Shown here piece after piece: positions 1-64,000 of a stretch of DNA of 64,000 nt (within the stretch, counting starts at the first letter, position 1; each line of letters opens with the position of its first letter). Both the position numbers and the translations under genes were made by a program. The DNA is taken from the NCBI GenBank assembly GCA_951812345.1, contig OX638295.1:372501-436500 (forward strand), written 5' to 3'. The stretch is from Rhodothermales bacterium. Its GTDB lineage: Bacteria > Bacteroidota > Rhodothermia > Rhodothermales > VXPQ01. The notes beneath the pieces were generated by a model. It was not told where the DNA came from and searched no databases. It saw only the letters and a list, made by a program, of their open reading frames with translations.

Positions 1-1
1 G

Positions 2-1915
2 AGCCGCTGGGCGGAAGCCGTTCCCGACGACGCGGCGGAGTACAAGGCGCTTGCGCAAAAGGCCCGCAAGCAGACTATGAATGTGCTCGACGATCTCTAT
101 AAGACGGCGCCGGATGCTGCGACCGTTTCGCTGGAGGATGTCGTCAAGGCCGGGCAGGAATTTCTAAAGCGGTTCGTGCCGATGCGGGATCGGGAGGGGC
201 ACGGTCGGGCGGTGATCGAATCGCTCGATAATCGGCTGCGCGGCATAGTGAGCGAGCCGGGTATGGTTGCTGAAACGACAGGGCGGCTGCCCGATCTGGC
301 CCGTGCGCTGGTCCATGTTCTCGAACGCCACAAGACGCGCGCGGCCACCGCCCGTCCGGGTTATTTGTATGTGGTTCCTCTGGAACGGGGAGGCTATACC
401 GGCCGCAAGTATACCGTGATCGTGGGCTTGTCGGAGACCACGTTTCCGGGCGCCGGGATCGAAGACCCTATTTTGCTGGACGACGAGCGGGAACACATTT
501 CCGGCGGGCGGCTTCCGTTGCAACGGGCGCGGCCCGGCGAAGCGGTCTGGAGTCTGGTTCGACTGCTCGGCATGGCCGATTCCCATGTACTGCTGACGGC
601 CAATCGGCGGGAGCTTGTGCAGGGTCGGGAGGTGCATCCCTCGCCTGTTTTTGTGCAATTGCGCGAAGAGTTCGGAAAATCGAAGGGCATGGACACCCAC
701 CCTGTTTATCGCATCGTGCCTGCTCCGCAAGACGCCCTCACGACGGTCGGCATTTCTCTGGCACTGCGCGACGATCCGTCCATTCTTGCGGATGTGCTGC
801 AGGGGTATCCGGCGCTGGACAGGGGGCTCGAAGCAGTTCGCGCCCGCGGCGAAGCAGGATTTGGCGTGTACCACGGCTGGCTGGGGCGGGCTATCCCGGC
901 GTTGCGGCCGGGCGCCTCCGGCGAGGTGTTGTCCGCCTCGCGCATCGAAACCCTGACGGCTTGCCCCTATCGCTATTTTTTGCGATACGTATTGCGCGCA
1001 CAGCCGCCGGACATTCGGGATGTCAGGCCAGGGCACTGGCTGACGGCGACCGAGTTCGGCGGATTGTTGCACGACATACTTCACAAGTTTATGACCGCGT
1101 TGTCGCAGCGCGGGGAATCGCCGGACCCCGACAGACATACCGACTGGCTGCGGGAACTGATGCGCGAAGGTCTTGCGTCTCGCAAGGCGCGTATTCCGGT
1201 TCGGGAGCAAACCGGCTACGAGACGGATGTGCGTCGTCTGGCACGCGCGCTGCGGATTTTCCTGAACGAGGAATCGGCGCGCACCGATGTGCGTCCGGCG
1301 GGGTTCGAGGTGCGTTTCGGGTGGGGGGCTTCGGACGAGGCGGACGAAGGCGGGCCGCTGGATAGTCCAGGGCCGGTGGCGCTGCATCTTTCCGAGGAGG
1401 TACGGTTCCGTTTGCGGGGCGCGATAGACCGCGTGGACAGGGTATGGGACGAAGCGGGGTGCGATTACTACGAAGTATGGGATTACAAGAGCGGCTCGGC
1501 GAGGAAGTACAATTTCTCGGATCTGATGGCGGGCGGGCGAAGCCTGCAATGGGCGCTGTATGCGTTTGCGCTGGACGAACTGCTGGCCGAACAGGGTTTG
1601 CCGGGCCAGACTGTGCGCGGCGGATATTTTTTCCCGAACGAACGCGAGCACGGGCTGCGCATCTATAACTCCCGGCCCGGGAAGGAAGCCGTCGCCGCTA
1701 TACTGAAGCCTTTTTTCGATCTGGCGGAGTTGGGCGCTTTTCTGCGTGTGCACAAGGACAAGGGTATCTGCAAATTTTGCGAATACAAGACCGTGTGCGG
1801 GTCCGAAGGAAAGCAGAAAGAAGATGTTTCGGAGGCGCTGGAGTCCTGGTCCGATTCGTCCGAGGGCGCGCGTCCGCCGTTTGCTCCCGCCTTGAACAAC
1901 TGGCTGGAGGTGTGA
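2..1915 (+). CDS. AddB-like PD-(D/E)XK nuclease (5' partial)
   Basis: Nuclease subunit of a probable double-strand-break helicase/nuclease. The frame is open from the first bases of the window, so the ATG at 77 is internal and the N-terminus lies outside. A UvrD-like C-terminal segment is seen near residues 100-140 of the ATG-based numbering (GLSETTFPG). The nuclease part starts around residue 290 (SRIETLTACPYRYF), has an IDRVDRV strand and the DYKSG catalytic motif, and ends with CKFCEYKTVCG. The cysteine in CPYRYF plus three near the C-terminus fit the iron-sulfur staple known from AddB/AdnAB nucleases. It ends one base before the helicase gene's ATG, so the two are surely one operon. AddB identity is by motif and neighbour only. 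Confidence 0.85.
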   Translation, partial: SRWAEAVPDDAAEYKALAQKARKQTMNVLDDLYKTAPDAATVSLEDVVKAGQEFLKRFVPMRDREGHGRAVIESLDNRLRGIVSEPGMVAETTGRLPDLARALVHVLERHKTRAATARPGYLYVVPLERGGYTGRKYTVIVGLSETTFPGAGIEDPILLDDEREHISGGRLPLQRARPGEAVWSLVRLLGMADSHVLLTANRRELVQGREVHPSPVFVQLREEFGKSKGMDTHPVYRIVPAPQDALTTVGISLALRDDPSILADVLQGYPALDRGLEAVRARGEAGFGVYHGWLGRAIPALRPGASGEVLSASRIETLTACPYRYFLRYVLRAQPPDIRDVRPGHWLTATEFGGLLHDILHKFMTALSQRGESPDPDRHTDWLRELMREGLASRKARIPVREQTGYETDVRRLARALRIFLNEESARTDVRPAGFEVRFGWGASDEADEGGPLDSPGPVALHLSEEVRFRLRGAIDRVDRVWDEAGCDYYEVWDYKSGSARKYNFSDLMAGGRSLQWALYAFALDELLAEQGLPGQTVRGGYFFPNEREHGLRIYNSRPGKEAVAAILKPFFDLAELGAFLRVHKDKGICKFCEYKTVCGSEGKQKEDVSEALESWSDSSEGARPPFAPALNNWLEV

Positions 1916-1916
1916 T

Positions 1917-4900
1917 ATGCCGGATGCTTCGAACGAAAGGAAGACGTTGCAGGACCAGGCGGCGCGGGACACGATCGCTGAGAAGTTGGATTGCAACGCT
2001 ATGGTGTTCGCCGGCGCCGGCGCAGGCAAGACATATGCGCTGGTTCAGCGGATGGTGGCTCTGGTGCGGACGGGGGCGTGCGAAGTGGATCGCATGGCCG
2101 CAATCACCTTCACGCGCAAGGCTGCCGGAGAAATGCGCGTTCGCTTCTTTCAGGCGCTTCGGGAGGCGGCAGATCCGTCCATCGATCCGGAAGAGAGGGG
2201 CCGCATTGACGCTGCTCTGGACCGGATCGATCAGTGCTTTATGGGGACCATTCATTCCTTTTGCGGGCGCCTGATTCGCACGCGGCCCATAGAAGCAGGA
2301 CTGGCGCCCGGATTTAGCGAAGTAGAAGGCCGCGAGGAAGCCCGGTTGTTGCGGGATACATGGGATCGTTTCGTGGAGCAGCAGTATCATAAAGGGGATT
2401 CCCGGCTGGAAGCCTTGAGGAACGCGGGGCTGGTCCCCAACGATCTCTACGCTTTTTTCAGGGATCGTTGCCAGTATTCCGACGTGCCGCTCAAGGAGAC
2501 CGACACCCCGAAACCGGATTTCGAATCCCCTGTGAAGGCCCTGAAGGAGTTTCTTGATTCCGATCCGATATTGCATGGCATACCGCCCAATCCCCGGGAG
2601 CGAGACAAATTGATGGACGCGGTCCTGCGGGCACGGGGTTTTCTCAAAAACAACAAGGTGACCAGCGATGCGGATGCGGCGGAGGCCCTCGCCATTTTTG
2701 AAAGTGCGGGTCGCGGAAGTTCGTCTTGCGTCACGCTGAAACACTGGCTCGACAGGGAGAAGGCCAAATCGATTCGGGACGAACTGTTTCCGGCGTTTTG
2801 GGATCAGGCGGCGGCGCCTGCGTTGCGGGCGTGGCGCGAATATCAGTACGGGCTTGCGGCGGGCTTTGTGGAAGATGCGGTCAACTATTCTGCCCGCCGG
2901 CGCCTTGAGGACGGAAAGCTTACGTTTCAGGATTTGCTGTTGCGCGCGAAGGACCTGCTCCGGGACAATTCTTCCGTCCGCGAACATTTGCAGAGCCGGT
3001 ATCGCGTGCTGTTCGTGGACGAATTTCAAGACACCGATCCCATACAGGCGGAGATTATTTTCTATCTGACCGGACAAGAAACCTCTGAACGGGACTGGCG
3101 CAAACTGACGCCTCGCCCCGGCAGCCTGTTTCTGGTGGGGGACGCCAAACAGTCGATTTACCGATTTCGCCGGGCGGACATAGCGATCGGCCGCTTTGTC
3201 CGGGAACGCATCCTGAATACGGGCGGGAAAGTCCTGCAGCTCAACACCAGTTTCCGTTCGCTGGGTGCGCTGTGCCGGTGGATGAACGCCGCGTTCGCTC
3301 CGGTATTTGCGGAAGATTCTGCGCCCCGCCAGGCTGCGTTCGAACCGCTCCTTGGGTACCGGCCAGAAGGAGCCGACGCTTATTGCGTTCGGAAAATCAC
3401 TATTCCCAAACTGCGAAGAAACAACCGCGCCGCGATAGCGCAGCAGGATGCGCGTCGCATTGTTTCTTTTATTGCACAGGCCTTGCGCGGCAGGACAACT
3501 TTGCAGGGCTTGGGCAATGGGGGCGACGTCCTGCTCAAGACCCCGGCCTCGCCCGGCGATTTTCTCATTCTGACGCGCACGAAAGGCCACTTGGCTACGT
3601 ACATGCGGGCACTGGAGGAGGCGGGCATTCCGTACGTCGGCGAGGGTGGGGACGGCCTTGGTGAGAGTGAGGAAGTGCAGACTGTCTTGACGCTGCTGGA
3701 GGCTGTGCTCAATCCCGGGAATCCCGTTTCTTTTCTTGCTTTTCTGCGCGGCCCGCTTGCCGGACTGTCGGACGACATGCTGTACGCATACCGGGAAGCC
3801 GGGGGTATTTTCCGCTGGAATGCGGGCAGTCCGAAGGGGCTGCCCGAGGACATGGCCCGCCGGTTTTGCGAGGCGAAGGGTCTGCTTCGCCATGCCGAGG
3901 AGGTCTTTGTTACGTTGCCGCCTGCCGCCGCCTTGCAGTCGGTGCTTGCAAAGAGCGGCTATCTGGCGTTGGCCACGGCGCATCCCGACGGGAATGCGTC
4001 GTTTCGGGCGGGTAATCTGATTCGCTTGCTGGCGCTGGTGCAAGGATGGGCGGCGGAGGGCTATCCTTGGGGATGGATTGTGGAAGAATTGCGTTCGCTG
4101 GTTGAGGAATCGAGTAAGGATGTGGCGCAGATGTCCGTTGAATTCGGACGCAGCGATGTGGTGCGGGTGATGAATGTGCATCAGGCGAAAGGGCTGGAGG
4201 CGCCGGTGGTTTTTCTGACGGATCCGTGCGATACCTCGTATGAGAAGGACCCGTCGCATCATGTTTTCCGAAGCGACGAGGGCGCCTGGCTCTCCATGCC
4301 GATCTGGAAGCAGTGGGGATCGTTTCAGCGGCGGATTGTGGCGCAGCCTGCCGGGTGGGAAGCGGATCAGGTGGAAGAGGCGCGGTTTGCCCAGGCGGAA
4401 GAGGCGCGGCTGCTGTACGTGGCCGCCACGCGCGCTCGCAACCTGCTGGTGGTTTCGGTCTACGATACATCCATTAGGGGACCCTGGACGCCGCTACAGA
4501 ACGCGCTTGCGGATGTGCCCGAACTGGAATCTGCGCCGTCCCTGGATGAGGCGGAGCGTACCGCGCCAGACGACGGGCCGGGGCACGCCGAGTTGCTCGA
4601 ACGGGCCGAGGAGCGGCTGCATCGCGCAAAAGAAGCAAGTTATGCACTTCGGTCGGTGACCGGCGAGCGGGAGGAGGCGACGCCGGCGCCGCAGAGACCC
4701 CGCAAACAGGGCCGGGGTGTGAAGTACGGTCGGCTCGTACACCAGTTGTTTGAGGAGGCGGTTCGGGGCGATCTCCCGGATAATGTGCCCGCCCGCGTCC
4801 ATCGAATGGCCGAAGCGATCAACCGGGGCGCTGTGGATGCGGACCTCCCGTGGACGGAAGATGCGTTGACTCTGGAGGACGAAACAATGGCGGCGCTTGC

Positions 4901-5228
4901 GTTGGAACGGTTCAAAAAGGCGCCGCTGTGGGAAACCTTGCAGCGCGCTCACGAAGTTTATACGGAAGTTCCGCTGGCCGTATCGGAGGATTCCGGGGCG
5001 GAAGGCGTAAGCGTGGTGCGCGGCGTCATCGACCTCGCGTACCGGGACGATGCGGGCTGGCACATCGTTGATTACAAGACGAATCGCGCCGATACGGAGG
5101 AGCAGACGGTCGCCGTCAGAAAAGAGTACCAGCCCCAGTTGGATGCGTATGCAGCGTACTGGTGTCGCTTGACGGGCGCACCTGTTGCGGATGCGAAGAT
5201 ATGGCTTGCGCACGGACCGAACGGATGA
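1917..5228 (+). CDS. UvrD/Rep-type helicase-nuclease, AddA-like
   Basis: ATP-dependent DNA helicase with a C-terminal nuclease domain, expected to work with the preceding protein in end resection for recombinational repair. The 1103-residue product shows superfamily 1A motifs in order: Walker A GAGAGKT at 33-39, DEFQDTD (motif II), GDAKQSIYRFRRAD (motif III), VMNVHQAKGLE (motif V) and LLYVAATRAR (motif VI). The last 200 residues have GRLVHQLFEEA, a GVIDLAYR strand and HIVDYKTN, the AddA-type PD-(D/E)XK nuclease. Length and order match AddA rather than plain UvrD. It begins one base after the upstream stop. Confidence 0.92.
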   Translation: MPDASNERKTLQDQAARDTIAEKLDCNAMVFAGAGAGKTYALVQRMVALVRTGACEVDRMAAITFTRKAAGEMRVRFFQALREAADPSIDPEERGRIDAALDRIDQCFMGTIHSFCGRLIRTRPIEAGLAPGFSEVEGREEARLLRDTWDRFVEQQYHKGDSRLEALRNAGLVPNDLYAFFRDRCQYSDVPLKETDTPKPDFESPVKALKEFLDSDPILHGIPPNPRERDKLMDAVLRARGFLKNNKVTSDADAAEALAIFESAGRGSSSCVTLKHWLDREKAKSIRDELFPAFWDQAAAPALRAWREYQYGLAAGFVEDAVNYSARRRLEDGKLTFQDLLLRAKDLLRDNSSVREHLQSRYRVLFVDEFQDTDPIQAEIIFYLTGQETSERDWRKLTPRPGSLFLVGDAKQSIYRFRRADIAIGRFVRERILNTGGKVLQLNTSFRSLGALCRWMNAAFAPVFAEDSAPRQAAFEPLLGYRPEGADAYCVRKITIPKLRRNNRAAIAQQDARRIVSFIAQALRGRTTLQGLGNGGDVLLKTPASPGDFLILTRTKGHLATYMRALEEAGIPYVGEGGDGLGESEEVQTVLTLLEAVLNPGNPVSFLAFLRGPLAGLSDDMLYAYREAGGIFRWNAGSPKGLPEDMARRFCEAKGLLRHAEEVFVTLPPAAALQSVLAKSGYLALATAHPDGNASFRAGNLIRLLALVQGWAAEGYPWGWIVEELRSLVEESSKDVAQMSVEFGRSDVVRVMNVHQAKGLEAPVVFLTDPCDTSYEKDPSHHVFRSDEGAWLSMPIWKQWGSFQRRIVAQPAGWEADQVEEARFAQAEEARLLYVAATRARNLLVVSVYDTSIRGPWTPLQNALADVPELESAPSLDEAERTAPDDGPGHAELLERAEERLHRAKEASYALRSVTGEREEATPAPQRPRKQGRGVKYGRLVHQLFEEAVRGDLPDNVPARVHRMAEAINRGAVDADLPWTEDALTLEDETMAALALERFKKAPLWETLQRAHEVYTEVPLAVSEDSGAEGVSVVRGVIDLAYRDDAGWHIVDYKTNRADTEEQTVAVRKEYQPQLDAYAAYWCRLTGAPVADAKIWLAHGPNG

Positions 5229-5467
5229 ACACGCAATCTTTCGTTGGGCGCTTTTCAGGCGTGTCCTTGTCGATGGGCAGAGGCGGTTCCGTTCGATTGG
5301 GCATGTTTTTCAGGAAATTAAGGTACAGGATTGCGATTTTGTTTCGACCGGATCAATCCGGGGAAAATCCATGTCCGGACGCACACGCAGAACCGGCAGT
5401 CCTTCGTTCAAGGCAAGGTAGTCCTTGCTGCTCTTTCAGGCATTCTCTATAAATTCCCGCGTGGAGC

Positions 5468-6688
5468 ATGGAACTCGTAGCAGCAATCGTTGCCGGTCTC
5501 GTCGTGGGCGGTGTTTCGCTCTATGTCATTCTGCGCGGCCGCGTCGTCCGGCTGGAAACGCAACTGGACGAACGAGCGGAGGAGCTCACGGACGCCAAAA
5601 TCGAGATCGCCAGATACGAAAGCACCCAGACGGCGCGCGAAGAGGCGCTTGCAGAACGCCTTGCGGAGATCGACACTCGTTTCAAGGGGCTTGCCTCGGA
5701 GGTGCTCAAGTCGAGCACGGAGGAATTTCGCAAGCAGGCCGCCGAGCAGTTCAAACAGCATCAAGCGCTCGCCGACAAGGACCTCAAGGCGCGCGAAACC
5801 GCGGTCCAGAATCTTGTCAAGCCGGTCCGCGAGAGCCTGGACAAGCTGCAGGAACGCGTTGACAAAGAGAGGACAACCGTCGAGCAACTGATAGCCGAAA
5901 CCAGCGGGCTGCGGAAAATTCTGCATAACCCCCAGTTGCGCGGGCAGTGGGGCGAGCAACATCTGCGCAATGTGCTCGACGCGGCCGGCATGTCGCCGCA
6001 CGTGGATTACGTGGAGCAGGCCTCGCTGACCGGGATGCCTGACGGTGCACGTCTTCGCCCGGACGTGCTGATACGGATTCCCGGTGGGGCTACGGTGGTG
6101 ATCGACGCCAAGACGCCGTACGACCGGTATGATGCGGCGCTACGCAGTGACGACGAACAGGAGCAGAAAAAATTACTCAAGGAGCATGCAACCGCTCTTG
6201 CAGGGCACGCCAAGGCGCTTGCCGACCGGGACTATGCTCAGTGGGTCGAGGGTTCGCCCGATTTTGTGATGATGTACGTTCCCACGGACCCGATGCTCGA
6301 CGCAGCCATCAACGCGGAGCCCACTATCTGGCAGGACATGTGGCAGCGTCACCGTGTGCTGATTGCTACCCCGGGACTTCTGATAGCGTTTCTGCGGACC
6401 GTTGCGCTTGCCTGGCGGCAGCAGGATATCCAGAAGAATGCACAGGAGATAGCGGAAACTGCCCGGGAACTGTACGGCCGTCTGCGCACCTATGCCTCCC
6501 ACGTGGATAAAATGGGCCGCGGTTTGCGGCAGGCCGTTGGCGCATACAACGACGGCGTAGGTTCCTTCCAGTCGCGGGTGCTGGTGCAGGCGCGTCGCTT
6601 CGAGGAGCTCAGCGCTACGGACAAGTCCGGGGAGATTCGCGAATCCGCTCCGGTCGAAGAGGCGGTCCGGCAGGTGGAAGCGCCGTAG
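5468..6688 (+). CDS. rmuC: DNA recombination protein RmuC
   Basis: RmuC-family protein, known from E. coli to limit inversions at short inverted repeats. The 406-residue protein has an N-terminal membrane anchor (about residues 4-22), a long charged coiled coil to about 150, and the RmuC core with LRGQWGEQHLRNVLD, RPDVLIRIPGG and VVIDAKTPYDRY, which resembles a PD-(D/E)XK-like fold. The 239 bases upstream carry no recognisable gene. It lies on the same strand as the AddAB-like pair, so this end of the window is a recombination/repair neighbourhood. An RmuC beside so many inverted repeats is suggestive but not evidence of a link. Confidence 0.93.
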   Translation: MELVAAIVAGLVVGGVSLYVILRGRVVRLETQLDERAEELTDAKIEIARYESTQTAREEALAERLAEIDTRFKGLASEVLKSSTEEFRKQAAEQFKQHQALADKDLKARETAVQNLVKPVRESLDKLQERVDKERTTVEQLIAETSGLRKILHNPQLRGQWGEQHLRNVLDAAGMSPHVDYVEQASLTGMPDGARLRPDVLIRIPGGATVVIDAKTPYDRYDAALRSDDEQEQKKLLKEHATALAGHAKALADRDYAQWVEGSPDFVMMYVPTDPMLDAAINAEPTIWQDMWQRHRVLIATPGLLIAFLRTVALAWRQQDIQKNAQEIAETARELYGRLRTYASHVDKMGRGLRQAVGAYNDGVGSFQSRVLVQARRFEELSATDKSGEIRESAPVEEAVRQVEAP

Positions 6689-6738
6689 CTGCCGTTCGCG
6701 CCCGATGAGTACCGAGTCCCAACGATCCGCTTTTACCT

Positions 6739-6796
6739 GTTTTGAGTAATTTCTATACCATTTCTATACCTTTTAAGCACCATTTTTACTCAAAAC
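6739..6796. repeat. Inverted repeat downstream of rmuC
   Basis: An 11-bp arm GTTTTGAGTAA at 6739-6749 is matched by its exact complement at 6786-6796. The loop holds two copies of TTTCTATACC. The position about 50 bp after the rmuC stop suits a terminator, but no U-tract follows. Confidence 0.5.
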
Positions 6797-6803
6797 GGTG
6801 TAG

Positions 6804-6876
6804 GGTCCGCGAAGTTCAGAGGTTGCGAGAAGTGGGCTGGCAAGGAATGACGAAGCAGTGTGGCAGGCCCCACCCA
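6804..6876 (+). repeat. Partial copy of the dispersed 256-bp element (left arm)
   Basis: This stretch matches the left arm of the complete elements at 38460 and 41603 without gaps, including GGCAAGGAATGACGAAGCA and GTGGCAGGCCCCAC. Terminus and core are missing. It shares GTGGGCTGG and GCAGTG variants with the copy at 8131, so these two belong to one subfamily and lie inverted around the radical SAM gene. Confidence 0.75.
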
Positions 6877-6973
6877 AAATATTTCCGGATATTCTTCCCC
6901 TACCCCTTTTTTGCACATATTTTATACATATATTTATGCAAGATAATTTTCATGACCACCCCTCCCGCATACA

Positions 6974-8113
6974 ATGACTCGACGCGCCCGGAAAGCCTCG
7001 CCGCTGCATACCGCGTCAGGCGGTGAAGCGCCGCCCGGCGAAGAGACCACAGAAATACCCGTTCGCCAGGGACGGGGCGCCCGCATCAATCCGCCGAATC
7101 GTTTCGAGCCCTTGTGTCTCGAGGAAAACCCTGCGGCCCTGGACGAAGAAGAATTGCGCCAGGTCCCCACGAAGTATTATGTGGACGCCACCAAAACCCT
7201 GCTGGCCCGCAACGACAGCCCGGACATTGGCTTCACCTTTAGTCTCAACCCGTATCGGGGCTGCGAGCATGGGTGTATTTACTGCTATGCCCGCCCCTCT
7301 CACGAATACCTCGGCTTTTCGGCGGGTCTCGATTTTGAGACCCGTATTCTTGTCAAGGAACGGGCGCCCGAGTTGCTGGCGGAAACGTTCCGGAAAAGAT
7401 CCTGGACCCCCCAGGTGGTGGCTTTGTCCGGGAATACGGATCCGTACCAGCCCCTCGAGCGTCGCCTCGCTCTGACGCGCGGTTGTCTGGAAGTATTTCT
7501 CAGGCACCGCAATCCGGTGGGGATCATCACCAAGAATTACCTGGTGACCAGAGACATCGATCTGTTGGAACAGATGGCGAAATACAATCTAGTCCGGGTC
7601 ATTCTGTCGATCACGACGTTGCGCCCCGATCTCGTGCACATCATGGAGCCGCGCACATCCCGTCCCGAAAGGCGGCTGCAGGCGATCGAAATGCTTGCGG
7701 CAAAGGGTATACCCGTTTCTGTGAATGTAGCGCCCATCATACCCGGATTGACGGATGAGGAAATGCCGTCCATTCTGAAGGCGGCCGCGAGCCGGGGCGC
7801 TTCCGGCGCCGGATACACGATTCTCCGGTTGCCCGGAGCGGTGCAAGACATTTTTATCGATTGGGTTCGGCGCGAATTTCCGGATCGCGCCAACAAAATT
7901 ATCCGCCGGCTTGTCTTGCTTCGCGGCGGCGACCTCACGGATAATCGTTTCGGGAAGCGGATGCGTGGAGAGGGGGATTGGGCGGATCTGATCGCTCGCC
8001 TTTTTCGCATCGAGCGCAAACGGTGGGGCCTGGATGCTCCCCGGCGCTCCCTCTCCACACGGCATTTCCGGCGCCTGGCGGATGGGCAGCGGAGCCTGTT
8101 CGATATTGAATGA
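6974..8113 (+). CDS. Radical SAM protein, PA0069/SplB-like family
   Basis: A 379-residue radical SAM protein. The 4Fe-4S motif is CEHGCIYCYARPSHEYLGF near residues 93-111 (CxxxCxxC), followed by the family-typical SGNTDPYQPLE and ITKNYLVTRDIDLL. These features place it with the PA0069 family, related to spore photoproduct lyase; the substrate is unknown. The preceding region from 6689 has no gene, only the hairpin and repeat fragment. A second ATG at 6952 is in another frame, so 6974 is the likely start. The gene is enclosed by inverted fragments of the dispersed repeat at 6804 and 8131. Confidence 0.88.
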   Translation: MTRRARKASPLHTASGGEAPPGEETTEIPVRQGRGARINPPNRFEPLCLEENPAALDEEELRQVPTKYYVDATKTLLARNDSPDIGFTFSLNPYRGCEHGCIYCYARPSHEYLGFSAGLDFETRILVKERAPELLAETFRKRSWTPQVVALSGNTDPYQPLERRLALTRGCLEVFLRHRNPVGIITKNYLVTRDIDLLEQMAKYNLVRVILSITTLRPDLVHIMEPRTSRPERRLQAIEMLAAKGIPVSVNVAPIIPGLTDEEMPSILKAAASRGASGAGYTILRLPGAVQDIFIDWVRREFPDRANKIIRRLVLLRGGDLTDNRFGKRMRGEGDWADLIARLFRIERKRWGLDAPRRSLSTRHFRRLADGQRSLFDIE

Positions 8114-8258
8114 TCCGGCTGTTTCGGGCTGGCGGGGCCGCCACATACACTGCTTCGTCATTCCTTGCCAGCCCACTCCTCTCAGCCTCTGAGATTAGAA
8201 ATGGTCCGGAAAAACTGGACAGTTTTTCCGGCGATTTTAAGTGTACTGCCGCACCGGG

Positions 8259-9086
8259 CTATGCCGCCCGGTTCAGCGGTTTTCGTTTGTAGAATACATC
8301 GTCGGGCGTTCTATTGTCAAGTCCCTGGTGCGGACGCTCTTCGTTGAAGTAGCGCAGGTAATCGGCGATTCCCTTCCTGGCCTCGCCCACCGTCTCGTAC
8401 GCGCGCCGGTAGACTTCTTCCTGTTTGAGGCTGCGCCATAGGCGCTCCACGTACACGTTGTCCAGCCAGCGGCCCTTGCCGTCCATGGAGATACGTACCC
8501 CGTGCGCTTTGAGCGCTCCGGTAAACGCCTCGGAGGTAAACTGCGCTCCCTGGTCCGTGTTGAATACCTCCGGCGCTCCGTAGCGGACAATGGCCTCTTC
8601 CGTCGCTTCGACGCAAAAGGCTGCGTCCATCGTGTTCGAGAGCCGGTGGGCAAGCACCTTGCGGCTGTACCAGTCGATCACGGCCACGAGATAGAGAAAG
8701 CCTTTCGCCATAGGGATGTACGTAATGTCCGCCGCATAGACCTGACGAGGCCTTGTCACCTTGAGACTTCTGAGCAGATAAGGGTAAATCTTGTGTCCCT
8801 GCCCCGGAGACGACGTGCGGCGCTTCGGGTAGATGGCCCCAAAGCCCATAAGGCGCATCAAACGAACGATTCGGCTTCTGGCGATGCAAACGCCTTTTGC
8901 CTGGAGCTTGCTCTTTATCGTGCGCGATCCGCTCGTGGGGCGCTCCATATAGAGTCTGTCGATCTCCTTCATGACGGCAAGATTCTCTTCGCTCTCTTGC
9001 CGGGGACGGTAGTAGGCCGTCGAACGACTCAGTTCGAGAAGTTTGCACTGGCGAACCACAGGCAAGCGATGCGTCGGCGCTATCAT
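8259..9086 (-). CDS. IS3-family transposase OrfB (DDE integrase core)
   Basis: Catalytic part of the transposase. The rve core carries the three acidic motifs: YAADITYIPM (first D), FNTDQGAQFTSEAF (second D) and NVYVERLWRSLKQEE (E, 35 residues after the second D, as in IS3). The N-terminal HTH_21-like segment reads SRSTAYYRPR and PTSGSRTIKSKL. It ends with NEERPHQGLDNRTP. The frame is open upstream of the ATG into the OrfA overlap in the -1 phase, so the working enzyme should be a 390-residue OrfAB fusion. Confidence 0.93.
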   Translation of the reverse strand: MIAPTHRLPVVRQCKLLELSRSTAYYRPRQESEENLAVMKEIDRLYMERPTSGSRTIKSKLQAKGVCIARSRIVRLMRLMGFGAIYPKRRTSSPGQGHKIYPYLLRSLKVTRPRQVYAADITYIPMAKGFLYLVAVIDWYSRKVLAHRLSNTMDAAFCVEATEEAIVRYGAPEVFNTDQGAQFTSEAFTGALKAHGVRISMDGKGRWLDNVYVERLWRSLKQEEVYRRAYETVGEARKGIADYLRYFNEERPHQGLDNRTPDDVFYKRKPLNRAA

Positions 9087-9100
9087 GGCGCGGCGCTCGG

Positions 9101-9391
9101 CTAACGGTCGTGTCCGAGCGCCTTCGATAAAAAATCCTTCTCCATCGACAACTCTCCGATCTTCGCGTGAAGCGCCTCGATCTTCCTGTCGCGTTCATCG
9201 GGAACGTTGCGGCTTCGAACGAACGCCTCCTCGGCGCTCTCTGTGAGCTGCTTCTTCCACGATTGTATCTGGTTCGGGTGCACCTCGAAACGTTCGGCGA
9301 GTTCGGCTAGCGTGCTGTCGCCGCGCATGGCGGCAAGGGCTACCTTCGCCTTGAACGAAGGACTATGGGTTCTGCGTGGGCGTCTCGACAT
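9101..9391 (-). CDS. IS3-family transposase OrfA (HTH)
   Basis: Short DNA-binding protein that recognises the IS ends. The start at 9391 gives [20 protein letters not shown], typical of IS3 OrfA; an upstream in-frame start at 9430 would add 13 untypical residues. A helix-turn-helix follows ([19 protein letters not shown]), then a leucine-heptad coiled coil to the end. Translation stops at 9101 unless ribosomes slip at 9128-9134 into OrfB. Confidence 0.88.
9128..9134 (-). promoter_or_regulatory. -1 ribosomal frameshift heptamer T TTT TTA
   Basis: On the minus strand the codons GAT TTT TTA contain the canonical X XXY YYZ heptamer in the correct phase. Slipping back one base gives ATC GAA GGC, which runs without a stop into OrfB. 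Fusion length would be 101 plus 289 residues. Confidence 0.75.
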
Positions 9392-9508
9392 GGGTATTGT
9401 CTGGTTGATTGCGTCGGAACAAGGTCGCAACAGTACACCTTAAATTCCCGCGAAATCTGTCCAATCAACCCGAACCACCTCTATTTGCGAACTTAATCAG
9501 CGTATCCT

Positions 9509-9799
9509 TAAGGAGTAATAATAATAATAATAATAATAATAGAAGAATTTTCTTGCAAAAGAAAAGGAAGTTTATTATAATATTATTCACGGAATTTTTA
9601 CGCCTTGCCCGCAGCGCATGTTGGGATACGTAAGTGAAGCCGTAAGTAAACCAACGACGCCATAAGTAAAGAGGTACTACAGGTACTGTCAAGGCTAAGT
9701 TAGAAGGTTGCTGTGCCTGGAGAAGCGCTTCGGGTTTTGCGTGAGGTTCTGTAAAGGGAGTTATATGAGCTATCTCACAAAACCTGACCGGTTAGCGCA
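9509..9799. other. A+T-rich gap before the TonB receptor gene, with (TAA)8 tract
   Basis: No gene is seen. It holds a perfect TAA microsatellite at 9516-9540 (eight units plus T), a TTTTCTT/AAGAAAA stem at 9548-9565, and three loose copies of a TAAGTRAA motif between about 9630 and 9670. The base composition contrasts sharply with its neighbours. The promoter of the receptor gene should lie here but could not be assigned. Confidence 0.6.
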
Positions 9800-12700
9800 A
9801 TGACCAGCCACTTTTCTGTTGCCCGTGCAACGATGGCTTTTCTGGCCGTCCTCGCATTGATTCTCGCCCCTTCTGCGGGAGCCCAGACGACCGGCAAAAT
9901 AGCCGGAACAGTAACCGACGCCTCGAACGGCGAAGGACTTCCCGGCGTAAATGTCGTCATAGTCGAAACCACCACGGGTGGCGTAACCGATGCCGAGGGG
10001 GATTACTTCATTCTTAATATTTCCCCCGGCTCGTATGATATTCAGGCGAGCAGCATAGGGTTCACAACGACCACCGTACAGAACGTGGAAGTGCATGTGG
10101 ACCAGACTACTACGATCGACTTCGATCTGACCGAGGAGGTGATAGAAGGCGAGGAAGTGATCGTGACTGCCGAACGTCCGCTTGTCGAGCGTGACGTTAC
10201 CGGCAGCGTGCATCGACTGAATGCCGAGGCGCTTGCCCGTACGCCCATCCAGAACATAGACGATATCCTTGCCCAGCAGACGGGGGTCTACAATACGGGA
10301 TACACGGCATACCTTCGAGGGGGCGTCCAAAGCGAGGTCAATTACCAGGTTGACGGAACCTCGCTCAACAGCGGCTTGATTTCGGACAACTGGCAGCGGC
10401 TCAATACGACCTCGATCCAGGAAGTGTCGGTGTTGACGGGCGGCTATAACGCGGAATACGGGAACGCCATGTCAGGCGTCGTAAACGTGGTGACCCACGA
10501 ACCCAGTGCATTTTCCCGGCATTACTCGGGTGCGCTTAATTATCGTGTCCGCCCCTCGGGACAGTACCACTGGGGCGACAACATGTATAGCGAGGATCTC
10601 TGGAAATACACGAACTTCGGCATGAGTTACTGGCAGACCCAGCTGGAGACGGAGGCCAACCGGAATTCATACGCCGAATACTTCCGGCGATTTTACGGGT
10701 GGGACGGTACCCGCGTGCCTACGGCGGACGAGTTGCTGAATACATATCGTCAGCAGATCACGCCGTCGGATGTGCTTGCGAACTATGCGGAACGCATGCA
10801 GCACGAAGTGGAGGGCTCCATATGGGGTTCGCCCATGGATCATATGACGTTCCTGGTTTCGGGCAGGTATAAAAGGGGCGTGAACATATATCCGCAGTCC
10901 AACGCGTATAACCCGGAGTATAACGTACAGGCGAAGCTGGGCTATCATTTCAGCCCGGGGAAGAAGTTGACGCTCAATGTGACGAACGGGTGGTACCACA
11001 GCAGTACGGTTACCGAAAGCAACTGGAACAACACCACTACCTCGCAGGAGGCTCGTTGGCAGCCCAATGCGGACGTACGGGATCCCTACGTTGGATCGGC
11101 GTATGCCCCATGGGGCGGGTACTGGCTTAAAGGACCCGAGGAAAAGAACTTCAATGTCGGAACGCTGAAGTGGGATCATACCCTTAGTCCCCGCACCTTC
11201 TATACGGTTTCGCTTTCCTACCTGCGGGACTACACCACGTCGTTGCAGGAATACGACAAACTGAACACGAGCACGGAAACGGTGCGTTGGGGGGATAGCT
11301 GGTTTGATCTGGCGGGTAATTTCCGTCTGGAGGCTCGTCAGATTCAGGTGAATAACTACAGCGACAGCCGGGCCTGGACAGCCCAGGCGGACATTACGAG
11401 CCAGTTGCACAAGTCGCACCAGGTCAAGGCCGGCGCCGAGTTGAAGCTCTATGATGTCGATTACCAGCATTACTACATGGAATTTCCGGCAGGGGATGTC
11501 TGGCATCTCGACAACGTGTTCGATGGCGAACCGGCGGAAGCCGCCATCTACGTGCAGGACAAGATGGAATATGAAGGCATCGTGCTGAATGTGGGCGTTC
11601 GTTTCGACGCCTTTAATGCGCGGACCATGTATTCGCCGAATATTTTCGACCCCCTGCTTTTCCAGACGCACAACGGCGGAGATGGTACGCATCCGACGAA
11701 CATTGCGCCGATCTGGCAGGCGCATCGGCCCGGGAAGGACTGGTTTGCCTTCAGGCAGGATTTCCGCGACGCATTTCCGGATAACTGGCAAAATCTGCAG
11801 ACGGTGTCCAGCGAATGGAAGATGGCGATCTCGCCCCGGCTTGGGCTGTCGTTCCCCATCACGGAAAACTCCAAATTGCGCTTCAGTTACGGGCACTTCA
11901 ACCAGCGCCCCTCATGGGTCTCGCTCATGGGCTTTCCTACCAGTTGGTATGACGCTTCGCCGTATGCTACGGTGCGTATGGACCAGTGGCAGGGATGGTA
12001 TGGCCATCCGGGCCTGGGTTATGACCGAACGATTCAATACGAACTCGGCTTTACGCAAAACTTCTTCGATTTCGCCCGGCTCGACCTTGCCGCCTATTAC
12101 AAGGATGCAAGTCGTTTGACCCGCTATGCGTACAACGGGACGTACAATCGGAACGGAGGGGGATTTGCATCGTCGGCCTGGGGAGCGGGCAACTCTGCCG
12201 GAAGTATCTGGTCGAAAACCCGGAACATCGCCAACGACGGGCACGACAACATCTTCTATACGAACAATGCCTTCAAGGACATTCGCGGTATTGAGATCGT
12301 GGCGGAGAAGTTGTTCACCGGCCGCTGGTCGGCGCGGGCCGCGTTCGATTTCTCCACGACGACCGGTGGGCGAGCCGGCTACTCGCAGTACCGCGAAGAC
12401 GGCTCGACGGTGAATCAACCGCACTCGTATGACGAGTTAAAGGCTACGTGGCTGTCCAGTTATGTCATGAAGGGCAACGTGAGTTACGTGACGCCGCAAA
12501 GCCTGATGATGGGGGTGCTGGGGGACATTACCGTAGGCATGTACCACGAATACTTCGCCGGGCCCCAGTATACGTACTACCCGACGGACTACCAGGGCGT
12601 TCAGGCGCCGAACAACAGACGCTGGTTTCCGCACCATCGCACGGACCTGACCTTCAACAAGCAGGTTTCCGTGGGGAGTTTCCGTCCGGTGATTGGCGTG

Positions 12701-12886
12701 GAGGTGTTCAACCTCTTCAACTACAAGGACAAGATTCTGCTGAGCGGGGACAATCTGGAGCGATGGGAGGAGAGCGGAGAACTTCCCAAAATCACGAAAT
12801 CGGGTGAGGACAATCTCTGGTTCTTCTACAATTCCGTCAGCAATCCGCGCCGCATGATTTATTTCACAATGGGCCTGAAGTTTTAA
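9800..12886 (+). CDS. TonB-dependent outer-membrane receptor
   Basis: Outer-membrane transporter of 1028 residues. A signal peptide ends about residue 28 (APSAGAQ). A CarboxypepD_reg-like beta-sandwich follows (GKIAGTVTDASNGEGLPGVNV to about 115), then a plug domain at about 120-230 (ERPLVERDVTGSV, YLRGGVQSEVNYQVDG, GGYNAEYGNAMSGVVNVVT), then a large barrel ending in aromatic MIYFTMGLKF. It lacks the strict SusC signature and no SusD gene follows, so it is a single receptor. The next two genes encode other exported envelope proteins. The cargo cannot be read from sequence; the sugar genes downstream suggest a carbohydrate. Confidence 0.92.
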   Translation: MTSHFSVARATMAFLAVLALILAPSAGAQTTGKIAGTVTDASNGEGLPGVNVVIVETTTGGVTDAEGDYFILNISPGSYDIQASSIGFTTTTVQNVEVHVDQTTTIDFDLTEEVIEGEEVIVTAERPLVERDVTGSVHRLNAEALARTPIQNIDDILAQQTGVYNTGYTAYLRGGVQSEVNYQVDGTSLNSGLISDNWQRLNTTSIQEVSVLTGGYNAEYGNAMSGVVNVVTHEPSAFSRHYSGALNYRVRPSGQYHWGDNMYSEDLWKYTNFGMSYWQTQLETEANRNSYAEYFRRFYGWDGTRVPTADELLNTYRQQITPSDVLANYAERMQHEVEGSIWGSPMDHMTFLVSGRYKRGVNIYPQSNAYNPEYNVQAKLGYHFSPGKKLTLNVTNGWYHSSTVTESNWNNTTTSQEARWQPNADVRDPYVGSAYAPWGGYWLKGPEEKNFNVGTLKWDHTLSPRTFYTVSLSYLRDYTTSLQEYDKLNTSTETVRWGDSWFDLAGNFRLEARQIQVNNYSDSRAWTAQADITSQLHKSHQVKAGAELKLYDVDYQHYYMEFPAGDVWHLDNVFDGEPAEAAIYVQDKMEYEGIVLNVGVRFDAFNARTMYSPNIFDPLLFQTHNGGDGTHPTNIAPIWQAHRPGKDWFAFRQDFRDAFPDNWQNLQTVSSEWKMAISPRLGLSFPITENSKLRFSYGHFNQRPSWVSLMGFPTSWYDASPYATVRMDQWQGWYGHPGLGYDRTIQYELGFTQNFFDFARLDLAAYYKDASRLTRYAYNGTYNRNGGGFASSAWGAGNSAGSIWSKTRNIANDGHDNIFYTNNAFKDIRGIEIVAEKLFTGRWSARAAFDFSTTTGGRAGYSQYREDGSTVNQPHSYDELKATWLSSYVMKGNVSYVTPQSLMMGVLGDITVGMYHEYFAGPQYTYYPTDYQGVQAPNNRRWFPHHRTDLTFNKQVSVGSFRPVIGVEVFNLFNYKDKILLSGDNLERWEESGELPKITKSGEDNLWFFYNSVSNPRRMIYFTMGLKF

Positions 12887-12892
12887 ACCGTG

Positions 12893-12927
12893 CTGCATAG
12901 CGGGGCGGCGCCCGTCCCGCTATGCAG
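12893..12927 (+). terminator. Hairpin after the TonB receptor gene
   Basis: A perfect 12-bp stem CTGCATAGCGGG / CCCGCTATGCAG with an 11-base loop starts 6 bases after the receptor stop. No U-tract follows. The ATG at 12922 sits in the 3' arm, which argues against it as the start of the next gene. Confidence 0.65.
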
Positions 12928-12975
12928 TCGCCTCACATACGTATTCGCACCCTGCAAACCGAGTTATATCCCGTC

Positions 12976-15009
12976 ATGAAAGCATTACACGCCGTACTGC
13001 GACCTTTCGGCGCCGCCGCAATGGTTTGCACCCTGTTGCTTGGAGTCCTACCTGCTCCTGCACTTGCCCAAGTGTTCGATTTTAAGGATCTGACACGCGC
13101 CAGAATGTGGGCCCGGTTATGGAACTCGGGCGGCGTGGGGCAGCCGACGCTGGGAGGCCAGGAATACTTCAAGTATGATTATCCGGGTCATGCATTGGGC
13201 AGCAACGTGAACGATCATGCCGGGTGGCTTCTGTGGTCGGGGTATATGGCGTGGGCGGACATCGACGGCATTGGCTATCCGTTCCGCGTCCTTCTGGCGT
13301 ATGACCACAACCCGACGTTCATATCTCCGGTCGAAGGCACCACACTCATCCAGAATCACAACATGGCGGATCCGTCGTTGAAGGCGGAAGAAATGATTAC
13401 CGGCGCGCATCGCATCAACGAGCACAACGTCCGGGTTGATTTTCGCGCGCTTGCCTGGAGTTATCCGGACTACGACGACTTCATCATCCAGGAGTACACG
13501 TTTACGAACGAGGGCAGTAGCACCATTACGAACTTCCGGTTCGCTCCGACGGGCGCCATGAACATTGCGTTGCCTATCAGGGGCAGGTCCGACGATGACG
13601 TGTACGAATGGGATATCGAACACGAGGCGTTCTATTTCCGGGATGGCGTGGAGCGGGACGGCGACACCGCCAATCCTGCGCCGCCCCGACCATTCGGGCT
13701 AACCAGGAGCGATCTCGGCGAGCCTGCCGATCTCGATGCGCCCAGCGCCATCAACCACGAGTTCCTTGCGCCGCAGTACTTCACATACTACTGGCTGGAC
13801 AAGCCGGAAAAATCCGACCCGTCCGAGCGCGATCACATGAACATCGTGGACAAGAGCAACCTGAACCAGCACTCGAACCGTATTCAGGACGATCCGCTGA
13901 ACGACGACCCGGAGGTGGACTTCGACACGGATAACTACATCTACCAGTCGCTTACGTACGATCAGCCGTTGCCGCCCGAAACGGAGGATGGACAGTCGCT
14001 TGCTGCCGAGGCTGCGCGGCTTGGGCTGACGACGCGTCCCCGGGGGCGGTTCGAATACCACATAGATTATATCTATGAGACGGGTCCTTACGAAATGGCG
14101 CCGGGCCAGTCGCTGGAATTCGTGCTGGTCGTAGCGGCGGGCATGATGGATATGGAGTATGTTGCGGAGGGAGGCCCCGAAAACGAAGCGCGTTTGCCTG
14201 AGGGAGGCGTCAGATTATGGGAGGCCGTGGACGCGGCTCAGGAGTTGTACGACCGCGGTTACGAAGCGCCGGATCCTTCTCCCACGCCGACGAACGGCAA
14301 CAATTCGCTGACGCTGACGCCCATTCCGCTGGGTATCAAGGTGCAGTGGCCCGCCATCCCCGACTCCTACCGGGATCCGGATTACAATGTCAACGATGTG
14401 GCGGGCTACCGGGTATATCGCTCGACGCATCGTAACATCGGTCCCTGGACGATGATAGCGGACATCCCTGTCAATGCAGCGGAAATGGAGAACGGGATGG
14501 TCACCTACAACGACAGCGGGCTGGAGTTGGGGGTTGGCGTCTACTACACCGTTACGAGCTACGACACAGGACACGATAGTCCGTGGCCGGGAGATATGAG
14601 CATAACCAGTCTGCCCTCCCTGGAGAGCGGGCAGGTCAATGTCAATGTGGATCCGGTATATCCCCAAGCGAACCCGAGCAACAACCTCGACGATATTCGG
14701 GTCTACCCGAATCCCTTCTTCCAGCACAGTCAGCTTCTGGGCGAAGGGGAGCGCTACCGCATTGAATTCGTGAATATTCCGGCGCAATGCACCATTCGCA
14801 TCTATACCCTTGCCGGGGAACTGGTTCGCGTAATCGACCACACGGACGGTAGCGGCGACGAGCCCTGGGGCTCGCGGGCGACGGCGGACTATCAGGTGAA
14901 TGAGTATTTGCAACGCGTGGCGCCGGGCATATACCTGTACCATGTCGAGTCGCATGTTCCAGGTCATGAGGGCGAAAGCAAAGTCGGCAAGTTCGTCATC
15001 GTCAAGTAA
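12976..15009 (+). CDS. Secreted protein with fibronectin-like and FlgD/T9SS-like C-terminal domain
   Basis: Exported protein of unknown function. The start at 12976 gives a clean signal peptide (MKALHAVLRPFGAAAMV to PAPALAQ); the ATG at 12922 would place 18 extra residues before it. The middle, about 400 residues, matches no family I can name. A fibronectin-like segment follows (GIKVQWPAIPDSY, AGYRVYRSTH). The last 100 residues have YPNPFF, IRIYTLAGELVRVID, GIYLYHVESH and KVGKFVIVK, the pattern of FlgD-Ig or type IX secretion sorting domains. A PorV/PorQ-family gene comes next, which suits type IX export. Confidence 0.75.
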   Translation: MKALHAVLRPFGAAAMVCTLLLGVLPAPALAQVFDFKDLTRARMWARLWNSGGVGQPTLGGQEYFKYDYPGHALGSNVNDHAGWLLWSGYMAWADIDGIGYPFRVLLAYDHNPTFISPVEGTTLIQNHNMADPSLKAEEMITGAHRINEHNVRVDFRALAWSYPDYDDFIIQEYTFTNEGSSTITNFRFAPTGAMNIALPIRGRSDDDVYEWDIEHEAFYFRDGVERDGDTANPAPPRPFGLTRSDLGEPADLDAPSAINHEFLAPQYFTYYWLDKPEKSDPSERDHMNIVDKSNLNQHSNRIQDDPLNDDPEVDFDTDNYIYQSLTYDQPLPPETEDGQSLAAEAARLGLTTRPRGRFEYHIDYIYETGPYEMAPGQSLEFVLVVAAGMMDMEYVAEGGPENEARLPEGGVRLWEAVDAAQELYDRGYEAPDPSPTPTNGNNSLTLTPIPLGIKVQWPAIPDSYRDPDYNVNDVAGYRVYRSTHRNIGPWTMIADIPVNAAEMENGMVTYNDSGLELGVGVYYTVTSYDTGHDSPWPGDMSITSLPSLESGQVNVNVDPVYPQANPSNNLDDIRVYPNPFFQHSQLLGEGERYRIEFVNIPAQCTIRIYTLAGELVRVIDHTDGSGDEPWGSRATADYQVNEYLQRVAPGIYLYHVESHVPGHEGESKVGKFVIVK

Positions 15010-15054
15010 CCACAGCGCGTTTGCATAACACCCCTTTTACCCGAGGATGATACC

Positions 15055-16092
15055 ATGAAATCGATTCCTGTACGGAAAGTCCTTCCTTTGTTGCTCATGG
15101 CGCTGTGCATGCTTTATGTGTCGCCGATACGGGCGCAGAACGTGCGTACCGCGGCGGGTATTGACCCACCTGCGTTTCAGCGCACGGCGCAGACGGGTTT
15201 CCAGTTTCTGCATCTTCCTACGACGGCCCGGAGTGCAGCCATGGCCGGGATACATATGGCGAGCGGCGATGCCTCGGCAGCGTTCAATAATCCCGCCAAC
15301 CTGGTCGGTATCGACAACCTTGATCTTGCGGTCAGCCATGTAAGCTACATAGCCGATATCCAGTACAACACGGGGGCGATCGTAAAGAACATGGGATTGT
15401 GGGGCGTAGTCGGCGTACGGGTGGCTTCTCTCGACGCCGGGGATATGGTCCGTACGGAAAACGTGCTGGATGACGTGGCGAATACGACCAGCCGGAGCGC
15501 TGATCTGGGTACGTTTACCGCAGGCAACCTGCTGGTGGGCGTGACCTACGCCCGACCTATCACGGACCGGCTCGCCGTGGGCGGAAACGTCAGTTACATC
15601 CGGGAGAAACTGGCGGAGACGGAGGTGAACAACCTCAGCATTGATTTCGGGGTGTATTTCGAGACAGGCTTCCGCAGTCTGCGTCTTGCGCTTGTGGCGA
15701 AGAACATCGGTCCCGATGCCGAATACGTAGGGTTTACCGAGGTCTTCGGGATTCCGCAGAGCGTACGTATGCCCATTGACTTCCGTTTCGCCGTGGCGTA
15801 CGATTTCCTGGGCGGAGAGGCGACCCCGGGGCAATCCCGGCTTACCGGCTACCTCGAGGGAGTTCATCCGAATGACGGTCCCGAGCGGGTTCACGCGGCG
15901 GTTGAATATGAAGTGCTCGGCATGTTTGCAGCGCGTGGCGGATATCGTATGAATTACGACGAGCAGGGCCTTACGGCCGGCGCCGGCGTCAATTTCTCGA
16001 CGATCGGTTTCAATGGCCGGTTCGATTATGCGTACGTGGATTACGGTCGGCTCTCGTACACGCATATTCTGACGCTGGGCATTGGCATCTGA
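15055..16092 (+). CDS. PorV/PorQ-family outer-membrane barrel protein
   Basis: Outer-membrane protein of 345 residues with signal peptide MKSIPVRKVLPLLLMALCM to PIRAQ. The family hallmark is near residues 55-85: LPTTARSAAMAGIHMASGDASAAFNNPANL, followed by alternating beta strands and a final ITFGL-like strand (ILTLGIGI). PorV shuttles type IX substrates; other members are of unknown role. A GAGG sequence lies 7 bases before the ATG. It is 45 bases after the secreted protein and probably in the same operon. Confidence 0.85.
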   Translation: MKSIPVRKVLPLLLMALCMLYVSPIRAQNVRTAAGIDPPAFQRTAQTGFQFLHLPTTARSAAMAGIHMASGDASAAFNNPANLVGIDNLDLAVSHVSYIADIQYNTGAIVKNMGLWGVVGVRVASLDAGDMVRTENVLDDVANTTSRSADLGTFTAGNLLVGVTYARPITDRLAVGGNVSYIREKLAETEVNNLSIDFGVYFETGFRSLRLALVAKNIGPDAEYVGFTEVFGIPQSVRMPIDFRFAVAYDFLGGEATPGQSRLTGYLEGVHPNDGPERVHAAVEYEVLGMFAARGGYRMNYDEQGLTAGAGVNFSTIGFNGRFDYAYVDYGRLSYTHILTLGIGI

Positions 16093-16171
16093 CCCTGGTC
16101 CGGCACTGCGGGTCTTGACGGCCTCCATGCGCCGGCGTGCCTTGATGCGCTTGAGCGACTGTAGCTAAAAA

Positions 16172-17104
16172 ATGGGAGCCGTAACGATTGTAGGGAGCTA
16201 TGTAGTCGCCCTGGTGGTGGACACGGACCGACTTCCGGTCGCCGAGGAGACGGTGATCGGGTGGAACTACCATGAAACGCACGGCGGGAAAGGGTCCAAT
16301 ATGGCGGTAGCTGCCGCCCGGCTTGGCGCGGATGTGGGTTTCCTTGGAAAAATCGGCCGGGATCGTTACGGGGAGGCTTTTCTGGAGTTGTTGCGGGAAG
16401 AGGGCGTACATGACGAGGATGTGTTGTACGCCGAGGCCACGCCCACTGCAGTCGGATTCATCATATCCTGCACCGACGGGCGTAATATCATCGTCACGGA
16501 TCGGGGCGCCAACGGGGATTTCTCGCCCGATGACGTAGCTTCGCACAGCGACCCGATCACTCGTGCCGATGTGATCGTTTCCCCCCTCGAAATACCGTTG
16601 GACACGGCATTGGCTGCTGCCCGCGTTGCGCATCGCCATGGCGTATTCACCATACTGAATCCTGCCCCGGCGGAAGATTTGCGCGGCCATGACCTGGCGT
16701 GCGTTTTTGCGCTTACCCCCAATGAAGGGGAGGCGCGCGTGTGCCTTGGGTTGCCGCCCGACGATCCGACTCCGGACGAAGACATTGCGGTTCGCCTCCG
16801 TCAACTCGGGGTGGAGCATGTGCTCCTTACGCGGGGCGAACAGGGCGTGTTGTGGGTTTCCGCCGAAGGTACGCGCGTGGTCCCGGCCTTGCGCGTCAAC
16901 GTGCTGGATACCGTAGGCGCCGGGGATGCGTTCAATGCGGGGCTTGCGGTGGGACTGAGCGAGAAGCGCTCCATGGCTGAGGCTATCTCGTTGGGCGTAA
17001 CGACCGCGTCGCTTTCGACCGAGGCCCGCGAAACGGTTCTGTCGTATCCGCCTCGGGATGCAGTGTCCCGTCGATTTTCGGAAGTGTTATCCTCCATTGC
17101 ATAA
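16172..17104 (+). CDS. rbsK: Ribokinase (PfkB-family sugar kinase)
   Basis: Cytoplasmic kinase phosphorylating ribose or a related sugar at O-5. The 310-residue length is typical. It shows GGKGSN at 38-43, TPNEGEA at 182-188 and the catalytic signature DTVGAGDAFNAG at 246-257 with D252 as the base. The N-terminal strand (GSYVVALVVDTDRLP) departs from the usual GSxNxD sequence, so the sugar may differ. The gene is followed at 27 bases by a RhaT-type sugar transporter. Confidence 0.85.
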   Translation: MGAVTIVGSYVVALVVDTDRLPVAEETVIGWNYHETHGGKGSNMAVAAARLGADVGFLGKIGRDRYGEAFLELLREEGVHDEDVLYAEATPTAVGFIISCTDGRNIIVTDRGANGDFSPDDVASHSDPITRADVIVSPLEIPLDTALAAARVAHRHGVFTILNPAPAEDLRGHDLACVFALTPNEGEARVCLGLPPDDPTPDEDIAVRLRQLGVEHVLLTRGEQGVLWVSAEGTRVVPALRVNVLDTVGAGDAFNAGLAVGLSEKRSMAEAISLGVTTASLSTEARETVLSYPPRDAVSRRFSEVLSSIA

Positions 17105-17131
17105 CCACTCTGCTTCAAATCCGCCCCTGGC

Positions 17132-18145
17132 ATGGATCTCGTATCAGGATTTTTGCTTGTTTTAGTCGCCGGCGTATTGCAGGGTACGTTCGTGCTCCCG
17201 ATGACCCTGACGCGACACTGGGCGTGGGAGCATACCTGGGCTACGTTCTCGTTTTTCGGGATGTTGTTGTTCAATGGGGCACTGGCCCTGGTCTTTCTGG
17301 GAGATCTTCCCGCCATTTATTCCGCCGTTCCGGTGCGCGACCTCATGGTGCTGGGCATATTCGGTGCGGGATGGGGCGTCGGGGCGGTTCTTTTCGGCGT
17401 GGGGATGGACCGGTTGGGCATGGCGCTTGGCTACCCGATCATCATGGGGCTTATCGCCAGCATGGGGGCGCTTATTCCATTGCTTGTTTTTTATCCCGGG
17501 GACGTGTTGGCGCTGCATGGCCTGGTGCTTTTGTCCGGAACGGCCCTGGTAATGGTTGGGATCGTGCTTTCGGCGCGGGCCGGGGCGAAGAAGACCTCCG
17601 AAAACACACCGGAAGCGTCTTCGAGACGCCGTGCGTTCAGAGGGGCGATCATGATTGCGATCGCTGCAGGTCTTTTGTCCTGTCTTCCGAATGTGGGTAT
17701 TACCTTTGGCTCTCGTATCGTTGACGAAGCCATTACCGCCGGCATATCGCCGGTGTTTGCCGGGAATGCCGTTTGGGGCCTTTTCTTCGCGCTCGGGTTT
17801 CTTGTGAACGCTGCCTGGTGTCTGTTTCTGATGATTCGGAAGGGCTCCATCGGCGCGTTCGCAGGTCCTGAAGCCGGTCGGAATATTCTGCTGGGGGCGG
17901 CTATGGGCGCCATGTGGATCGGCAGTTTTTACGCATACGGCATGGGTGCGGCGAATCTTGGGACATGGGGCCCGATTCTCGGATGGCCCATCTTCATTGC
18001 CTTGTCCATTATCGTGGGCAATCTGTGGGGACTCTGGCGAGGAGAATGGAAAGAGGCCTCGGCCCGTCCCCGCGCGCTGCTCAACCGCAGCCTGATTGTG
18101 ATGACGATAGCGGTCGTTGTCATAGCCATAAGCCAGGTTTTATAG
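17132..18145 (+). CDS. RhaT-like sugar/proton symporter
   Basis: Inner-membrane transporter of 337 residues with about ten hydrophobic segments. The sequence at the start (GVLQGTFVLPM) and GMALGYPIIMGLIASMGALIPL fit the L-rhamnose/proton symporter RhaT family of the drug/metabolite superfamily. No rhamnose isomerase or rhamnulose kinase lies nearby, so rhamnose is not assured. It follows ribokinase closely, which suggests uptake and phosphorylation of the same sugar. Confidence 0.8.
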   Translation: MDLVSGFLLVLVAGVLQGTFVLPMTLTRHWAWEHTWATFSFFGMLLFNGALALVFLGDLPAIYSAVPVRDLMVLGIFGAGWGVGAVLFGVGMDRLGMALGYPIIMGLIASMGALIPLLVFYPGDVLALHGLVLLSGTALVMVGIVLSARAGAKKTSENTPEASSRRRAFRGAIMIAIAAGLLSCLPNVGITFGSRIVDEAITAGISPVFAGNAVWGLFFALGFLVNAAWCLFLMIRKGSIGAFAGPEAGRNILLGAAMGAMWIGSFYAYGMGAANLGTWGPILGWPIFIALSIIVGNLWGLWRGEWKEASARPRALLNRSLIVMTIAVVVIAISQVL

Positions 18146-18170
18146 ACTCTGAATCAGCTTTCACGAGATC

Positions 18171-19013
18171 ATGATGCGTCATACAGCAAGATTTTTCCTG
18201 CCCGTGGCTGCGCTCTGTTGTCTGGCGGCAGGTGTTTTCACTGCGGCGAACCGGGATGCCGGCGCCGTAAAAGAGCTTTCTCTACCGCCTGAAGGTATGG
18301 TAGAGATTCCTGACGGCGTCTTTCATATGGAGGTCGAATACCGGTGGCGCGAAGGATTGACAAACGACACGCTCATTGTGGATGCACTTGGAATCCGGTA
18401 TCGTACTGCGAGCACGCTGCATCTTCCGTCGTACTATATCGACCGGACGGAAGTCACAAACCGTGAGTACAAGGCATTTCTGGACGCCACCGGGTACGAG
18501 CCTGTCTGGCCTGAAAACTTCCTGAAGCATTGGACGGACGGGTCCTATCCGTCCGGCATGGCGGATCACCCGGTTGTCTGGGTGTCCCTGGAGGATGCCC
18601 GGGCCTATGCCGAATGGGCGGGTAAACGATTGCCGACCGAGGCGGAGTGGCAGAAGGCTGCCCAGGGAACGGACGGACGGACATGGCCCTGGGGGGGATT
18701 GTTCGATCCGCAGAAAGCGAATACCGATTCCGACGGGACGCTCCCGGTCGGTAGTTTTCCGGATGGCGCAAGCCCGTACGGCATACTGGATATGGCCGGT
18801 AACGTATGGGAATGGACCGATTCCTGGCAGACGGACGGGTACCACGAATATTCGTGGTTGCGCGGGGGCAGTTACTTTCATGCGAAGGGAAGTCTCTGGT
18901 ATATGCAGGGAGGCCCTGTAGCCGTGTACCAGCGCACGAAATTCTGGCACATGACGCCAGCGCTCAACCGGACGCCCACAATCGGTTTCCGGTGCGTCAT
19001 GGATGTCTCCTGA
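18171..19013 (+). CDS. Exported formylglycine-generating-enzyme-fold (SUMF1) protein
   Basis: A 280-residue protein with an N-terminal signal segment (FFLPVAALCCLAAGVFTAA) and the FGE-sulfatase fold: YIDRTEVTNREYKAFL, HPVVWVSLEDARAYAEWAGKRLPTEAEW, DMAGNVWEWT, LRGGSYF and the closing IGFRCVMD. The mature part has only the structural cysteine near the C-terminus, so the copper-binding pair of true formylglycine enzymes is absent. Many such proteins act as binding or scaffold domains. It sits between a sugar transporter and a putative glycosidase. Function unknown. Confidence 0.82.
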   Translation: MMRHTARFFLPVAALCCLAAGVFTAANRDAGAVKELSLPPEGMVEIPDGVFHMEVEYRWREGLTNDTLIVDALGIRYRTASTLHLPSYYIDRTEVTNREYKAFLDATGYEPVWPENFLKHWTDGSYPSGMADHPVVWVSLEDARAYAEWAGKRLPTEAEWQKAAQGTDGRTWPWGGLFDPQKANTDSDGTLPVGSFPDGASPYGILDMAGNVWEWTDSWQTDGYHEYSWLRGGSYFHAKGSLWYMQGGPVAVYQRTKFWHMTPALNRTPTIGFRCVMDVS

Positions 19014-19068
19014 CCCGGTGTCCTCCTTTCATATTCTCCTGCCCACCCTGCAACTGCACAAGCCTCTC

Positions 19069-21315
19069 ATGAATACCGGAATACGTAATCAGAGTATCCT
19101 TCAAAGGTGCTTCTCCGTGCTGACCGGCATGCTGCTGCTGTCCATGAGCATTCCCGCCGCAGCGTTTGCAGACGCCGAAATACAATACATTCCGAATCGC
19201 GAAAATCCCCGGCAGGTCGTCATGGAGAACGACCATGTGCGCTACGTGCTTGCCCTCGATCGCGGAGTGCGCCTGGCTGAACTGGTCGACAAAAGAAGCG
19301 GCACAGACCTGATGGCGGGTAATGACCCGCTGGCGTTCGTATCGGTGCGTCAGCCCTGGCCATTCAATGATGTGGGGTATGATATATTGACCATCGAGGA
19401 GGTGCAGATGGAAGGGCATGTCGGCATTATAACCCGTCATCGTTCGAGTTATGTGGAGAACACTTTTATTGTAACGCAGCAGTTTACCCTGGGCGACGAG
19501 ATCGAACTGAGCTGGACGGCTGATGTCAAGAATAACTCCACGGCCGGCGTGGATTACCGCGAGGTCCAGCCCGTCCAGGGCTTGATTCGTTTCCCATTGA
19601 TGCAGGATATCGCTATAGGTCCGGATGAAGGAAGACATTATCTGATACCGACGCAGGACAGATTCTTCTGTATCGATAGTCCGGACGATTTCGTGTTCTA
19701 CTTTACCCGCGGTAACGACCCTAAAATGCCCATCGATGTGTACAGCGATGAGACCAATACCGGGGTTTATTTTCACATGCTCGACTCTGTGCTCGAATGG
19801 GATTTCGATAACAAGGATGAATACGTCAACCATACGTTTTTGCTGGATCAGGCTCCTCAGAATGAGGCGCGGGTGATGGATGGGCGCATTGCGCCGCACG
19901 AAGGCGATTGGCATGAAGCCTTTCGGGTTTTCAAGAAGTACATTCGCGACAACTTCGATTTTACCTATTACGAGCGGCCTGTGCAGGAGCGGTACCGGCA
20001 GCGCTTCGTTTCGCACTTCACGTTTCTATACGGAAGGGACATCTATGATTTCGAAGAGAACCGCTTCCGGATCGACGAATTTCTCGATGAGGGCGAGGCG
20101 AATTTTGGAGGATACGATTACATGCTTCTCTGGCACGATTATCCCCGGATGGGCATTGACGACCGTGACCAGTTCGCGATGTACGAGGACCTTCCGGGAG
20201 GACTGGAGGGGTTGCGCGAGATGGTGGAACGCGCCCACCTGCGCGACGTGCAGGTGTTCATTCCGTACAAGCCCTGGGATATCATGCGCAAGGGCCAGAA
20301 TCATTTTCTGGAGGAAGCGCGCATTGCCGAAGCCATCGGCGCGGACGGGGTGTTTCTCGATACGATGCGTGACTCCGACATTGCTTTTCGGGAAGCGCTC
20401 GACGCCGTAAACCCGGAGAACGTTTTTGTGAGCGAAGGACGCCCGGTCCTGGCGGACGCTCAACTCGTGACGGGTAGCTGGAATCAGCAGGGCGACGCCA
20501 CCAACAAGATGCCCAACATTGATCTGTTCCGCTTCGTTATACCCGAGCATAACGTACATAACATCAATCGCAGCGCCAGGGACCGGCGCGAGCTGATTTT
20601 CAATGCCTTGTTCAATGGCACGGGATTCATCGTGTGGGAAGATATTTTCGGGGAAATCAACCGGTATCCATGGGATGAGCGGATCATGATCAGTCGCTAC
20701 AGCCGGATTATCCACGAGCAGCGGGATGGGTACCTGACGGACAATCCGGAACCGCTTATACCCGCCTTGCACCCTGATCTGTTTGTGAACGCGTTTGTCT
20801 CGGATGAGAAGGCTGTCTATCCCGCCTATGTGATGCGAAACTCCGACGGCAGCCGGGCATCCCGCATGGATCCCCGCCGGGTCCTTGGACCATTCATGGA
20901 AGTGGATCACCCGGAAGATTGGCGGTACGTGGATGTGTGGAATCACCAACCTATTCTTTCCCGCCGCATTGCGGATAAGACACAGTTGATCATGCCTGAA
21001 GAACTTGCCGGCGACATGGCTGTCGTTGTCGGCATGCCGGCGAATCTGCGTGTTTCACAGGAAGGAGATTCCCTGCATATCGATGTGCGTCATTCGTTGG
21101 AGGAGAGCGTCATTCACATCAACACGGTGGACAACCTGACGATGATGGAAGAGCATCGTCTTGAACTGCCCGGTTCCGGCGGCTCGGTCAGTCTGAGCGA
21201 TCTAAACCTTGATTTTCCCTACAAAGTGCTTGTCAAACTGATGCAGGATGGCGTAGCGAAGGACGAAGTCATCGTGGATGCGGGCTGGAAACAGTTCGAT
21301 GTCGATTCCTATTGA
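19069..21315 (+). CDS. Exported glycosidase-like protein (DUF6259-type), function unknown
   Basis: Periplasmic or secreted protein of about 748 residues. The start at 19069 gives signal peptide MNTGIRNQSILQRCF to AAAFADA; the earlier ATG at 19003 overlaps the previous gene and adds 22 residues. The N-terminal half is beta-rich like a galactose-mutarotase sandwich (VRYVLALDRGVRLAELVDKR). The centre resembles a TIM barrel with DYMLLWHDYPRMG, VFIPYKPWD and GADGVFLDTMRDS, where D and E residues at strand ends could be catalytic. The DUF6259 label is from memory. Bases 19087-19101 match the end of the dispersed repeat, so its signal peptide may be partly repeat-derived. Confidence 0.72.
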   Translation: MNTGIRNQSILQRCFSVLTGMLLLSMSIPAAAFADAEIQYIPNRENPRQVVMENDHVRYVLALDRGVRLAELVDKRSGTDLMAGNDPLAFVSVRQPWPFNDVGYDILTIEEVQMEGHVGIITRHRSSYVENTFIVTQQFTLGDEIELSWTADVKNNSTAGVDYREVQPVQGLIRFPLMQDIAIGPDEGRHYLIPTQDRFFCIDSPDDFVFYFTRGNDPKMPIDVYSDETNTGVYFHMLDSVLEWDFDNKDEYVNHTFLLDQAPQNEARVMDGRIAPHEGDWHEAFRVFKKYIRDNFDFTYYERPVQERYRQRFVSHFTFLYGRDIYDFEENRFRIDEFLDEGEANFGGYDYMLLWHDYPRMGIDDRDQFAMYEDLPGGLEGLREMVERAHLRDVQVFIPYKPWDIMRKGQNHFLEEARIAEAIGADGVFLDTMRDSDIAFREALDAVNPENVFVSEGRPVLADAQLVTGSWNQQGDATNKMPNIDLFRFVIPEHNVHNINRSARDRRELIFNALFNGTGFIVWEDIFGEINRYPWDERIMISRYSRIIHEQRDGYLTDNPEPLIPALHPDLFVNAFVSDEKAVYPAYVMRNSDGSRASRMDPRRVLGPFMEVDHPEDWRYVDVWNHQPILSRRIADKTQLIMPEELAGDMAVVVGMPANLRVSQEGDSLHIDVRHSLEESVIHINTVDNLTMMEEHRLELPGSGGSVSLSDLNLDFPYKVLVKLMQDGVAKDEVIVDAGWKQFDVDSY

Positions 21316-22657
21316 GAAAGAACCTATCCATCGCCCCGGAGAAGGCGTAAGCAGCGTGTATCTGTCCGGAAATCATAAGCGTGGCCAATGGCTGCGGGTC
21401 GACTCGGCTCGTATACTGAAACGCCTGTTCTTTTGCGAGCGCGCGCTCATTATTGCGCAAGCAGGTTGGCTCCCGTCCATTGCGTCGTTCGAAGTCAAGA
21501 CCACCCTGCCGCGCTGTTTATGGGAAGACAGCCTGATTGCAGACCAGATGCGTGAGCGGATCTTCGAGTTGAAATTCCCGAGCCGCATTCTGGAAATTGG
21601 CGACGACGCGCCGCTTATCGATGTTTTCGAGGCGGCGATCGATGCGCCGGGACCGGAGGCGTTCATATGGTCTCTGGCGCGTGTATTCAAGCCTGCGCTC
21701 CGCGATTGCTATCACGCCTTTGGCGAGGAAGCGGACGAACTGTCCCAGGGACCCATACAGAGGCATGTTCGCATCGCGGCAGCCGAGAAAGCAGCACAGG
21801 CGGAATGGCTGGCGGATGCCGCCGAAGAGATGTTGTCCGAGGCGCCGCAATGCAGGGAAGAAGCGGAAACCTGGGTGGAGGGGCTTTCAGAGTGGCTCCA
21901 GGCCGCAGGGGGCATTTCGTTCGATGTCCCCACACCGGCAAGCCCCCCCATTTTGACCGGGAGGCGGCCTTTCAGACAGACGGACAGGCCTGCCCGCGAC
22001 CCCCGGTTCCACCTCACAAGGTATTACTGGCCCGACATCATCGATTCCACCTTTGGCTATGGAGAAGGGCTGCGCATGCAACTGCGAAGCGCCATAAGTC
22101 ATGTGAATGAGGTCTGGGCTGTCGAGACGGCAGGGGCCATTCTGCATGCCTTTGCAGACGAACTGGGCTGGGAATACATCCGGGATACGGCCCGATGGAC
22201 GTATGACGAAGCCCGGCATACGCGGATGGGGCTCGAGCGATTACGCGCCTGGGGATTCGATGTATCGGAAATCCCTCTGGGCAGTTATATTTATGAGAGC
22301 ACCGGTGGGGAGGACCCTGCCGTGCGCCTGGGCATGTTGCATCATTTCGAGGCCAAAAATATTGGCAAGAAGGTGCAACGGCGCGATTTGTTCGAGAGCT
22401 ATCAGGATCGCGCGAGCCAGCACGATATGGATTTTGACTGGGCCGACGAAACGATGCATGCGCATTACGGCAAGGTATGGCTCCAGGCCCTTGCTGAAAA
22501 ACACCCGGATCGCATACCGGACATTCCAGCGCTCCGCGCGCACTGCGAAGCCCTGGTGCTGCGCGAGATAGAAGATGCTACGGAGGCGGAAAAGGAAGAT
22601 ATACATACCTTGGCCGAAGCCATGATCACAAAGGCTGAATGCCTGCTATATGCTTGA
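21299..22657 (+). CDS. DUF455 ferritin-like protein
   Basis: About 452 residues. The C-terminal half carries ferritin-like metal-binding patterns: HVNEVWAVETAG, WTYDEARHTRMGLERL (ExxH) and MLHHFEAKNIG, typical of the DUF455 family, whose reaction is unknown. ATGs at 21278 and 21299 are both possible; each overlaps the previous gene's 3' end, indicating translational coupling. The N-terminal third may be a separate domain. Context in a sugar region gives no clear role. Confidence 0.75.
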   Translation: MSIPIEKEPIHRPGEGVSSVYLSGNHKRGQWLRVDSARILKRLFFCERALIIAQAGWLPSIASFEVKTTLPRCLWEDSLIADQMRERIFELKFPSRILEIGDDAPLIDVFEAAIDAPGPEAFIWSLARVFKPALRDCYHAFGEEADELSQGPIQRHVRIAAAEKAAQAEWLADAAEEMLSEAPQCREEAETWVEGLSEWLQAAGGISFDVPTPASPPILTGRRPFRQTDRPARDPRFHLTRYYWPDIIDSTFGYGEGLRMQLRSAISHVNEVWAVETAGAILHAFADELGWEYIRDTARWTYDEARHTRMGLERLRAWGFDVSEIPLGSYIYESTGGEDPAVRLGMLHHFEAKNIGKKVQRRDLFESYQDRASQHDMDFDWADETMHAHYGKVWLQALAEKHPDRIPDIPALRAHCEALVLREIEDATEAEKEDIHTLAEAMITKAECLLYA

Positions 22658-22717
22658 ACGAGAGCGCCTGGCGGTTATCTTATCTCCAGTACGCATTCCC
22701 CATGCCCCATTCATGAA

Positions 22718-25700
22718 ATGCACCCCGGAAAAATGAACGGCAGTCTACACCATCCCGGTAACAAGGTGAAGCACATCACGTGGATGGTTTCGCTTTTCAC
22801 AGGTTTGGCCTTTTTAGTGGGCTTTGCCTTTTTGCATGGTCCGGAGAAATCCGGAGCGATGGAAGATCCGCCTTCATCGGCGGTGCAGCATTCCACGGAT
22901 ATTGCGTCATTGACGCAGCCTTCGGAGCGCTTGGCGACGGACCTCGTCGTCAGGAAGGATGCGGACGGTTCGAGTCTTTCCGTGTTCCGAGTGGGAGGCG
23001 AGGATACCCTGGTGACAGTGCAGGCCAAACCGGATCACCGTCCGTTTCTCCATCCCATCAATGCGCCGGACGGTCAAGGCGTCTTTACGCAGTACAGCCC
23101 GGGCCATCATCCTCACCAGACGGGTCTTTACTGGGGGTTTACACGCGTCAACGGTCGGGATTATTTTCATCATCCCGAGGGGGATTACTGGCGGCGGGTT
23201 TCCGTGGATGTGTTGACGGAGCAGGGCGATCAGGTCAGTTGGAGTACCGTCTACGATTTGCTCGATGAAGAAGGAGAAACCGTGCTTACCGAGACGCAGG
23301 TCTGGTCCATGCGTGAAGAAGACGGCCAATATTTTCTTGATCTCGAATGGAGCGGCGAAGCGAAAACGGATGTTACTATCGGAGAATTTAATTACGGTGG
23401 TCTCTTTCTGCGGATGCCGTGGACCCGGGGTATAGAGGGTTCGGCCGTGAATGCGGCACGGCAGCGTGATCGGGCGGCGGAAGGCCAGCGCGCCATGTGG
23501 CTCGATGTGGGGATGCAGGTCGAAGGACGCGACGACATGGCTCACGTGGCGATTTTCGATCACCCCGAAAACGAAGGATTTCCGCATCCATGGCGCGTGG
23601 ACGGACAGTTGGGTGTGGGTCCGGTCCGGGCCCGGCTCGGAGATTGGACGATTCCGGAAGGGGAGACGGAAGTCATACGGCATCAGCTGGTGTTTTACAC
23701 CGGCCCGATGAGCGATGTCGAAATCCGGAATCAGTGGGAGCGGTACATTGGCATGGAAGGCGAACAGTATTCTGTGACGGCGCTCTGGCGTCTGGCGCAG
23801 CGGGAAGGCCGCCAGGCGGAATTTCTGACGCCGGATCGGGCAGTCGACATCATGACGCTGCCTGACGGCTTTAAGGTGAATTCCTGGGCAAACGAGCCGA
23901 TGATGACGCAGCCGATGGCGTTTGCCTGGGATGATCGCGGACGGCTATGGATCGCTGAAAATCGTGATTATGAAACCCGCCGGATCGGGTTTTCGAACTC
24001 CGGGGATAGCCGTATTCTCATTCTGGAGGACACGGATCGGGATGGCGTGGCCGACCGCCGCAGCGTGTTTCTGGAAGGCATACCGTTTCCATCGGGGATC
24101 GCGGTTGGATTCGGCGGGGTGTATCTTGGCGCGCCTCCCCATCTCTTGTTTATTCCGGATCGCGATGGAGACGATGTGGCCGACGTGGATGACATCGAAA
24201 TTCTTCTTACGGGTTGGGGCATCCGGGATCGCCACGAGACGCTCAACAGCTTCCATTGGGGACCGGACGGCTGGCTCTATGGTCTGGAGGGGTTTGCTAC
24301 CCCCTCCAAGATCCACAAACCGGAGCCCGGAGAGCAGGTCTACAAACATGGCGACCCCTTTCCCGAAGATATTCTTGAGGGAGAGGGCGTTGATATAGAC
24401 GGAGGGGTATGGCGGTATCACCCGCAACAGCATCGTTTCGAGGTGGTTGCCCACGGTTTCAGCAACCCGTGGGGCATCGATTATGACGCCAAGGGCGAAT
24501 TTTTTATCACGGCCTGTGTGATTCCTCACGTATTCCATGTCACCCAGGGCGGCATTTATCATCGCCAGGGCGGGCAGCATTTTAATCCGTACGTATACAG
24601 CGATATTCGCGCCATCGTCGATCACCGTCATCGATCAGCGCACGGAGGCGCCCGGGTATACCAGTCGGATGCTTTCCCGGAGGAGCATCAGGGACGGTTA
24701 TTCATGGCGAACATTCACGAACATGCGGTGCTATCGGACATCCTTACTCCCAAGGGATCGGGATATGTGGCGAGCCACGGCGAAGACTTCATGTTGGCCA
24801 ACAATGCGCAGTGGATCGGTTTCAGCATGGAAGTGGGTCCCGAGGGAGCACTGTATGTACTGGATTGGCATGATGGCGACATCTGCGGCAACGATGTGCT
24901 GGACAAGGATACAGGACGGATCTTTAGGATCACCCCTGAAACCTCGCTTGCGGAGGAATGGGAAGGACGCTACGACGATCTGCAAAACTTCTCCGATATG
25001 CAGTTAGCCGCTCTGCAAACGAGTGCCAGTGACTGGCATGCGCGCCGCGCGAGGGTCATTCTGCAACACCGCGCCACGCAGGGACCGATCGATGCGGACG
25101 CGCAGGAGGCGCTTCGTGCACAGTTTGATGCGCACGCGAATCCGGACTATCGTCTGCGAGGGATGTGGTCTCTGTATGTCACCGGTTTGCTTGACGAGGA
25201 ACGCCTGCTGGAAGCGCTCGGGGACGAGGACGAATATGTGCGTGCATGGGCTATTCAGCTGCTTGTAGAGGATATGGATCCCGGTGAAGCCGCCCTGGAG
25301 CAGTTTACCCATATGGCGGAGATGGACCCGGCCCCTGTAGTGCGTAAGTATCTGGCTTCCGCCTTACAGCGAATGCCCCATGAGAACAGGTGGGCCATTG
25401 CAGAGGGCTTGCTTGGACGGGAGGAGGATGCCGACGATCACAACATTCCCAAGATGATCTGGTTTGGGGTGGAACCGCTTGTAGCGGAGGATACTGACCG
25501 GGCCCTTGCCCTTGCGGCGGGAAGCAGTCATCCCCTCGTGACCACATTCATCGCGCGGCGTACCGTGGATGCGGATGCGCTCGGACCGCTTACAGAAGCA
25601 CTTTCCCGTTATAGCGAAATACGCAAGGAACTGTTGCAAGGCATGCGGGATGGGCTGGAGGGGTACGGCGATGTCGCAGCGCCTCCTGGATGGGATACCC

Positions 25701-26677
25701 TGTACGGTATGCTGCAGGAAGATGGGGAGATGGCCCCGTTAGCCATTGAAATTGCGCAGATTTTCGGGGATTCGGGTGCAGGGGAAGCGCTTCTTGACGT
25801 GCTCCGGGACGAAACGCTGGATATGGATATTCGCAGCGGCGCACTGAACAGCCTTGTCGAGACGCAGCACGAAGGACTCGTTGCCGAGATCCCGGCGCTT
25901 ATTCGCGACCCTGCGTTTCGGATCGATGCTATTCAAGCAGTGGCGGCCTATGATCAGGAAAGCCTCGCGGCCGTGTTGATGGAAGAGTACCCGGCATTCA
26001 ACTCCACCGAGAAGCGTACGGCGCTTGAGACACTGGCTTCTCGACCAACGTATGGCTGGATGCTTACAGAGGCCATTAAGTCTGGCGATGTCCCGCGGGA
26101 GGAAGTGCCCGCGTATGTCGCACGACAGTTGCGGCGCGTTGTGGGGAGTGGGTTTGTAGAAGTATGGGGCCCCATCGACGGCAGCCTCTCTGACGACGAC
26201 GAGGTCTTCGAGGGCTATCGTGCGTTGCTTACGCCGGAAGCGATTGCTGCCGCGGACCCGTCGAATGGTCGCCGTCTTTACGACATGGTTTGCAGCGCGT
26301 GCCACGTCATGTATGATTCAGGGGGGCTGATCGGTCCCGATCTGACAGGGTCGAATCGAACCGATGTCGAGTACCTTCTTTCCAATGTGCTGACCCCCAG
26401 TGAAGAGATACAGGACGACTACAGGATGGTGATTGTCACCATGCGTGACGGCCGGACCTTTATTGGAAACGTTTCCAACGAGACGGATCGGCAATTAACG
26501 TTGCGTATTGTCGGGCGCGGGGACGTGGCTCTCGAGAAGTCCGAAATTCAGTCGCGAGAGGTGTCCGCTAATTCGCTCATGCCGGAAGGTCTCTTTCGCG
26601 CACTGACCAAGGAACAAGTGCTGGATCTGACATCGTATCTGCACACAAGCGAGCAGGTGGCTCTACCGGATGAATAA
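22718..26677 (+). CDS. PmoA-like / membrane-bound dehydrogenase / HEAT / cytochrome c fusion
   Basis: Multidomain exported protein of 1319 residues. After a hydrophobic signal-anchor (about 22-40) comes a PmoA-like (DUF6807) domain to about 345 (FTQYSPGHHPHQTGLYWGFT). Residues about 385-760 are a beta-propeller of the PVC-type putative dehydrogenase family (GFKVNSWANEPMMTQPMAFAWD, LWIAENRDYE, LFMANIHEHAV). HEAT-like repeats run to about 1160. A c-type cytochrome has C1192-SAC-H1196 and a likely distal Met in SLMPEG, as in Planctomycete-type heme proteins. It probably oxidises a carbohydrate and passes electrons to its heme. Substrate unknown. Confidence 0.82.
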   Translation: MHPGKMNGSLHHPGNKVKHITWMVSLFTGLAFLVGFAFLHGPEKSGAMEDPPSSAVQHSTDIASLTQPSERLATDLVVRKDADGSSLSVFRVGGEDTLVTVQAKPDHRPFLHPINAPDGQGVFTQYSPGHHPHQTGLYWGFTRVNGRDYFHHPEGDYWRRVSVDVLTEQGDQVSWSTVYDLLDEEGETVLTETQVWSMREEDGQYFLDLEWSGEAKTDVTIGEFNYGGLFLRMPWTRGIEGSAVNAARQRDRAAEGQRAMWLDVGMQVEGRDDMAHVAIFDHPENEGFPHPWRVDGQLGVGPVRARLGDWTIPEGETEVIRHQLVFYTGPMSDVEIRNQWERYIGMEGEQYSVTALWRLAQREGRQAEFLTPDRAVDIMTLPDGFKVNSWANEPMMTQPMAFAWDDRGRLWIAENRDYETRRIGFSNSGDSRILILEDTDRDGVADRRSVFLEGIPFPSGIAVGFGGVYLGAPPHLLFIPDRDGDDVADVDDIEILLTGWGIRDRHETLNSFHWGPDGWLYGLEGFATPSKIHKPEPGEQVYKHGDPFPEDILEGEGVDIDGGVWRYHPQQHRFEVVAHGFSNPWGIDYDAKGEFFITACVIPHVFHVTQGGIYHRQGGQHFNPYVYSDIRAIVDHRHRSAHGGARVYQSDAFPEEHQGRLFMANIHEHAVLSDILTPKGSGYVASHGEDFMLANNAQWIGFSMEVGPEGALYVLDWHDGDICGNDVLDKDTGRIFRITPETSLAEEWEGRYDDLQNFSDMQLAALQTSASDWHARRARVILQHRATQGPIDADAQEALRAQFDAHANPDYRLRGMWSLYVTGLLDEERLLEALGDEDEYVRAWAIQLLVEDMDPGEAALEQFTHMAEMDPAPVVRKYLASALQRMPHENRWAIAEGLLGREEDADDHNIPKMIWFGVEPLVAEDTDRALALAAGSSHPLVTTFIARRTVDADALGPLTEALSRYSEIRKELLQGMRDGLEGYGDVAAPPGWDTLYGMLQEDGEMAPLAIEIAQIFGDSGAGEALLDVLRDETLDMDIRSGALNSLVETQHEGLVAEIPALIRDPAFRIDAIQAVAAYDQESLAAVLMEEYPAFNSTEKRTALETLASRPTYGWMLTEAIKSGDVPREEVPAYVARQLRRVVGSGFVEVWGPIDGSLSDDDEVFEGYRALLTPEAIAAADPSNGRRLYDMVCSACHVMYDSGGLIGPDLTGSNRTDVEYLLSNVLTPSEEIQDDYRMVIVTMRDGRTFIGNVSNETDRQLTLRIVGRGDVALEKSEIQSREVSANSLMPEGLFRALTKEQVLDLTSYLHTSEQVALPDE

Positions 26678-26868
26678 ACGAGACATAAAAATCTATTTGT
26701 ATTGCCCCTATTCCCGCGAGCCGCTTGCGAAATTGCATTTTCAAGAGTAAGTTCCGTGGGTTACAGGTAGTTTCCACCCTTGCTCAGGTCACTCTTGGCG
26801 GTCCTGTGCAGTAGTGATCGCCTGTTTGGAACCATCAACGTATCTGTCTAAAGTATACCCATACACAC

Positions 26869-27063
26869 ATGGCCTACTCGCACACCAATTCGAAGGGAAC
26901 GACCTATTATCTCCACAGCAAGCGGACTACGCTGAAAAACGGCCGCGAGCAGACCATTTATTACTTCGGCAAGCAGGCCAAGGATGGAGCACTTGATGCC
27001 GTTCCGGCTGGCTATCAAGTTGCCGAGACATCCAATGGTTTGCCTGTATTGAAGAAAAGCTAG
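26869..27063 (+). CDS. Small conserved protein, function unknown
   Basis: A 64-residue basic protein (MAYSHTNSKGTTYYLHSKRT, GREQTIYYFGK, AVPAGYQVAET, LPVLKKS) of a type I recognise as recurrent in bacteria under hypothetical names. It stands alone between the dehydrogenase gene and dnaA and is followed at once by a strong terminator, supporting a real single-gene transcript. No motif suggests a role. Confidence 0.75.
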   Translation: MAYSHTNSKGTTYYLHSKRTTLKNGREQTIYYFGKQAKDGALDAVPAGYQVAETSNGLPVLKKS

Positions 27064-27070
27064 GAGAACA

Positions 27071-27104
27071 CGAAACGCTCGGCGCGTACGCGCCGAGCGT
27101 TTCG
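27071..27104 (+). terminator. Strong intrinsic terminator (perfect palindrome)
   Basis: A fully self-complementary 34-base sequence (CGAAACGCTCGGCGCG arm) starts 8 bases after the small protein's stop and is followed by TTCTTTC. It lies between convergent genes and may also stop dnaA transcription. Confidence 0.88.
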
Positions 27105-27152
27105 TTCTTTCAAGTCAATGCAGGGGGAAATGACCGTGTTTCCCTCCCGGCT

Positions 27153-28613
27153 TTACCCATGCCTGACCGAGCGGCCGGGCGTGTAGTGTTCGAGCCGCTC
27201 CCGGGCGACTGTTATCTCGTCCCGAAAAGCGACCTCCATTTCCATACGGTTTTCGACCGTTTTGCAGGCGTGTATAACCGTCGAATGGTCACGCCCTCCG
27301 AAACGATTGCCGATGCTTTTCAGGGAATGGGAAGTCAGTTGCTTGCAAAAATACATGGCGAGATGGCGTGCAGTCACTGCCTCGCGTTTCCGCGTTTTCG
27401 CCGAGAGTAATTCGGGCTCAATCCCATAGAATTGGGCAACGCAACGCTGAATGTCTTCAATCTCGAGACGCACCTGGGAATCCTCCATCAGGTCCTGAAG
27501 GATACTTTTCGCCGTGTTTATGTCGATATCCTGACTGTGATGTCTGACGTAAGCGGACAGCTTGTGTAACGCACCTTCCAGTTGTCGAATGTTGGCTCGG
27601 ACCCGCTCGGCCACAAATTCCAGCACCTCCAGTCGTAGCGATACACCCATTTTGACCGCCTTGTGTTGCAGAATCGCGATGCGTGTCTCAAGTTCGGGTG
27701 GCTGGATATCGGCGGAAAGCCCCCATTGAAATCGCGAAAGGAGCCGTTCCTGAATCCCGGTGATTGCGGATGGAGGCCGGTCGGCGCACAGGATGATCTT
27801 CTTACCTGTTTGATGGAGTTCGTTGAAGATGTGGAAGAATTCCTCTTGCGTTTTTTCTTTCCCGCTGAGGAACTGTACATCATCCACGATCAGCAAGTCG
27901 ATTTGCCGGTAGAAGTTGGAGAAACAGTGGACACGATTCTCCTGAATCGAGTGAATAAACTGTGACGTGAACTGTTCTCCTGATACGTAGTGGACGCGCA
28001 GGTTCGGGTTCTTTTGCAGGGCGTAATTCCCGATCGCCTGTACAAGGTGGGTTTTCCCGAGGCCGGTGTCTCCGTAGATGGTGAATGGATTATACCCCGT
28101 GCCTTTCGGGTCTTCAGCGATGGCAACGGCCCCGCCCCGGGCAAACCGGTTAGAATGTCCTTCGATGAAAGAATCGAAGGTATACTCCGGCTTGAGGCAG
28201 GTATTTTTGATGGGCGCTATGTATGGTGCGGAGCGCCCTGATGGCGATGGTACCGTCGGGTAGGTGCGGGGCAGGTATTCCCTGTTCCGTCGTGAAGGTT
28301 CGAGTGGCAGGGCCGGTGCTTCGTCCTTTTCCTCGCTCAAGGCTATATCCGGAGCGACCTCGTAGGCGACATTGGTTTGTCTTCCAAGGACCTTCGAGGC
28401 TGTTTTCCTGACGACATGGGCATAATGAGACTCCAGCCATTCGGTGTGGAAGGCATTGGGAACGGCCAACCGGAGCCGTGCGGTCTCATCACTTTCCTCC
28501 AGGTTAATCAACCTGATAGGAGCAAACCATGTACGAAAGGACTGTTTCGAGATTTGGCTGGAAATTTGGGTGAGGCAGGTTTCCCACGTTTTCTCGGCAG
28601 CAGAGGAAGGCAT
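27153..28613 (-). CDS. dnaA: Chromosomal replication initiator DnaA
   Basis: Initiator that binds DnaA boxes and melts the origin. The 486-residue protein has domain I (TWETCLTQISSQISKQSF), a variable linker to about 140, the AAA+ domain with Walker A GDTGLGKT at 181-188, Walker B IDLLIVDDVQF and the arginine-finger region, and domain IV with the DNA-binding signature GGRDHSTVIHA near residue 440. One oddity is ADRPPSAITGIQERLLSRFQWGL, a slightly divergent sensor 1 region. It is transcribed away from the A+T-rich region that is the likely origin. Confidence 0.97.
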   Translation of the reverse strand: MPSSAAEKTWETCLTQISSQISKQSFRTWFAPIRLINLEESDETARLRLAVPNAFHTEWLESHYAHVVRKTASKVLGRQTNVAYEVAPDIALSEEKDEAPALPLEPSRRNREYLPRTYPTVPSPSGRSAPYIAPIKNTCLKPEYTFDSFIEGHSNRFARGGAVAIAEDPKGTGYNPFTIYGDTGLGKTHLVQAIGNYALQKNPNLRVHYVSGEQFTSQFIHSIQENRVHCFSNFYRQIDLLIVDDVQFLSGKEKTQEEFFHIFNELHQTGKKIILCADRPPSAITGIQERLLSRFQWGLSADIQPPELETRIAILQHKAVKMGVSLRLEVLEFVAERVRANIRQLEGALHKLSAYVRHHSQDIDINTAKSILQDLMEDSQVRLEIEDIQRCVAQFYGIEPELLSAKTRKREAVTARHLAMYFCKQLTSHSLKSIGNRFGGRDHSTVIHACKTVENRMEMEVAFRDEITVARERLEHYTPGRSVRHG

Positions 28614-28669
28614 GTACTATATCGAGTGGGTGGCGGTTCAAGGTAACGAACCGAGGTGGGGTAAGGCAT

Positions 28670-28960
28670 AACATGGTCGCCCATTCGTTACCAGTCATTT
28701 TATGCTCGCCCGCCACGGATTGCAAGTACAATTCGTTACAATTTTCTAACAAAGAATACACGACCCATACGGGTTATCCACTGTTTATCCACATTTGGTC
28801 TGCCGTCTGTCAAGAGGACACTTTCTTCCCCCTGGGTCGCCAGGGTATTCTGTGCGGGTTCCTCTCAAGGACATACCTGTTTTTGCTTACAAGCTCTTTT
28901 TATTTTGTTATAAGTTTTTATAAATAAATGATTTAGACAAAAAAATAGCGACGCATACGC
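28670..28960. other. Probable replication origin (oriC) upstream of dnaA
   Basis: Two DnaA boxes lie in tandem on the plus strand: TTATCCACT at 28774-28782 and the perfect consensus TTATCCACA at 28785-28793. About 100 bases on, 28893-28956 is an A+T-rich stretch fit to be the unwinding element. The 28614-29145 region has no convincing gene. Placement next to dnaA follows the usual rule. Only two clear boxes were found, so extent is approximate. Confidence 0.6.
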
Positions 28961-29068
28961 CGTTGTTTCGCCCTTCCGACAGGCCCGCCGCGCCTGAATG
29001 GCTGCATTTACATATACGTACCGCAGCAAAACCGTTTTTCCAGACGCGAACACAGTTCTTCACATATG

Positions 29069-29120
29069 TATGCCCCTGCTCCGGGTCTCTCTTGGAGAGG
29101 TGTCCCAGGGCAGGGGCATA
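29069..29120 (-). terminator. Hairpin downstream of glnB
   Basis: An 11-bp stem TATGCCCCTGC / GCAGGGGCATA with further pairing inside the loop lies 26 bases after the glnB stop. No U-tract follows, so it may need Rho or protect mRNA ends. Confidence 0.55.
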
Positions 29121-29145
29121 CGGCCTCGCAGAGCTGTGTTGCGTG

Positions 29146-29511
29146 TTATGGACTTGCCTCGGCCTCCACCGGCGTGACGGCGGATACATCTTCTTCGCCG
29201 GTTCGGATTCGGTAAATCTTTTCTACCGGCAGAACGAAGATTTTTCCGTCGCCCACCTCACCCGTGCGCGCCGCTGCAATCAAGGTGTCGATGGCTGTGT
29301 CGAGCACAGGATCCGAGACCCCGATGTCCAGCATGATTTTCTCGGTGAGCTCCTTTTTGGCTGTAGTGCCCCGGTAGGTTTCCACGATCTCCGTTTCGCC
29401 GCCGTGGCCGCGAACGCGCGTCACCGTAAGGCCGGTGATTTCTGCTTTGAACAGTTCGGTGAGCACATCGGTGAGTTTTTCAGGCCGAATGATTGCTCTG
29501 ACTAATTTCAT
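29146..29511 (-). CDS. glnB: Nitrogen regulatory protein P-II
   Basis: Trimeric signal protein sensing 2-oxoglutarate and ATP/ADP. The 121-residue protein has MKLVRAIIRPEKLTDV, a T-loop with Tyr in ETYRG, and GEVGDGKIFVLPVEKIYRIRTGE, the P-II C-terminal signature. The T-loop differs from enterobacterial GlnB (TETEIVETYRGTT), closer to GlnK-like groups. It lies 54 bases after the ammonium transporter gene in the same direction, the classic amt-glnK arrangement in which P-II blocks the channel when nitrogen is plentiful. GlnB versus GlnK naming is not settled by sequence. Confidence 0.93.
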   Translation of the reverse strand: MKLVRAIIRPEKLTDVLTELFKAEITGLTVTRVRGHGGETEIVETYRGTTAKKELTEKIMLDIGVSDPVLDTAIDTLIAAARTGEVGDGKIFVLPVEKIYRIRTGEEDVSAVTPVEAEASP

Positions 29512-29565
29512 GGCGATAATCCCAAAGGGTGTAAGATGAATGAAGCAATGGTGCGTGCGGTCCGG

Positions 29566-30909
29566 TTATGCAGCGGATGATGCTCGTACTTCTTCGTCGA
29601 GCAGCAACACGATGCCTTCTCCGTCGGAATAGGCCTCTTCGCCGTGGCTGGCGATATCCAGTCCCATGCCTTCGTTCGGAATCTCCGGACGCAATGCGGT
29701 GACCAGGCTTATGCCCTTGAGGATAAGGAACGTAACCACGCCGCTGTAGAGCATGACGGCAACGATGGAGATGGCCTGAACGCCTAATTGTCCTGGATTT
29801 CCGAACAGGAGCCCGTCTGCCCCCCCGTTCCATGCGCTGTCCGCAAATACGCCGGTAAGGAGCGCGCCCGTGATGCCGCCAAGCCCATGTGCGGCGAATA
29901 CGTCAAGGGAGTCGTCCAGCCGGGTGCGCGACCGCCATTGAATGGCGAAATAGCACGGAATGGCGGCAATGGCGCCGATCAACAGCGAGGAAATCGGCGA
30001 AACGAATCCGGCGGCAGGGGTGACGGCAACGAGGCCGACCACGATGGCTGTGGCGGCGCCTACGGCCGTAACCTTTCCGGTGCGGCCCAGGTCAATGAGG
30101 GTCCAGACGGCGAGCGTGGCCCCCGGAGCCAGCATGGTGTTTACCAGGGCAAGCGCTGCGATGCTGTCCGCAGCTAGGGCGCTACCCCCGTTGAATCCGA
30201 ACCAGCCGAACCACAGCAGCCCTGCGCCGAGGAGGACGAACGGCACGTTATGCGGGATTATGGCTTGTCTGCCGTAATCCTTGCGCGTGCCCAGGACCAG
30301 TGCGGCCACGACAGCCGCTATGCCTGCATTGATATGCACCACTGCGCCGCCTGCGAAGTCGAGCGCGCCCATATCGCCCAGCCAGGCATTACCACTCCAT
30401 ACCCAGTGGCATACCGGGGCATAGACGAGCAGGCCCCACAGCGAGATGAAGATGATGTACGGTCTGAAGCGCATCCGTTCGACCACGGCTCCGGAGATCA
30501 GGGCGGCGGTAATGATGAAGAACGTGCCCTGAAACGCCATAAAGAGCAGAGAGGGGATACTCCCGTCAACTTCGAGTCCCACGCCGTTCAGGAAAGCCAT
30601 CGAGAAGTCACCGATCCATGTATTTCCGTCCCCGAAGGCCAGCGAGTATCCGAACAGCGCCCAGAGCACGCCGGCTACGCCGAGGGATATAAAGCTCATC
30701 ATCATGGTGTTGAGCGTGTTTTTGGACCGGACCAATCCGCCGTAGAAGAAGGCGAGCGCCGGCGTCATCAGGAGCACGAGCGCTGTGGAGATCAGCATCC
30801 ACGCCGTATCGGCGCCGGATAAAGCTGATTCCGCAGCTGCGTCCTGCGCAAATGCGGGTTCGGCCAGAGCAAGGGCGGGTAAAGCAAGGAGGCAAACAAG
30901 GAAACGCAT
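29566..30909 (-). CDS. amt: Ammonium transporter Amt
   Basis: Inner-membrane ammonium channel. The start at 30909 gives a signal-like leader MRFLVCLLALPALALAEPAFAQ; a longer reading to 30993 adds 28 unlikely residues. About eleven membrane segments follow with family motifs FYGGLVRSKN, GALDFAGGAVVHINAG (first pore His), WFGWFGFNGGSA and the twin-His helix DVFAAHGLGGITGALLTG. The C-terminal tail is about 45 residues. It precedes glnB in an operon. Confidence 0.95.
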   Translation of the reverse strand: MRFLVCLLALPALALAEPAFAQDAAAESALSGADTAWMLISTALVLLMTPALAFFYGGLVRSKNTLNTMMMSFISLGVAGVLWALFGYSLAFGDGNTWIGDFSMAFLNGVGLEVDGSIPSLLFMAFQGTFFIITAALISGAVVERMRFRPYIIFISLWGLLVYAPVCHWVWSGNAWLGDMGALDFAGGAVVHINAGIAAVVAALVLGTRKDYGRQAIIPHNVPFVLLGAGLLWFGWFGFNGGSALAADSIAALALVNTMLAPGATLAVWTLIDLGRTGKVTAVGAATAIVVGLVAVTPAAGFVSPISSLLIGAIAAIPCYFAIQWRSRTRLDDSLDVFAAHGLGGITGALLTGVFADSAWNGGADGLLFGNPGQLGVQAISIVAVMLYSGVVTFLILKGISLVTALRPEIPNEGMGLDIASHGEEAYSDGEGIVLLLDEEVRASSAA

Positions 30910-30988
30910 GATAGCGGTTGTTTTGTTAAAAAATTTAACAGGAACAGAGCTGTTTGCCAAAATAATAATACATATTGCGCAAAATAAC

Positions 30989-31006
30989 CACACTTGATAT
31001 AGTGTG
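30989..31006. promoter_or_regulatory. Palindromic operator-like site upstream of amt
   Basis: CACACT and AGTGTG arms with a 6-base TGATAT spacer form an 18-base dyad about 80 bases before the amt start. It could bind a dimeric regulator such as a nitrogen-responsive factor. No factor can be named. Confidence 0.35.
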
Positions 31007-31320
31007 TGAGGGCGTTTTGGGCTTTCTTTTTTCTTTTTTCATCAAATTTGCACCCGGCGCACAGTGCATATCTGCATATCTATGAGGCGCCGGGCGGCGA
31101 GTATGCCCGCTTGCCCCTGTCGGATTCCTGTCGGGTTGCTTCCTTCCGGTTCACATGGCGGAAGGAGAAAAGAGTAGAAGCCCTTGATTCCCTGCGCCTG
31201 GGGTCGGAGCGGAGGCCGTACATGCGTCGCCATGCAGGCTTTTCCGCCCCGTGTGTCCGGGTCAGACATTTCAGACGCCCGGCGGTCGGCGAGGTACCCC
31301 GCGGGCCTGGAATCAGGCGT
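31007..31320. other. Gap between divergent amt promoter and the dehydrogenase 3' end
   Basis: No supported gene. A T-rich start is followed by GC-rich sequence with short dyads such as GCGCCGGGCGGCG. An open plus-strand frame of 108 codons here has no recognisable features and I do not call it. Confidence 0.4.
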
Positions 31321-31366
31321 AGGATATTCTGATTAAGTCCGCAAAGCTCAAGGGCTGAAAGGGGCA
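31321..31366 (+). repeat. Terminal fragment of the dispersed element
   Basis: AGGATATTCTGATTAAGTCC and the following GCAAAG..CTGAAAGGGG match the first 46 bases of the complete elements. The match ends exactly at the base before the stop codon of the dehydrogenase gene. Confidence 0.75.
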
Positions 31367-32689
31367 CTACTCCATGCCCTTGTAGACGATCCGCCAGATA
31401 CGCCCCTTTCTCGAATCCGACACGTACAGGGAGCCGTGCGGGCCGAAAGCCAGCCCCATCGGGCGGTATACGGCATCGCCGGGGCTCGCAAGCGTATCTG
31501 CCCCCTTGAACCCGTCGGCGAAGTTTTCCCAGTCGCCGGTCGGTTCGCCGGATGCGTCCATGGGTACGAACGCCACCATATATCCCTCCTGGGGAAGCGG
31601 CGCCCTGTTCCAGGAACCGTGAAAAGCGATGAAGGCGCCGTTCGCGTACTGTGCCGGGAAGTGCTCCTGCGTGTTGAAGACCATATCGTTGGGAGCGTAA
31701 TGCCCCGGGAAGGTGGCCACCGGGGATTCCGTTTCGGCGCACTGTCCGACTTCCGTACCGTCCCCGCCGTATTCGGGCGAGAGGAGTTTCATTCCCTGCT
31801 GGTGGTCATAATAGCAATACGGCCAGCCGGAATCCGATCCGTCGTAGAGTTTGAACATTTCCTCGGCGGGCAGCTCGGCGTTTTGCTCGTCCGTATAGTA
31901 CTCCGGCCATATTGTGTTCAACTGGTCGCGGCCATGCTGCACGACATACATACTGCCGGCGCCGGGATGCCACGCCATCGCAAGGCCATTCCGGATGCCC
32001 GTTGAGAAATGATGCCCGTCCGCTTCCTGGGTCTGTCCGGCTGTGGTTGCGTCGAATCGCCATACGCCGGACGACCGCTCAAGTTGAGGACAGGGGTCCA
32101 CGCCCGGAGATCCAGGCATACGCATTGTTTCCTGGCACGCGTTCGATGGGGCGCCCACGTTTACATACAGATGTCCTTCGTTGTCGAAAGCGATCGCCTT
32201 GGAGGCGTGCTGTCGCTGTTCCTCTCCTGTCAGGAAGCCCCCCACGATGCGTTCGGGATCGCCCATCGGCGCCAATTCGTCGCCTTCGAAAGCAAACCGG
32301 TGTACCGAAGAATCCGTGGTAGCGTATAGATGGCCGTCATACAGTTCGAGACCGGTGCCGGCGATGCCGCCGAAACTGTACATGGAATCGGCCTTGCCGT
32401 CCTTGTCCGTATCGCGGAGCGCCGTAATACCGCCGCCATCTGTGACACGCCGGTGTATGACGTAGATGTCCTCGTCTGCGTCCACGACGATGTGCCGGGT
32501 GCTTCCTACGCTGTCCGCCACGACGCCGGCGCAGAATCCGTCGGGCAGGACAAGGCCGCCGTTATCTTCGTCGCACATGGATGCGTCTACCATGTGCCGG
32601 TCGTTTCCTTCGGATGCGCTGCATCCCGCGATAATGAGCAGAGGCAGGCTTGCCAGAAGGAGCAGTGTGTTCAAGCGATGGGTATGCAT
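31367..32689 (-). CDS. Sorbosone/glucose dehydrogenase-like lipoprotein
   Basis: Cell-envelope oxidoreductase-like protein of 440 residues. The leader LLLLASLPLLIIAGC ends in a lipobox with Cys about residue 23. The rest is a six-bladed propeller of the PQQ-dependent GSDH family: VVDADEDIYVIHRR, ITALRDTDKDGKAD, GHLYVNVGAPSNAC, RNGLAMAWHPGAG, PNDMVFNT, AFIAFHGSWNR and YVSDSRKGRIWRI. GSDH members oxidise aldoses with PQQ, but no PQQ synthesis genes are present here and some members do not bind it. The repeat fragment abuts its stop codon. Confidence 0.82.
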   Translation of the reverse strand: MHTHRLNTLLLLASLPLLIIAGCSASEGNDRHMVDASMCDEDNGGLVLPDGFCAGVVADSVGSTRHIVVDADEDIYVIHRRVTDGGGITALRDTDKDGKADSMYSFGGIAGTGLELYDGHLYATTDSSVHRFAFEGDELAPMGDPERIVGGFLTGEEQRQHASKAIAFDNEGHLYVNVGAPSNACQETMRMPGSPGVDPCPQLERSSGVWRFDATTAGQTQEADGHHFSTGIRNGLAMAWHPGAGSMYVVQHGRDQLNTIWPEYYTDEQNAELPAEEMFKLYDGSDSGWPYCYYDHQQGMKLLSPEYGGDGTEVGQCAETESPVATFPGHYAPNDMVFNTQEHFPAQYANGAFIAFHGSWNRAPLPQEGYMVAFVPMDASGEPTGDWENFADGFKGADTLASPGDAVYRPMGLAFGPHGSLYVSDSRKGRIWRIVYKGME

Positions 32690-32779
32690 GATTCTTGCAG
32701 TTCGGTATGGGGTGGGTGGCGCTGTATCAGATGATCCTCGTAATAATAGCGACGGGGCATGATTTTTGCCACTATTAGA

Positions 32780-32812
32780 GATACTCTGGGCTTTGCGAGC
32801 TTACAGAGTATC
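32780..32812. repeat. 33-bp hairpin built from two dispersed-element termini
   Basis: GATACTCTG at 32780-32788 and its perfect complement CAGAGTATC at 32804-32812 enclose 15 bases including CTTTGCGAG. Both arms are the terminus of the dispersed element. It lies 9 bases after the aldo/keto reductase stop and may act as its terminator. Confidence 0.6.
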
Positions 32813-32821
32813 CCATGCTTT

Positions 32822-33631
32822 TCACCATGCCGGCGCCCATGAGGGGTTCCCTATGCGTTTTCCGCGCGCCAGGGCGTCGATCCGGCGCATTTGCTCGTTA
32901 TCGAGCTCGAAATCGAACAGATCGAAATTTTGCCGCCGGTGCTGCGAACCGGAGGCCTTCGGGATAGCGGCTACATTGTCAAGCTGGAGCAGCCACCGCA
33001 GGGTGACTTGCGCAGGCGTTTTGTTATGCGCCGCCGCAATGTCTTTCAGGGTTTTATCCCGCAATACCGCCCCGCGGGCAAGGGGGCTGTAGGCCGTAAG
33101 CAATGCATCGCACTCCTGCGCCAGCGCGCGTAGCGTACTCTGGTCCAGATAGGGGTGATATTCTACCTGATTGCAGAAAATGGGCGCGTGTGCAGCAGCT
33201 CTCCGCATCAGGGCGGGAGGAAAATTGCTGACCCCGATGTGACGCACCTTGCCGGCTTCCTGCAAGGCCTGCATTTCATCGAGGCATGCTTCCAGTTCCA
33301 TGGTTGGCGTCGGCCAGTGAATGAGGAGCAGATCGACGTAGGGCGTGCGGAGTCTGGACAGGCTTTCTCCAGCTGCCGGAGCGATCCGGCCCGGAATCAG
33401 GTTGTCCATCCATATTTTCGTGGTCAGGAAAATATCCTCCCGCGCGATGCCTGCGTCGCGCAGTCCCTGCCCCGTTTCTTCTTCGTTGCCGTAGACCGCC
33501 GCCGTGTCGATGTGCCGGTATCCGATATCGATGGCTTCCGCCACGCCGCGCCGGCACGCCCGCCCCGTAAGCAGGTACGTACCCAGCCCAAGCGCGGGCA
33601 CGTCCACACCCTGAATGGTTTTATAGATCAT
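32822..33631 (-). CDS. Aldo/keto reductase
   Basis: NADPH-dependent carbonyl reductase of 269 residues, a typical length for 2,5-diketo-gluconate reductase-like AKR5 proteins. The catalytic tetrad is visible: D in RHIDTAAVYGNE, Y in the same segment, K in FLTTKIW and H in LLIHWPTP. The GVSNFPPALM strand and IPKASGSQHRRQNFDLFDF match the cofactor-binding end of the barrel. It could reduce products of the adjacent GSDH-like dehydrogenase, but that is inference. Confidence 0.92.
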   Translation of the reverse strand: MIYKTIQGVDVPALGLGTYLLTGRACRRGVAEAIDIGYRHIDTAAVYGNEEETGQGLRDAGIAREDIFLTTKIWMDNLIPGRIAPAAGESLSRLRTPYVDLLLIHWPTPTMELEACLDEMQALQEAGKVRHIGVSNFPPALMRRAAAHAPIFCNQVEYHPYLDQSTLRALAQECDALLTAYSPLARGAVLRDKTLKDIAAAHNKTPAQVTLRWLLQLDNVAAIPKASGSQHRRQNFDLFDFELDNEQMRRIDALARGKRIGNPSWAPAW

Positions 33632-33721
33632 GGGATAGGATACAGGGGCCTGGAGCGCATGCCTGTGCGTTGCAGACGGGGCATGCCCCCGGTGCTCCGG
33701 GCTCGTTTCGCCGCGTATGGC

Positions 33722-35173
33722 TCAGTACTGTGGCATGGAGGGGTCAATTTCGTCGCTCCAGGCCAGTACGCCGCCTTTCAGGTTGAGGGCGTGCTCGAAC
33801 CCGTGCTCGCGCATCAACTGCACGGCCCGCGAAGAACGTCCGCCCGAGCGGCAGTGAACCACGATGTCCGCGTCCTTTTTATCTTCCAGTTCGTCCAGTC
33901 GATCGGGCAGTTCGTCCAGCGGAATGAGCGTGCCGTCGAGGTTCACGATGTCGTACTCGTGCGGCTGGCGCACATCCAGAATAAAGGGGCGATTCCCCTG
34001 ATCGATCCGGTTTTTCAGTTCGCGTACCGTGATTTCGGGGAGAGATGTTTCCTGGTTCATAGCGTTGTCGTTCGGTTGTGTCGGAATGCCGCAGAAAGCC
34101 TGATAATCAATGAGTTCGGTTTGGGAAGGATGGTCGCCGCACACCGGACAGGCCGGATTGCGCCGGATATGCAGTGTCCGGAAGTGCATGCCGAGCGCGT
34201 CGATGAGCAGTAGCCGCCCGATAAGCGGTTCCCCGATGTCGGTGAGCATTTTGATGACTTCGGTGGCTTGTATGGCGCCGGCTATCCCCGGAAGAACGCC
34301 CAGTACGCCTCCCTCTGCACAGGATGGGACAAGCCCCGGAGGAGGGGGTTCTTCATACAAACAACGGTAGCACGGCCCGTCTTTTGCGCCGAATACCGAC
34401 GCCTGCCCCTCGAATCGGAAGATCGAAGCATAGGCGTTCGGAATGCCCAGCATCACGCATGCATCGTTGACCAGGTAGCGCGTGGGGAAATTGTCCGTGC
34501 CGTCCGCAACGATGTCGTACCCCGAAAGAATATCGAGCGCATTTTCGCTGGTAAGCGCCGCGTCGAAGGTTTCCACCTCGACAAACGGATTCACGTCGCG
34601 GATCGTCTCGCGGGCCGATACGAGTTTTTTTCGTCCCACATCTTTTGTCCCGTGCAGAATCTGCCGTTGCAGGTTGGTTTCATCCACCACATCGAAGTCC
34701 ACGATGCCTATTTTGCCGACGCCTGCGGCGGCGAGGTACAAAGCCAGCGGCGACCCGAGCCCGCCTGCGCCCACGACGAGCACGGACGACGTTTTGAGCT
34801 TCCTTTGTCCCTCCATCCCGAATTCCGGGAGGGTGAGATGCCGGCTGTACCGCCTGATTTCTTCCGGCTTCAGGGTATGCAGCATGCAGGCGTCGCCTTC
34901 CGTTCCCCCGGCCATGGACGGCACGATCGAGATTTCGTCTTTCGGGTCCAGCGCGGTTTTTTCGCGGTCCAGATACCGGATGTCTTCCTCGTTCCGATAT
35001 ATATTGACGAATTGCCGGAGCTTGCCGGTTTCCGCGAACAGGTGCTTTCCGATCGCCGGATGCTGCCGGACGAGATTCGCCAGTGCATCTTCGACCGTGG
35101 CCCCTTCGATGTCTACGGTGCTCTGACCGTCAACGTACGCGCGCAGCGGGGAGGGAATATAGATGTGGGCCAT
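33722..35173 (-). CDS. Ubiquitin-like (MoaD/ThiS) - E1-like (MoeB/ThiF) - rhodanese fusion
   Basis: Sulfur-carrier activating protein of 483 residues with three domains. Residues 1-90 are a ubiquitin-like fold ending SMAGG, with the carrier Gly-Gly at 89-90 internal rather than at a free C-terminus. Residues about 100-345 are an E1-like adenylyltransferase with GAGGLGS at 135-141, zinc pairs CYRC (268/271) and CPVC (342/345), and C285 in PSCAEGG. Residues 378-483 are a rhodanese with active-site C441 (HCRSGGRS). MoeB/ThiF-rhodanese fusions are known; the N-terminal carrier domain is less usual. It lies 21 bases after a JAMM peptidase gene, whose product could release the carrier. Confidence 0.88.
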   Translation of the reverse strand: MAHIYIPSPLRAYVDGQSTVDIEGATVEDALANLVRQHPAIGKHLFAETGKLRQFVNIYRNEEDIRYLDREKTALDPKDEISIVPSMAGGTEGDACMLHTLKPEEIRRYSRHLTLPEFGMEGQRKLKTSSVLVVGAGGLGSPLALYLAAAGVGKIGIVDFDVVDETNLQRQILHGTKDVGRKKLVSARETIRDVNPFVEVETFDAALTSENALDILSGYDIVADGTDNFPTRYLVNDACVMLGIPNAYASIFRFEGQASVFGAKDGPCYRCLYEEPPPPGLVPSCAEGGVLGVLPGIAGAIQATEVIKMLTDIGEPLIGRLLLIDALGMHFRTLHIRRNPACPVCGDHPSQTELIDYQAFCGIPTQPNDNAMNQETSLPEITVRELKNRIDQGNRPFILDVRQPHEYDIVNLDGTLIPLDELPDRLDELEDKKDADIVVHCRSGGRSSRAVQLMREHGFEHALNLKGGVLAWSDEIDPSMPQY

Positions 35174-35194
35174 TCCGCGTGGGGTTATGATTTT

Positions 35195-35620
35195 TCAGGA
35201 AGCTGGTACGTCGATCTCCTCCGGCAGAAACCGCGAGCGATCTTCGGCCAGCGCCCATGCCGCAAGGGTGGTGGCTTTCCCGTTTTCGACCGACACGATA
35301 ACATAGGCGTATCCGGGAAAGGTCGCCAGTTCGAGATCGGTTCGGGAAGGAACAGCCGGGTGATCCGGGTGCGAGTGGTAGATGCCTACAATATCCAGAT
35401 TTTCCCTGCGGGCGGCAAGATCGGCTTCGAGATATTCTTCGGGCGCGATGATATACCGGTCTTCCCGCCGGTTCTCGTTGCGGTTTACGGCGCGCCGCGC
35501 ATAGACGGCCTCGTTCCCGTCCGCCTGCAGGCGTCCGATCAGAAAGCCGCAGCATTCCTCGGGGTACGTTTCTTCGCCATGTCGGCGAATATGGGCGAGT
35601 ACGTCCGCTTGCGTTTGCAT
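35195..35620 (-). CDS. JAMM/Mov34-type metallopeptidase (M67 family)
   Basis: A 141-residue zinc peptidase of the bacterial Mec+/JAB family. The JAMM signature is complete: E22 in PEECCGFLIG, then H82-S-H84 and D95 exactly ten residues after H84 (HSHPDHPAVPSRTD). Relatives remove C-terminal residues from, or cleave, ubiquitin-like sulfur carriers such as CysO or TtuB. It is the first gene of the pair with the ubiquitin-like/E1 fusion, which strongly suggests it processes that carrier domain. Confidence 0.9.
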   Translation of the reverse strand: MQTQADVLAHIRRHGEETYPEECCGFLIGRLQADGNEAVYARRAVNRNENRREDRYIIAPEEYLEADLAARRENLDIVGIYHSHPDHPAVPSRTDLELATFPGYAYVIVSVENGKATTLAAWALAEDRSRFLPEEIDVPAS

Positions 35621-35639
35621 GGCGGGGTATCCTTGAATG

Positions 35640-35723
35640 TGCCCGGGACTGGATTCGAACCAGCACGCTCTTTCGAACGCTGCCCCCTCAAGACAGTGCG
35701 TCTACCTATTCCGCCACCCGGGC
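35640..35723 (-). tRNA. tRNA-Leu (anticodon GAG)
   Basis: An 84-nt cloverleaf with acceptor pairs GCCCGGG/CCCGGGC, discriminator A and T-arm GGTTCGAATCC. The anticodon stem CTGTC/GGCAG holds loop TTGAGGG, anticodon GAG. A long variable arm fits Leu. CCA is not encoded. Confidence 0.95.
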
Positions 35724-35833
35724 CTGTACTTCATGGAATGTACGAATGGATGAAACACCGGAGCGCTCTTGCGGGTTGCCCCGCACACGTCTGGCATACG
35801 CGTTATCCAATGCGTGCTATCCGTCTTTGTGTG

Positions 35834-35906
35834 TGATCCCGGCAGGAATCGAACCTGCGACCCACTGATTAAAAGTCAGTTGCTCTACCAACTGAGCTAC
35901 GGGACC
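35834..35906 (-). tRNA. tRNA-Lys (anticodon TTT)
   Basis: A 73-nt cloverleaf with acceptor GGTCCCG/CGGGATC (one G-U pair), D-arm TAGCTCAGTTGGTAGAGC, anticodon loop CTTTTAA and T-arm GGTTCGATTCC. CCA is not encoded. Confidence 0.96.
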
Positions 35907-35985
35907 AAACTGTTCTCTAACATAAGGATATTTTTATCATCTGCAGCGCGCCCGATATACGCTATCCGGGGCGGAAAGATGCATG

Positions 35986-36007
35986 GGATACTCTGATTAA
36001 GTCCGCA
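35986..36007 (+). repeat. Terminal fragment of the dispersed element overlapping a stop codon
   Basis: GGATACTCTGATTAAGTCC matches the element terminus. It overlaps the 3' end of the pyrophosphatase-like gene, whose TAA stop is read from the TTA within it. Confidence 0.7.
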
Positions 36008-36407
36008 TGTCTTTCCATAGATCGGCCATCGGTTTGCGCAGCACGAGGACGCCCTCCATCAGGCAGCGATCGAAATTAATGAACCCGTTGGCCAGATAGA
36101 TTTCTTCGGGGGAGCAGTCGTACAGCAGCTTGAATTCCCGGTCTCCCTTGCGGTGATCCACGCTGATGATTGCACCAACCAGTCCGGTCCGGACCGTGCC
36201 GCGAAAAACATCCAGATTTTCTCCGTCCGTGGCATTCGTGCCGTTCACGTAGCCGTAGTCCATCGGGTAGATGATGGAGGGATGGGAAGGGTGCTGCGCG
36301 CCGTGCGGACGATCTATGGTAATGCCGTTCCTGCGGATCAACGCCTCCCAGCGCTCCCAGTCGATTTCGCGCCGGGCAAGTTCCGTGAGTCGATCCGGTG
36401 CTTCCAT
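35997..36407 (-). CDS. Inorganic-pyrophosphatase-like protein
   Basis: A 136-residue protein resembling soluble family I pyrophosphatases: IIYPMDYGYVNGT corresponds to the YPxNYGYIPGT segment, and DGENLDVF replaces the metal-binding DxDPLDV signature, so one canonical acid is changed. It is shorter than the usual 170-180 residues. I believe a subfamily of this type is annotated as inorganic pyrophosphatase; activity is unproven. The last residues and stop lie in a repeat fragment, so the C-terminus may have been altered. It is 72 bases after aspS in the same direction. Confidence 0.7.
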   Translation of the reverse strand: MEAPDRLTELARREIDWERWEALIRRNGITIDRPHGAQHPSHPSIIYPMDYGYVNGTNATDGENLDVFRGTVRTGLVGAIISVDHRKGDREFKLLYDCSPEEIYLANGFINFDRCLMEGVLVLRKPMADLWKDMRT

Positions 36408-36479
36408 AAACGCGGGGGTATGTATCCGGCGATGGGAAGGATTTTCCCAGGGCTTGTTTTTCGGCGTGCCGCCTGCCGC

Positions 36480-38324
36480 CTATTCAGGGTCTTCGTCCTC
36501 TGCTACGATCTCGATATGCAATGCCTCCAGTTGCTTCGTATCGACCGTATCCGGCGACCGGACCATCAGTTCCTGTGCGCTCTGCGTTTTCGGGAAGGCG
36601 ATTACGTCGCGGATGTTGTGCGTGCCCGCCAGCGCCATGACGATCCGGTCGAGACCGAAGGCGATGCCGCCGTGGGGCGGGGCGCCGTAGCGGAACGCAT
36701 CCAGCAGGAAACCGAACCGCCGTTCGGCTTCTTCCTCGTCGATGCCGAGCAGACGGAACATGCGGTGTTGCATCTCCCTCGAATGAATCCGGATCGAACC
36801 GCCGCCCAGTTCCATCCCGTTGAGCGCCATATCGTAGGCGCGGGCCCGCACCTTTTCCGGCGTTACGTCAAGCGCCGCTTCATCGTCAGGATGGGGCGCC
36901 GTGAACGGATGGTGCATGGCCGTAAATCGTTTGGCGTCCGCATCCCGTTCCAGCAGCGGAAATTCGGTAACCCATACGAAATCCCATCGCTCGCCGTGCG
37001 CCGGAATCAGGCCGGTTTCATTCGCCATGTGCAGGCGCAGTTTGCCCATGTGCAGAAAAACATCCGGGTCGGGGCCGGCCAGCACCAGCACCAGATCGCC
37101 GTCTTTGGCGCCAACGGCCTTAATGCAGGCATCCACGTGTTCCCGGGCAATCACGTGTTCCTTGACCGAGGAATACATCTCCGAGCCGTCCGACGGCAAT
37201 TTGAAGTAAATCAGCCCCCCGACGCCGATCTTCCGCCGGACAATGTCCTTGTCGAGGCGGTCCATCCGGCCACGCGCCCGGTCTCCTTCTCCCTTGGCGA
37301 CGATCGCTACGATGCGTCCGTCGTTTTCGAGGATGCGATCGAAAACCCGGAAGCCGGAGCCTTTGAACACATCGCTCACATCCTGGATTTCCATGCCGAA
37401 GCGGAGGTCGGGCTTGTCCGAACCGAACCGTTCGATGGCCTCGCGCCAGGTCAGTCGGGGGAACGGTGCGGGCAGATCGATGCCCTTCACCTCTTTCCAG
37501 ATCGCCTGCATGAGCCCTTCGAAGGTCGTGTATATCTGCTCCTCGTCGGGGAAGCTCATCTCTACGTCGATCTGCGTGAACTCGGGCTGGCGGTCCGCCC
37601 GCAGGTCTTCGTCACGGAAGCATTTGACGATCTGGAAGTACCGGTCCAGGCCGGAGATCATCAGAATCTGCTTGTAGGTCTGGGGCGATTGCGGAAGCGC
37701 GTAGAACTGGCCCGGATGCACGCGGCTCGGCACCAGATAGTCCCGGGCGCCTTCCGGCGTCGATTTCATGAGCACCGGCGTTTCGACTTCCACGAAGCCG
37801 TTCCCGTCGAAGTATCTGCGCACGGCCTGGCAGGTCTTGTGGCGGAGCACCAGGATGTCCTGGAGTTCCGGGCGCCGCAGGTCCAGATACCGGTAGCGCA
37901 GGCGCAGGTCCTCGCCGGCGGCGCGCCGTTTTTCCTCATGGGCCGATACGGCAAAGGGGACAGGTTCGGAGCTGTTCAGCACGATCAGGTCCCGGACCCG
38001 CACCTCGACCTCGCCGGTCGGAAGTTTCGGGTTAATGGTTTCCTGTGTTCGTTCGCCGACCGTACCCCGGACAGAAATCACATACTCGTTGCGCACCAGA
38101 TCGGCGCGTTCGTAGGCTTCCTTTTCGTCCTGGGGAGAACACACGACCTGTGTCAGTCCGTAGCGATCCCGCAGGTCCAGGAAGATGACGCCGCCGAGAT
38201 CGCGGCGGGTATCCACCCATCCCTTGAGCACGACTTCCTCCCCGACGTGTTCGGAGCGGAGTTCGCCGCAGGTGTGCGTGCGCATCGGGTGCATGTCTGG
38301 CGTATGGGAGTGTCGCTTGGTCAT
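36480..38324 (-). CDS. aspS: Aspartyl-tRNA synthetase
   Basis: Class II synthetase charging tRNA-Asp. It has the OB-fold anticodon domain (GWVDTRRDLGGVIFLDLRDRYGLTQVV), class II motif 2 (FRDEDLRADRQPEFTQIDVEMSF), the bacterial GAD insertion and motif 3 (GIAFGLDRIVMALAG), ending in KTQSAQELM. The bacterial family normally begins close to MRTHTCGEL, so starts at 38294 or 38285 are more likely than the first ATG at 38324. Non-discriminating versus discriminating type cannot be told here. Confidence 0.96.
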   Translation of the reverse strand: MTKRHSHTPDMHPMRTHTCGELRSEHVGEEVVLKGWVDTRRDLGGVIFLDLRDRYGLTQVVCSPQDEKEAYERADLVRNEYVISVRGTVGERTQETINPKLPTGEVEVRVRDLIVLNSSEPVPFAVSAHEEKRRAAGEDLRLRYRYLDLRRPELQDILVLRHKTCQAVRRYFDGNGFVEVETPVLMKSTPEGARDYLVPSRVHPGQFYALPQSPQTYKQILMISGLDRYFQIVKCFRDEDLRADRQPEFTQIDVEMSFPDEEQIYTTFEGLMQAIWKEVKGIDLPAPFPRLTWREAIERFGSDKPDLRFGMEIQDVSDVFKGSGFRVFDRILENDGRIVAIVAKGEGDRARGRMDRLDKDIVRRKIGVGGLIYFKLPSDGSEMYSSVKEHVIAREHVDACIKAVGAKDGDLVLVLAGPDPDVFLHMGKLRLHMANETGLIPAHGERWDFVWVTEFPLLERDADAKRFTAMHHPFTAPHPDDEAALDVTPEKVRARAYDMALNGMELGGGSIRIHSREMQHRMFRLLGIDEEEAERRFGFLLDAFRYGAPPHGGIAFGLDRIVMALAGTHNIRDVIAFPKTQSAQELMVRSPDTVDTKQLEALHIEIVAEDEDPE

Positions 38325-38459
38325 GGGGTGGAAGGGGTCGACGGCTCGTTACGGCGTCCTTTGACGAAGCAGGCGCCGTATGCGTTCGCAGATTGGGCGG
38401 CACGGGTGCAGGATCAAACGTAAATTACGCATGAAGATGGTGGAAACGATGCTCACTTC

Positions 38460-38715
38460 AGGATACTCTGATTAAATCCGCAAAGATTCAGAGGCTGAAA
38501 GGGGTGCGCTGGCAAGGAATGACGAAGCAATGTGGCAGGCCCCACATAATGAGGAATGACACGGCCAGCGTGCCCCTCTCTGCCTCCCGAAGGGCGCTTC
38601 ACGTTCGCAAGTACAGGATATCATGATTTTATCATCGGTATCAGCGGAAAATATGCGAATTCGGGGCGTTGCGAACGTGAAGCGCTGAACGAAGTGGTTT
38701 TGATCAGAGTATCCT
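38460..38715 (+). repeat. Complete 256-bp dispersed element, left copy (MITE-like)
   Basis: Terminal inverted repeats AGGATACTCTGAT and its complement bound a 256-bp sequence with no coding capacity. Inside is the hairpin ATGTGG-CAGGCC-CCACAT and a core of about 75 bp between inverted arms GCGCTTCACG and CGTGAAGCGC. The outer arms match the copy at 41603 in reverse orientation. No clear target duplication is seen. Confidence 0.85.
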
Positions 38716-38774
38716 TTAGAGCGTCTCGACGAATAATCGTTGGATTTTTACCCACATTCCCCCAAAAAAACCCT

Positions 38775-40307
38775 GTGCTGGCGCTCTTTGACAATCCCTA
38801 CATCGTCGCGATCCTTATTTACCTGACCGCTCTGGTCGGGGTCGGGTACTACAAGAGCCGGATCGTGAAGACGGGGGAAGATTTCATGGTGGCGGGCCGC
38901 ACGCTCCACTGGTGGGTGCTGGTGGGCACGCTGCTGGCCACCTGGATGGGAAGCGGGTCCCTGTTCGGCAGCGCCGGACTGGGCTATCGCAACGGCATGG
39001 CGGGGCTGTGGTCCAGCGCTGGCGCCTGGGCTGGCATCGTACTCATTTATTTTATTGCGCGCCGCATTCGCCATTTCGGCAAGGTGACCGTCCCGGACAT
39101 TTTCGAGGCGCGCTACGGACGGGTTTCCAGTGTGCTGGCGACCATCGCCACCATCATTGCCTATCTGACCATCGTTTCGTACCAGTTTCGGGGCGGCGGC
39201 AATGTGCTGCACTTCATTACGCAGGGGACGGAGGCGGAGATTTCCGTGCAGGCGGGCATCGTCATCACGGCGCTCTTTGCGATCGCCTATACGGCGCTGG
39301 CGGGGATGCTGTCGGTCGTATACACCGATGTCGTGAACGGCATACTCATGGTGCTGGGGGTGTTCGCCACCGTGTTTTTCATGGTGAATGCGGTGGGCGG
39401 GATGGACGAGATCGTGATGTATGCGGAAGCGGCAGGAAAATGGGAGCTGTTCGGCAACTGGGCGAACGAGCGCACCGGCGCCTCGTCCGGGCCGATCGTA
39501 GCCATATCCTTTCTGATCCCGACCATGCTGCTCCTGATGGGCGACGCCAACATGTACCAGCGCATATTCAGCGCAAAGGACGGCAACGCGGCGCAGAAGG
39601 CCGTGTTTTTCTGGGTGATCGGCGTGGTGGTGCTCGAGTCCGCCGTGTATTTCGTGGGCCTGACCGGGGCAGTGGCGGCCGATCAGGGGCTCATTCCCGA
39701 ACTGTTCGCCGGGGGAGCGGCGGATGTGGCGGGCAACCGGTCCGAGTACATCATTCCAACCCTGGCGATCTCCTCCTATATGCCCCTCGTCCTGGGCATG
39801 ACGCTGGTGGCCACCATGATGGCGATCATCGTTTCCACCGCGGACTCGTTCCTGCTGGTGCCTGCCACGAACCTTACGCGGGATGTGGTGCAGCGCTTCA
39901 TCGCTCCGGATATGAGTTCCCGCGCTATCGTGCTGATGAGCCGGAGCTGGGTGCTGTTGCTCGGCGTGATCGCCTATTTGCTTGTGGATCAGTTTCCGAC
40001 CATTCTGACGGCGGCCTATACGGCTTACCTGGTGTACGGGGCGGCTATCACCCCGGCGCTCCTTGCCGCATTCCTGTGGAAACGGGCTACCGCGGCGGGG
40101 GCGATCAGCTCCATTCTGACAGGGACCACCGTCACGCTGGTATGGACGTTCTGGATGTCCGAGCAGGCCTGGTTCGGCAGTCTTCATCCGTTCTTGCAGG
40201 AGGTAACGTATCCCGCCGTAACGTTGTCTATTCTGGCGCTTGTCGGCGTAAGCCTTGCCACGCCTCGTCCCGACCGTTCCCGCTGGGAGCCGTTTTTCGG
40301 AGGGTAG
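38775..40307 (+). CDS. Sodium/solute symporter (SSS family)
   Basis: Inner-membrane symporter of about 510 residues with some 13 hydrophobic segments. Family patterns are FMVAGRTLHWWVLVGTLLATWMGSGSLFG, VPDIFEARYGR and VSTADSFLLVPATNLTRDV (the sodium-site region). The GTG at 38775 opens the conserved part (LALFDNPYIVAILIY). An earlier in-frame ATG at 38556 would translate the repeat element and is unlikely. Solute unknown. It is followed by an amidohydrolase lipoprotein, perhaps acting on the same compound. Confidence 0.88.
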   Translation: MLALFDNPYIVAILIYLTALVGVGYYKSRIVKTGEDFMVAGRTLHWWVLVGTLLATWMGSGSLFGSAGLGYRNGMAGLWSSAGAWAGIVLIYFIARRIRHFGKVTVPDIFEARYGRVSSVLATIATIIAYLTIVSYQFRGGGNVLHFITQGTEAEISVQAGIVITALFAIAYTALAGMLSVVYTDVVNGILMVLGVFATVFFMVNAVGGMDEIVMYAEAAGKWELFGNWANERTGASSGPIVAISFLIPTMLLLMGDANMYQRIFSAKDGNAAQKAVFFWVIGVVVLESAVYFVGLTGAVAADQGLIPELFAGGAADVAGNRSEYIIPTLAISSYMPLVLGMTLVATMMAIIVSTADSFLLVPATNLTRDVVQRFIAPDMSSRAIVLMSRSWVLLLGVIAYLLVDQFPTILTAAYTAYLVYGAAITPALLAAFLWKRATAAGAISSILTGTTVTLVWTFWMSEQAWFGSLHPFLQEVTYPAVTLSILALVGVSLATPRPDRSRWEPFFGG

Positions 40308-40381
40308 GAGATGGGTCGCCTGCCGTATCCATGACCATTTCAAGATGGTCTTTTCCCGTTATGCCTGACGCATCCAAACCC

Positions 40382-41578
40382 ATGAAAAGAATCCGTCCAG
40401 ACTGGACATGCCTGTTCCTGGTCGTTTTTGTATTGACCGGCTGTTCGGCGGGGTCTTCGCTTGCGCCGGCGGGCGACGCCGGGAATGCACTCGTGTCGAC
40501 TGCGGCGCCTGTGGGCGAAGTTGTCCATGCCCCCATATCGTCCGGTACCGAAGCTCCCGGCGAAGCAATGGCGCCCGTTACCGAAGCCGGCGTGCCAGTC
40601 CCGTATTTCAACGATGCGCACTTCCACCTGCTGAATTATGTGCAGGAGGGGCCCACGGTGCTCGAATATCTCGACCTGGTGGGCGACCGGGTAGGCCGCA
40701 CGGCGCTGTTCGGCATTCCGTTGCAGCAGAAATGGGATTATTTCGTGTCCGGCGACCGGGCCCCGGACTATTACCTTCGCTCGGATGCTGCCCTCTACTA
40801 CTATTCGTTCGTGGATGCGGCGATCGCCCGCGAGTACCTGTCGTTGTCGGAGGCGGAGCGGCAACGGGTGGATCCCATGATTACGGGGTTCAATCCTACG
40901 GACATGTACGCCGCCGATCACATCGAGCGCGTCCTGCGCACGTTCCCCGGCGTGTTCGCCGGGATCGGCGAATTCAGCATTCACAAGGAGTTCGTGTCGT
41001 CGAAGATTACGGGGCATACGGCCAGCCTGCACAACCCGGCCCTGGACCGGATTCTGGCCAAAGCCGCAGAGATCGGCCTGGTGGTCATTCTGCATTGCGA
41101 TATCGACAATGTGCGTCCCGGTCCCGACCCGGATTATTACCAAGACCTGCTGCGCGTCTTTGCGGCGCATCCCGGGGCCGCTATCGTATGGGCGCATACG
41201 GGGCTGGGCCGTTTTGTGGCGCCGTCCCCGGAGCATGTCGAACTGCTCGACCGTATGTTGAGCGATTCGCGTTACGGACACGTGACGCTCGACATTTCCT
41301 GGGACGAGGTGGCGAAGTACCTTGTCAAGGATGACGAAACGGTGCAGGCATGGGCCGCGCTTATCGCAAAGCACCCCACGCGGTTTCTCTTCGGCACCGA
41401 TTCCGTGGGGCCGACGAATTGGGAAGCCTATGCCCGGACCCATGCGATGTACCGGCCGCTGTGGGACCGTCTTGCTCCCGCCGTGCGCGCCCAGGTGGAG
41501 CGCCTGAACTACGAGCGCATCTTCGACGCCGCGATTCCAAGGGTTAGAGCCTGGGAGGCGGAGCAGGAGAATCAATGA
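40382..41578 (+). CDS. Amidohydrolase-family lipoprotein
   Basis: About 398 residues. The start at 40382 gives a lipoprotein leader MKRIRPDWTCLFLVVFVLTGC with lipobox LTGC; the frame is open far upstream inside the symporter gene but that is a shadow. Metal-dependent hydrolase motifs are seen: HFH in NDAHFHLLNY, H in VVILHCDIDN, H in IVWAHTGLG and D in FLFGTDSVGP, as in the TIM-barrel amidohydrolase_2 group. The substrate is not evident. With the symporter it forms the cargo between two inverted 256-bp elements. Confidence 0.83.
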   Translation: MKRIRPDWTCLFLVVFVLTGCSAGSSLAPAGDAGNALVSTAAPVGEVVHAPISSGTEAPGEAMAPVTEAGVPVPYFNDAHFHLLNYVQEGPTVLEYLDLVGDRVGRTALFGIPLQQKWDYFVSGDRAPDYYLRSDAALYYYSFVDAAIAREYLSLSEAERQRVDPMITGFNPTDMYAADHIERVLRTFPGVFAGIGEFSIHKEFVSSKITGHTASLHNPALDRILAKAAEIGLVVILHCDIDNVRPGPDPDYYQDLLRVFAAHPGAAIVWAHTGLGRFVAPSPEHVELLDRMLSDSRYGHVTLDISWDEVAKYLVKDDETVQAWAALIAKHPTRFLFGTDSVGPTNWEAYARTHAMYRPLWDRLAPAVRAQVERLNYERIFDAAIPRVRAWEAEQENQ

Positions 41579-41602
41579 GGAAACCACCCGTTATACGAAT
41601 AT

Positions 41603-41858
41603 AGGATACTCTGATCAAATCCACTTTGACCAGCGCTTCACGCTCGTGCGTAAAAGATATTGTAATTGCATCGTCGGAATTAGCGGGAAACACTGCGGAT
41701 TCGGGGCGTTGCGGGCGTGAAGCGCCCTTCGGGAGGCAGAGAGGGGCACGCTGGCTGTGTCATTCCTCATTATGTGGGGCCTGCCACATTGCTTCGTCAT
41801 TCCTTGCCAGCGCACCCCTTTCAGCCTCTGAACTTTGCGGATTTAATCAGAGTATCCT
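41603..41858 (-). repeat. Complete 256-bp dispersed element, right copy, core inverted
   Basis: Same length and termini as the copy at 38460, in opposite orientation. The left arm is nearly identical over about 145 bp, and the right arm CGTGAAGCGCTG to GATCAGAGTATCCT also matches. The core between the GCGCTTCACG arms, however, aligns only in the same plus-strand direction as the left copy, so it is flipped relative to the arms. Confidence 0.85.
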
Positions 41859-41902
41859 ATAGCCCTGGCGTTTTTTACTGAAACGCTGATTCCGCACCCG
41901 CA

Positions 41903-43060
41903 ATGTCTTCGGATCGCCGCCCCATTTATTACTTCGCCCGGATGATTCCCTGGTACCGCATCCCGGTGCTGGAGGAGTTGAACGAGCGGTTCGACGGGCG
42001 GCTGGTCGTATGCGCAGGCGATCCGCCGGGCGCCTCCTCCCTAAGGAATCTGGTCCGGGGGGACGCGCCGGGTTACAAGCAGGTCTTTCTCCGCAACCAC
42101 TGGTTTTTCGGGGAAAGAATACACGCGCAACCGTTTCGCGGCGTTTTCGCGCAGCATGGCGCCCCGGCGGCGATTCTTGCGGAGGAGAGCCCTCGCTCCG
42201 TTACGCTGCCGTTTTTGCTGCGTTACACCAGGTCGCTGGGGGCGGGGCGGGTGCTCTGGGGGCACTTTTCGTCGAACCGCAGAGCGTTCGATCCCCGGCG
42301 CCATTTTCTGGACAAATACCGCCTTGCGCTGGCGAAAGACGCAGAGGGGTGTACCTGTTATACGGAAGGCATAGCGAATTTGTTACGTCCGTTTGTGCCC
42401 GAACGCAACCTGTTCGTTGCCCGGAACACGATGGATCTGGGTCCCATGTTTGCGCAGCGGAAAGAACTGGCGGCGGAGGGTAAGGCGGTAGTCCGGGGTC
42501 GGCTCGCTATCCCCCCTGACGGTCCCGTCCTTGTCTACATAGGGCGGCTGATCCGGGAGAAGGGAACGGATATGCTGCTTGAAACCTGGGCTCGTCTGAC
42601 GAAGGAGACATCTGCCAGCCTGTTGATTATCGGGGACGGGCCGGAGCGGGCGGCTATGGAAGCCGCGGTGTCGGCCCGCTCGCTACAGGGCGTGCGTTTC
42701 CTCGGCTCCCTGTTGCGGGAGGAAGCGAGTCCCTATCTGTACGCCTCGGATATGATGCTCATGCCGGGCTACCTGGGGTTGGCCGTGAACCATGCGTTTG
42801 CTTTCGGGCTGCCCGTGGTGTCGTTTCGTCATCCTGTTGGGGGGGTGCAGTTTCACAGCCCCGAAGTCGAGTACGTCCGGTCCGGAAAGACGGGTTTGCT
42901 GTGTTCGGGCAATTCCCCCGAAGCGCTTGCGGAAGGCGTTCGGGAGGTACTGGCGGACCGGGAGCGGTACTCCACGAACGCGCTGGCCTACGCACAGGAA
43001 CATCTGACGCTCGACAGGATGGTGGATGGCCTGGAGGCGGCAATTCGCCACGTGATCTGA
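41903..43060 (+). CDS. Glycosyltransferase, GT4 type (copy 1)
   Basis: A 385-residue GT-B glycosyltransferase. The C-terminal nucleotide-sugar domain shows VLVYIGRLIREKGTDMLLETW, LLIIGDGPERAAME, LYASDMMLMPGYLGLAVNHAFAFGLPVV and an EYVRSGKTGLLC segment. The N-terminal acceptor domain has RIPVLEELNERF and VLWGHFSSNRR. Nearly all of it is repeated by the gene at 57772. It begins 44 bases after the right 256-bp element, far from the other polysaccharide genes. Donor and acceptor unknown. Confidence 0.88.
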   Translation: MSSDRRPIYYFARMIPWYRIPVLEELNERFDGRLVVCAGDPPGASSLRNLVRGDAPGYKQVFLRNHWFFGERIHAQPFRGVFAQHGAPAAILAEESPRSVTLPFLLRYTRSLGAGRVLWGHFSSNRRAFDPRRHFLDKYRLALAKDAEGCTCYTEGIANLLRPFVPERNLFVARNTMDLGPMFAQRKELAAEGKAVVRGRLAIPPDGPVLVYIGRLIREKGTDMLLETWARLTKETSASLLIIGDGPERAAMEAAVSARSLQGVRFLGSLLREEASPYLYASDMMLMPGYLGLAVNHAFAFGLPVVSFRHPVGGVQFHSPEVEYVRSGKTGLLCSGNSPEALAEGVREVLADRERYSTNALAYAQEHLTLDRMVDGLEAAIRHVI

Positions 43061-43276
43061 ATCGTGCGCATGGGGTTGGAACGCTGGTTCCTTATCTCTT
43101 CTTTTTCGGGATTCCGGTATTGATCCGTACATTCCGATTACGCCTTGCAAACCCGCCTTGCGCTAAAGAGAGGGACGTATAGCATTTTTCAATGAATCTG
43201 GATACTTTGTCCCTTGTGGATACCATAGCTATACAGGAATGGGGCGTGGACTGAATTTCCTTAGCTCCGGCGCAAG

Positions 43277-44815
43277 ATGACTATGCATCCTGAAACGCCA
43301 ATGACAGCGATACGAACGGTTCTGTGTTTGCTGGTTTCGGGCGCCTTATTCGCCGGGTGCTCGCTGGCGCCGCGCACCTCGCTTCCCGAGCCTGTTTCCG
43401 AACTGCCCGGCGATTTCGCGGAGAGCCTTGCGGCAGGTCCCCATGAACCGGTGGAATGGTGGCATGCCTTCGCCGATCCGGCGCTCGACACCGTGGTCGA
43501 TTCGGTGCTTGTCTCCAACTTCGATTTGGCAGGGGGGATTGCCCGGGTTCAGCAAGCCAGAGTGCGGGCCCGTATTGCGAGAGTCGCGTTTTTGCCGGCC
43601 GTCCAGCTCGGGGGGAGCGCCAACGACATCAACTCGCCCACGAACGCCGACATTGGTGCGCAACTCCAGGAATTGGGACTGGGTGGGGATGATAGTGATT
43701 TGCCAATACCCTTCACACTACCCGATCGGTTGGCGCTCACTACCTATGAACTGAACGCCGGCTTTGCCTACGAACTGGATTTCTGGGGCCGTGTCCGTAA
43801 CGATGCGCTTGCGGCGGGCGCCGAATACCTTGCTTCGGAGTCGGACTTTCACGCGGCTCGCATCGGAATCCTGTCCGAGACGATCACGACCTATTTCGAG
43901 ATCGTCGCTCTACGGCGGCTGACCGCTCTTTCCCGCGAGATGGTGGATGTTCTTCTGGAGCAAGAGCAGTTGGCCTTGACCCGGTACGACCGTGGACTTG
44001 CCGGTTCTTTCAATCTCTATCGGGTGCGTCAGGAATTGCGCAACGTGCAGGCGGGATTGCCGCAACTCGAAAGTCTGTTGACCAGTGCAGAGGGCCGCCT
44101 CTCCGTATTGCTGGGCGGTTATCGGCCGGATATGGAGGCAATTCTTCCCGATGCGCTTACTCCCTCGCCAGTGGCGGATCCTGTTCCGGCGGGCGTCCCG
44201 GCCGACCTTTTGCTCCAGCGGCCGGATGTAATAGCAGCTGGACAGCGGCTGGATGCGGCCCGCTACGCGATCGGGGCTCGCCGTGCCGAGCTTTTCCCGA
44301 ACCTCTCGTTATCGGGATCTATCGGGTTACAGAGTTCAGAAGCCGATGAGCTCTTCAATGTGGATCAGTGGTTCCGTAATCTGGTAGTGAACCTGACCGC
44401 ACCGGTCATAAAGCGCGGTCGTCTTAGAGACAATGTTGTGCTTGCGCATGCCCTTTTCGACGAAATGGCCGCTGCCTACGGGCGTACCGTGGTCACGGCG
44501 GTAAACGAGGTGGAGGCTGCCTTGGCCGGACTGGAAAACGCAAAACGGCGTCATACTTTTCTTGGTTCTCGTCTGGAGGAGGCCCAGGCTTCGGCAGATC
44601 TCAAGTCACAGAGGTACGCGTCCGGAATCGGGAGTTACGCAGACTACCTGAATGTGCTACTCACCCGCCTGATCGTGGAGTCCGCTCTCGTGGGCGCAGA
44701 GCGAGACATGGCCCTTGCCCGTCTTGCAGTTCACCGTGCTCTTGGAGGCGCCTGGACGGCGCAGGATTCACTTGATACGCCACGAATGACTTCTGTAAAC
44801 AGAGAAGAAAGATGA
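43277..44815 (+). CDS. RND efflux outer-membrane factor (TolC/NodT family) lipoprotein
   Basis: Outer-membrane channel of an efflux pump. The leader from the ATG at 43301 (MTAIRTVLCLLVSGALFAGC) is a lipoprotein signal; 43277 adds eight residues. OEP-family repeats follow: WWHAFADPALDTVVDSVLVSNFDLAGGIARVQQARVR, LTTYELNAGFAYELDFWGRVRNDALAA and GVPADLLLQRPDVIAAGQRLDAARYAIGARRAELFPNLSLSGSIGLQ. Its stop overlaps the adaptor ATG (ATGA), so the three genes are one operon. Confidence 0.93.
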   Translation: MTMHPETPMTAIRTVLCLLVSGALFAGCSLAPRTSLPEPVSELPGDFAESLAAGPHEPVEWWHAFADPALDTVVDSVLVSNFDLAGGIARVQQARVRARIARVAFLPAVQLGGSANDINSPTNADIGAQLQELGLGGDDSDLPIPFTLPDRLALTTYELNAGFAYELDFWGRVRNDALAAGAEYLASESDFHAARIGILSETITTYFEIVALRRLTALSREMVDVLLEQEQLALTRYDRGLAGSFNLYRVRQELRNVQAGLPQLESLLTSAEGRLSVLLGGYRPDMEAILPDALTPSPVADPVPAGVPADLLLQRPDVIAAGQRLDAARYAIGARRAELFPNLSLSGSIGLQSSEADELFNVDQWFRNLVVNLTAPVIKRGRLRDNVVLAHALFDEMAAAYGRTVVTAVNEVEAALAGLENAKRRHTFLGSRLEEAQASADLKSQRYASGIGSYADYLNVLLTRLIVESALVGAERDMALARLAVHRALGGAWTAQDSLDTPRMTSVNREER

Positions 44816-46029
44816 CTCGACGTAAAGGCTTGTTAGTGGCTGGCGGCATTCTGATCGCATGCCTGGTTCTGGCCATTCTGCTGGTCCAGCTCAGGCCCGA
44901 ACCGGAGTTCCAGGCCCCTCCCGACAGGACACCCGTTGCGGTCACGGCTTCTGTGGTCGCCGGAGTCGGTCCCATCCCCGTGTTCGGGGCTGGCACGGTT
45001 CGCCCCACTGCGGAGATACATGTCACCGCCGAAGTCAGCGGCAAGGTGTCCTGGGTGGACCCTGTTTTTCAGAGCGGAGGGCGTGTCGAGGAGGGGCAGG
45101 TTCTGTTTCGCATCGACGACGCCGATTACCGCAACAGGGTGAAGCAGGCGCGCGCCAACGTGGCTGCCCAGCAGGTAGCGCTTCTTCAGGCCGAAGAGGA
45201 GGCGCTGATTGCCCGTTCCGAATACGCGCAATTTCAACGCCGCGAGACGGGCGCCGCATCTTCGGACGCCAGTCCTTTGACGCTTCGGCAGCCGCAGCTC
45301 GAAGCTGCCCAGGCCGCTCTGGTCAGAGACAGCACGTTGCTGGCCGACGCCGAGTTGGCGTTGTCCCGCACGGAGGTCCGTGCGCCTTTCAACGGGATTG
45401 TGCGCGACGAGTCCGTGGATGAAGGGCAGTTCGTGGCGGCCGGTCAGGGCGTGGGGCGCCTTTACGCTTCGGATGCGGTGGATGTGGTGGTTCCTCTGTC
45501 CGACGCCGATGCGGCGCTCATTCCTGGTCTTTGGAACCTGAGAGCGGGCGACGGGAATAGGCGGGTGGCGGCCCGTGTCATCGCAGAGTATGGCGATCGA
45601 AGCTACGCCTGGGAGGGGTACGTAGATCGGGCGGAGAGTTCGCTGGACGAACAGACGCGGACTATCGACGTGATTGTACGCGTTCCGGCCCCCTTCGCGG
45701 GCGGCGCCCTGGCAGGGGAGAACGGTTCTCCCGCCGGCCCCGGCGCACCGCCGCTTCTTGTGGGCAAGTTTGTGGAAGTACATATCCAGGGAGTCGTTCC
45801 GGACCGGTACTTCATTGTGCGGCGCTCGGCGCTCCGGCCCGGCAACGAGGTCTGGGCAGTGCGCGGCGACACAGCGCTGACCATTGTCCCGGTGCGCGTT
45901 TTGCAGCGTTCCGATGACGACGTGTATGTGACCGGCGCGCTCGAAGCAGGTCAGGCGGTCGCCACAGGCGGTATTCAGTTTGCGACGGAAGGCATGGCGG
46001 TGCGGACCACCGTTGTGGAAGCCCCATGA
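44812..46029 (+). CDS. RND efflux periplasmic adaptor subunit
   Basis: Membrane-fusion protein of 405 residues that bridges pump and channel. An N-terminal membrane anchor (about 8-27) replaces the lipobox of AcrA. The lipoyl halves are visible at IHVTAEVSGKVSWVDPVFQSGGRVEEGQVLFRID and VRAPFNGIVRDESVDEGQFVAAGQG, separated by a coiled coil at about 100-165. It overlaps both neighbours by 4 bases. The short coiled coil suits a TolC partner of the NodT type. Confidence 0.93.
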   Translation: MTRRKGLLVAGGILIACLVLAILLVQLRPEPEFQAPPDRTPVAVTASVVAGVGPIPVFGAGTVRPTAEIHVTAEVSGKVSWVDPVFQSGGRVEEGQVLFRIDDADYRNRVKQARANVAAQQVALLQAEEEALIARSEYAQFQRRETGAASSDASPLTLRQPQLEAAQAALVRDSTLLADAELALSRTEVRAPFNGIVRDESVDEGQFVAAGQGVGRLYASDAVDVVVPLSDADAALIPGLWNLRAGDGNRRVAARVIAEYGDRSYAWEGYVDRAESSLDEQTRTIDVIVRVPAPFAGGALAGENGSPAGPGAPPLLVGKFVEVHIQGVVPDRYFIVRRSALRPGNEVWAVRGDTALTIVPVRVLQRSDDDVYVTGALEAGQAVATGGIQFATEGMAVRTTVVEAP

Positions 46030-49000
46030 ACCGGGATGATCATCCTGTTTGGGAGCAGCGCGGCCCTATAGCCTATATGGCGAAAAACAGCGTTGCCGCC
46101 AATCTGCTGATGCTGTTCCTGATAGTGGCCGGGCTGGTGGCGGCTCGTAATCTCATTCAGGAGGTTCTGCCCGACTTCTCTCTGGACCGTGTCCAGATAC
46201 TCGTGCCCTATCCCGGCGCCGTCCCGGAGGAGGTGGAGGAGTCCATTGTTCGTAAGATCGAAGAGCGGATCCGAGCGGTAGACGGCCTGAAGCGCGTGGA
46301 GGCCACCGCCTCCGAGGGGCTCGCGTCGGTGATCGCCGAGTTCAAATCGAATACGGATATCAACCGTGCCCTGAACGATATCAAGGCTGAGGTGGACCGC
46401 ATTCCCACCTTTCCCGCCGGCGCCGAACGGCCTGAAGTGCGCGAAGTGACGAGCAGGCAGAGCGTAATACGCCTCCTGGTCTATGGCGAGGCGCCGGAAC
46501 ACACGCTCAAGGAGTTGGCATACGACATTGAGGAGGGGATTTCGTCTCTACCCGAAGTGTCCCTGGCCGAGACCAGCGGTGCTCGCCAGTACGAAATTTC
46601 GATTGAGGTTCCTCTCCATCGGCTTCGGGCGCTCGGGCTTACTCTGGATGATGTCGCGTTGGCCGTCCGGCAGGGTTCACTCGAGTTGTCCGCTGGCAAA
46701 ATTTCCACGGACGAGGAGGAAATTCTCGTCCGAACCCTGGGGCAGAACTACGAGCAGGCAGACTTCGAGGACATCATCGTCCTGACGCGGCCCGACGGAA
46801 CATCGGTTCGCGTGGGTGACATCGCGACCGTACGGGACGGCTTCGCAGACACCGATCTCATTGTGCGTTACAACGGGCAGCGGGCTGTTCGCGTGGATGT
46901 CTATCGCACCTCGGACGAACAGGTTCTCGATATCGCCGAAGCGGTCAGGAACTATCTCTCCGCCGAAGTCGAACCGACCCTTCCCGCAGGCGTCTCTGTC
47001 GAGATATGGAAAGACGACTCCGAGGAAGTCGGGGGACGCCTTGGTCTTATGATCGAGAATGCCCTGCTCGGAATGCTGCTTGTTTTCCTGGTGCTGGCGC
47101 TGTTTCTGGAGATTGGGTTGGCCGTGTGGGTGGCTGTGGGAGTCGGCGTTTCGTTTATGGGGACCTTCCTGGTGATGGGGTTCCTGGGCGTGTCCATCAA
47201 CATGTTCTCTCTGATGGCGCTTGTCCTGGCATTGGGAATTGTCGTGGACGACGCGATCGTGGTAGGAGAGAGCGTCTTTGCGGAGCGTGAGCGGGGCATC
47301 CGCGGGTTTGCGGCGGCAATCAGCGGGACGAAACGGGTGAGCGTTCCTGTCATATTTTCGGTTCTCACTACCGTGACGGCTTTTGCGGCGCTGCTTTCCG
47401 TGCCCGGACCCCAAGGGCAACTCGGACGCGCCATTCCCATCGTGGTGATCACGGTACTGTTGCTCTCGCTGATCGAGTCTCTGCTTGTGTTGCCGAACCA
47501 CCTTGCCCACCTGTCTTCGTCGAGAGAGCGTGTAGGGAATTGGCTCAGCCGGCGCATCCGAGGCGTTCAGAAGGCCGTGGATGCGCTGCTCAAGCGAATC
47601 GTGGAAGGTCCCCTGGATCGTGGACTGCGACTGGCCGTCGACCACCCCCCTATCATTCTTTTCTCTGCCTTGGGCCTGATGGTACTATCGATGGGGGTTG
47701 TGGCATCGGGTATTGTCCCAAACCAGTTTCTCACTCCTATCGAGGGCCAGGTCGTCTCTGCCAATCTGGAGATGCCCGTGGGCACTCCGGGGGAGCGGAC
47801 GACTGCGATCGCTGCCGAACTCGAAGCCGCGGGACGCCGCGCGGTGGCGCGGATCGAGGCGGGCCGCGCCGGGGACGCGCCTCCGCTGGAGGTTGGCGTG
47901 GCGGTCACCGTGGGGGAAGCGGCGGCGCTCTATGACCCATTGGGAGGCAATGCCGTGGAAGCGTCGCGTGGCCACCTTGGGGCGGTCCAGTTCAAACTTG
48001 TAGACTGGGAGCGGGCGGGTATTGCAGCCTCCACCTTCGAACAGGTATGGCGGGAGGAAGCGGGTACTTTCCCGGAAGCGAAGTCTCTCGCGATTTCCTC
48101 GAACCTGATTTCGCTTGGTCTCCCGGTTCATTTTGAACTCTCCCATCCGGACCCGGATCGGTTGGCTGTGATTGCCGACGAGTTCACCTCAGAATTAGCC
48201 GCCATCAATGGGGTTTTCGACATCCGGAGTAATCAGGATGAAGGGTTCAAGGAACTTCAACTGGAACTCAAGCCCAGGGCCCGCACTCTTAACCTGACCC
48301 TTGATCATTTCGCAGGCCAGGCACGGTCCGCCTTCTTTGGAGCAGAAGCGCTCAGGGTGCAGCGAGGGCGCGAGGACATGCGGGTATACGTGCGTCTGCC
48401 TGAGGAAGAGCGCAATTCCGCGACCGATGTCGAGGACTATCTGATCCGTACACCGGGCGGCGAGGCGCCCCTGGGTCAGGTTGCGACTGCCCGGTTCTCG
48501 AGGTCCCCGGCTGCCCGGCACAGGGTGGATGGACGACGCGCGGTGACGGTTACAGCCGACGTGGATGTGCAGATTGCCACGGAACAGCAAGTAAACCGCC
48601 GTCTGGAGCGCGGGGTCCTCGCGCGTCTGGAGGCCGAGAACCCGGCCTTTGCATACACGGTCGGCGGCCAAAGGAAACAGCAGCAGGAAGCCAATGCCGA
48701 TCTGGGCAGATCGCTTTTTCTGGCCCTGCTGGTCATGTACATGCTGATGGCGATTCCTTTTGGTTCCTACTCCCAGCCGCTCATCATCATGGCTGCGGTT
48801 CCGTTGGGCGGCATAGGCGCCATAGCAGGGCACATGCTGCTGGGCCTGAGTATGGGAACCTGGTCGATGTACGGACTGATCGGCGTAAGCGGGGTGGTCG
48901 TGAACGACTCGCTGATGATGATTAAGTTCATTAACGACCTGAGAAAATCCGGAGTGCCGGCCAGAGACGCGATCATCACCGGAGCCAAGGACCGTTTTCG

Positions 49001-49217
49001 GGCTATTCTGCTGACCTCAGCCACCACATTCGCAGGGGTTGCCCCCCTGATCTTTGAGACCAGTACGCATGCCCAACACCTCGTGCCGCTGGCAACGTCC
49101 GTCGGTTTTGGCGTGCTCGTCGCCACCGTGCTTCTGATGCTGGTGGTGCCTGCGCTTGTTATGACGCAAGACAACCTCGGGGCATGGCGAAAGAGACACT
49201 TCGCGTCGCGCTCGTAA
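46026..49217 (+). CDS. RND efflux permease (HAE1/AcrB-like)
   Basis: Proton-driven inner-membrane pump of 1063 residues. It has the first transmembrane helix at about 20-42, porter domain repeats (VPYPGAVPEEVEESIVRKIEERI), the paired aspartates of TM4 in LVLALGIVVDDAIVVGESVF, and the conserved GVVVNDSLMMIKFIN loop. AcrB family proteins export hydrophobic or amphiphilic compounds. Lying 73 bp from the convergent isoprenoid-type cluster, it might export that product, but this is speculation. Confidence 0.94.
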   Translation: MNRDDHPVWEQRGPIAYMAKNSVAANLLMLFLIVAGLVAARNLIQEVLPDFSLDRVQILVPYPGAVPEEVEESIVRKIEERIRAVDGLKRVEATASEGLASVIAEFKSNTDINRALNDIKAEVDRIPTFPAGAERPEVREVTSRQSVIRLLVYGEAPEHTLKELAYDIEEGISSLPEVSLAETSGARQYEISIEVPLHRLRALGLTLDDVALAVRQGSLELSAGKISTDEEEILVRTLGQNYEQADFEDIIVLTRPDGTSVRVGDIATVRDGFADTDLIVRYNGQRAVRVDVYRTSDEQVLDIAEAVRNYLSAEVEPTLPAGVSVEIWKDDSEEVGGRLGLMIENALLGMLLVFLVLALFLEIGLAVWVAVGVGVSFMGTFLVMGFLGVSINMFSLMALVLALGIVVDDAIVVGESVFAERERGIRGFAAAISGTKRVSVPVIFSVLTTVTAFAALLSVPGPQGQLGRAIPIVVITVLLLSLIESLLVLPNHLAHLSSSRERVGNWLSRRIRGVQKAVDALLKRIVEGPLDRGLRLAVDHPPIILFSALGLMVLSMGVVASGIVPNQFLTPIEGQVVSANLEMPVGTPGERTTAIAAELEAAGRRAVARIEAGRAGDAPPLEVGVAVTVGEAAALYDPLGGNAVEASRGHLGAVQFKLVDWERAGIAASTFEQVWREEAGTFPEAKSLAISSNLISLGLPVHFELSHPDPDRLAVIADEFTSELAAINGVFDIRSNQDEGFKELQLELKPRARTLNLTLDHFAGQARSAFFGAEALRVQRGREDMRVYVRLPEEERNSATDVEDYLIRTPGGEAPLGQVATARFSRSPAARHRVDGRRAVTVTADVDVQIATEQQVNRRLERGVLARLEAENPAFAYTVGGQRKQQQEANADLGRSLFLALLVMYMLMAIPFGSYSQPLIIMAAVPLGGIGAIAGHMLLGLSMGTWSMYGLIGVSGVVVNDSLMMIKFINDLRKSGVPARDAIITGAKDRFRAILLTSATTFAGVAPLIFETSTHAQHLVPLATSVGFGVLVATVLLMLVVPALVMTQDNLGAWRKRHFASRS

Positions 49218-49273
49218 GCGTCCGGCCGATTCGCGGAGGATCCGATCCCCTTGGCCTGCCAAATGAAAGAGCG

Positions 49274-49308
49274 GCATCCGGACGGCCTGTTCAAGCAGGA
49301 CCGGATGC
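49274..49308. terminator. Hairpin between convergent operons
   Basis: An 8-bp stem GCATCCGG / CCGGATGC with an inner CCTG/CAGG pairing lies 56 bases after the pump stop and overlaps the last codons of the FAD gene. It could terminate transcription in both directions. Confidence 0.5.
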
Positions 49309-50706
49309 GAGCAATTCAGCGACTTCGCCGGCCGCATCGACGCCGCTGGCCAGGGCGCCGTTTACCGAGGGTACCCGCATATAGTCGCCCGCCAGGAAGA
49401 GGTTCTTCATATCCCGGTCGAGTTGGCGCCGCATGTCCGCTACTGCAGTGAACATGCCGGGGTGCGCCATGCACACAGCCTCTTTCCAGCGGTACACACG
49501 GGCGAACAGCCCTTCGTCATCGCCGGGCAGGTTAGATCCGGGAGGTGGATTTCTGCGTGCATCACGAAGCATTTGGCGCTTGATTTCGTTGTCGTCCAGC
49601 AGCAATAACTCTTCGGCACGGCCTCGACCGACGAGCAAGTCGAGCATGCTCTTACCCGGAGGTGTGCAATCGGGAAGGTTGACGGACCGGTCCAGAAGAA
49701 GCGGAGTGTCGTCTTCCGGGTACAAAGCACCATTCCAGCCGGAGGGGAGTGGCGGGCGATCGAGACCTATCACCACCCGGCATCCAGACGAATAGACCAC
49801 GTTGTTGAGCGTACGGCGTATTGAGGCTGGCAGATCGGGGATGATTCCCGGCACCTTCGATGGAGGAACGGCGCAGATAACGGCGTCCGCTTCGATAGTG
49901 CTATTGTCAACGACCACGCCGGTCACGGCTCCGTTTTTGATAACCACCTGCTTGACAGGCGTCGAGACGCGAATAACGTCTCTACAGGCATCCGCCAGGG
50001 CGTAGGCAAGGGCACTGGCCCCTTCTTTCGGCACGTATATCTGATCGGACTTCATCAGCATTTCTGCCAGATAGGTCCGCATATACGCCGCGCCGGAGTA
50101 TTCGACATAGCCCATCGTCATCTCCAGGAATCCCTCCAACGTCGTCCGCAACGAGCCGGGCACGCCGAGTCTCGTCAAGTAGTCGCCGAAATTCTCCTCT
50201 CCGTCGAGTTCTGCGATTCGAGAGTTGCTGGCGAAATTAAGATGTTCCGATTGACCCTTGATCGCCTTGGCTATCTTCACAAGCGACCAGGCAGCCCTGG
50301 GTGACAGGAACCCTATGTTTCTGAACGCCGGTAGATTCTTCAGGAGTTCGCCAGCGGACTGGATCGGCGTTGTCACAACCCACTTGCCATTTCTGTACCA
50401 GCCCAGGTTCATCTGCGAGCGAATCAGCGACAATCCCAATTCCTCGCAAATGCGAAAAGCAACATCGTAGGAATCACAGAAGAAGTCCGCCCCCTTATCG
50501 ATGCAGAACCCATTCACTCTATCGCCTCCCATGCGTCCGCCTACCCGGTCGTGGGCTTCAAGCAGGATGGGTCTAATGCCATGCTTCTTGAGGGCGTAGG
50601 CGGCACTCAGCCCGGCTGCTCCTCCACCAATTATGATGACTCTCTGGCCCGTTACTTCGGACCATTTCTTTTTGTCGCTTATTAGTGTTGTTGGGAGTGT
50701 GGGCAT
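49291..50706 (-). CDS. FAD-dependent oxidoreductase (amine oxidase/desaturase-like)
   Basis: Flavoprotein of 471 residues. The Rossmann motif VIIIGGGAAGLSAAYALKKHG at about 23-43 is followed by LLEAHDRVGGRMGG, as in phytoene desaturases, protoporphyrinogen oxidase and monoamine oxidases. The C-terminal FAD-binding segment is NLFLAGDYMRVPSVNGALASGVDAAGE. This is last in a minus-strand row after squalene/phytoene synthase and two DUF2236 genes, so a desaturase or oxidase acting on an isoprenoid is plausible. The exact reaction cannot be inferred. Confidence 0.85.
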   Translation of the reverse strand: MPTLPTTLISDKKKWSEVTGQRVIIIGGGAAGLSAAYALKKHGIRPILLEAHDRVGGRMGGDRVNGFCIDKGADFFCDSYDVAFRICEELGLSLIRSQMNLGWYRNGKWVVTTPIQSAGELLKNLPAFRNIGFLSPRAAWSLVKIAKAIKGQSEHLNFASNSRIAELDGEENFGDYLTRLGVPGSLRTTLEGFLEMTMGYVEYSGAAYMRTYLAEMLMKSDQIYVPKEGASALAYALADACRDVIRVSTPVKQVVIKNGAVTGVVVDNSTIEADAVICAVPPSKVPGIIPDLPASIRRTLNNVVYSSGCRVVIGLDRPPLPSGWNGALYPEDDTPLLLDRSVNLPDCTPPGKSMLDLLVGRGRAEELLLLDDNEIKRQMLRDARRNPPPGSNLPGDDEGLFARVYRWKEAVCMAHPGMFTAVADMRRQLDRDMKNLFLAGDYMRVPSVNGALASGVDAAGEVAELLASGPA

Positions 50707-50895
50707 TTACCGTCTTCTGTGGAATTGTTAGGGGATTACATGCAAAAGCCGCCAGGCTTCCGTTTGCTTCTTCGGTTCCGGTCTGGCTACCTGGTCACGT
50801 CACCCGCCTTAGCCTTAACTCTCCGGCGCGCGCAGGGACTAAAGACTCAACTTGACCGCGTTCACTCCGTCATAGGCTGACCCGGCTCGATGGCC

Positions 50896-52101
50896 TCACC
50901 ATTGCCTGGATTTTTCCGCATATACAGCGTCAGGAAGCCTGTAGCTTATGCCCGCCATATCGAATGCCGAGGCCTCGAGCAGGGAGGTGAATTGGGAGAA
51001 GTTATTATCCTGATTGCGTTTTGGAAATAACCTGTTCATCACTTGGGCATAACGGGACTGCAACCGAAACCATTCCAGCACTCCAAAGGACCGATTCGCG
51101 GGATAACGCAATTCGTCGGCAAGAGTATTCCCAATGAGCGCTCGAGATATACGGTATACGTACCGTGCCAGTTCACGACGTCCGGCCGGGTCATTAATTC
51201 CTATAACCAATGGGGCGGAGTTAATCAGTGAATTCGCCATCGCGATTGCCTCCAACTCGTTGGCGGGTTCGCATATCCTGCCAATCTCGAATAACTTCAG
51301 CGCATCATGCTCCTTGTGAAACAAAATGGTCTCGGGAACACCCATCAAAAACCCCGAATGGCGCCAGACCTTCATGAAACTCTCGCGTTCCTCGTTATTG
51401 CATTCAGCTCCCAGGCTTTCCAAATGCTTCAGTAACCTTGCCGAAAAAGCAGCGGCTGAGAACCCCATATGCGCTGCGCTGATTGGAACGCCCCACTCTT
51501 CAGTATCCCACTCGTCCGAGTTTTTCAGCAGGTATCTGATCTGTGCGTGGACCAGCCGGATACGGACAGACAACTTCCAGCCGTCACCGATTCGTTCCAG
51601 CCCGCCGGGCATGAATATCTCGATCATGTGCCGGTTATTCTGTCTCAAACGCCTGACGCCGTGCTCGCGCACCCGCCCTGTTATGAAGAAAGACTTGCTG
51701 ATATTCGTAGAGAAGCCTTCTACCAGAACGCCTCCCACGAAGGCTCCGAGAACCAGGCTCGAGTTTCTGTGGAACATGTGGATGCCTGGGCTATAGGCCG
51801 ACAGATCAACCCAATCGGGCGGTGTGTCCAACTTTCTCAGAAAATCCCGTAGCGCGGATGGCGCATCGCGCAGAACTTGTTCCCTCTCCTTGGGGTCTTC
51901 CGTATTCAAACCCAATTTGAATAATCGCGCCGACGTTCCCCGGTCCAGGGAAGCCATCTGTTCGATCACCGCATCGGCGTCGGGGTCTCCGATGCATGTG
52001 TGGGCGATGTAATTGGCCGCCATCTCCGGATTGAGAGCACGGGCCTGCGCATAGCCCGGAACATAGCAAGAAGGGATATTTTTTGGCTCGGCAGCCTTCA
52101 T
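50896..52101 (-). CDS. DUF2236 (MpaB/Lcp-like) oxygenase, tandem copy B
   Basis: A 401-residue protein of the DUF2236 family, whose studied members (latex-clearing protein Lcp and fungal MpaB) are heme b oxygenases cleaving isoprenoid double bonds. The conserved core is STNISKSFFITGRVREHGVRRLRQN at 131-155 and RLVHAQIRYLL at 182-192, in which H185 is the likely proximal heme ligand. No signal peptide is seen. It is nearly identical to the gene at 52211, and even the flanking noncoding sequence is shared, showing a recent tandem duplication. Assignment of heme and substrate is inference. Confidence 0.85.
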   Translation of the reverse strand: MKAAEPKNIPSCYVPGYAQARALNPEMAANYIAHTCIGDPDADAVIEQMASLDRGTSARLFKLGLNTEDPKEREQVLRDAPSALRDFLRKLDTPPDWVDLSAYSPGIHMFHRNSSLVLGAFVGGVLVEGFSTNISKSFFITGRVREHGVRRLRQNNRHMIEIFMPGGLERIGDGWKLSVRIRLVHAQIRYLLKNSDEWDTEEWGVPISAAHMGFSAAAFSARLLKHLESLGAECNNEERESFMKVWRHSGFLMGVPETILFHKEHDALKLFEIGRICEPANELEAIAMANSLINSAPLVIGINDPAGRRELARYVYRISRALIGNTLADELRYPANRSFGVLEWFRLQSRYAQVMNRLFPKRNQDNNFSQFTSLLEASAFDMAGISYRLPDAVYAEKSRQW

Positions 52102-52210
52102 GCACCCGGTTCAACTTTTATAGGAATAACATACAAAAATCGCCGATTCTCCGTTTGCTTTTTTGGCTCCGGCCTGGCTACCTGGCCATTTCTTTTCCGG
52201 TTCGATGGCC

Positions 52211-53416
52211 TCACCATTCTTGAGATTCTTCCGCATACAGATCGTCAGGAAGCCTGTAGCTTATGCCCGCCGCATCGAACGCCGAGGCCTCGAGAAGGGA
52301 TGTGAATTGGGAGAAATTATTATCCCGATTGCGTTTTGGAAATAACCTGTTCATCATTTGGGAATAACGGGATTGCAACCGAAACCATTGCAATACCCCA
52401 AAGGTCTGGTTCGCAGGATACTTCAGTTCATCGGCGAGCGTATTTCCGATGAGCGCTCGAGAAACACGGTATACGTACTTTGCCAATGCGTAACGAGCAG
52501 ACGTATCCGTGATTCCTATAACCAGTGGAGCGGAATTGATCAGGGAATTCGCCATTGCAATGCTCTCCGGCTCACTGGCGGGCTCGCACATGCGCCCGAC
52601 ATCGAATAGCCGCAATGCCTCCTCCTCGTCGCGGAACAAGATAGTCTCGGGAACGCCCATCAAAAATCCCGAATGGCGCCAGACCTTCATAAAACTCTTG
52701 CGTTCTTCTTCGTTGAATTCGGCTCCGAGGCTTTCCAGATGCTTTAGCAACCTTGCCGAAAAAGCGGCAGCGGAGAAACCCATATGCGCTGCGCTAATCG
52801 GTACGCCCAACTCTTCGATATTCCACTCCTCGGATTTTTTCAGCAGGTATCTGATCTGTGCATGCACCAGCCGGACACGGATAGACAACTTCCAGCCGTC
52901 TCCACTTCGCTCCATACCGCCAGGCATGAATAACTCGATCATGTGGCGGTTATTTTGTCTTAAACGCCGGACGCCGTATTCACGCAACCGCCCCGTTACC
53001 AAGAAAGATTTACTGATGTTCGTGGAGAAACCCTCTATTAAAGTGCCTCCTACGAATGCGCCGAGGACCAGCCGCGAGTTCCTGTGAAACATGCGAACGC
53101 CGGGCATATAGGTGGAGGTGTCAACCCAGTCGGGCGGTGTGTCTAACTTCCTCAGGAAGTTTAGCAGCGCGGACGGCGCATCGCGAAGAACCTGCTCTCT
53201 CTCCTCGGGGTCATCCGTATTCAACCCCAATCTGAGTAACCGCGCCGACGTTCCTCCGTCCAGGGAAGCCATCTGTTCGATCACCGCATCGGCGTCGGGG
53301 TCTCCGATATGCGTATGGGCGATGTAGTTCGCCGCGATCTCCGGGTCGAGGGCTGAGGCCCTTGCATAGCCCGGGATGTAGCAGGAAGGGATATTCTTTG
53401 TCTCAGCAGCCTTCAT
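52211..53416 (-). CDS. DUF2236 (MpaB/Lcp-like) oxygenase, tandem copy A
   Basis: Same 401-residue length and core motifs as its neighbour (TNISKSFLVTGRLREYGVRR, RLVHAQIRYLL, HSGFLMGVPETILF). Differences are spread along the length and mostly conservative, so both copies appear to be under selection. It is the first DUF2236 gene after the synthase (177 bases to the synthase stop) and the two are 109 bases apart. Two oxygenases may act on different positions or substrates, or give dosage. Confidence 0.85.
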   Translation of the reverse strand: MKAAETKNIPSCYIPGYARASALDPEIAANYIAHTHIGDPDADAVIEQMASLDGGTSARLLRLGLNTDDPEEREQVLRDAPSALLNFLRKLDTPPDWVDTSTYMPGVRMFHRNSRLVLGAFVGGTLIEGFSTNISKSFLVTGRLREYGVRRLRQNNRHMIELFMPGGMERSGDGWKLSIRVRLVHAQIRYLLKKSEEWNIEELGVPISAAHMGFSAAAFSARLLKHLESLGAEFNEEERKSFMKVWRHSGFLMGVPETILFRDEEEALRLFDVGRMCEPASEPESIAMANSLINSAPLVIGITDTSARYALAKYVYRVSRALIGNTLADELKYPANQTFGVLQWFRLQSRYSQMMNRLFPKRNRDNNFSQFTSLLEASAFDAAGISYRLPDDLYAEESQEW

Positions 53417-53593
53417 GCACCCGGTTAAACTTCTATCGAGTCCGGCATGTTTTCAGGCCGGAAAGTCGAGGTGTCTCAATCTTGCTATAACGCAGAGCAA
53501 AATACATATACACAGCACAAGGAAATTTAATTTTCTGATCAGAGGTTCCGTACAAGTCCACGAAGCAGGCGGAAATCTGGATGGCGGCATGAT

Positions 53594-54631
53594 TCAGGAA
53601 GAAGGCAGCCTTCGGGTCAACACCCCGAAAAGGAATTTCAGCGCCGAATTCCAGCGGGCCAAGGCGCTTGTGACGATGACGACGGTCCACACGCTGCGCC
53701 GGGAAATTTTCACTTCCTGTCCGCTGCAGAAGGCAGGCGTTGCGTGAATGCGCCGCAGGGTGAGTACGGCCATGCCCAATGCCCACAGGCAGTGCCGGCG
53801 GATACCCGTCTCGTGAGCGGGTATGATCAACGTGTACCGCAACGCGTTCGCGAGGTGCCGGCGGGCGATCGCCACGAGTTCGGATAATCCCTTGATGAAG
53901 CCGGGATCGGCCTGACCGGGAGATAAGGAGCGCAGATCGAAACCGGCAGCGAGGAAGACATCCTGCGGAAGCCAGCACGCGCCGCGATCCCAGTCATCCC
54001 ATACGTCCTTGAGGATATTGGTCATTTGCAACCCTTGTCCGAAGGAGACGGACAGCGGAAGCAATTCCTCTCGCCGTGCATTGATCTCGGCGGAATAGTT
54101 GCAAAACAGCTCGGTGAGCATTTCGCCGACCACGCCGGCGACATAATAGCAGTACCGATCAAGGTGCGGGACATCGTTCAGGCCGTCGGGCGTAGCGTGC
54201 TGTTGGAACTCCGCCATACCGCCCGCCATAATTCTGACGCAGCGTTCGAGCGCTGCCCGCTGGACGGTGTTGAATCCATTGGTAATGCGAATGACACGGA
54301 CCGTGTTGTCGATCAGGTCGTGCTCGCTTGGGGTCGTGGAAGCCGACAGCAATGCGCCGAGTTCCCGTGCGAAAGGCTCCGCTTCCGCCCGACCTGAAAC
54401 GACTTCGGCAAAACGTTCCGCGAAAGCCCGCTTCTTCCCGGCGGACAGGGCGGGTTCGTCTTCAATGGTGTCCGTGATGCGGCACAGGAGATAGGCGTTG
54501 CCTACCACGTCGCGCAGTTTGTCCGGAAGCTGCGGGATCGTGAGGGCGAACGTGCGGGAAACGCCTTGCAGGATTTCCTCCTGATAAGCGAGGTCGCTAT
54601 TTGCCGATTCGTTCGAGAAAGGCGCTGTCAT
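53594..54631 (-). CDS. Squalene/phytoene synthase family protein
   Basis: Head-to-head prenyl synthase of about 345 residues. The start at 54631 (MTAPFSNES) is preferred to an in-frame TTG ten codons earlier. Both metal-binding aspartate motifs are intact: DTIED (64-68 from the TTG) and DVWDD (219-223), along with [35 protein letters not shown] and [28 protein letters not shown]. The pattern recalls single-enzyme, eukaryote-like squalene synthase more than HpnCD. Product (squalene, phytoene or another C30/C40) is open. It heads the cluster. Confidence 0.9.
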
Positions 54632-54869
54632 CCTGATTGTACGTGTTCCGCTCTCTTGCAAGGAAAAGGTACGCGGTTTACTGTGGGCCTGTCAACTGGG
54701 TGGGGGGCGGGGAAGAGGGGTGTTTTGATCCATTACTCTGTGGTATATGGCGCGATACCGCGCTATTAGCCAGCAGCGATCTGGATTCCCGGGCTCGCGG
54801 ATAGTCAGCGCCTACGCGCTGGATGGAAAAAGGGGTAGCGCATCCCTGCAAGGACGCTATGCGATCTCT

Positions 54870-55298
54870 TCACATATCCGGGAGTATGGTAAACCCTTCC
54901 TTATATGCTGCTATCTGCAAACGTTGATCGAGCGAAACGAATCCTTGCCCCTTTGTGTGCGCCTCGCATGCCATCAGTGCGGCGGCGAGCTGCAAGGCGT
55001 CTGCTGCCCGCAGTGCATGCACGGCCAGTAATCTTTCCGCGATGTTTCGTACGGTTTCGCTCGGCTGTATTTCCATCCATGACTGAGCCAGTCTGTCCAG
55101 CACGCGTCGGGCAGCCTGTTCGTCGGTCGGGGGCATATGACCTTCCTTAACCCGCCGCATCAATGCAGAAATACACTCGGTGTGCGTACCCCACCAAACG
55201 ACTATGGATGCATTGTCCATGAGGAGATCCCGCACCGCAGCCGATGACGGTTCCTGCAAGCAAAGCGGGATCACGGCGGATGTCTCCCAGAAGTTCAC
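54870..55298 (-). CDS. PIN-domain toxin (VapC-like)
   Basis: Ribonuclease toxin of 142 residues. The PIN fold shows four acidic positions: E5 in NFWETSAVIPL, E in THTECISALMRR, D in RAADALQLAAAL and D in GFVSLDQRL. The first position is normally Asp, so Glu here is unusual. The start is GTG, overlapping the antitoxin stop as GTGA, so the pair is translationally coupled. Activity with the E5 variant is uncertain. Confidence 0.87.
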   Translation of the reverse strand: MNFWETSAVIPLCLQEPSSAAVRDLLMDNASIVVWWGTHTECISALMRRVKEGHMPPTDEQAARRVLDRLAQSWMEIQPSETVRNIAERLLAVHALRAADALQLAAALMACEAHTKGQGFVSLDQRLQIAAYKEGFTILPDM

Positions 55299-55585
55299 CA
55301 GCCTTCCTCACGTTCCTGTATGGCGGCTGAACGGACTACTCCCTCGGGGTCCGATGGACGTGGAAGACACCAGAAATCCGCCGACAACGGTTTTCCCCCA
55401 CGGATGAGCAGACCTTGCGTTTCCATATCTCTCAGATGTTCGCTCACGAATTCGATCGTGGCCAAAGGCAGCAAACGCGCAATGGGGCGACCGTGCTCGG
55501 TGATAAGCACTTCTTCGCCGTCCTTAACCAGGCGCAAATAGGCGCTTAGCGACATTTTGAGCTTCGACACGGTGGCGGTTTTCAT
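55295..55585 (-). CDS. Phd/YefM-type antitoxin
   Basis: A 96-residue antitoxin. The N-terminal DNA-binding fold is MKTATVSKLKMSLSAYLRLVKDGEEVLITEHGRPIARLLP, typical of Phd/YefM; the C-terminal half binds and blocks the toxin. It precedes the PIN gene with a 4-base overlap. The dyad ATAGTCATAATATTATGACTAT at about 55597-55618 lies just upstream and is a likely self-regulatory operator. Confidence 0.88.
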   Translation of the reverse strand: MKTATVSKLKMSLSAYLRLVKDGEEVLITEHGRPIARLLPLATIEFVSEHLRDMETQGLLIRGGKPLSADFWCLPRPSDPEGVVRSAAIQEREEGW

Positions 55586-55596
55586 AAAATATCCTA

Positions 55597-55618
55597 TATA
55601 GTCATAATATTATGACTA
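55597..55618. promoter_or_regulatory. Operator-like palindrome upstream of the toxin-antitoxin pair
   Basis: A near-perfect dyad centred on ATATTAT, arms ATAGTCATA / TATGACTAT, lies 12 bases before the antitoxin ATG, a typical place for antitoxin binding. Confidence 0.65.
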
Positions 55619-55727
55619 TAGTAGTCAAATTTTGGATATTATACAAACGTTTGTCTGGGCATTGCCGCAAGGGCAGTGCGTACATTGCCCATGTTGCTTC
55701 TTTTCTTGTGCCCACCGTTTGGGCAGA

Positions 55728-56033
55728 TCACGAATCCCCGAGATCGATTCTCTGTATGATCTTCTTTGCCAAATCCCTGAAATCCTGGTGCAGTTTCATT
55801 GACGATACGCCCTTGATCCCGGTCATCATCAGGTACGCCGTCATTGCCCATATCTGATATCCCAGTTTCGAGGCCTCCATAGCCGTTCCAAGCCGGAGGC
55901 TGAACCGCTTGTCGCAGTCCTGGGGCATGGTTTTGTGCGCCGTCTTCGCGTTCACGTTGCACGATCCGCAACGTACGCGGACATTCGCGTTTTCAGGGTC
56001 ATCGGTACTGAGCGTCGCTTCGGCGTGGAGCAC
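55728..56033 (-). pseudogene. IS1595-type transposase fragment
   Basis: A 101-codon frame encodes RVRCGSCNVN, TAHKTMPQDCDKRFSLRLGTAMEASKLGYQIWAMTAYLM and GVSSMKLHQD, the zinc-ribbon and following part of IS1595-family transposases. The normal N-terminus and the whole DDE domain are absent and the reading diverges after HQD. It is a dead remnant near the toxin genes. The rest of 55620-56799 holds the next remnant and no other gene I can support. Confidence 0.6.
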
Positions 56034-56041
56034 AACGTCGA

Positions 56042-56353
56042 GGAGCGGCCCCGCATCGAAGGGAGCTGCCCGACCACGTGTGGCATGCGATTGATCGCTT
56101 GGGCTCCCGGCCGCGCAAGGAGCGACTGCGGGCGGCTATCGAAGCGATTTGCGCGGTAAGGGACTGGACTACTCCGGGCGACCTCGCGCGATATCTGTGG
56201 TTCTCTCAACGGAATCTGGGTGCGCGCCACCTGCCCCCGATGGTCGCGGAGGAACAGCTGGAGTGGCGCTACCCGGACAATCCGACACACCCGGACCAGG
56301 CGTATGCGGTGAGCCGCCGTGATCGGAGTGACCCGGCGGGATATCTGTCGTAG
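56042..56353 (+). pseudogene. Fragment of an ATP-binding (COG2865-like) protein
   Basis: The frame reads LPDHVWHAIDRLGSRPRKER, AAIEAICAVRDWTTPGDLARYL, FSQRNLGARHLPPMVAEEQLEWRYPDNPTHPDQAY, resembling the C-terminal winged-helix region of AlbA-type/COG2865 ATP-binding proteins. No upstream part is present, so it appears to be a truncated relic. A GTG at 56078 is the first possible start. Confidence 0.45.
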
Positions 56354-56799
56354 CCGTAGGGCCTGTTGGCTGTTACCTTACGAGGAAACGTGCGGTACTC
56401 GCAGGCATCCTCGGGGCGGCGGGAGCGCCTCCAGCGCATCTTTGCGGCAGCCAAACCGCCCGATCCGTCTCTACGAAAACCCTGAAAATGCCCCGTCGGG
56501 TCGGGAGAAATCGAAGGCCACAGGATCGTTGCCTCTGGGTATTCTTGCAGTGCTTTCTTGAGGCGAGGACATATCCGTAGAAAATGCGCCAACCGCCGCA
56601 CGTTGGATGTAAACTGTCTCGGATCATGGAGGGTGTGTTCAAGCGATATATGACCCAAACTATTGGAATAGTGCTGTTGGTAAAGGAACCTATGATAAAG
56701 GAAGACTTTGATGTACAGGCCGCTTCGGTGCGGGCTTACGCGGTTGGGGTGCCTGTCAAATAAATACTAAACCAGCTCACGCAGAACGAGGTAAATTGA
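56354..56799. other. Gap with no recognised gene
   Basis: Two open frames on the minus strand (to 56642 and 56658) have no recognisable content and overlap each other. I see no promoter or terminator of note. Confidence 0.35.
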
Positions 56800-57645
56800 A
56801 TGAAAAACCGATCCCTGATTGCAGCGACGCTCAAAGACAGCCTTGTTCGGCTGGCTGGTGCGCTGGATATGCATATAGGGAAGCGCACACCAGCTGGGGC
56901 GTTGGGCGGGCGTACACCAGCTGGAGCGTTGGGCGATCTAATCCGCTCGTTGCATCCGATCGATACGGGCCCGTCGTTGATCCGGCTGGGTCCCGATGGC
57001 GACGGCGGTTACCTCCTGCCCGACGATTTGGAAGGCATCGGGCACGGTTTCTCCCCGGGCGTTTCCACAGAGTCGCGCTTCGAAGCGGATCTGGCTGATC
57101 GGGGCATGCGGATGTATCTGGCGGATTTCTCGGTGGCGGCGCCGGCGCAGCCCCATCCCAATTTCGAGTTCGACAGGAAATTCGTAGGTGCGCTGTCCAA
57201 TGAGACTTTCATGACGCTCGACGAGTGGCATGAGAACAAGCTCCACGGTTACGAGGGCGATCTGATTCTGCAAATGGATATCGAGGGAGTGGAATACGAG
57301 GCTCTGATGAGCGCTTCTCCATCGCTACTGGCGCAGTTCAGGATTATGATCATCGAGTTTCACAATCTGCAAGCGTTGTTCAATCGAACATTTTTTACCC
57401 TCGCGTCCAGTGTCTTCGAGAAGCTGCTGTACAGCCACAGCGTGGTGCATATCCATCCCAATAACTGTTGCGGTTCCGTCAAGGGAAGTGGGCTTGAAAT
57501 TCCGCGGGTAGCAGAGTTCACGTTCCATCGAAAAGATCGCTTCGAGAGTGGCATATACCGGAGCAGGTTTCCCCATCCCCTGGACAGGGACAATATGCGC
57601 AAACGCACGTTGCCGCTGCCGGAGTGTTGGTACCGCCAGCCATGA
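56800..57645 (+). CDS. FkbM-family methyltransferase-like protein
   Basis: A 281-residue protein with GPDGDGGYLLPDDL near residue 64 and DLILQMDIEGVEYEALM near residue 152, patterns of FkbM SAM-dependent methyltransferases, usually modifying sugars. The first glycine-rich motif is degenerate compared with DIGANxG. Residues 29-46 are two copies of a nine-residue unit (RTPAGALGG, RTPAGALGD), also direct repeats in DNA (about 56884-56936). It stands before the second GT4 gene. Confidence 0.75.
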   Translation: MKNRSLIAATLKDSLVRLAGALDMHIGKRTPAGALGGRTPAGALGDLIRSLHPIDTGPSLIRLGPDGDGGYLLPDDLEGIGHGFSPGVSTESRFEADLADRGMRMYLADFSVAAPAQPHPNFEFDRKFVGALSNETFMTLDEWHENKLHGYEGDLILQMDIEGVEYEALMSASPSLLAQFRIMIIEFHNLQALFNRTFFTLASSVFEKLLYSHSVVHIHPNNCCGSVKGSGLEIPRVAEFTFHRKDRFESGIYRSRFPHPLDRDNMRKRTLPLPECWYRQP

Positions 57646-57680
57646 AGTCACTTACATGGTTTTCTGGGCATCGCCGCAGA

Positions 57681-57709
57681 AAATCTGCCCAATCAATCCG
57701 AACCACCTA
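57681..57709 (-). repeat. Solo IS3-type terminal repeat
   Basis: AAATCTGCCCAATCAATCCG and the following AACCACCTA match the right terminal repeat of the IS at 8197-9482 with few changes, but no transposase lies beside it. It is probably a remnant of a related insertion. Confidence 0.55.
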
Positions 57710-57771
57710 TACCCTCGCATCGTATGCAATTCCCTATGTTTATTATTTAAACCGCCGTTCTCGTTACCGCA

Positions 57772-58929
57772 ATGCTCTCTGATTGTCGCCCCGTGTATTA
57801 CTTCGGCCGGATGCTTCTCTGGTACCGCATCCCGGTGCTGGAGCGGCTGAACGAGCGATTCGAAGGGCGGCTGGTCGTGTGTGCGGGCGATCCGCCGGGG
57901 GCTTCCTCGCTGGGGAATCTGGTTCGGGAGAGCATGCCGGGTTACAAGCGTATCTCCCTCCGCAACCACTGGTTTTTCGGGGAAAAAATACACGCACAGC
58001 CGTTTCGCAGAGCCTTCGAGAAGCATGGTGCGCCGGCGGCGATTCTTGTGGAGGAGAGTCCCCGGTCCGTTACGTTGCCGTTTTTGCTGCGTTATGCGAA
58101 GTCGCTGGGGGCGGGCCGCGTGCTCTGGGGACACTTTTCGTCGAACCGCAGGGCGTTCGATCCGAAGCGCAATCTCCAGGACAAATACCGCCTTGCGCTG
58201 GCGAAAGAGGTGGAGGCGTGCGTCTGTTACACGGAGGGCAGAGCGAACCTGCTGCGTCCGTTCGTGCCCGAGCGGAACCTGTTCGTCGCCCGGAACACGA
58301 TGGATATCGGTCCCATGTTTGCGCAGCGGGACGCGCTGGCGGCGGAGGGCAAAACGGCGGTCCGTCGGCGGCTTTCCATCCCCCTGGAGGCTCCCGTGCT
58401 TGTCTACATAGGGCGACTTATCCGGGAGAAGGGAACGGACATGCTTCTCGACGCTTGGGATCTCCTGACGAAGGAGACTTCCGCTAGCCTGTTAATTATT
58501 GGAGACGGGCCGGAGCGTGCGGCTATGGAAGCCGAAGTATCGTCCCGCTCGCTACAGGGCGTGCGTTTCCTCGGGACCTTATTGCGCGAGGAAGCGGCTC
58601 CCTGGTTGTACGCCTCGGACCTGATGCTGATGCCGGGGTATCTCGGATTGGCCGTGAACCATGCGTTCGCCTTCGGGGTGCCCGTGGTGTCACTGCGTCA
58701 TCCTGCAGGGGGAGAGAAATTTCACAGCCCCGAGGTGGAGTATGTTCATTCCGGAGAGACAGGTCTTTTGTGTTCGGGCGATTCTTCCGAGGCGCTGGCG
58801 GCGGGTGTTCGGGAGGTGCTGGCGGATCGGGAGCGATACTCGGCAAACGCGCTGGCTTACGCACGAGAGCATCTGACGCTCGACAGGATGGTGGGCGGTC
58901 TGGAGTCGGCGATTCGTCATGCAATCTGA
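57772..58929 (+). CDS. Glycosyltransferase, GT4 type (copy 2)
   Basis: A 385-residue near-duplicate of the gene at 41903, with the same motifs (VLVYIGRLIREKGTDMLLDAW, LLIIGDGPERAAME, GYLGLAVNHAFAFGVPVV). Differences are scattered with no disruption. The two lie in the same direction 14.7 kb apart, so they form long direct repeats. This copy is beside the FkbM gene and the polysaccharide operon, a more natural setting than copy 1. Confidence 0.88.
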   Translation: MLSDCRPVYYFGRMLLWYRIPVLERLNERFEGRLVVCAGDPPGASSLGNLVRESMPGYKRISLRNHWFFGEKIHAQPFRRAFEKHGAPAAILVEESPRSVTLPFLLRYAKSLGAGRVLWGHFSSNRRAFDPKRNLQDKYRLALAKEVEACVCYTEGRANLLRPFVPERNLFVARNTMDIGPMFAQRDALAAEGKTAVRRRLSIPLEAPVLVYIGRLIREKGTDMLLDAWDLLTKETSASLLIIGDGPERAAMEAEVSSRSLQGVRFLGTLLREEAAPWLYASDLMLMPGYLGLAVNHAFAFGVPVVSLRHPAGGEKFHSPEVEYVHSGETGLLCSGDSSEALAAGVREVLADRERYSANALAYAREHLTLDRMVGGLESAIRHAI

Positions 58930-58945
58930 ATCGCGCAGGCAATGG

Positions 58946-58999
58946 TCCCGAGGTAGAATACGTTCGATCAGGGAGACGGGTCTTTTGTGTTCGGGCATT
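58946..58999 (+). pseudogene. Glycosyltransferase gene fragment (third partial copy)
   Basis: Fifty-odd bases just after copy 2 (PEVEYVRSG in one frame) match the segment of the GT4 genes coding for EYVRSGKTGLLCSG, with CTTTTGTGTTCGGGC shared exactly with copy 2. It appears left over from recombination among copies. Confidence 0.65.
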
Positions 59000-59024
59000 G
59001 TCAACCCGTTTCTATAGTCCCCAA

Positions 59025-59753
59025 TCATATCCCGGTACGCTGAAAAATCCCGTCAACCTGTAATGTATGCCCGGAAACGGGATCCATAAATCCGGGTTCG
59101 AGCGCGATCATTCGAAAGCCATTTTCCGTCATGAGTTCGAGCATTTTGTCAAAAAGGAGTTCGTCCTTGTACAATGGCACAAGAGACATTTCAACCTGGA
59201 CAAATTTTATATAGGAAAGTGATTCTTTTGCACCGTTAATGACCCGGCTGTCAAATCCTTGCGTATCTATTTTCATGTAGATATTATTATGTTCGTCACA
59301 TAGATCCCAAAACAATGAATCCAATGTTTTAATATGAATTTCTTGTCTTCCAGTGTATATGGAAGCAGGCGCAGCTTTGGCATGTAGAGGCAATATGTCC
59401 AGAAAGGAACTGCTTACCAGATTCTCGGAAACGTTAATGTCTCTTTTTTCTTGTACATCTCCAAGAGCAACGTTGAAGATTTCCCAATGTGGGTCAGAGG
59501 TGGTTCTTTCCTGCAGCGATTCGTACGCTTCTCGCAAGGGTTCAAAAGACATTATTTTTTCCTTATATCCGAGATAATTTCGAAGTTCGTAACCGAATTG
59601 CCCGGTATTGGCCCCGATATCGAGAACAACGTCGATGTTATTCCTCTCCAGGAGAAAGGCCTTTCTTCCAAGAGGATGATACAAGGAACGTGATCGAGAC
59701 ACGTCGATGCCCAGTTTCCAGAGGATGTCCTGAATTCGCTGTTTTACACGCAT
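59025..59753 (-). CDS. FkbM-family methyltransferase
   Basis: A 242-residue SAM-dependent methyltransferase: VVLDIGANTGQFGYELR (motif I, about 42-58), FEPLREAYESL, IYMKIDTQGFDSRVINGA and EMSLVPLYKDE match FkbM. It is the last gene of the minus-strand polysaccharide operon and starts 7 bases after the preceding glycosyltransferase stop. A sugar hydroxyl is the likely acceptor. Confidence 0.9.
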   Translation of the reverse strand: MRVKQRIQDILWKLGIDVSRSRSLYHPLGRKAFLLERNNIDVVLDIGANTGQFGYELRNYLGYKEKIMSFEPLREAYESLQERTTSDPHWEIFNVALGDVQEKRDINVSENLVSSSFLDILPLHAKAAPASIYTGRQEIHIKTLDSLFWDLCDEHNNIYMKIDTQGFDSRVINGAKESLSYIKFVQVEMSLVPLYKDELLFDKMLELMTENGFRMIALEPGFMDPVSGHTLQVDGIFQRTGI

Positions 59754-59760
59754 GTCCGCT

Positions 59761-61011
59761 TCAGTGTATGGAAGGACCTCTGCTCAGGTTAGTAAAGATC
59801 GTGTCGGCAAAGGCGTCGGCGGAATGAGCTTCTGCAAATCGTCGGGATGCTTCAGGGTCGAAGAGCGACGAGGATTCCGGCTGGTCGACAAATAGTTTGA
59901 TACCTCTGGAGAGTGCTTCTGCCGAGGTAGAATCGACAGCCAGCCCAAGTCGATTACGGGTAATTTGCGCTCCCACCAGTCCGAAATCCGATCCCAGCAC
60001 TGGCACACCGGCTTCGGCCGCCCGTATAAGGACGCCTGATGAACCGATATGCCGCTGATAAGCGACCAAAATAAAATCTGCACCGTCGATATAGGACTGG
60101 AGGGTTTCATTTGGAACATATCGATCGTCCAGAACGATTTCAACGGTCGTCGCAGACCGCGCGTCGTCGAGTTTTTGGTGTACTTCCTCGCGTTCCCCGG
60201 GCTCGACAGGGCCGGCCAGAACAAGGCGTAACAGGTTCTGAGTTTCTTTCGGAAGTAAGGGTAGCGCTTCGAGAATACGGATGACGCCCTTGCGACGGTT
60301 TAATCCTCCGAAAAGTAGTGCCGTCCGACGGCCGTCCGTTTTGCGAATATCGAGATGTAAACGATCATGGCCCGCGGATGATCTGTATGTAGCAATACCG
60401 TCCGGCAAGGCAAGGGCCTTGTTGTGTTTTCCCAGTCGGTTAATGAAAGGAACAGCAAAGGGATCCAGCGAGAACACCGATGTCAGGTGCGGGTTGGTCA
60501 ACGCACCGGATAAAAGGATACGTTTTTGTAGTCGACGGGCATGATCGACTGCAGAGCGGGCCGGGGACCCAAGGGAGGCATAGTGAAAGGACGGTCTGAA
60601 ATAAATCCCCGAGAAGGTAATCGGAAAATCGAACCTCAAGCCTGTCCATAGAGAAGCCTGGACATGATCGAAATACATCAACAGGCAGTGATCAGGTTTA
60701 TAATCGAGGATGGCCTGTTTAACCATTTTCCCCTGAACCATATCCCGCCGGATAAAATCAAAAATCGACTGACCTGAAAAATTTATTTTTTCCGGATACG
60801 GCGATAATACGACCCCATTCCGTTGATGAGAATAGATATAATCTGTTATATCCGGAAAATCATGAACAAAATCAGGGGGCAGTACGAGTCTTACTTTTCC
60901 CTTGCGCTTCCTGGCAACCCAGTTCTCCACCAGCATTCGCACGTACGATCCATGATGACCACCCATGTATGCGTTGAAAATCAATATGTTTTTTTTCGAC
61001 ATGTCGTGCAT
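59761..61011 (-). CDS. Glycosyltransferase, GT4 type, of the polysaccharide operon
   Basis: About 416 residues. The start is an ATG at 61011; an in-frame TTG at 61014 and ATG at 61002 (MSKKNILIFNAYMGG) are alternatives. GT-B features are GGHHGSYVRMLVENW, LFGGLNRRKGVIRILEALPLL, RLVLAGPVEPGE and FILVAYQRHIGSSGVLIRAAEAGVPVLGSDFGLVG. It is unrelated at close range to the duplicated pair. Acts in the cytoplasm or at the inner face of the membrane. Confidence 0.87.
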   Translation of the reverse strand: MHDMSKKNILIFNAYMGGHHGSYVRMLVENWVARKRKGKVRLVLPPDFVHDFPDITDYIYSHQRNGVVLSPYPEKINFSGQSIFDFIRRDMVQGKMVKQAILDYKPDHCLLMYFDHVQASLWTGLRFDFPITFSGIYFRPSFHYASLGSPARSAVDHARRLQKRILLSGALTNPHLTSVFSLDPFAVPFINRLGKHNKALALPDGIATYRSSAGHDRLHLDIRKTDGRRTALLFGGLNRRKGVIRILEALPLLPKETQNLLRLVLAGPVEPGEREEVHQKLDDARSATTVEIVLDDRYVPNETLQSYIDGADFILVAYQRHIGSSGVLIRAAEAGVPVLGSDFGLVGAQITRNRLGLAVDSTSAEALSRGIKLFVDQPESSSLFDPEASRRFAEAHSADAFADTIFTNLSRGPSIH

Positions 61012-61041
61012 CAAAATGACTGTGTGGCCCCAAAGGAAGCG

Positions 61042-62553
61042 TTACGGTTGAAGCGTGGTTGCCGTCAATTCCGAGGCCCATCCTTGCAGGGTTTTGCGAA
61101 CCGGATGCCGCCACAGGGGAACAGCGACAACAAGCGCATAGGAAATCAATAACAGAAAAATAAGAAACCAGGGGTGCAGGAGATTGGAAAGATGGCGTTG
61201 GAGGAGGAAGGTAACGAGTCCTCCACCGATTCCGGCGAAGGAGAGGAACAGGGTAGGAAGACCGATAAGCTCTCCCCAGCGGATGGCGTATTCTCTATGA
61301 TAGGCCCACAGGGTGATGCCACTGCCTATGGGAATTGATATTGCGTACGCAAGCACAACGCCGGGGCCTCCATAGTTGAGCCCAAGTAAAATTCCGAGGC
61401 CGAGACTCACTGTGCTTATCGTCAGATGGCCCAGAATATTCCAGCGGAGACGCCCGATGCCCAGATACCCGAAGTAAGCCGGATTGGACAGGATATTCAG
61501 GAACCACCCTGTAACAAGAAAAAGGAAGCATAGCACGAATACATTCTCGTAATGGCCGATCCACAGATGGGAGATGACAGGAGCAAGGCCTATGAGAAGA
61601 GGTAGGCTTGCTATGACAAGAACGAGTAGAATACGGAAGGCGTTGCGATAAACAAGCTGTACGTATGTTTGATTTTTTTCATGCCAATGCGCTATGGCGG
61701 GTACGATAGATTGATGCGCTATTACGATCATGCCACGAAGTTGCATGGTCAACTTGTGGGCCATTTCGAAATAATAGACCTGCCCGACGCCGCCAAAAAC
61801 AGAAAGGAGTGATTTGGTAACGGGTTGGAATAGAAGCTGGGCTACGGAGATCACCTGAAAGTTAAACGAATAGGCGAATATTTCCCGGAAGGTGCCTGTA
61901 TGCCATCTGAAAGGCAAGACTGGAAGCCCCGGGATTACGGAGCGCAGCATAATCCATCCAACGACCAATGTAATGCTCGTCTGTAATACCTGCGCTTGCG
62001 CCAACCCCACGAAGCCTGCACGAGGCACCAAAAAGAGAGTGAGTCCAAGATATAACAGTGCAGATACCATTACCAGGATATTACGCAAATAGACACGCTG
62101 CGTACCGTCTATGCAGGAGTTGACGACACTACTTAATGAAGTCAATCCAAAAGTAATGATAGCATAGGGCAGTACGGTCAATGCATCGCCGATATACTCG
62201 GCAGGTTCTACGATCAGATACACCAGTTTTTTAAAAACGGGGTAGGAGGCCGGAAGTACGACAACAAGAATAATTCCGCAGGAGAGAATAGATGTTTCCA
62301 CAACCCGTATGACAGTGCGTTCTTCTGCAAGGGCGCGATACCTCGAAACGAATTTCAGCGCGCCGCCGCTCATCCCGAAATTCGAAACGCTGAGAGAGGT
62401 CGTCCATGCAAGAAGAAGAGCCCATACTCCCGCCAGTTCGCTACCTATCGAGTCCAGCAGGTAGCGATACAAAAAGAGGAATGCTACGCCGCTAACGATC
62501 ACCTGACCGAAAGACATGAACGCATTCAGAAAGATGCGTCGCTTTTCGTTCAT
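61042..62553 (-). CDS. Wzx-like polysaccharide flippase
   Basis: Membrane protein of about 503 residues with 12-14 hydrophobic segments, of the MOP flippase superfamily (polysaccharide synthesis type): MNEKRRIFLNAFMSFGQVIVSGVAFLFLYRYLL, MSGGALKFVSRYRALAEERTVI. It should move lipid-linked glycan units across the inner membrane. The start at 62553 removes 28 unlikely residues of a longer reading and leaves a 28-base gap from the polymerase gene. Confidence 0.85.
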   Translation of the reverse strand: MNEKRRIFLNAFMSFGQVIVSGVAFLFLYRYLLDSIGSELAGVWALLLAWTTSLSVSNFGMSGGALKFVSRYRALAEERTVIRVVETSILSCGIILVVVLPASYPVFKKLVYLIVEPAEYIGDALTVLPYAIITFGLTSLSSVVNSCIDGTQRVYLRNILVMVSALLYLGLTLFLVPRAGFVGLAQAQVLQTSITLVVGWIMLRSVIPGLPVLPFRWHTGTFREIFAYSFNFQVISVAQLLFQPVTKSLLSVFGGVGQVYYFEMAHKLTMQLRGMIVIAHQSIVPAIAHWHEKNQTYVQLVYRNAFRILLVLVIASLPLLIGLAPVISHLWIGHYENVFVLCFLFLVTGWFLNILSNPAYFGYLGIGRLRWNILGHLTISTVSLGLGILLGLNYGGPGVVLAYAISIPIGSGITLWAYHREYAIRWGELIGLPTLFLSFAGIGGGLVTFLLQRHLSNLLHPWFLIFLLLISYALVVAVPLWRHPVRKTLQGWASELTATTLQP

Positions 62554-62581
62554 GTATCCATCCGATTCATGACAGGTCGCG

Positions 62582-63982
62582 TTAAGACCTCGGAGTAGTC
62601 GATTCAAGGAGGCTGCGCCGATATCCCCCTGCGACAAGACCGGTCAGCATACCGAAAAGCAGCGTACCGTCCATCAGGAAAAAGGGATTCGATGTTATCG
62701 CGCCCACTGCAAATGCAGTCAGGGCCATTGCGGAAGAGAATGTAACGATCCGTGTTAAAGGTATAGCATTGGTTTGCAAAGTGCGGATACCATTCCTGAC
62801 AGTTTTGACCCATATGTAAATAACCAATGAGAGGCCGAGCACTCCAAATTTGTACCATAGACCCAAATAGGCATTGTGTACAAAAGGATCTTGGTCCGTA
62901 CCCTCATGAACGATGTCATAAAAGAGATAAGGCACCCCCATGCCATATCCCAGTATCGGATTTTGAAATATCCGGTTGAGCACAGCCTTCGATTCATGAA
63001 ATCGGTTGATCATGGAGGGATCGTTTGTAATAGCCGCAGGAATAGAAAGCAGGCGATCGGCCAATCCCAGAAAAATCAAATCCACATAGTCGTTCAGAAA
63101 CAAAATGCTCACAAACACAAAACAACCGATTCCTATACCCGAAAGAATGAGTAATCGTCGTTTATACTGAGCATCAGAAGCAAGAAACATAAGGCATGCA
63201 CCCACGAGAAAGGCCATCCAGAAAGCTCTGCTCAAAGTAAAAATTAATCCGGATAATAAAAGAATGAATAACATTGTCGAAGGTATCAGATGTCTAATTT
63301 TCTTATAATAGGTTAATAGGGAAAGTGCAATAATGGATGAAGCCATTAATATGTTGTCGTTAAAATGTACCCGCCCCGTTGCTATTTGGTAGGCTAATTC
63401 TGCATTCAGAAGGGATTCGCGATACAGGATAACATTCCGAATGGCCGCAAAAATTCCAATCCATAGCAATACACCGACAATGACTTTGATTCCATTTTTG
63501 TAACGGATACATGCTTCTTTGATTGGAAAATAAAAGGCAAGGAGCATCAAAGAAGTCCATTCGCTGAGTAATGATCTGGGACTCCCCTGAAACAAAAAAG
63601 TAAAAGGGATATAAATTGTTATTATTGCAAGGAGAACAAAGAATGCCTTGTCTTCCGGTTGGGATAGTATGGGGTCTTTGTATACAAATATTCGAGTAAT
63701 AAACCAATGCGCTAAAAAGGAAAGATAGTATAACCCGTAGAGTACTTCAATGAACTGGATACCTTCTTCGTAATCAGAAACCAGGACAAATAGCCCAAGT
63801 ACAATAGAAAGATTAAGAAGAGGATGTTTTAACAGGTAGAGAAATATTATGCCTCCCAGGAATAATGAAGGTATTACCAGGACAGCGAGTGGCTCGAAAA
63901 ATCGCGAAATGAATAGCGTCAGGAGGAGTGTAAACCCGAAGCCGATATGGAGCACAAGGATTCCACTCGAACGGATCGCCAC
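62582..63982 (-). CDS. Wzy/O-antigen-ligase-like membrane protein (may be 5' partial)
   Basis: About 466 residues with roughly 12 membrane segments and a large loop containing GYGMGVPYLF and DPFVHNAYLGLWYKFGVLGL, the Wzy_C-type signature (H in VHNAYL). It would polymerise or ligate polysaccharide repeat units in the periplasm. GTG at 63982 is a possible start, but the frame stays open to the window edge, so the true start may lie beyond it. The gene is clearly richer in A+T than the left part of the window. Confidence 0.82.
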   Translation of the reverse strand: MAIRSSGILVLHIGFGFTLLLTLFISRFFEPLAVLVIPSLFLGGIIFLYLLKHPLLNLSIVLGLFVLVSDYEEGIQFIEVLYGLYYLSFLAHWFITRIFVYKDPILSQPEDKAFFVLLAIITIYIPFTFLFQGSPRSLLSEWTSLMLLAFYFPIKEACIRYKNGIKVIVGVLLWIGIFAAIRNVILYRESLLNAELAYQIATGRVHFNDNILMASSIIALSLLTYYKKIRHLIPSTMLFILLLSGLIFTLSRAFWMAFLVGACLMFLASDAQYKRRLLILSGIGIGCFVFVSILFLNDYVDLIFLGLADRLLSIPAAITNDPSMINRFHESKAVLNRIFQNPILGYGMGVPYLFYDIVHEGTDQDPFVHNAYLGLWYKFGVLGLSLVIYIWVKTVRNGIRTLQTNAIPLTRIVTFSSAMALTAFAVGAITSNPFFLMDGTLLFGMLTGLVAGGYRRSLLESTTPRS

Positions 63983-64000
63983 TGGCGATGGGTAATGCCA

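Follow-up and report, generated by a model that had tools for sequence, protein, structure and literature searches.

A core inverted once and copied in the flipped state within a MITE family of a Rhodothermales genus

Two inverted MITE copies and their hairpins

The window, i.e. the whole 64,000-nucleotide stretch of Rhodothermales DNA analysed here, contains two 256-bp members of one repeat family. Element 1 (38460–38715, + strand) is located between the divergent aspS and symporter genes, and element 2 (41603–41858, − strand) has the inverted orientation; aspS, an SSF symporter, an amidohydrolase and a glycosyltransferase are the neighbours of these copies. Between the terminal inverted repeats (TIRs) of 20 bp there are two stem-loops, and the variable core is the loop of hairpin 2. 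The core orientations found in elements 1 and 2 are termed A (minority) and B (majority), respectively. The genome of the window's species is designated G000 and that of its closest relative G003; loci holding family copies carry L-numbers. The identified features are listed below.

38460–38715, + strand: element 1, MITE, 256 bp, core in minority (A) orientation; the orthologous copy in G003 (L031) is also A
38460–38479, + strand: element 1, left TIR (AGGATACTCTGATTAAATCC); 374 genome-wide matches (≤3 mismatches), 0 for the reversed control
38494–38513, + strand: element 1, hairpin 1, left stem
38564–38583, + strand: element 1, hairpin 1, right stem
38594–38610, + strand: element 1, hairpin 2, left stem (GCGCTTCACGTTCGCAA), inversion breakpoint region
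38611–38668, − strand: element 1, inverted core loop; the family's usual sense reads on the − strand
38669–38685, + strand: element 1, hairpin 2, right stem (TTGCGAACGTGAAGCGC)
38696–38715, − strand: element 1, right TIR
41603–41858, − strand: element 2, MITE, 256 bp, core in majority (B) orientation
41839–41858, − strand: element 2, left TIR
41806–41825, − strand: element 2, hairpin 1, left stem
41736–41755, − strand: element 2, hairpin 1, right stem
41716–41725, − strand: element 2, hairpin 2 stem, left side in element sense
41643–41715, − strand: element 2, core in usual orientation, of a core subfamily other than that of element 1
41633–41642, − strand: element 2, hairpin 2 stem, right side in element sense
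41603–41622, + strand: element 2, right TIR

The initial annotation had described two inverted elements of exactly 256 bp, with matching arms and a core that aligns only when reversed. The coordinates and length proved exact, and the arms do match: in inverted orientation the left arms are identical at 142 of 144 positions and the right arms at 36 of 40. The core of approximately 72 bp, bounded by GCGCTTCACG and CGTGAAGCGC, is flipped relative to the arms. On the same + strand, the cores 38604–38675 and 41643–41715 align with 53/73 identity and a score of 32 (maximum of 7.5 in 1000 shuffles), compared to a score of −4, no better than the shuffles, in the orientation predicted from the arms. 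The annotation did not remark that core divergence (27%; 73% identity) exceeds that of the arms (about 98% identical). The window copies thus differ by more than a flip. This core divergence reflects different core subfamilies and not the flip itself, since element 2 (L010) belongs to a group whose arms resemble those of A and whose core is distant.

Hairpin 1, with a stem of roughly 20 bp and a 50-bp loop, is the most conserved part of the family (mean pairwise identity 0.90), and the hairpin 2 loop, i.e. the core, is the least conserved (0.70). When folded as single strands, the two window copies gave z-scores of −7.7 and −6.6. Across 40 diverse copies, pairing is found in 92.6% of stem cells (89.4% in shuffles) and 12 of 30 stem pairs are changed on both sides (4.8 in shuffles), in a control that takes no account of relatedness among copies; slid controls reached at most 52.5% pairing and 4 pairs changed on both sides. 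The pairing, together with the two-sided changes, suggests that the stems are kept matched while the core drifts, although selection on structure could also produce such covariation. Seven of eight short copies flagged as core-less retain the stem around a short loop; L093 was rejected as core-less, being a full copy caught by a loose pattern. No flipped hairpin 1 loop was found among about 130 copies, and no Rfam match to a known structured RNA was obtained in the region at E≤0.1.

Identity and distribution of the family

Occurrences of the terminal sequence AGGATACTCTGATYAARTCC in the 2.82-Mb genome amount to 374 (≤3 mismatches), compared to 0 for the reversed control. The family is present in all six genomes sampled from one Rhodothermales genus (G000, G003, G004 and G005 among them) and in none of the 93 genomes examined from elsewhere in the order; a 29-base arm probe had no exact match in a viral collection. 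The elements contain only incidental ORFs. Their insertions are polymorphic between sister species, with filled sites opposite exact empty sites, and exact filled/empty pairs defined 2-bp target site duplications (TSDs): AT (L041/L209), TA (L140/L218) and CG (L036/L206). Identical 2-bp flanks were observed in 62 of 124 copies (25.8 expected). At the element 2 position, G003 contains no full element (L089, near 1340), only a 38-bp TIR-to-TIR remnant inside a differing interval; this remnant is the shortest form of the element.

A possible source was recognized in relic L231, whose ends GGATACTCTGATTTAATCC and GGATACTCTGATCAATCCG match the MITE TIRs and enclose pieces of a transposase of the IS5 family (PF01609; NCBIfam transpos_IS5_4). 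Broken IS5-family copies with MITE-like ends occur in contig G000:C1 at 1211471–1212139, 1585043–1585657, 1185379–1185817 and 2424381–2424551. No intact autonomous IS with these TIRs was found, every IS5-family copy detected being broken, and the broken copies in G000 are likely to represent the extinct autonomous source. Because the TIRs are shared with IS5-family transposase relics, the TSD is 2 bp long and the insertions are polymorphic, the family is classified from its sequence as a non-coding, genus-specific MITE of IS5 type, the copies of which would have been mobilised in trans by an IS5-type transposase. A Tc1/mariner (IS630) origin, suggested by TA flanks, was rejected: PF13358 had no match in the genome, and AT and CG duplications exist. 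Two candidates for an autonomous element among the long TIR-bounded segments at the loci (L129 and L057) contain ordinary genes.

As far as the searched papers show, the family was previously undescribed, but it is an ordinary kind of bacterial MITE. Like other IS5-derived MITEs of bacteria, it is short, geneless and multicopy, shares its TIRs with IS5-type relics, generates a short TSD and shows insertion polymorphism. It differs from them in being known from a single Rhodothermales genus, and in its two internal hairpins, its inverted-core subfamily and the lack of a detected intact autonomous partner.

Further traces of the family in the window include solo TIR relics (9489–9508, 31321–31340 and 35985–36004) and partial left-arm relics (6806–6873, 8147–8192 and about 55831). 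The TIR relic at 35985 overlaps the 3′ end of ORF 35997–36407 (− strand), encoding an inorganic pyrophosphatase-like protein, and that at 9489 adjoins one or more IS3-like transposase genes (about 8205–9480); similar DNA is present at G003 loci L059, L060 and L097. The window also contains direct repeats of at least 300 bp with 82–84% identity: 41881–42180 and 57750–58049 (in a glycosyltransferase gene), and 50882–51181 and 52197–52496.

A single core inversion, spread by transposition

Core orientation was compared across copies, as the initial annotation had proposed, using 127 full copies from the six genomes. This analysis revealed 113 copies in the B orientation and 14 in the A orientation, the latter confined to the window's species (6 copies) and its closest relative (8 copies). 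Whole-genome pattern searches identified 291 B left junctions in the six genomes, and A right junctions only in G000 (5) and G003 (8), with 0 in the other four; these searches were built on the consensus, so that a flipped copy with a far-off core could escape them outside the extracted copies. The sixth A copy of G000 (L006) is without its right end. No second flip was detected in the pattern searches of the six whole genomes. Two extra matches of a broad flip pattern were ordinary B right ends, and a candidate in G004:C9 (L130) was not a flipped copy.

All 14 A cores are near-identical. In the core tree, computed with the A cores turned to the common sense, they form one clade (SH-aLRT 93), which joins the B cores of L007, L009, L066, L071 and L072 (SH-aLRT 97). 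When reverse-complemented, the A core is about 92% identical to the L066 and L007 cores over the stem-core-stem region, only a handful of positions differing from L066. The breakpoints fall in a perfect stem of 15–17 bp: this is 15 bp long in L066/L007-like copies (with one mismatch further out in L066/L007), and in A copies one substitution extends it by 2 bp, to a perfect 17 bp. The proposal of the initial annotation that inversion took place at short internal inverted repeats is thereby supported. Since the A clade nests with L007-like B cores and is near-identical to L066, A is the derived orientation and arose by a single inversion inside one B subfamily with an L066/L007-like core.

The low identity of the window cores (73%) might instead have indicated that the two elements acquired unrelated cores in opposing directions, with no inversion at all. 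That scenario is hardly credible, given an alignment score far outside the shuffles and the 92% match of the reverse-complemented A core to B cores in the same element; the copies contain one core in two orientations rather than independent core sequences. Repeats are prone to mis-assembly, yet an assembly artefact is virtually excluded, since 14 separate loci in two independent assemblies show the A orientation and their orthologous flanks agree.

Orthologous sites provided the relative date of the inversion. Both L001 (element 1)/L031 and L004/L142 are A in G000 and in G003, and the inversion therefore predates the split of these genomes. Several other orthologous sites are B in both; thus, orthologous copies keep their orientation. 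For other A copies the sister genome has an empty site (L041 and L140; L005 is near-clean), and the A form was therefore amplified by transposition, i.e. it spread in the flipped state.

The initial annotation had also suggested that the core may be invertible, and such a phase-variable segment could conceivably control neighbouring genes. The core of A copies does lie between perfect 17-bp inverted repeats, element 1 is placed between two divergent genes, and one orthologous site is A in G003 and B in G000. However, one inversion accounts for all 14 A copies, orientation at orthologous sites has been unchanged since the species diverged, and the two same-site A/B differences carry substitutions and indels specific to core subfamilies, pointing to replacement. 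No invertase or recombinase gene was found near the elements examined or inside the TIR-bounded segments examined. The core resembles site-specific invertible DNA (Hin, FimB and related systems) in being an inverted-repeat-flanked segment present in two orientations, but differs from it in having no recombinase, no reversible states seen and a stable orientation at orthologous sites. Phase variation is consequently very improbable, and the suggestion of an invertible core was not upheld. The reading that we regard as probable is that the elements are MITE copies whose core inverted once and then spread flipped, with no reversible switch.

Exchange between copies and the origin of the flip

Core and arm sequences of the family have different histories. 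A grouping of A with the L010 group is rejected by the core tree (p 0.012). In the arms, copies of the A, L007 and L010 groups are intermixed, and it is the pairing of A with L007 that is rejected, though weakly (p 0.037). Since arms have been mixed between copies, the arm tree gives no support to a single A clade, nor does it clearly rule one out.

At several sites, sister species contain different family members. L051 and L008 represent the same insertion: the G003 copy has an A core, and the core in G000 is of L007-like B type and interrupted by a nested MITE. Each copy carries the substitutions of its own subfamily and a 1-nt indel, and replacement is therefore likelier than an in-place flip. 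L003/L190 is a swap of the same kind. At L017 (G000)/L092 (G003) the whole element is reversed at one site, with the core lost in G003; the left arms are 93% identical and have a rare variant in common, suggesting either an in-place TIR-to-TIR inversion or replacement through the TIRs. Reversal of a whole element was also observed at L144/L222, inside the TIR of another copy, and may there reflect a separate insertion at a favoured TA. The same-site swaps, together with the chimeric arms, point to exchange between copies, through which the A form also spread. It is conceivable, if rather unlikely, that their nested inverted repeats (TIRs and stems) let the elements act as exchangeable cassettes, TIR- and stem-guided homologous replacement reshuffling cores in place without transposition; L051/L008, L003/L190, L017/L092 and L144/L222 are the cassette-like sites.

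At L003, a MITE (1501–1756) precedes the RNase P RNA gene (RF00010; 1761–2176) by 4 bp; together they span about 1845497–1846172 in G000. At this site G003 (L190) has a different family member with a B core of another subfamily, and G004 and G005 are empty. Transcription of rnpB would have to pass the two hairpins of the adjacent MITE. A separate observation is that the G000 and G003 stretches at L080 versus L018/L025 and at L144 versus L222 are 98–100% identical, compared to about 93% for most orthologous DNA, a hint that the two species have recently exchanged genes.

Exchange between copies could also explain the flip, if, by ectopic gene conversion, the core of another copy invaded in reverse sense by way of the short inverted stems. 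The discordant core and arm histories and the swaps at L003/L190 and L051/L008 are in keeping with such stem-mediated exchange, which is a serious alternative to template switching even though we give it a minor share of the probability. Stems of 15–17 bp are short for RecA-type exchange, and intramolecular template switching needs no partner.

We infer that the inversion most likely occurred by replication template switching across the perfect 15–17-bp stem; a cruciform or break-repair equivalent could have had the same outcome. Template switching can also keep such stems matched, and would require neither a dedicated recombinase nor regulatory switching. No flip was caught in the act, and break repair, homologous recombination and stem-guided conversion from another copy are not told apart from template switching by these data.

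Template switching between inverted repeats has been described as homogenising their arms and inverting the spacers; the spacer inversions described in yeast are much shorter and comprise 2–5 substitutions (PMC8604942). It has also been described as inverting hairpin loops in rRNA genes, those of bacteria among them (PMC8794818). Human-chimpanzee microinversions, likewise much shorter (17–33 nt), invariably have inverted repeats at their borders, and break-induced replication could also account for them (PMC8755829). The core inversion resembles the template-switch cases (PMC8604942, PMC8794818) in being bounded by short perfect inverted repeats, and possibly in keeping their arms matched. It differs in the longer spacer (about 60–72 bp), in its location inside a mobile element that was amplified by transposition, and in that template switching is deduced here from the outcome. 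In plastid hairpin inversions such as that of trnH-psbA, a loop between palindromic arms likewise inverts, but those inversions are frequent and recur within species (PMC2903610), compared to one event in the whole genus sample analysed here.

The core flip is thus best regarded as a one-time structural mutation inside a MITE, the on-off switch being disfavoured. It provides a relatively dated case of a long hairpin-loop inversion fixed through copying. The family offers about 300 cores that can be counted across six related genomes, which makes the rates of loop inversion (one event here), loop deletion and stem matching comparable in bacteria, and core orientation in such repeats is to be read as a marker of ancestry, not of regulatory state.
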